Assembly (NCBI GenBank): GCA_018398765.1
Contig: JAHBMJ010005932.1
Span: 27,136 to 59,379 of the forward strand
DNA from: Chromera velia
Taxonomy: Eukaryota; Sar; Chromeraceae
Direction of reading: 5' to 3'
Length of the DNA: 32,244 nucleotides
Numbering within the stretch: position 1 is the stretch's first letter; each line of letters opens with the position of its first letter. The notes below the pieces were generated by a model that was not told the origin of the DNA, did not search any database, and worked only from the letters and a program-made list of their open reading frames with translations. This document shows positions 1 through 32,244 of this stretch, in pieces. The translations under genes were made by a program, and so were the position numbers.

Positions 1-1724
1 GAGATCACAGAGCAGCTTGCAGGTGAGTCAAAGAGTCCCAGGAGACAGCCGAATCCATGCGAACCTTCCAGTCTCTGACCTTTCTTCCCTTCTTCTCTTG
101 CTCCTCTCTTCCCTTCTGTGCAGTGTGCGATAAAGCTCTGGGTGGTTTGCTGAAGAAGAAGCTTGATTTGAATGTCGTCTATTCCCAACAAGCGACGGAG
201 CTGATCAGAGGAATCCGTGCGAACCTGGAAGTCCTCCTAGAGGGAGTGAGTGAAAAGGGTAAGTCAGCTCGTGTGAATGCGTGGGCGTTTGGCACCTTGT
301 GCTGTCGACTAGGGTACTCTCATTCTGTTTCCTGCACACTTCCAATGTCTGTACATGGGGCGACAATCTGGGATCCACTCGTGACTGAGTTAAGGCTCAA
401 GGTCCGGAGACGGCGTCATTTTACAGCCCTACTTGCGGTTGCTTTTTCATGCCCTTTTGCCCCCCGGCCCATGTGCAGTGTTCACCTTCCCGCATTCACC
501 CCCTGGCCGTGTTTTCTGTGCATTGTGCTTTTCGTCTGCAGACCTGCGGACGATGTCCCTCTCTCTGGCTCACACGTTGAACAGGTTCAAGTTGAAGTTT
601 TCCCCCGACAAGGTCGACACGATGGTCGTGCAGGCGGTGGGCCTGTTGGATGACCTTGACAGGGAGCTGAACAACTTTGCCATGAGACTCAAGTCAGTCG
701 GGTACTCCAAAGAATTGACATCAGAAGGCATTGACAGAAAGAGAGACACAGACAACGGAGGAGACAGATTCAGAGAGTCAAAAACAATGACATCAAAGAA
801 AGGCGCGCCCCATATTCTCCTGCTGCTGACGCACGACGAGTTGTGGGATCCCCTAGGGGCACAGACAGACTTCAACCGGCCGTTGAGTCATGGGGGTGAT
901 GCGTTCCTCTCGGGGACTGCTGTGAACTCTCATGAATTAGGGCTCGGTACAATTCAGCAGTATGCAAATCTAGGTGTTAGTATTTCCTTCCTCGCCTTTT
1001 CCTTCGTGGCAAGAAATGGTGGGATTCTTCTAATAGAGAAACAGGGCACTCGTTGCAGCTGCTTTCTGGGATTCTAGTCTGAGATTGTGTCCCGAAACGA
1101 TAAGCGTGTGGCTCTGCATTGCCTCTCCCCCCCTTGCCCTTTGGTGTGTTTCTGTCTGTGCGCGCTCAGGGAATGGTACGGGTGGCATTTCCCGGAGCTG
1201 GCCAAGATTGTTACAGACAACCTGACGTATGCAAAGGCCGTGATGCAAATCGGTGAGCGCATGTTGTGTCAGACAGATGCAGGGAGGCAGTAATCATGAA
1301 AAATGCGGAAACGGAATGGAGGGTGCTCTTCTATCCTTCCTTCGAATAGTCATCCGAACACCTCCTTTGTCTCTCCTTCCATTCGCTAGCTGCCACCCTG
1401 CCCTTTCCCTTCCCGGCTCAAGTTCTTTTCAACCGCTTAGAGGAGTTGGTCTTTTTTTTTTCTGTCGCCTCTCTCTCTGCCTGTGCGTTTGTGTGTGTGT
1501 GTGTGTGTGTGCGAGAGAGAGAGAGAGACAGAGAGAAAGAGGAGGATACGTGTGAGAGTGTGAGTGGAGGGTATGTGTGTGCGTGAGTGATCGCATGTGA
1601 ATTAGTGTATGTGTGTGAGTGTGAGTGAGTGTGAGTGAGTGTGTGTGTGTGTGTGTGTGAATGTTTGTCTGTGAGTGTGAGTGAGTGTATGAGTGTGAGT
1701 GTGTGTGAATGAGTGAGTGTCAGA

Positions 1725-1765
<41 letters not shown>

Positions 1766-4466
1766 AGAACGAGTGTGAGTGTGAATGAGTGTGAGTGAAT
1801 GTGAATGAGTGTGAGTGAGTGAGTGTGTGTCTGTGTGTGAGTGCTGTGCGTGCATGTACAGTTTCCGCTTTCTTCCTCGTTGTCTGTGTGGTCTGTCGGT
1901 CTTGTCTGTCTACAGGCTTCAGGAGCCACTGTAAGGAGGTGGACCTGTCGGTTCTTCTGACGGATGAGATCGAGAAGGAAGTCAAGGACGCCGCAGAGAT
2001 CTCCATGGGCACCGACATTACAGAGACTGACTTGGGCCATATCCGGGAACTTGCAGAGAGAGTGGCCGAGCTAGTTGAGTACAGAGGTACACTCGCGGAG
2101 TATTTGAAAAACAGAATGCAGGCCCTTGCACCCAATTTGACCCACATGGTGGGAGAGTTGGTAGGTGCCCGCCTGGTTGCACACGCAGGGTCTCTGGTTG
2201 GGTTGGCGAAGCATCCAGCGTCTACGGTCCAGATTTTGGGAGCGGAGAAGGCTCTGTTTCGGGCATTGAAGACTAAAAAAGCAACACCGAAGTATGGCTT
2301 GATCTACCATGCTTCTCTCGTAGGGCAGTCCGCACCGAAGCTGAAAGGTCAGTCAAGGATTCCTCTGCCCTTTACGCCGTCTGCATATTTCAGTTCGCCG
2401 ACTAGTTTCCCTTTCCATGACTTCCACCATTTCAGCTGAAGCTTACAGAGTGAGCCGCTCTCCTGGTTTGCCGCTGAGGGCTTTCCACAGCGACTCCTCT
2501 GAGCCTGTGCACTCACAAATCTGATGGGTCCAGGGGGACAATGCCTTGTGACGTTTGCTTGTCTGTTTGCCTCGTCCTTTCTCATCGTTCGTCTCCGTCC
2601 CTCCCTCATGTTCTGTTCTCTTTTTGTGTCTCAATTCTCTGATGGATTGGTCTCTTCTTGTCTCCTTTCTTGCACCACCATCTTGTATTAATGTGCCGTT
2701 TTTCTCTCTTTGCTGGCTGACTGCAGGAAAGATCTCTCGAGTCCTGGCGTCCAAACTCGCCCTCTGTACTCGTGTGGATGCACTCGCTGATCAGGTCAGT
2801 CAGTCAGGCAGCTTGGTGATTTGCTCTTCTCGGTATTTCCATCCAGCATTATGGAATTTGATTGCCATACATGATTGGAAGGTATGCAGTGGGAGAGGGA
2901 TGGAGAATTTTTTGTGAACCCGCTTGAAACGACTGTCCCCTCAGACTTTTCTCTTGCTCTCTCTGTCTATTCCCTCTTTCCATTTCTCTGTCTCTCTCTC
3001 CCTCTGCGTGTGTACCTTTACGTGAGTGCAAGCACGTGATGAAGTTGTGAAGCCCCTTTTCTCGATTCCTCAATTTTCCGCGCCCCACCCGAAGGTCACA
3101 TAGCGGCAATGGTTTGTGTGGGGTGGGTCAATAAGAAAAAGCAGATCAATACCGTGTACGGGTCGATGATAGATGATGAATTCTGGTGGGTGGGTGGGTG
3201 GGTGGATGCAGACGGAACCGACGGTTGCAATCGGTTGCAAGAAATACGTGGAGAAGCGGCTCGAGCAGCTCTCTGACGAGGTCGCGAAGGGTCAGTCAAG
3301 TTGCGATGCATGCATGGAGTGTGTTGGAGGCCCCGAAAAAGGGGTCATTCATTCATGAAAGAAAGAAAGAAAGAAAGAAAAAAGGGACACGCCGAAGCGG
3401 TCGTTTGCCTTTTGCTCTTCTGCCTGCCTCTTCCTGTTTTTCCCCTCTCTTGTGCCAACGAGCAGTGAGCTCGCGGGTCTCGGGGGGTGAACAGAGGTCT
3501 CTTCTCTGGATAGGCTCCCTTCTGTCGGCGTGTGCCTTTAGAAATAGCGACGCTGTCGTGCGTGTGCGTATGAAGTTTTGCCTGGGTCTCCCTCTTCGCC
3601 TGTTGTGTACGGGAAACGAGCAAGACAGGGAAAAGGTAAGCAACATGAAGTCTGTCTGTCTGTGTGGGCGCGCGTGCGTGCGTGCGTACACACGTACGTC
3701 CGTGTGTATGTGTGCGTGGGTGTGTGAGAGAAAGAGAAGAGAAGCAGAGTGAGATAGAGTACTTGATGGTTCTTGTGCGTGCTTCTTCAGGGTCGGCAAA
3801 AAGTTTTCAGAGACCCCAGACAGGAAAGTACGTGCCCCAGCGCGACCGCGCAGGGAGGCAGTATGACCCCTCAGCAGACGACTCGGTGGCGATGGGCTCA
3901 AAGGGGAAAAGCGCAGGGGCGGGACCGAAGAAACGATCAGCTCGTCAGTCCTTTCTTGATTTCTGTTCCCTCTGCGTCTTCTCCTTTGTTATTTGTGTTT
4001 CCTTCCTCTCTCTCTAAGTCTGCATCTGAGTAAGTTTCAAGGCGAGGGCCCCTAATGCTGGCCTCAAGTAAAAAAGCAGATCGCTCTAAGCTTAAAACGT
4101 CTTGCTGGCCTGAAATCCCTGACTATCAAAGATATAAACTCGTCTTAAAAAATGCTATGTGAAGTCGTCCATTAAAGTATAAGCATTCACTTTCTTCCTG
4201 CACGTGAAAAGCAACGGCGTGGCTTGAGCATCTGTGCGGAGCTGGTGGGCTCTTCTTTCGGTTGGTTTCGGTTCTTTGGTGCCGCCTTTTTCTAATTTCG
4301 TCCTTTCCTCATTCTCAAGCCCGGGCAAAAGGAGCGGATGTGCTGTGTGTGTGCAGCCGAAGACGACGAAGATGAGGTCCAGACAAAGAAGAAGAAGGTG
4401 CAAGAGGAGGAATCAGAGGACGAGGAAGAAGATGACGATGACGAGGAAGAGGAGGATGACGACTGA
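1..4466 (+). CDS. NOP58: NOP58/NOP5 box C/D snoRNP core protein, 3' nine exons (5' end outside the window)
   Basis: This is a core protein of box C/D snoRNPs, which guide 2'-O-methylation of rRNA in the nucleolus. I place exons at 1-22, 124-258, 542-692, 1170-1252, 1916-2347, 2727-2794, 3212-3290, 3791-3943 and 4357-4466 (stop TGA). Phases agree throughout and give 410 codons plus the stop. Visible hallmarks are [31 protein letters not shown], the Nop-domain signature [14 protein letters not shown] followed by [39 protein letters not shown] and YDPSADD. These match NOP58 rather than NOP56 or PRP31. The C-terminus is a short acidic tail with one KKKK patch, not long KKE/D repeats. Five of the eight introns start with GTCAGTC. 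Intron 4 is rich in GT repeats. The N-terminal domain and promoter lie upstream of base 1. Confidence 0.93.
1490..1850. repeat. GT / GAGT / GA microsatellite in NOP58 intron 4
   Basis: A run of about 360 bases mixes (GT)n, (GAGTGT)n and (GA)n tracts just upstream of the exon that starts at 1916. On the minus strand it reads as His-Thr-Ser open frames, which are artefacts of the repeat. Confidence 0.95.
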
Positions 4467-6360
4467 CAGGCTCAGCTGATTGACATCAGGCTGGCTGTCG
4501 GCTGTTTTGTTGCCCGCTTGATTCTTTGTGCCCTGCGTGTGGAAGTGTTTGGGGCCCAAGTGACTGTTGAAAAAAAAAAATGACACTTTTACCGTTACTT
4601 GAGAACAGAACACATCGAAGACGCGGAATTCTCTCCTTTACGTTCGGGGGGATTTGCGTTGAAAAGAAGGGGGGGGGAAGAGCCTTCAAAGAGGTGAACG
4701 AGCATTTTTCTGGTCTCGTTTGAGAGCAGTCCGCTCGCACTGGCAGCTGTCTTCTCGTCTTTGGATAGAAAGATTGTTTCAAATAAGCCTCATCTTGGAC
4801 CTTGTCCTACCCAAAACTGTCAATTAAAATATTCTTCTGCCATTGTTTTTCATGCAATCCGACTTTAGATCGCTCAAATTAATTAAATTGTAATTTAAAA
4901 AGCCTTTAGCTTAAAACTGTTTAAAGCTAGTTAAGTTTTTAAAAGCTTTAGAAATGTGTTTTCAATAATTATGAATGTGTATATAATTTAATAATAATAT
5001 AAATAGAATATGGCAATATGCAATTATGTATGTATATTTTTTCTGATGATGTTTAGGAGATTGGCCCCAGGATTAGCGGTATGCTGAATTTCTGGCTACT
5101 AAATTGCTCGGTTTCTTACCGCATTAACTTCTTGTTCAACCTGTTATTTAGGCCTGGCTTGGGGGTTTCCAGAGTCCTAAACGACTCAAGATGATCCATA
5201 AACGCGCCTAGCTATAGTCTAAGCTAGACGCTAGGCTTGACGCTGGGCAATAGCTGCTAGGCGGCTAAAGCCCAGAAGTCTGACAGAAGAATTAATGCAG
5301 ACTATCGGCAGTCTTTAGCGGAGTCTAGTTACCAGCCTGAGATCGTGATCACATGAGTAGTAACTAGATTTGATTTGATAGGATTTAATTTGATTTGATT
5401 TGAGCTTGAAGCTCAAATCTGACCAGATTTGAAGTAGATTTGAGGTTGAAGTCTAGAGGTCTGAGTCACTCTCGACAGCACTGAAGACGACATGATACAG
5501 TTGATACCACTAGCAAATCCTAGAAAGCCCTAGAGAAAAGAAATTCACTAAAAACTAGACTAAAAGCTAAATTAAGACTCTCAAAATTATAATAAACTAT
5601 TGTCTAAGCTAAGAGCTTACATAAGTTAAGAGCTTACAATTACATTACTCCCTCTTTCTGCAGGCTACACTTTCTTCGTATAGCCGGCAGTGTATACTAA
5701 TGCAGCCTTCTTATTGTTATAACCTGTGAGATTGTTTGACATCGTTGATTAGTTTAATAAGGGGGGACCCAAAAAGAGCCCAAGGCAAAGAAAGAAGCAT
5801 AAAAACTGCCACAGGACAATAAAAAACCACTTTAAACCCTCAATTAAAACTTGAATATCTGGAGAATAGACTGCATGGGTGACATCTTTTTCACTGAACA
5901 GACATTTGGAAAAGTTTTTGGGCGTTCATGTTCATGTGAAACCGATGAAAAATTTTTTTTTCTGATCTTTTTTTTTTTTTGACGCACAAAAAAGTGTGAA
6001 GACTCATTTAACTCCATGCCAAAAGAGACTGGATGACGGATTGACCTCGAAAATTTAAGGTTAAAGGGTCAGATTTGAAGTAGATTTGATAGGATTTGAT
6101 AGACCCTATCATGCTAAAGTTTCTCAGGCCTAAGATTTGATTTGAGGTTAAGCCCTACTTCAAGTCAAATCAAATCTGGTCACTCGACACGAGCCTAGCT
6201 ATCAGGCTAAGTCCTGTGTTCAAATCTAGGTTCAAATTAGTGCGAATCGTTTTTTCTGACTATAGATATAGAGGCTGAAAACCTGAAATCTCTGCATGTC
6301 TGCATGTATGTCTAGATGTGGTGTGTAACACTCCGTGTGTGTGTCTGTGTGTATGTGTGT

Positions 6361-6403
<43 letters not shown>

Positions 6404-6583
6404 TGTTCTGTGAGGACGTCCATCTCTTGGTTCTCCTGTCAGTCTGTCTATCTGTCTGTCTATTCTTCTGTCCATCCGTCTGTTTATCTGTCTGTCTGTC
6501 TGCCTGGCAGTGCGTCTCCGTTTGTCTGTCTATGTTTTGCCGCGTGTCTGTATGCTACTCCTTGGTGTTTGCGCATTTGTCTG
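4467..6583. other. Intergenic region: AT-rich island with dispersed short repeats, then GT and TCTG microsatellites
   Basis: After the NOP58 stop comes about 300 bases of probable 3' UTR. From about 4790 to 6250 the sequence is strongly AT-rich and has no credible coding frame. It holds many GATTTGA/TTTGATT words (5360-5460 and 6060-6190) and CTAGGC/AGCTAG words (5200-5270). A (GT)n tract lies at about 6337-6400 and a (TCTG)n-like tract at about 6440-6530, just past the end of the convergent methyltransferase-like gene. Confidence 0.8.
6337..6530. repeat. (GT)n and (TCTG)n microsatellites
   Basis: A GT dinucleotide run is followed by imperfect TCTG/TCTA tetranucleotides. They lie downstream of the minus-strand gene that stops at 6584. 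The open frames across them are low-complexity. Confidence 0.9.
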
Positions 6584-7843
6584 TCACTTGAGAACTGTTC
6601 TTTTCACGAGAGCTTCAAAACACTTGGTCTTCTGTGTCTGGGTCATTCGTGCGAAAGCTTCTGTTATCCTCGTCTCATTCTGATGAAGTTCACACGCGGA
6701 AATGCCAAACTTGTAAGCTTTGTCTTCCTCCATCCCATCATTTTCCTCGCCAGATTCCTTCCCCCTCTCCCCTCCTTCCTCCTCACGCCTAAGCCTTTCA
6801 TGACATGCCCTAATGCTTTCCTGGTCCTCGTTGGCGGCATCTTTTGACTTTTGAAGTCGGACCCGCGCACACTGTCCGAGCACTGCTTCCTCAAATTTTG
6901 CAGAGAGGAGCGCTCTCTCCAGACTTTCAGACAGCTTCCAACCCTCAGGCGACTCTAGAGGTACCTCTCTCTGCAAAAACTCCTCAAGCCGCCTCCTCTG
7001 CTCCTCCAGCTCTTCTCTCTGCTGTCTCCACCCGTGTCGCATGTCGGCCCAAAAAATATCTCTCTGTCGAACTGACGGGACTTCAAGTGGAGACACAAAA
7101 TGATCAGATGCGCTTCGGGATTCATTACCGGCGACACACCCGACTGCGCTGGTGTGGCCGTCTGTTTCCTCCCCCCCCTGCCCCACCATATTCTTCCCAC
7201 TCCCTGCCCCCCATCCATCTCCCCGTTTATTCTCCCCCCTCAAAAGCCTCGCATCGAAGGACTGAAATGTGCATGGCTTCCACAGAGTCCTGAGGAAATC
7301 AAGAGAGGCGGGTGTGAGATCACCCCTTTCGCCGACTCCAACAAAATGAATTCCCCAGATGTACCTGCATGCAGACGTACATGCGACAAATCCAGGGAGA
7401 CGGGTAAGGGAAAGATGAGGCTATCGTCCGCGTCACCCTGCATGCACTTATGGGTCTTTTCCCGCTGCAGTCATACGCAAATGTGGACCAGTGAGGGAGG
7501 GCGCCATCAGCCGCAGCACATAGAGTCCTCAATCAAACCAGCAGTCTATAACACCAATTAATTATCTGGTCATCCTCCCTTGTTTGATTCGCATGAAAGA
7601 AAGGCGGGGCTCTGTGAGACGCAGACGGAGCAATGCGCACAAGGATCCGTAAACACGAACTCGCGTTTTCTTTGTCATCGCCCCTTTCTCTCCCACCATC
7701 CTCGCCTGTCCCACTTGCTGTCTCTGTCTCTCCTCAAACACGCACCGCACTCAGCTACAGCCATTCCTTTCCCCCTCCCATGCCACAGTCCGGCACATGC
7801 AGCTTCACATTCCTCTTCATGCTCATGTACGTACACACCGTCT

Positions 7844-7917
<74 letters not shown>

Positions 7918-8894
7918 TGAGGGTAATGGACGACAAAGAGTGGGGGGGAAATCGCTGCCCTGACATGCAGGTTGAGCGCTGACCTGACGGACTTGACGCC
8001 GAAGGGGGTCTCTGTCACTCGAATGGACGAGAACAAGGGTGAAAGGGATTGGAGACACCAACAGCATCGAGGCATGTCTGCTCCAGGGACGGCCAAACAG
8101 AGTAGACCTCCTTTTCGGAGATACCGAATCGCGAGCGTCAACTTGTTTCGCAAAATCAAAAAGGGTGCCGCAGGCTTCAACCCCCTTTCCTTGATCCTTG
8201 CATGTTGTCTTCCATCCCCAACCACCCCACAATTGACAATCCCAAAAGAGCCGAAGCCGCCCCCTACCAATATATTCCCAAGAGTGTCATCGAGAAGAGG
8301 GACAGAGTCCAGCTGCGACAAGTCACATTGGATGACATTCACATGAATCCCCCAAAGGCTCTCCGAGTCCATCCTGACCCCTCCTTCTTCTTCTGCCAGC
8401 GTCACTCCCTCGATTTGGTCGGGAGGGAAGCGGAGGTTCATGCAGAGATACTTGAGCAGCCCTCCAGGCGCACAGCCCAGGTCAAGGGCGGATTTCATGT
8501 CTTTGGGGCAGGAGCGGAAATTATGCACAAGCCCAAGGCGGTCAAAGAGCTCTGCATACTTTTTGCGATACTTTTCAGGGTTCTGTGTCTGGTTTTTCGT
8601 CACACTTGTGGAGCCCGACTGCCGTTTGTGTTGTGCCTCTCTCCGCTGGAAGAACTCACTGCGACACTGCCAGCCAACCTCCAATGCGGGTGAACACCAG
8701 CCCTTTGTCTTCTCACACTTCAGCTGCCACCATTCGGAGTGAGCTGCTTTCACGTCTCTGAAGAACGAAACACGAGTATCCTCGTCGGTCTTTTCGGGTT
8801 GATCTGATAAGGCAAGACCGAGTTTCTCGTAATCCCCACATAGAGCTGCAAAAGACAACATCACGTAGGGCTCTAATGCGAAGGAATTTAACAA
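6584..8894 (-). CDS. FtsJ-like (Rossmann-fold) methyltransferase-domain protein with charged C-terminal extension
   Basis: Two exons: 8894 (or Met at 8861) down to 7984, and 7364 down to the stop at 6584-6586. The intron starts GTCAGC and ends TGCAG, and the 2+1 phase joins cleanly. The 552 to 563 residue product has a SAM-binding motif I, SALDLGCAPGG, at about residues 135-145 (counting from 8894). It is followed by GVTLA, a CDLSQL segment, and IRYLRKGGLLCL, which matches the strand 5 region of FtsJ proteins. The usual K-D-K-E residues are hard to find: NCG stands where a CDG-type motif is expected, and the Lys after GG is replaced. The C-terminal part is Glu/Arg-rich (REELEEQRRRLEEFLQ) and may form a coiled coil. 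The 5' end is uncertain, because TTTTGCAG at about 8850 could be an acceptor for an upstream exon. Its substrate is unknown; rRNA, tRNA or cap methylation is only a family possibility. Confidence 0.72.
7838..7917. repeat. (CT)n/(CA)n microsatellite in the intron of the FtsJ-like gene
   Basis: Alternating CT and CA dinucleotide runs lie inside the intron at 7365-7983. The minus-strand exon frame runs into it as Cys-Val and Arg-Glu repeats, which supports ending the exon at 7984. Confidence 0.9.
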
Positions 8895-9896
8895 ATCCTA
8901 GGAGAAAACTCCAGGGAGGGTTGGAAGGAAAATGACGCACCTCCGAAAAAGAGCTGTTTTGGAAACATGTTTTCTGTCCCCACAGAGGCTCTCCATTTCC
9001 CCTCTCAGGTGTGTTGGAGTCACAATATGTCACCATGAGTGCCTGCAGTCAAACCGTCAAACCGTGCATGCAGTAGCCCGTGGTGCCCATCGCATGTCTC
9101 AAACTTCCGCGCACTCCGAGTTAACAACAAATTTAGTCGCCTCATACATTTTGGTTCGATACCCTGCATGGCAAGAGGATCATCCATGGATTCGTAGACG
9201 CACACACCTCCGTGTGGAGGGTTGACACCTGGGTTGTGTGTGGAGAAATCCCCTTTTGCATGGTTCCGATCAGGTCGTGCCAAGCTGTATGGCAAGTCGA
9301 CGGCCAAAGCACACATTCCTACATACACATAATAAGTCCCTAGTTCGAAACAATCCTTGTGGGGAGCGCAGTTCGGGCATGCAACACAGGGTGTTACGCG
9401 GAAGTTGCCTGCACTGTTGCATGCAACACGATGCAACAAGCGTGTTGCAACGTGTTGCCGCGCTGTTGCGTTAATTCGAACAACGCCTCGGTACCTCATA
9501 ACCGAATTCAGACTTGCTCTCGGTGTTTGTTTTTCTTGTCTGAAGGAAGACATCAACTTGCCGGCAATCGTCTTGCTGTGTGCATTCTTTGCTGTCATCT
9601 TGTGTATATATATGTGTCTCTTTTGACACCCACAGTGCCTGACCGCCATGACTGATTCAGGCTCCCAGCAGGTGAGGAGGACTCGGAAGCGTGCATTGAC
9701 ACATGGCTCATGCCGGCAAAGATAAAAGTTAGAGTGAGTGTGCACGATTTCGTGCGGAAAATGTCTTTTGGAGGTGGTCTTATGTGTTGGGTTGGTTTCG
9801 CGCGGCCTATACCCGAAAAAAGTCATTCTCCTATCCCTGCCCCACCACCTACCGCTCCTGCGTGTTTGCAGAAAATTATTTATCATTTGGGTGTCA
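8895..9896. other. Divergent intergenic region between the FtsJ-like gene and the LRR pseudogene
   Basis: About 1 kb separates two genes transcribed away from each other, so it probably holds both promoters. An open frame on the minus strand (9020-9910) shows no recognisable domain. A short ATG-led exon ending CAGCAG|GTGAGG at 9651-9674 may be an old 5' exon or an upstream frame of the LRR gene, but its phase does not join the next block. The TGTTGC cluster at 9381-9470 is described separately. Confidence 0.55.
9381..9470. repeat. Cluster of TGTTGC / GCAACA words with a 14-base perfect palindrome
   Basis: Nine GTTGC or GCAAC words lie within 90 bases. They include the perfect palindrome TGTTGCATGCAACA at 9415-9428 and a second palindromic GTTGCAAC at 9444-9451. 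The cluster lies between two divergent genes, so a protein-binding array is possible. That role is inferred. Confidence 0.6.
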
Positions 9897-10649
9897 ATGA
9901 ACGAGGACAAAGAGGATCATGGAAGGGCTCAGGAAGGCGGGAAAGATGAGACGGTGGACCGAGAAACTGAGGAAATCAGAGAGGAAAGAGAGAGACTTCA
10001 AATCACCAGGCGCAAGAGCCTCACAGTCCTTCTCAAGCATTCTGGCGTCTCTGCTCGGGTGAGAACTTAACCATGCGTCTTATTTCTGGTCTATGCGTTC
10101 AATAAGGGGATTGCGTACGTGACAAAAGCCATTGATTGACTCACCTGGTGTGCTGAGGCATCTGACTCTGGCTCAGAACCTAACTCTAGGTCTGTTCACG
10201 TAATGGTCTGAACCATAGCGATCTGGTTTCTGGATGTCTTTGCTTTACTTTTTCACAATGACGCCCATTCTTCGACGGCCTTTCTGTATCTTTGCTTTTT
10301 CAGCGTGCATTCATGTCTATCTGTGTTTTGCCTCATTCTCACCCTGCAGACGTTTTCCGATCTCGCGAAGAAGAGGGATTCTTTTGGGATTTCGTGGCTT
10401 GTCGCCTGGTTTGCGAGGTTGTGCATGAAGGTCAGTCAGGCCTGTAATGTGTGTCCTTTCTGAAGGGTTGAGAGGTGCAGCCCTTCTTTTGATGACGTTG
10501 AATGAGAGGGGTGGACAGACACTCGAATACACTCGAGAATTAGAGCGCCAAGTCGAATCCCGTACTTTCTTTCTTCCCCATTCCTTCCTTCCCTTCCCCC
10601 CTCATTCTTTTCTTCGTATCTTTTTGTCTTGCTCAGTTTGTCTGCCTCA

Positions 10650-10655
<6 letters not shown>

Positions 10656-10717
<62 letters not shown>

Positions 10718-10740
10718 CTCTCTCTTGTGTGTGAGTGTGT
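10656..10740. repeat. (CT)n microsatellite in the LRR pseudogene
   Basis: A nearly pure CT dinucleotide tract followed by a short GT run lies in an intron-like stretch of the LRR pseudogene. The stretch 10431-11218 around it holds no coding block I can place with confidence. Confidence 0.92.
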
Positions 10741-11822
10741 GTGCTCAGCTGCTAGTTGAGGTGAGGTGGGGGCGTCTGCGTACGGTGGCAGTCCCTCCAC
10801 TGTCACTGAATGAGAGTCGACTTGAGTTTGGCTTTCTTGTGATCTTGTCACGTGGACACTCATTTCAATCTCCAAGTGCCTGACTCCATCTCTTTCATAC
10901 TCTCTTTTCAGAAGTAAGAAGGAAGTCTCCGCACTGCACCTCCCAACTTCGGCATGACATCAATCGATCCTTTGTTGGTTGGCGTGCTGATCCATGCATC
11001 TACAGCTTCTTGCTTCAGGCCAGACTGAGACAGAATGGGGGGGGCAGAAGCGTGAACAAATGCTATTGCTGATCGAAGATTTCGGTACCAGCCCTCTCCC
11101 CCGTCATTCCTTGCAGATCGAACAAGGGGGGGGGGATGAACCCCCGGACCCAAATCCCCCATTGCAACCCACACAGAGGAATTAAGCAGACATAACCCCC
11201 CGATCGATAGATCTTACAGGTGAGGCGTCTAGCTGCCGACTCAGTCAGTATGCTCAGCGGTTTCTCCATTTGCGGTGTCGGAACCTCCCCCCTTCTCCCG
11301 GAACAAAACAGGACGTTGCGTAACCTCGACAATAAGCCAGACGAGAATCGAGCAGAAAGTCCCTTTCTTGAGGAACGTTTTGGAAACCACACAGAGCTCT
11401 ATTTGGTGTTTTTCCTACTTTGAATAGCACGACATCCTTCTCAGTTTTTGTGGAGCAGACTGAGTGGGGCAGATTGCTTTCTACCGTTGTGCTTTTCCTT
11501 TCTGTTTGTATTTCTTTCGGTCTTTGTGTTTCATTGCCTTTCTTTCTGGTGGCCTGCCTCCTTGTTTCTCGCGCTCCCTCCTTCCCTTTCTCCCTTCCTT
11601 CCTTCCTGCCCTGAATGACTGAGTAAATGGTTGTTGTGGAATGGGGCTGTTCTTTGTCTCTGGGTGTCTCTTTGCCTTCCTTCTACCTGGTTTCTCTTTT
11701 CCACCTCCATTGCTCTACAGGTCCGCACGGCGTCTCTTTGAAAAAGATCTTTCTCCTTATGGACTTCCTTCCTTCTTCCGTTGAGGAGCTGACTCTTGGT
11801 GAGTGGGTAGGTCTGGATGTAG

Positions 11823-11824
<2 letters not shown>

Positions 11825-11856
<32 letters not shown>
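11825..11856. repeat. (GT)n microsatellite in an LRR pseudogene intron
   Basis: A pure GT run fills most of the 64-base intron between the blocks ending at 11798 and starting at 11863. A similar GT run lies at about 12147-12183 in the next intron. Confidence 0.95.
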
Positions 11857-11858
<2 letters not shown>

Positions 11859-14665
11859 GTAGATTCTATTAGCGTGTCGGGACCGGCACTCCCCTTCTTC
11901 GTCCGGTTCTTGGAGCGTCTGCACGCCGCAAGAGAGAAGGGAGTCGAGGCGCTGCTCCTGAAGACCTTCGTCCTTGCGCGTGAGTAAGCCTGGAATTGCT
12001 CCTCAGAAGAGAAACAGACGGATGAAGTTTCATGCTCGTGTGCAATTCCGGAGTTTTTGTTGCATTCGTGACCTGTTTCGTGCAACCAAGGAGAGCTGCT
12101 CTGCAGCAGCTCTCTCTTCCGCCTTTTTTCCCTATGCAGGTCTGCATTGTGTGTGTATGTGTGTGTGTGTGTGTGTGTACGTGTGTTCTTCCTCTCTCGG
12201 AGATTCTACCTCCTGTTTCTCGTCATGCAGCTGACTCGAAAACGCTCCGACGATCTTTCCTCTTTTGCTGCCCTGTGTCGAGATCCTCAACTTAGCCGGT
12301 CAGTCCGTCCGTCAGTCAGTCGAGTGGGTGGAAGGCATCACTGAAGGCAGTATGGTGTTTTGCATGTGACTTTCCGTTGTTGCAAAGGTTCGCGTTTGTC
12401 ACGCCCTTTTAATTCTCCATGAAGAATTCCCATCAGGGATCACGCGGTCAGTCAGTGGGAAGGAGGGGTAGGAGTGTTCCGAAAGTCCCTTAATTTCCTT
12501 TTGTTTTTTTCTGACCGTATCAGAGCCGTGGAGTGAGTGACAAGTAGGTATACGAGGTCGTTCTGTGAAGAACCTCGAACGATGCACTCCTTTCCTTTGA
12601 TTCCAATGACTCACAATTGTGATGGGTTCTTTCTCTCAATGTAACGATACGTGCATGAGAGAATCCTTCACAAGAGAGTCATATTCCGTACCCTCATTCC
12701 GTCGTCAGGTAACTCTCTGGGCGCAGAGGGACTCCGGGCCTTGGTAGAGGCAGTCAGCACAGACAGCTAGAGCCGCATCTCTCCGAGAGCTCAGCCTTGA
12801 GGTGTGCGGACTAGAGAGAGAAAAATGGGGAATTCTTTGTGGTGCCATCAAGGAGAGGGGGTTGTTCTCATTGGAGTCCTTGAACCTCTCGCAGAACAGG
12901 TTGAGAGAACGGAACATGCGCATCACGCTCTGTCCTGTCCTGTCTGTCGCATCTCTTCCATCCCTTCGTGTGCTGTTCTTGCGACCCTGTGGGCTCAAAA
13001 ATAATCACATGGAGCAGCTTGCGTGTGTGATTGGGAGAGGGGGTCTTCCTTCCGAAATTGGAGGCGCTTTACTTGAATGGGAATCAATGGGAAGGGTCTG
13101 GGTTAGATCCTTTGACGAACGTGTTTCGCAGAGAATTCGTTTCTGAATTGAAGTATTTGAATCTGATGAAACAGTGCGACGAACGGAAGGGTGGCCAATG
13201 GATTCCATCTTTTCTATCTGCTCTGAAATCTCCAGAGTTCCCCCCCCCCCGCAGGAGAATGTAGAGGTTCCCTTGGGAGGAATCCCGGATGAGGACTTGC
13301 GCGCAGTCACTGCAGGGCGGTATCCCGCCATCCGCACAGTGGGCCTTCGCCTTGGTCCGCAAAAGCTGCGCATATTCATGCAAGAGGCTCAGCTTGCCGG
13401 AGCGCAAACTTTCAGTGCTGTTGATCTGCACGTGCACAATCAGACTGGGGAGGATGAAATGTTGCAGGATGGGCTGTGCGCACTCAGACGCAGCTGCGGG
13501 GGGACATTTGAGACGCCTCCGACAGTTGCGTGTCTCTCTGAATTTCAATTTGAGTGTCCACCCGGATGACACTCCCCTTCCTTTGGATGATCCCCTTTTC
13601 GCAGCCTTGAGTTGTTCCAAGTTCCCCTTTCTCTCCGAACTTTTTTTGATTCAGCTTGGGCTGACCGATGAGCACTTGACTGCCCTGGAAGAGGCATGCA
13701 GTGAGGGTGGGGAACCTGACCAGGCTTCGGATCCTTGACCTTCGCGGGCATTCGTATGGGTTTCATGAGAATTCGGGGAGTTTTGGAAGGGTGGGGATGG
13801 AGCAGTTGATGGGTGGGGTCGTAGATAGCTCGGACGGACTGCCTGTGCTTGAGCGTCTTGATTTCTCTAACTCGAGGGCGGGCAAGGGGATGGGGTCATT
13901 GGTGAGAGCGCTGAGGTCCGGCAAGCTGGGGGCCCTTGCAGAGATGAAATTGAATAATTCTAATATGCCCGAGGAGGCAATCCGAGATCTGTCTGCAGGC
14001 GTAAGGGAGGGAGGTCTTAGCGGAATTTCCTCTCTGCAACTGAAATCCAATCCGGACCAAAGGCGTGGGGGGAGAATGTGGGGGGAGTTCATGCAAGCCA
14101 TTGCTGAGAGCCAGAGGGGGCTCCCGAAGCTCCAATATCTGGACTTTTCGGGACACGAAGATTTTGCAATAGGGAAACCTGTGATCGCAGCCCTTGCGTC
14201 TGGAAATGTCCGTTTACTGAAACGGCTGGATTTTGAATCATTCCCACCGACGGCCGGTATCACTCTCAGCGGTGGTAGTCTGGGGATTCTGTGTGAGGGG
14301 GTAAGAGAAGGGATGTTCCCCCCTGGGCTGAAAGCCGATATGCGACTGAAAATAGACCCTCGCGAGGGCAGCTTTGATAGCCTGCTAACTGCCATTGCAG
14401 AAAGTAAGACCGGTCTTCCCCCTTGTATCAGTTCCCTGGACTTTGGTGGTTTAAAGTCTGTGATGAGGGGTGCGCGTTTTAGCGAGGAGGCGCTTGCCAT
14501 TCTTGCAGCGAGTGGGGGGAGGAACTCTGCGGGGAAGCTCTCGCATTTAGAGGAAGTGAACATGTCTTACTGTGACATTGATGATCAGAAACTGAAGAGG
14601 CTGGGGGAGGTCTTCTCTGCATACGGATGTTCCTCGTTAAAATTTTTGGATCTCCGCTGGATCCC

Positions 14666-16246
14666 TGCCGTTTGCAGGGGCGATCTTTATAAGACAAAAC
14701 GGCGACCGTGCTCTAGCGCACCACTAAATCACTTATCACTTATCACTTAATCAGCAAAGAATGTTTGTCAGTGTTCAGAAATCTTCTCACGTCAGGAGCC
14801 CTCCCTATATAGTTCGATGGACCTTCAAGATCAGCCACAGCTTCCGATTGCAGAATGGACTACTTAAATAATTTAGATATAATAGACTTGTATAAACTAT
14901 CATAACGCACATTAATTAATGTAGATATTGTTTATGTGTACGTATTTTGGTAAAAGTTATAGGCTTTCAGCTATATAATAAATAAAACACTGACCAAAAC
15001 ACGTTTTACCACACTTTTCGGATGAATTATAAGACAATTAAACATGATCGAATTCATTGAACCGAATCTTTGACCAGTCGATCTGTCACCTTTTATAGAG
15101 AGATTCTGAGACAGTAAGTCCTATAATTAAAGTAAATCATGACCTAGATCATGACTAATTATGTCATCATCATCATCATACACCATCGTCATCTGCCGGC
15201 CGTGGCCTAGACTAGTGGTCTAGCCTTCGAGGCTTCCAACGTTTAGCGAGAGACAAGCTCGGCAGCCCTCCCCCAAAATTAAAAGAGAAAGCACACTAAT
15301 TCTCTATGTTAGTTATTATTACTTAAAGACTAAGTTAAAGTCTGTATCAGTTTGGGGGGGGTGGGGTGAGGTGCCGCGCATTGCAGAGTCAGTGTGTGCC
15401 CGCTCGTGCGCGCATTGTGGAGCCGTTACATGTGCTTGGCCGCGCCCTAAGCTGCGCCACTCATGGCAGGTTTACATGGCAATGTATGCATTGAATCTAG
15501 ATCGATCAATCAGTGAGTACAATGAGCAGTTCTCCACAGTTTTCTTACTGTGTAGCCTCGTATGGAACAAGTAGGGATCTGACAAACTTTTTTGACAGAC
15601 TTTTTATCATCATCATCAATCATCATCAGATTTATATATATACGGTTAAAATCATTCTTTAAACTCTAAAGCTAGCTCTAAAATAGATTGACTCTCAACT
15701 ATATAGTAAGCCTCTAGTTTTTTTAGTTAACTGAATATAGTTATCTCTAAAATCATAAGTAAAATCAAGTAGAAAATCAATTAGAAATTTCAATGAGAAG
15801 CCTACTATATAGTTAAAAAAATAAAAAAAATAATAGACATTAGAATTTAAACTTACATAGTAATTGTTAATTAAGTTTTAGTTCCAAAGCTAGTTCCGAA
15901 GTTAGAGTTTTAGGCTAGGTTTTGGGTATTCTATTAAAGTATCATAATTCCAAGGCCCGCTTAAACCTAGGCTTAAATCACGTAACGGTCCACGTTCAAC
16001 TAAAAGTCTAGTTACAAGTTCGACAGTGAATGTAAAGTTGTTTTTTTAAAGAACTTCGTTGATCACTATACGTTTTCCTTTATCTTTTAAATGGTTTTCA
16101 AAGTTAAAGTTTTCGTACCGACGTATTCTATCAGCATCTATATACTAGTAGATCAGCCCATCGCTTGCCGTCTCTGTGCATCTTCTAGTGTAGTAGTGCA
16201 TCTTTCTGCCTTTTTCCGTCTCCTTTGCCCCCCCCTCTCTTTTTGA
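14666..16246. other. AT-rich intergenic island
   Basis: I see no credible gene. The sequence is strongly AT-rich apart from a GC-rich patch at about 15360-15480. CATCAT runs occur at about 15163-15180 and 15607-15630. The stretch 15202-15223 can form a bulged hairpin (GGC[C]TAGAC / GTCTAGCC). A 19-base inverted repeat pairs 15697-15715 with 15796-15814. The island separates the broken end of the LRR pseudogene from the 3' end of the convergent ABM gene. Confidence 0.7.
15697..15814. repeat. Imperfect inverted repeat, 19-base arms
   Basis: Arms at 15697-15715 and 15796-15814 are reverse complements with two mismatches, separated by about 80 AT-rich bases. This could be a small foldback element or a chance pairing in low-complexity DNA. 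Confidence 0.5.
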
Positions 16247-17329
16247 CTACACACCTTTCTGACTAGAAAGGGTGAGAACTCCCTCAAAGAAACGAAGCTT
16301 TGGGGGACCCAGGTAAAGTCCCTCAGGGGTACTGCTAGTGGGTGGCACCACTGAGCTGCTGCTGCTGTCTGCAGAGTCTGAGACGGGAGGGGGGGGTGGC
16401 GATGCGTTGGCGTGCGCAGCCTTGAACTGAGCAGATGATCGCCAGTTGGAAAAGGCCGCTCGATCTCTCCAAATTGTGGTGACCATGTAATTATACCCAT
16501 CGTCTGCCTTCGTAGCGTCTCTTCTGAGGAGGAGAAATCCAACGAAGCCATCTGACTCCTTCAACTTGCTCTCCCTCTGCTTCCACTTCTGTTCAAATTC
16601 AGCCTCCTTCCCCGCCCGCACGCTGAACCTGTTCTGGCTCACGAAGATCTCCCCAGGCAAAGCCGTCTCCCCATCAGCTTTCACTGTACGCCATCCACCG
16701 TCGCTTGCAAAGTCCAACCTCTCTCCTGGTACAGGAATCAGAGCGTCATAGAACGCAGGCTTCGGTGCACCATCCACGATGAACAGTGCTGTGGAGAGCA
16801 ACTGAATGAACGACATGATCCCCCCCCCACCGTGTGCTTCCTTGAACGCGTCTCCCGTTCTCCAGGCTTCGAAAGCTTCCTTGTCCTCCCAGACTGTGAA
16901 CGAGACGTAATTCCCGAAATCACCCTCCGAAGAGTAGTCGACACCCTCTGCCTCAGTGCGGCGAAGAAGAGCAAAAAAGCGGAAACCATCCAGCTCCGCT
17001 AAGCGACTCTTCCGGTCTGCCCATCTCTTCTCGAAAGCGGGTCCCTTTCCGGGTCGAACTTTGAACCTGTTTGTTGCAACGTACCGCTCCGGAAGAAGCG
17101 ACTCCGAGGTGAGAGCCTTATTCTCTGCCAATGCCTCAGCGAAGTGCATACGTAGAACCGGCGTTCGGCTCTGTGTCTTTCTAAGTGTTTGTGCAACCGG
17201 GAACGACGCAGCGCCGTCTCCTGTGAGGAGACGGGACAGCGAAAACGCCGCCGTCTCTCCAAAGAGACAGAGCAGAAGAAGACTTCCAAGGGCCAAGCAA
17301 GACATCTTGAACGGAACTTCACTAGTCAC
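16247..17329 (-). CDS. Plastid-targeted tandem ABM-domain protein, IsdG-type haem-degrading monooxygenase
   Basis: A single uninterrupted frame of 360 codons; Met at 17305 (residue 9) is the better start because it opens the hydrophobic signal peptide. The leader ends GETAA|FSLSRLL, a signal peptide followed by Phe and a basic, Ser-rich transit peptide, as in complex plastids. Two ABM (antibiotic biosynthesis monooxygenase) domains follow, about residues 82-170 and 228-310. Each carries the Asn-Trp-His triad of IsdG/IsdI haem oxygenases: N87, W156, H166 and N233, W296, H306, with ten residues from Trp to His in both, as in IsdG. The domain ends FEAWRTGDAFKEAH and FSNWRSSAQFKAAH closely match the family. 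The C-terminal 50 residues are Pro/Ser-rich. Likely role (inference): opening haem to release iron inside the plastid. Other ABM enzymes act on different substrates, so the activity is not proven. Confidence 0.82.
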   Translation of the reverse strand: MTSEVPFKMSCLALGSLLLLCLFGETAAFSLSRLLTGDGAASFPVAQTLRKTQSRTPVLRMHFAEALAENKALTSESLLPERYVATNRFKVRPGKGPAFEKRWADRKSRLAELDGFRFFALLRRTEAEGVDYSSEGDFGNYVSFTVWEDKEAFEAWRTGDAFKEAHGGGGIMSFIQLLSTALFIVDGAPKPAFYDALIPVPGERLDFASDGGWRTVKADGETALPGEIFVSQNRFSVRAGKEAEFEQKWKQRESKLKESDGFVGFLLLRRDATKADDGYNYMVTTIWRDRAAFSNWRSSAQFKAAHANASPPPPPVSDSADSSSSSVVPPTSSTPEGLYLGPPKLRFFEGVLTLSSQKGV

Positions 17330-18105
17330 ATATGCTGCTTGACGTATATACGCGTTACGTTCTGATCGGAGGCTGCTTGAAATTTGGGCTCAGTCTTCTT
17401 CCAAGACCGTCCTGTATATACCCTCCCACGCAGACCTCGATCGAAATTAAGGTCGGCAATGATTCTGATCATTGGGATGCGGCGCGGCGCCGCGCCCACG
17501 CATCCATCGAAGCTGCGCGCCCGGCCTCAAACTGTCAACGCCTTGCATGTATACGTGAATTAATTAAACGTTTGCAAATTCATTGCAGCTGCATGCCCCC
17601 CGGCTGAGGATCCCCGAGGCGATGACAGGCCCGGCCATGCAGACATATGCATGCAGGGAGGTCGGCGCGGGCCGGGGCGTCGGCGGCGGGGCCGGGCGTG
17701 CCGCTTGGGGAGTTCATGCGCGACGGCCCAGCTATAGCTTTCAAAACATAGAATCTTCGAAATTCTTTCGAACACGCTCCTCTTTTGTCTGACATCTTGT
17801 GTCATCTTGAGTCCTGATAGCGTTTCGATCGGTTGCAGCACGAATGCAGTTTTCTGACAGAGGCTCTGCACGAACAGGGAGGCGCTCTGTGTTGACTCAG
17901 CTGAGATCAACGACTCTTCCATTTCTTCTGGCCAGCCTCCGCCATTCATTTGCTTCAGTCTGTCAGACTGACAAGATCGTCTGACAACTATCCAGCTTTC
18001 ACATACGACAGAGCGAACCACTTGATTGAAGGCGATACGTATCTGTTTCTTTCGGAAGTGCAAGGCAAAGAGCAGGAAGAGCTCGATTTGGGATAAGAAA
18101 GGAGC
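17330..18105. promoter_or_regulatory. Divergent intergenic region with GC-rich palindromes, probable double promoter
   Basis: It lies between the start of the ABM gene (-) and the LRRC49-like gene (+). A perfect 16-base palindrome GGCGCGGCGCCGCGCC at 17481-17496 sits inside GGATGC...GCATCC arms (17475-17505). A second very GC-rich stretch covers about 17620-17720. No convincing TATA box was found. A minus-strand open frame at 17560-18063 has no recognisable domain. Confidence 0.5.
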
Positions 18106-20158
18106 ATGTTGTCAGCATCCCACCATGCAAGGGTGTTGCGCGCGCTCAACCCATCAACAAGTCCTGCAACACATCTGACAAAGACAAAGACCGCTTCTAC
18201 AGAGGCCACGGATGACCCCACTCGTTTGAATGTCGCAGAAGCCCAAGCAACACAGCAGAAGGCAGTTAAGGGAAAAGAGAGAGACGACAGCATGGGGGCG
18301 AGTAAACGTTTTTTTGGATGGCACGGGCCGTCTCCCCGGTTGGACGACTACGCAGCAGCACTAGGGCTCCCTCCGAAAGATATCCCCCCCGGCTCCCCAA
18401 ATACGTCTGGTGTGCTCTGTGACCGTCTCCTTGAAGACGTCAAATTACCGCACCGATGCAAGAGCAGTGCGATCGTAAGGGCAGCCCAGATGGGGCATGT
18501 TGCGATTTTGGAAGCTCCGCTTGCCCCGGGTAACCCAGTGTTCGTCTGCAGGTCCCCACAGATGACCTCCAACAATCCCCTTCGGGTTGACCTTGAAGAC
18601 CTTGAACTTTCCTCCTTTCCCGTCTTGGTCAGTGGCCCTTCCTCGGTAGAGAATGTGGGCAGTGTTCAGTTGATGTCCCTACGAGGGAACCGAGTGCACA
18701 GACTGAAGAGCGGATCCCTCGCGGAGATGGGGAGACTGAGGGTTTTGGACGTGGGGGGGAACAGGCTTGAGCAGCTTGAGGGCCTTGAGGGTTTGTCCGA
18801 GCTATTGGTCCTGCTTGCTGGGAGGAACCAACTAAGCAGGCTGACAGGCTTAGAGTACCTCTGCAGACTCGACGTGCTCGATCTGGGCACCAACCTGGTC
18901 GGTCGGTCGGTCGGTCAGTCAGTTAGCTTTTTAGGTCAAAGGTACTCATGAAGAGCAAGTCACAGAAAGAAAGAAATTAAGATTTGCTTGGATTAAAGCG
19001 CCCAGGGGTGGAGGATGGAGAAAGAATGACTGAAAGAATAAGAGACCGCTCACATGCAGACCAGAACAACAGCATGGGTGGAGAAACATTGACGGAGAGA
19101 CAGTTCATGAATCCCAAATGCTTCCTTCCTTCCACTGCTTGGGTGCGCTCGCCCTGCCTCCTTTGCGTGTGTGGATTCTTCTGCGTCTCCACACGTCTCT
19201 GTTAGTCGCTCCCTTCCGCACTCCATGAGCGTCGTTGACTGTCTATCTGTCTTTCTGACTGTCCATTGAGCTGGCTGTCCGTGTTTCTGCTTTCAGCTTC
19301 GGCACATCGAGCCCGACGCGTTCCTGAATCTGAAGGAACTCCGCATTCTCCGTCTGACGGGGAACCGCCTGAGGAGACTGGAGCATCTCTCCCACCTGGT
19401 GTCTCTAGTTGAACTCTCGGCAGGTGCCAACGAGATCGAGAGCGCGAGAGATCTTTCTGTCTCTGCCCTCCCGAACCTTTCCCGACTGTTCTTAGAGAAC
19501 AACCGGATAGACTCTCTCGTCAATCTTCATAAAATCCCAGAGGCCACAAAATTGAAGGAATTAGCTCTCTCAGGTAATCCCCTCGCTCTATCCCCTTCCT
19601 ACCGGAGCCAGGTGCTGGAGTGTCTGCCTCGACTTTCGTTCCTTGATGGTGTTGCCGTCCCCGAAAAACAACAGATACAAAACTCTGCAGAGGTCTCAAG
19701 GGAAGGGAGGACTGAGGTCTCGGACAAATCGGTAAATTCAGCATCGCAACACCCCCCTCCGCTCCCCCCACCCAGCAGAGTCACGACCCAAACAACCAGA
19801 GGGACAGGAAGTCAAAGACCACGACATGATGCACCTCCGGGTGTCGGTGCTTCATTGCTTGCTGTTGACAGGCAGGAGGCCCCAGGGGCTGGGGACCCTA
19901 CTTCCCCTTCGCCCTCCCCTTCTCCGTCTTCTGCCGGTCCCCCTTTAGATAGGGATAGGGAGAGAGAAAGGAAGGAAAAGCCGGCGAAGGGGTCGTCTCC
20001 CTCCGGTCCGTCCTCTTCCTCGGGAGGAGGCGGTCAAGGTCAACCTCTTCCTTCCAGACAGGACGTCCTCTCTGAGATCCGCTCTCAGTGGGATGCTGCA
20101 GCAGTTGCAAGGAAGGTTGGAAGTTGCAGGTCCGTCTCTCTGTCTGTCTGCCTCTCTT

Positions 20159-20192
<34 letters not shown>

Positions 20193-23107
20193 ATGAAGAA
20201 AAGAAGGGAGAAGAAGAAACATATAGTCTGTCTGTCTGTCTGTCTTATACAGTAACACACACATACATGCACTCACACACATACACACACACACATACAC
20301 ACACACACACACGCACACGCATTCTTTCCATCTGGGCGGGGGGGCAAAAGAAGAGATCCAACAAGAAGAGAGGGGCTGGAAATCCATTGTTAGTGTTGTC
20401 TTCGTCAAAGGAAAACGATAAAGGGAACCCCAGAAGAAGAAAAGAAAAGAGAAAGGGAACCCCAGAAAAAAGGAAAAAAGAAAATGCTACTGCTGCTGGC
20501 GGTTGGGGGCCGCTGCTGCTGCTGCCTCGTAAACGAAAGGAGAAGAAAAGAAACGAACACGTCCAGATGGAAAGATTGTGGAAGTGCAAAGGCGTAAGCC
20601 TGCACTGGGCAAGGAAGGGCCGCAGGGTACGCTTAAGGCCTGGAGCTCTGGTACCCTTCCACTGAGAGAGCGCGCCAAAAGAAGAAAGAAAGAAACAGAA
20701 CAGAAGAGAATGAAGAAGGAGAAAAAGGGAAAGAAAAGACGATATAGTATGTCTGTCTGTCTTTTGTCTTTGTTCTTTCTTTCTTTTTGTCTGTTGTGTT
20801 CACGAAGAAAAGGAGGGAGAAGAAGGAGAAACATATAGTCTGTCTGCCTCTCTTTCTGTCTGTCTGTCTGTCTGATATAGTCTGTCTGTCTGTCTGTCTG
20901 TCATATAGTCTGTCTGTCTGTCTGTCTGTTCTTTCTTCCCTTTGTCTGTTGTGTTCATGAAGAAAAGAAGGGAGAAGAAGAAACATATAGTCTGTCTGTC
21001 TGTCTGTCTGCCTCTCTTTCTGTCTGTCTGTCTGTCTGCCTCTCTTTCTGTCTGTCTGGGGAAGGTGCTTTGTTTGGGTTTGTGGGGCCCCACATCGATA
21101 TGTCATCATCTTGAAGTGAAATGAATTGATTTGAGTTATCAGATTGGCCTGCAGCCTGTGAACGTTTGCTTCGACGCTTTCCTTCCGTCTTGATGTCTTC
21201 ATTTCATATGCAAACTTCTCTGTCGATCTCTCTTTCAGTGAGCAAAAGGGAAACGATGTGCGATCAAGATATCTGACAATAATTTTGCTCTTCCTTCAGT
21301 CAGCACTCCAAAAGCGTGATGAAGAAAGAGGAAAAGGCAACAAGAAAGAGAGACACCCATAGTATTTTGGCCAGATGTGCTTGTCTCTCTCATTCTGTCG
21401 CATGAATGATATGGATGACTGGCATGATCATGCAGGTACGGGTACGTGAAGCGTGAGGAGTCTTTCGAGCTGTTCATTTACGGGAGAGGCCTGGACGCTC
21501 TCGACAAGGAGGAGTATCGTCAGGCTGTGTCCTCCCTGCACTTCCTCTACGTTCCTGCCAGGTGGGTCGGTAGAGGGCGTAGCTCAGAATGAGGGAGTGA
21601 GGGAGCAGCGGGAAAGCGTTCAGTGCCCTCTTGTCTCCCCCCAAAACGCGACTGTGTCACAGAGTTTCGGTGTCGTGGGATGCGGCAAGATGGTGATAAT
21701 CCAAGCCTCTTTCCTTTTGTTTCCTTTCATATCTGACTGTTCCTGTGGATTCTCTCTTGAAGCTGAACGAGCCAATGCTCTCTGTGCTCTGAGGGGATCC
21801 CCTCTTTCCTTCCTTCCTTCCTTCCTGTATGGCGGTGGTATGATGGTGAGTGAGCAAGCTCATGCGGCCAGCCACTAGTCTTCCACCGAGGCAGGCGGCT
21901 CGAGCGGTTTCCTCATTGTTTGAAGCACACAGTGATCAACGACGGTGACTGACTATTGTCTGGCAAGATGAAGAAAAGAGAATCTGCAAAAGTACGCTTT
22001 CTTGCTCCCTCCCTTCCCCCCTTCCCTCCTTTTTTGCCTCCTGCGCCTTCCTTCCTTCCTGAAATTCGTTTTCTCTTCCTGGATGGATGCAGCCACATCG
22101 GGCGGGCTGTGAAACGGCTGTCTGCTTTTGTGAGTCTGTCTGCGTTGACTCTCTCAAAAAATCTTTTGGAGACTCCAGAGGATCTCCGCCCCCTTACCGT
22201 GCTGCCCTCCCTGAGGAGGCTGATTGTTCTCCACAACGGCCTCGTCAGTAGACAGTGGTCCCTCCTGCAGGGAGGCACACCTCCCAAAGTGTCCAGCATA
22301 GACGGTTTAGAATCTTCCGTGCTCCCGGGGGGAGGGGCCCCGGGGGCGAGTCAGCTGCATCGACAGCGAGAGAGTGGGCGTGCCCATCTTCTCTTGTCTG
22401 TGTCTTCAGTGCTCCCCCAGCTCCACTTCTTCAACGGGTCCCCTATAGGACTAGATCTAAGACAGCAGGCAGCCGGACTCACCGAGGCCCTTTCGGGACT
22501 CTCATCGCTCCCCCCCCCTTTGCGCTCCGAGGACCCGTCTCCTTTGTCACTCGTGCCTGTTGGGGATGCTGGTGTTGGTGGACAGAGAGACAGAACAGAT
22601 TTGTTCAAAGAAAAGGATGGGTTGAAGGAGAGAGAACAGAAGAGGCGGAAGGGAAGAAGAGGGGAGGAGGGAGACACAGCTTTGAAGGAAGGGGCGCCCT
22701 GCAGATTGCCAGTGCATTTGTGCAGAGAGGCAGGGGACGACAGTGTGGGTTTGGCAGAGTCTGTAGAGCGCGCGGTCTCGTCAAAAATCGTGCTGCTTGC
22801 AGCGGCAGCAGTGGCTGCTGCAAAACCCCACTCGTCGTCTTCGTCTGGAACGACTCGCGAAAGAGAGCGACAGAGAAAGGCCGCGGCAGAACTCGCGTTC
22901 GAGCGCCAGTCTGCTGCCCGTGCCTCTGATCTTGCTTGCGCCCTCCTTGCTGACGCTGCACGTTGTGCTTCGCGTCGTTCAAGGGTTGAAGCGGCGTTCC
23001 GTTCATGTGTTCGTCGGCTTGTACGAGAAGCGTTCTGGGAAGCAGAAACTGGGCGTCCTTGGCCTGTAGGTGGGGGCGAAACTTCATGCATTGGTGAGAT
23101 CTTATGA
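18106..23107 (+). CDS. LRRC49/TPGS4-like leucine-rich-repeat protein (tubulin polyglutamylase complex subunit)
   Basis: Four exons join in frame: 18106-18897, 19297-20129, 21436-21561 and 22093-23107, giving 921 residues. An in-frame TAA just upstream of 18106 supports this start. Exons 1 and 2 encode SDS22-style LRRs (LRVLDVGGNRLEQLEGLEGL, LRILRLTGNRLRRLEHL, LSRLFLENNRI) and a cap (LPRLSFLDG). A long Ser/Pro-rich linker and EIRSQWDAAAVARK follow. Then comes YGYVKREESFELFIYGRGLDALDKEE, followed by LPSLRRLIVLHNG and LPQLHFFNGSPIG. That order and the Leu-Phe-Gly-Gly-Leu-Asp-Leu-Asp pattern match what I know of LRRC49, a subunit that anchors tubulin polyglutamylase at centrioles and cilia. The C-terminus is a long Ala/Arg/Glu-rich extension. 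A GTGAGA at 23093 could be a donor to further exons. Introns begin GTCGGT, GTCCGT and GTGGGT. Another LRR protein of cilia is possible. Confidence 0.72.
18898..18923 (+). repeat. Tandem GTCG/GTCA units at a 5' splice site
   Basis: The exon ending at 18897 is followed by four GTCG units and then GTCAGTCAGT. Any of these could serve as a donor, four bases apart, but only the first keeps the frame with the exon at 19297. Confidence 0.7.
20130..21435 (+). repeat. Repeat-filled intron of the LRRC49-like gene
   Basis: This 1.3 kb intron holds (TCTG)n tracts (about 20155-20190, 20830-20935, 20990-21058) and an (AC)n tract (about 20255-20320). Three copies of a block of about 38 bases containing GAAGAAAAG...AACATATAGTCTG lie at about 20192-20230, 20801-20842 and 20956-20994. 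The last two sit in a duplication with a period of about 155 bases. A GGGAACCCCAGAA word is repeated at about 20424 and 20455. Confidence 0.85.
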
Positions 23108-24384
23108 CTCGTGTGTTACATATATATCTAGGTACATAGACAGCTTTTCAAACTTGAATCAAGTTCAGTGAGTTCAGGTACATCTTCATTGTAGAATTTG
23201 TATTAGACAGAAAATTGAACATTGTGTATTTAAAAAACGAAAGTCATTGTCTACACGAACTAAAACGAAAGCAATAAATTAATGTTGAAAACTTTATGAT
23301 CAATTGATCATTTAAATTCTTAATCTCTGTTTCAGTAATAGTTTGATTTGTTTTTATTTGAAGTTAGAGGAAACTTAAGATGAAATACTACTACCTGCAA
23401 GAACCGAGAAATTTAAAGGAATTTGATTTTTTTTTTAAAAAAACTTACACAAGAATCAGAAGCAATTTGAAGAAAAACAAAGGAATTTAGAAAAGGTAAG
23501 AAAAAGATAGAAAAAGAACCTATGGGAATTTGGAAGAAGTAGGAAGAAGCTTTAAGAAGGTAGCAGACGGTAGCAGAAGCCTGCCAGAAGGACATAATTT
23601 ATGGGAGAAACTGTAAGAATATCTTTTTTTCAACTTCTTTTAAACATACTTTTGAGGATCATATCTTGTGAACCGTCGTAGGATGATAGAATAAACTGTG
23701 CCGAGAACGTAAAAATTAAGATCTGTTTCAAGATAGACTGATATATTTTTTTTTTTGGTCTGTTAGTACGGATATGGACTGCAGTGTCATGTAGGAACCG
23801 GGCCGCCGGCCCGGCGCCGGGGATCGGGGATAATTGTTGCGCGTGCGTCAGATATTTAAAAATTCAAAGCAAGTGTGCATGGTTTAGACCGTTCGCACGG
23901 AGTCCGCATTAGAAGAAGGCCCCGGAAAGTTCAGCAGCACACGTGCGCACTTAATTCTCGCAAAAAAAGTCTCACAACACAGCAGGGTGTCTGTTTCGAG
24001 ATCGAGCACATGACGTTTCAGGAACTTCGAACCCACCATGAAACCGCCTGTCGCAGACTGTGATCGTCCTGAACTGAACGTTTCGTATAGAGTACTGTCT
24101 GATCAGTGACAATCAAAGAGTTTTGCCGTGAAAAAGACAGTCTAGAATTGCGAAGGAAACTGAATGACCCTCCACGAAGCATTTCGATCTTGCTTGCCTA
24201 GAATCAATTTCATCTGACAGAAAGTGGAGGGAAAAGTCTAGTCCTGTGCAGCCGAACACTAGAAGAACCCAATCAGAAAATGATTTCAGAAGCGGAAGTT
24301 TCCCCCAGCGTTTCTTTTCCGCCAACCCCATTCGCTTCATGCGAGGTGAGGGAGAGAGCTTGTGCCTGTGGCCTCTGCCTCATT
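23108..24384. other. Intergenic region: AT-rich island with a GC hairpin near its end
   Basis: 23110-23770 is AT-rich, with T and A homopolymers and no coding signal. At 23798-23814 the arms CCGGGCC and GGCCCGG flank a three-base loop, followed by more GC. 23830-24384 is of mixed composition and is probably the promoter and 5' UTR of the next gene. The open frame at 23875-24063 has no recognisable features. Confidence 0.65.
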
Positions 24385-25308
24385 ATGGATGACCCAGAAG
24401 AACCTGTGAAGCCCGTGCGGGTTGCAGCGAATCAAGAAGAGGCAATCGATTGTCCTGCCCGTCCTCCTGTTTTCTCCCTTGTCACCCAAGACAAGTTTTT
24501 TCTGGGTACCGTCCAGAAGTCTCGATTGATGCGAAATCGCGAGAGACGAGTCAAGGCCGAAAACGATCTTGCAGCAGCTGAAAGGCTCCGACGCATGGAT
24601 AGAATGAGGGCGCAGCTTCCTTTCCTGTTAGATCTTCAGGCCATTGGAGGCGGTCCTCGGAACCGGGGACAGAGGGAGGGAGGCAATCAAACAGGAGAAA
24701 CAGAAGGACAGCATGGAGGGCTGGGAAGTACTCTCCAAGTCCCGTCTCCCAACGACTTTGGGCCTTTGCCTGTGTCCCCTCCCCCACACTTCCCACTGAA
24801 CGAAAACGGGGGAGATCAAACGGCTTCCACTGTGGCTTCTTCCGCCGGCTACGGTAAGCGTCTCAAGTGGCTCCACGAACCTATGGCCTTTCGCAGTCTC
24901 TTTTACTCTCACCCTCATCCGTCGTGATCTTGAGAGGGGTTCTTTGTCTCCTTTTCTTTCTTTTATTTTCTTAGCCTCGCTTCTCCTGTTTCGCTTTGAC
25001 TCGACAGGAGAATCTCTCTTTTTCTCCTTCACTTTTGTTGTTTGCTCACGCCGCCTGAGAGAATGAAGGATTCATTCACTCCTGCCTGCCTTCCTTCCTC
25101 CCTCCAAGGGTCTCTCTATTCCTTCCAGTCCGGGGCGCCAGAGCGTCATCGTGTGTGTCCCCCGTCTCGCATCATTCTCTCTCGCTCTCTCTCTGGGTCA
25201 CTCACTGCAGGGATGGACGTCGACCTTGAGTCTTCCTTCATCAATTGTGGTTCATTCCGCTCTTCTTTTTGCTTCCCTGTATGTGCTTTCGTATTTGCAG
25301 GTTCCTAA
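24385..25308 (+). CDS. Small two-exon protein of unknown function, about 159 residues
   Basis: Exon 1 runs 24385-24853, and its frame also allows an earlier Met at 24280. The donor GTAAGC leaves one base, which joins GT at 25301 to give a terminal Gly-Ser and a TAA at 25306-25308. An alternative acceptor at 25211 is in the same frame and would add 30 residues. The N-terminal half has VFSLVTQDKFFLGTVQKSRLMRNRERRVKAENDLAAAERLRRMDRMRAQ, a charged, probably helical or coiled-coil segment. The second half is Gly/Pro/Ser-rich and probably disordered. I do not recognise the family. Confidence 0.55.
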
Positions 25309-26668
25309 ACTGTCCGGCAATGAAGAACGGGTTCTGTGAAACGCGTGAAAGAAACGAGAGAGTGTGGTTCGTGAGTGATGCAAAAGGGCGACAGCTGCAC
25401 GGATGAATCAACAGGAGGAGATCGAAGGAGAAAGTGGTTCGTTCGAAGATCTTGGTGACCAGATGTGCATTTTCGTAGAATGCGCATACGAAATGGAGAT
25501 TGAAAGATAGACGACAAAGGAAGAAAGAGAAAGAAGAAGCTCGGTGTGTGTGGTTGGGAAAGGGGATATACTGGCAGAAAGAAGAGCTGCATGTTGCTCA
25601 CAGGAAACGAGAGAAGAAAGAAATTCGGAGAGGCGGCAGTCGCTCCCTCCATCCGTCGAAAGTTTGATGGTGACTGTTTCTCTTTCTACTTACTGTCTGT
25701 CTTCTTCCCCCCCCTCATCTGTCTGATCGACCGACCGACCTACCTTTGTTCCTTCCCTACATTAAACGTGGAAGCGAAATGTGAGCAGACAAGCGTCTTG
25801 CCTTTTGGGCACGTGCATGCGATTGTGTGCCTTGCTGTGCTCAATGTGAGTGAGTGCTTGTTTGGATGGATGGATGGATGCATTTACTCTTTTTGCGTCT
25901 GTTGTGGTACTGCGCTGTGCTGCGCTGTAGAAAAGAAGTGAAAAGACATACCTACACGTTCGCATGAATGGCGAACCTACTGCTTTCTCTCCTCTTCACC
26001 TCATGCGGGAAAAAAAACGCTGCTGCTGTTTTCCGATCCACGCACGCTGCTTCTTTTGTTGTCTTGATTTTTTTTTTTTCATTACCAGTTGATCGGTCGA
26101 TGTCTCAACCGGTGAAACGGGGGATGGATCAGACAAAAAGTAGTCGAAAGAAAGTGGTCGAAAGAAGATGTTTTACAAACAAGAATGAAGTAAAAACAAG
26201 CAAAAAGTCACACCACGCGGTCGGAAGTCTTCAATTCATTTCTTGTTGGATGAGTGACTGCATCCGTTCATACGTACTCCTGCTCCTTGTACGGAAAGAA
26301 AAAACAAATGTTGCAGTCACCCCCCTCCCTCCCTTTTCATTCGAAGTTCTGGTGCTTCTTCCACCCCCTTCCACCCTCCAGTATGCCTTTTCGTTCGTTC
26401 GTTCGTTATTTGCTCTTTCTGCTCTTTCTTTCTTGTGTTTTCCTAGCTGTCTGCTCGATCGGCAGATCGATGCAAGACAGCTGATCGGCAATTAGACTGC
26501 AGGATTGACTTGACTCTCTTGCAGAAGGAAAGCAGTGTTTTTTTTTGTTCTACTCTTCTGTTAAAGTTCTGTCCGTATTCTTTGTTTTTTTGTTGTCTTG
26601 TGGCTTCTTTCCCTTACCCGTCAGTCTGTTGGCTTCCAAACCCTCTCTCTCTCTCTCTCTCTCTTTCT

Positions 26669-26701
<33 letters not shown>

Positions 26702-29000
26702 GCCTTCCTTCTTTCCCCTTTCCCTTTGCTTCCTGGTTTGCCGGGCGATCCAGAAAACTGCTTTTGGTGCCTTTTCATCCCGGTGACTGCTGCATCCTCT
26801 TCGCGCCTTTTTTCTCCTTGTCTTGCTTTCTTCCTTCTCTGCTTCCTTTTTGTTTCTTTCTGTGTTTTTTTCTTCTTCTTTCTTTCTGTCTTTCTCTCTG
26901 TCCTTCTCCTTTCAACAGACTGCTATACGAGTGAACTGAACACAGGGAGAATGCAAGGGCACATTCGATCAAAAGCAAGCCGACATGACATGAAATGAAA
27001 TGGAGGAGAAAGGGTGAATGCAGAGGAGAGCCCTAGCTGACGTACAGGTCTCGACCTAAATCGACTTGGTGCATCATCCTGCCTGAATATTCCTTCCTTC
27101 CTTCCTTCCTTTCGATCCATTCGATCGATCTGAAGAGGGAATCCATCCGCCTTCCTGTGGGCGACTGTAGACGAAGAAAGGAGACGTGTCTGGTCTCGTT
27201 TTTTTTTTCTTTTCTTTCCTCCTCCTTTTTTCTTCTTTTCTCTGCCTGCATCGGATAGACGCTCAACTGAATCCGAGCTCCACGTGTCTTTCGTGTGTGT
27301 GTGCATGCGTGCGTGGTTGTTGATCAGTTTGCGTTTGTTGTTTGAAAGGAGCGCGAAAGGCAATACGGATTCTGGTTGGAAGGTAAAGTGGAAGCTGGTG
27401 GCGGACGAAAACAAGGGACTGCGTGTTTGCTTGACAGAGAGAGGGAGAGGAACGGACCGATAAAATGATGGAGAGGGGAGGTGGGACTTGGTACATAAGG
27501 CAAGTCCCGACAGACAACAGCCGTGGGCTGAGGGTCCGCAAGAAAGAAAGAATGAACACGCACACGAATGAATGGATGAAGGAAGGAATGAATGGATGAA
27601 TATTTTTTGCATTGCCTGCCGGTCGGCTCTGGATGGATGGAATCGTCTTGAAGGTTTTGGTTCTTAATCAATCTTCTTAATAAGCATAAAGGGAGGGGAG
27701 CCGACCCATGCACCTAGAAAGAAAGATAGAGAATCTATTTGGGGCGTGTGTGCCCCAGGATTGTTGCCGCAAGCAGTCAGTGCGTTCCAAAAGAAAAGAA
27801 AGCAGCAAGAATGCTTCAGGAAGAGAACGGAGAATTCAGAAGCGCATGAAAGGAGCCTGCAGTACAAGGAGAAGGAATGTGCCCCTCAGGAATGTGAGCA
27901 ATCAAATCAGCAGAAAGGAAAAGGCGCTGGATAAAGCATCCTTCGGCCTCTTTATCTGTACTATCGTCCTGCAATTTTCCTTTTTTTTCTTTCACTGACT
28001 GGTGAACGATGATCTGTTTTGTGTTCCTCAAACAGCCTGTGTCCCTTCGCAGGCAGTTTAAAGAAAGCAAAGGAACCTCGCTTAACTCTATATCTGCCCA
28101 TGCAGTGGCAGCACGGGGGGTTCATCCCTCCTTATTCCATTCGTTCGTGGTGACAGGGAGACGTAATGGAATATTGTCTCTGGTGTTCTGACCTGTCTCC
28201 TCGTTTTTTCTGTCTGTGTGTCTTTCTTTGTGTATATCTGTTTGCTTGTGTATGCTGGAGTGGGTATGCATGTGTGCCGTGCTGACGGCTTTCACGGGCG
28301 TTTTACTTGAAAGAGGGGGGCGGCAAAGACGGAAAGATCTGTTCTTGGCTGACAGCGACTCAGGCAATCGAAAGGAAACACGAAAGATGGAGGGCAATCC
28401 TCAATGACACCTTCGATTGGTTTCTTTTCAGTCCGTCCGGCTTCCCCGGCCGTCAACCGGATTGATTGTTGATGCCACGCCCGCCTCCTTGATGCATGAA
28501 GGGGTGTGTCTGCTGATCTGAATGAATGACGGGGTGCATCAGTTGGGCGGGTCTCTTTCAACGTTCCGACGGCTCGTCGGTATGTTGGTCGGTTTTGATT
28601 TTGGAAAGAGGAAGAGAGAGGGGGGATGGAGGGAGGCAGGCGGAGATGGGAACATCTTTCTGGCTGTCCTTCGGTCCGGTCTTCTCCTCTTTTCTCTTTT
28701 CTTCTTTCCTCCTTTTCAATCAATGTTCATGCATGTCTTTGCTTCGTTCTTTCTTATATTCACGGTTTTTCCTTCAATTCTCTCTTTCTTTCCCTTCAGC
28801 CATCATGCATGCATCTGCACTTGTCGGGTGTGTCTACCTCCGCCTGCCTGTCCGTTCATCCGTAATTCTGTCTGCTGTCTGACTGAATCTGCCCATCCTC
28901 ATATCTGTGACTGAGTTAGAGAACACCCCAATCAATCAATCAACCCCGTTGAAGGAAAAGAAGGGTGAGGGAGGAGGCTAGGGCGGGTTCCCCGATCTCT
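25309..29000. other. Long gene-poor region, pyrimidine-rich on the + strand, part 1
   Basis: I see no supportable gene. The + strand is dominated by TTTC, TTCC, TCTC and CTTT tracts. Short tetranucleotide arrays include GATG (about 25865), TTCG (about 26392), TC (about 26644-26665), TTTC (about 26680-26700), TTCC (about 27090-27112) and GATG (about 27571). Open frames here are low-complexity translations of these tracts. A purine-rich stretch at about 27710-27950 also lacks a recognisable product. Confidence 0.6.
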
Positions 29001-30302
29001 CTGGTCAATGAAGACAGAGGGAGAGCGGGGATCGGTGAACAGAGGCGGGGTGAGGGGGGAAAGAGAAGAAAAAGAAGGAAAACACATTTCTTTCTTTCCG
29101 TTCACGTTTCATGGCGCTATTGAAGAAATTCAGGCGGAAAAGAACAGAAAAGACGTGGCCCTACGGTCTCTCCTCTACCCATGTATTCCTTCTTTCTCTG
29201 AGATCTTTTCTTAGCCATTTGTTCTTTCTTCAAGGTCTTTCTTTCTTCGTTTCCTAATTTCTTGTTTCCTTTCGTACTTTCTTTCTGCTTTTTTGTCTAC
29301 CTTCCTCTCTACCCTTGTGTGTCTGGCTGGCTGTATGCGTCTTTCCTTCCGCCTTGGTGCGAAGGTCTGCGTGTCAGCCCCTGAGCCTTCTTCGCGTCAC
29401 GTGCGGGAAGGCAGCATGGGTGTGTGGGTGCAGAGGCAAGGGTGTGGGTCTCGATCTGTCTTCTCTGTCTACGAACCTAGAAAGGCCTGCAGGTTTTGGG
29501 CCGAGCGTTCGCATGGGTCGTCGCCTGTGCTTCGCTCCACGAGGGGGAGCGGGAGCGGCAGGGAGGACCTATCAATGCGGTATTGATGGGTCCAGAGAAG
29601 GTCCAGAGAAGTATGGACTGACTAAAGCGTGCCATGGTATCATGTAAGGTTGGCATGCAAACAAAAAAGTGGGGGGTGCATGAGGGACGGTGAAAGAGAG
29701 AAAGATAGGGGGGGGAGGACTGATGCGGCTTGATTCGTCCGTCCTTCCGACCTCTTTTCTCGAACATGCAGCGTCTTTTGTCACCCTCTACCGGCTGCCT
29801 CTGCCGATGGATTGAATTGACCTCACAGACACGAACAAAACAAGAGCGAAGTATGGAATCTTCGTGTGAGAGCCGTTACACAACTTTCTCTGAGGCAAAC
29901 AAGAATCTTCCGGTTGGAAAATATCAGAAACAAAGCTTAAAAGCACACAGAAGAAAGAGACGATGACATAGAATGTGACCGACATGGTGGGTCCCTAATT
30001 CTTCTTTCAGGCACTCACTTTCCCTTTCACTTTCACTTTCCAGAAGGAAGAAGAGAATTTGGCCAGCGTCACCGAAAGGGTTTGTTTTTGATTTGACTGC
30101 TGCCCTTCGCTTGTTGCTTGCCTCTCTCTCCCTCTCTCTGGCTTTCCTTTACAATACTGATGAAGAGTACCCCGCCCGTTCGTTCGTTCGTTCCCCCCCT
30201 TCTCACTTACGTACCGACTCGACTACTGGTTGTCGGTGTCCCTCCCTCAAGAAAAACATGATTTGCCTAACGCTTTTGAGAAAAGGCATAGCGCTCTCTT
30301 TC

Positions 30303-30303
30303 T

Positions 30304-30335
<32 letters not shown>

Positions 30336-30339
30336 TCGT

Positions 30340-30370
<31 letters not shown>
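30303..30370. repeat. (TTTC)n microsatellite
   Basis: About 17 tetranucleotide units with a single C-to-G change in the middle. It is the longest uniform tetranucleotide array in the window. Confidence 0.97.
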
Positions 30371-31482
30371 CACCTTCTGTCCCTCTCCTTTTGTCCAACT
30401 TCTTCGTCCGCTTTATCTGCCGTCCGTCTGCTCAGACGGCAACCGACCGACCGTCACGACTCGATCGATGGATCGATGGATGGATGTGAAAGGGAAGGAA
30501 GGGGATGACCATCCATGCACAGCTAGGGGAGTAGGGGAGGGAGGGGATACCGGTCCAAGTTTGTGATCTTGTTTGTTGTCTCCGGTTCTGTCACCTCTCA
30601 CCCTCCACCTCCCTGAATTGAAGTCTGTCTTCCTCGTCTGCTGGCCAACCTACCTTCTTTGTACCTAATCTAGCTGACTGGCTGTTTCTTATTTTCATGT
30701 TCCTTTCTGTTGTGGTTGATTCTTGTCTTTTTCTTTTCTTTCGAGACCATCGAATCCTAAGCAAGGAAGCAAGGAAGGACCTTTTTGTGAGGGAGGGCGA
30801 CCTTGTCTGTCGTCTCCCGGTCTTTCTTTCAACATGTTTGTTTTGTCGTTCAAAGGAATTAGTTACCTGATGACATCCGAAAGTAGACGTCGAAAAAGCA
30901 GCGTACCTCTCTCTAAGTCCGATTGGTGCAGGCAACGAACAAAGGAAGGCGTGATTAGTTGCGCCCCTCCCTTTTCTCCCCCCTCTTATCCACCGCATCC
31001 TAGAAGGCGCGGAGGAGTCGGGCAATCAGACTGTTGGATGGATTCTCCTGGGGGGGGGGCGGCTCGGGACACACAGAACATGTGTGTGTGTGTGTGAGAG
31101 AGAGAGAGAGGACAGAGAAGGCGTATAGAGGTTATGATTCGGACGGTGCTCGATGCAACTTTCCTTCCAACATCGGCAGGCAGGGCAATGGAAGGAAGAA
31201 CGAGGTGGTTAAGTAGATGCATGGAAAGGGAACAGGGAAAATCATGACTGGATCGATGGCTGCATGTGTGGAGGTACATACAGGCCTTCCTTTTGTGTGC
31301 AGGCCGACTGAGACAGAAGAGATACGACCTAGCGAAACAAAGAAAGAACCAATAGAGAACCAAGGTGGTTACTGATGACGAGACGGGCTGGCTCTTTTTT
31401 TCGTCTTATCTGATAAACAGATAGTCGGGAAAGAGAGATCCGCGCTCTGTCTGGGTGGATTAGAGGAGACGAGAGAGACAAG

Positions 31483-31485
<3 letters not shown>

Positions 31486-31516
<31 letters not shown>
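31486..31516. repeat. (GA)n microsatellite
   Basis: A pure GA run of about 31 bases. The minus-strand Ser-Leu open frame across it is an artefact. Confidence 0.97.
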
Positions 31517-31517
<1 letters not shown>

Positions 31518-32210
31518 GCATGACAGGCAGGACGGCACTCCCTGTTGTGCGTTTTCCTTTCCCCCATTCGAATGGCAAAAAGTCGGCATCGCCCTTTACT
31601 CAGCCCATTTAGCTGGGTGCTTTCCGTACCTCAACCCCCCTGTGTGCTTCGGCTTTGATCTCTCAATCGATCTCTTCTTCTTTCCCTGATTGTGTCTGGA
31701 TGGATTGATTGATTGATTGATGAGGGGGGAGAGAGAGCGGGTGAAGCGGAGGTTTACGGGGAGGCTGGAGGCAAAGGAGGGAAAGCAATTTGGGTGATAA
31801 CCGACGAAAACGAATGACTTCAAAAGTGAGAAAGGAAAGGCGAAGACAAAGCCGTACGTTGGAGCGTTGCTCCAGTTCTATCATCTTCTCACCCTGCAAA
31901 AGGGTTTTTTTTGCAAAGATGGTTTTGCGTGAAATGGTTCTTCTCGACCCTTTTGTTCCTGCAGACTGACTCTTTTCTCTTTTGTTCACTTTCTTTCTTC
32001 TCTCCCCAGTTTGTTGTTGATGAAGTACACCGACGTATGCATTGATGCACTTCTTCCGTGGCGGTCGTTTCTCGTCCTGCCAAGTAAATACAAACAAAGT
32101 CATTTGATTGTTTCGATCCGTGTTTGTTTGATGCGTCAACGTTTTAAGCTCGCATGCTGGGGTGTTTACTTCTTCATGAGCACGTGGGTTTGGGGGCTCG
32201 TACAAAATAC

Positions 32211-32233
32211 CTTATGCAACGGCGTTGCATAAG
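32211..32233. repeat. Perfect inverted repeat, 10-base arms and 3-base loop
   Basis: CTTATGCAAC and GTTGCATAAG flank GGC. The core GTTGCAT also occurs in the 9381-9470 cluster. The role is unknown; it could be a protein-binding palindrome or a hairpin. Confidence 0.7.
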
Positions 32234-32244
32234 AGGGCTGGAGG

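Follow-up and report, generated by a model that had tools for sequence, protein, structure and literature searches.

IsdG and IsdI of Staphylococcus and MhuD of Mycobacterium are homodimers with one domain per chain (PMC4835899, excerpt). Tandem haem-binding barrels are described in the same excerpt as keeping the haem-binding His in one domain only. HmoB of Bacillus subtilis is among the examples; haem is bound by its C-terminal domain alone, its N-terminal haem helix being degraded. Bradyrhizobium HmuQ and HmuD, reported in an excerpt of PMC6449446 to yield biliverdin, are characterised members of a rhizobial family (NF053649). LFO1 of Chlamydomonas reinhardtii has one ABM domain with the IsdG-type triad (Asn, Trp, His) and a simple predicted chloroplast transit peptide, and its product differs from biliverdin, staphylobilin and mycobilin (PMC5557675). 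Along with LFO1, that 2017 paper reports nine other eukaryotic proteins resembling IsdG, one of them from the chromerid Vitrella, and one sentence in its methods has eukaryotic two-ABM sequences divided for the LFO1 tree into NTERM and CTERM.

Here we describe a gene of the alga Chromera velia that encodes two complete ABM domains, each with its own triad. We consider it moderately probable that the product is a nuclear-encoded, probably plastid-targeted tandem enzyme of the IsdG/HmuQ type that arose from a duplicated domain, folds as one barrel and takes a haem at each site.

Gene structure and leader

The gene lies in a window of 32,244 nucleotides (contig JAHBMJ010005932.1, positions 27,136 to 59,379). 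Its features are listed in Table 1. Residues are numbered from the GTG at 17329, from which the frame is open to the stop codon at 16249–16247. The ATG at 17305, the ninth codon, is the likely start, rather than this GTG eight codons upstream. An in-frame stop lies upstream of the ATG, with 28 open codons between them. The uninterrupted genomic frame points to an intron-less gene. The gene has a GC content of 55%, against 37% for one 1.2-kb flank. Leucine-rich-repeat-like frames, recognised by eye and interrupted as if by introns, flank the gene at 12802–14750 (+) and 18106–20196 (+). A further frame at 7857–8894 (−), with the stretch ALDLGCAPGGLLKYL, resembles an FtsJ-like methyltransferase by eye.

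Table 1. Positions of the gene and its predicted protein features in the window
Feature	Position	Strand	Basis or remark
Gene, single open frame	16247..17305	-	ATG start, 352 aa + stop
Predicted ER signal peptide, residues 9–28, T-A-A end before Phe29	17246..17305	-	11-residue hydropathy up to 2.7; cleavage site by eye
Predicted plastid transit peptide, about residues 29–78, Phe first	17096..17245	-	Composition; C-terminal end approximate
ABM/IsdG domain 1, about residues 82–205, Asn87/Trp156/His166	16715..17086	-	Pfam ABM, alignments, model
Interdomain linker, about residues 206–226	16652..16714	-	Low pLDDT between domains
ABM/IsdG domain 2, about residues 227–355, Asn233/Trp296/His306, tail LYLGPPKLRFFEGVL	16265..16651	-	Pfam ABM, alignments, model
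Pro/Ser-rich insert, residues 310–335, between His helix and last strand of domain 2	16325..16402	-	Alignments

A bipartite plastid-type leader had been proposed in a first-pass annotation and was recognised again by eye and by hydropathy. It reads MSCLALGSLLLLCLFGETAA followed by Phe, as would be expected of a signal peptide that has Phe at +1. From these features the protein is likely targeted to the plastid.

Domains and family placement

Each domain alone passes the Pfam ABM model (60.6 bits for domain 1 and 63.4 bits for domain 2; cut-off 23.1). All six triad residues were found at the positions first given for them, with a Trp–His spacing of ten residues in both domains, and they sit in family columns in alignments with relatives and PDB sequences. 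A chance triad was therefore rejected. Over 86 positions the two domains share 45% identity. The final strand is present in each: in domain 1 it is predicted at about residues 194–200, beyond a stretch inserted behind His166, and in domain 2 it comes after the 26-residue Pro/Ser-rich insert.

The best NCBIfam model for each domain is haem-degrading HmuQ (NF053649; 84.3 and 77.6 bits); haem oxygenase models, IsdI and IsdG among them, rank next. The whole protein scores 155.7 bits against HmuQ and exceeds the curated cut-off of 130 only because the two domain scores add up. This score was rejected as proof of membership. Since neither single domain reaches 130 bits, the protein is placed by sequence as a relative of HmuQ inside the IsdG superfamily and not as HmuQ itself. 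Domain 1 retrieves 16 PDB sequences at E≤0.01, and 15 of them are IsdG, IsdI, MhuD or HmoB. Non-haem ABM proteins such as SnoaB appear only at E 0.06 or worse when the whole protein is the query. The HO-1 domain (PF01126) is absent from the four Pfam families listed for the protein up to E 10. The family model, the PDB matches and the triad columns common to relatives agree with the IsdG-type kinship first proposed for both domains.

Like the HmuQ family, the algal protein has the same triad and, in domain 2, an LYLGxP tail; Bradyrhizobium HmuQ itself is likened to it through the family model. Unlike it, the bacterial relatives found in these searches are single-domain, and an algal domain has about half the score of an over-cut-off bacterial match. 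IsdG, IsdI and MhuD share its triad columns and fold, at 19–37% identity in structural alignments. LFO1 resembles it, by description, as a eukaryotic protein with a predicted chloroplast leader, the IsdG-type triad and a 45-aa Ser/Gly/His region, predicted to be unstructured, that separates the third helix from the fourth strand (PMC5557675). In contrast to LFO1, the C. velia protein has two domains and a bipartite leader. The two-ABM sequences of that paper match it in domain count, which is what the single methods sentence conveys, and the C. velia tandem could itself be among them.

Predicted structure

In the AlphaFold model both halves fold, with moderate confidence and low pLDDT between the domains. 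An early full-length alignment, in which the relatives lined up with domain 1 but their tails with domain 2, was left out of the folding. The full model matches two-domain structures, 3mcs and haem-bound HmoB, across both domains. This supports the earlier proposal of a fused dimer, as a prediction: one chain would form an intramolecular barrel. In the structure search, sulphur oxygenase reductases fit the full model better than HmoB does. For domain 1, the matches to IsdG/IsdI and to non-haem ABM proteins differ by less than one Z unit. On whether the nearest matches are haem or non-haem ABM enzymes, a point raised in the first-pass annotation, sequence thus favours haem degraders, and the structure ranking of domain 1 does not separate the two. 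The domain 1 helix ends at or beside His166 in the models, and pLDDT is low in the insert that follows. Compared with HmoB, both triads are intact, and domain 1 keeps in the models the helix that is degraded in the N-terminal domain of HmoB.

Relatives and origin

A first bacterial scan and a viral scan confirmed no relatives. Plasmid records gave 71 matches; in the 40 listed, both query halves hit a single stretch no longer than 396 bases. Scanning bacterial genomes with one peptide pattern found at least 579 relatives, and the best 80 were retained. Of these, one is titled Chloroflexi and the rest have proteobacterial titles. The triad pattern is present in 80 of 80, where Asn is uninformative because the scan pattern contained NRF, and Trp and His were left free. 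All three residues are also found in 20 of 20 under-cut-off stretches from the HmuQ profile search and in ten aligned plasmid relatives.

No second ABM domain was found in the best 80 loci (of at least 579) by six-frame scan. A gene for HemP, HmuS or a haemin-binding protein lies nearby in 29 of these 80 fetched stretches (HemP or HmuS in 27 of the 29), a raw count over loci that are akin and in some cases end early. A Sinorhizobium plasmid relative is near haemin ABC, haemin-degrading factor and hemP genes, and a Chelatococcus plasmid relative is near hemP and genes for a haemin-binding protein and a haemoglobin receptor. No haem-uptake genes were seen in five other annotated plasmid regions; three further regions are unannotated.

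The HmuQ profile search of 398 Pseudomonadota genomes found a match in 88 at E≤1e-6. Bacterial matches score 141–173 bits over the cut-off and 42–108 bits under it, so each algal domain ranks by score with outlying HmuQ relatives. There was no tandem among the matches in these genomes, of which the best candidates only were scored. Nine genomes have two HmuQ matches, each pair being split between contigs or separated by over 300 kb. A second bacterial group in this search (L111–L123 and L129) carries the same triad and scores only about 72–90 bits to HmuQ. Its members mostly have VLRP or ILRP for LLRG and appear by eye closer to Thermus TT1380; several are in genomes of 1.6–2.9 Mb.

Thirty-four columns are common to at least 95% of the best 80 relatives (of at least 579). 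Domain 1 keeps 22 of them and domain 2 keeps 24. Both domains deviate at the same eight columns, with an identical residue at five. For example, both domains have Arg right behind the catalytic Trp, where 79 of the 80 relatives have Thr. Outside the conserved columns, domain 1 matches the bacterial consensus at 18 of 68 positions and domain 2 at 26 of 68. The shared odd residues suggest that the tandem arose by duplicating one already diverged domain. In a tree of 92 rows the two domains are sisters (SH-aLRT 90), and they are again sisters with 35 of those rows (support 86/89); neither value is at the starred level. Both trees have long branches and include no other eukaryotes, and they agree weakly with duplication. 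Transfer of a ready-made bacterial tandem was rejected, as none was found in the best 80 loci (of at least 579), the 40 listed plasmid rows (of 71) or the 398 genomes; this last set is Pseudomonadota only.

The C. velia assembly (177.8 Mb, 4040 contigs) was also searched. A protein search gave no match below E 0.1 besides the gene itself. The ABM family search gave one further exon, in L003 on contig C1411. This locus (G000:C1411, about 989–2460, minus strand) apparently has several exons, one of which scores 32 bits to Pfam ABM. When a hand-joined peptide of L003 is roughly aligned, other residues occupy the Asn and His triad columns and 10 of the 34 conserved columns are kept. Judged by eye, a frame upstream in L003 looks like a signal peptide with SAGAF at its end. 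L003 may encode a plastid-targeted non-haem ABM protein.

Proposed function and alternatives

By analogy with the family, haem binding, turnover and activity are expected at both sites. The single chain would form an alpha+beta barrel in place of the usual homodimer, as in the predicted structure. Each domain would take one haem, with the helix His as proximal ligand and Asn and Trp on the distal side. Haem would be oxidised at both sites with O2 and a reductant, and iron would be freed in the plastid. The haem could come from cytochrome turnover or surplus synthesis.

An HmoB-like protein, a real fused barrel with one catalytic domain (probably domain 2) and one structural domain, is rather unlikely. 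It would follow the one-site pattern described for tandem haem-binding barrels, of which HmoB is the IsdG-family case (PMC4835899, excerpt). The lower consensus match of domain 1 outside the conserved columns and its unusual low-pLDDT insert point the same way. However, domain 1 retains all three triad residues and 22 of the 34 conserved columns, and its helix in the models reaches His166 or the residue beside it, where the corresponding helix of HmoB is degraded. A secreted or ER/endomembrane protein is unlikely in turn. A signal peptide by itself would route the protein to the ER, the transit peptide was judged by composition, and C. velia haem-pathway enzymes are reported with predicted bipartite leaders that are without the typical ASA-F motif (PMC8233740, excerpt). 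Plastid targeting is favoured over this by the Phe at +1, reported as highly conserved among C. velia plastid proteins (PMC6668581, excerpt), and by the 54 residues after it, which include 7 Arg/Lys against 5 Asp/Glu.

We give still less weight to a plastid haem carrier, buffer or sensor that does not turn haem over. The triad and fold would fit it, as signs of a potential to bind haem and not of turnover, but S. meliloti HmuQ reportedly degrades haem, by the title of a 2016 paper. LFO1, with the same triad, also degrades haem, and mutations in that triad impair it (PMC5557675). It is very improbable that the protein is a non-haem ABM enzyme, whether quinol oxygenase, aldehyde-scavenging or sulphur-oxygenase-like, with a coincidental triad. 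The breadth of the Pfam ABM family leaves room for it, as do the tied structure matches of domain 1, the rank of sulphur oxygenase reductases above HmoB, and L003, which seems to be without the triad and has a similar-looking leader. The sequence matches speak against it: haem degraders make up 15 of the 16 PDB matches of domain 1, SnoaB-type proteins appear only at E 0.06 or worse, and the relatives have the same triad and lie in haem-uptake loci in 29 of the best 80 (of at least 579). The tandem haem-degrading enzyme remains our preferred reading.

A product unlike that of HO1 had been suggested for this enzyme. This part was not supported; because biliverdin is the reported product of Bradyrhizobium HmuQ and HmuD (PMC6449446, excerpt), which belong to the best-matching family, a non-HO1 product cannot be assumed. 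The tandem enzyme as the only route of haem degradation, with HO1 absent, was also considered. A PF01126 exon search of the C. velia assembly found nothing, and an intron-split gene could be missed by it. This idea was rejected, since a C. velia HO1 transcript (PMC6920818, excerpt) and several HO homologues in chromerids (PMC11634067, excerpt) are reported. The assembly also contains two ferredoxin-dependent bilin-reductase-like genes, L012 (G000:C3520:47509-48240) and L013/L014 (G000:C155:12688-13461). L012 has a hydrophobic leader ending S-S-F, and a plastid biliverdin-using pathway may accordingly be present. Given the reported HO1 and these genes, the tandem enzyme would act beside, not in place of, the ordinary HO1 route.

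Significance

With LFO1, an IsdG-family enzyme that carries a chloroplast leader is already known from an alga, and two-ABM sequences are mentioned in print. Tandem barrels are said to be one-site, and no fused IsdG dimer with two sites or with both triads intact is described in the open-access literature searched. The kind is thus known, and within the reach of these searches a fused form with two sites would be new. In the boldest reading, which is less likely than not, the C. velia protein would be the first tandem haem-binding ferredoxin barrel with two working, possibly non-equivalent, haem-degrading sites, and would provide a plastid route of haem degradation and iron recycling beside the HO1–bilin reductase pathway. 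As a natural single-chain construct, it allows the two sites of an IsdG-type dimer to be mutated separately. If active, the protein would show that an IsdG-type dimer can fuse without loss of a site, contrary to the pattern described for tandem haem barrels. Activity would also widen the range of IsdG-type haem degradation to include a secondary plastid, apparently in a photosynthetic relative of the apicomplexan parasites, and would raise the question of how plastid haem is shared between the tandem enzyme and the HO1–bilin reductase route.
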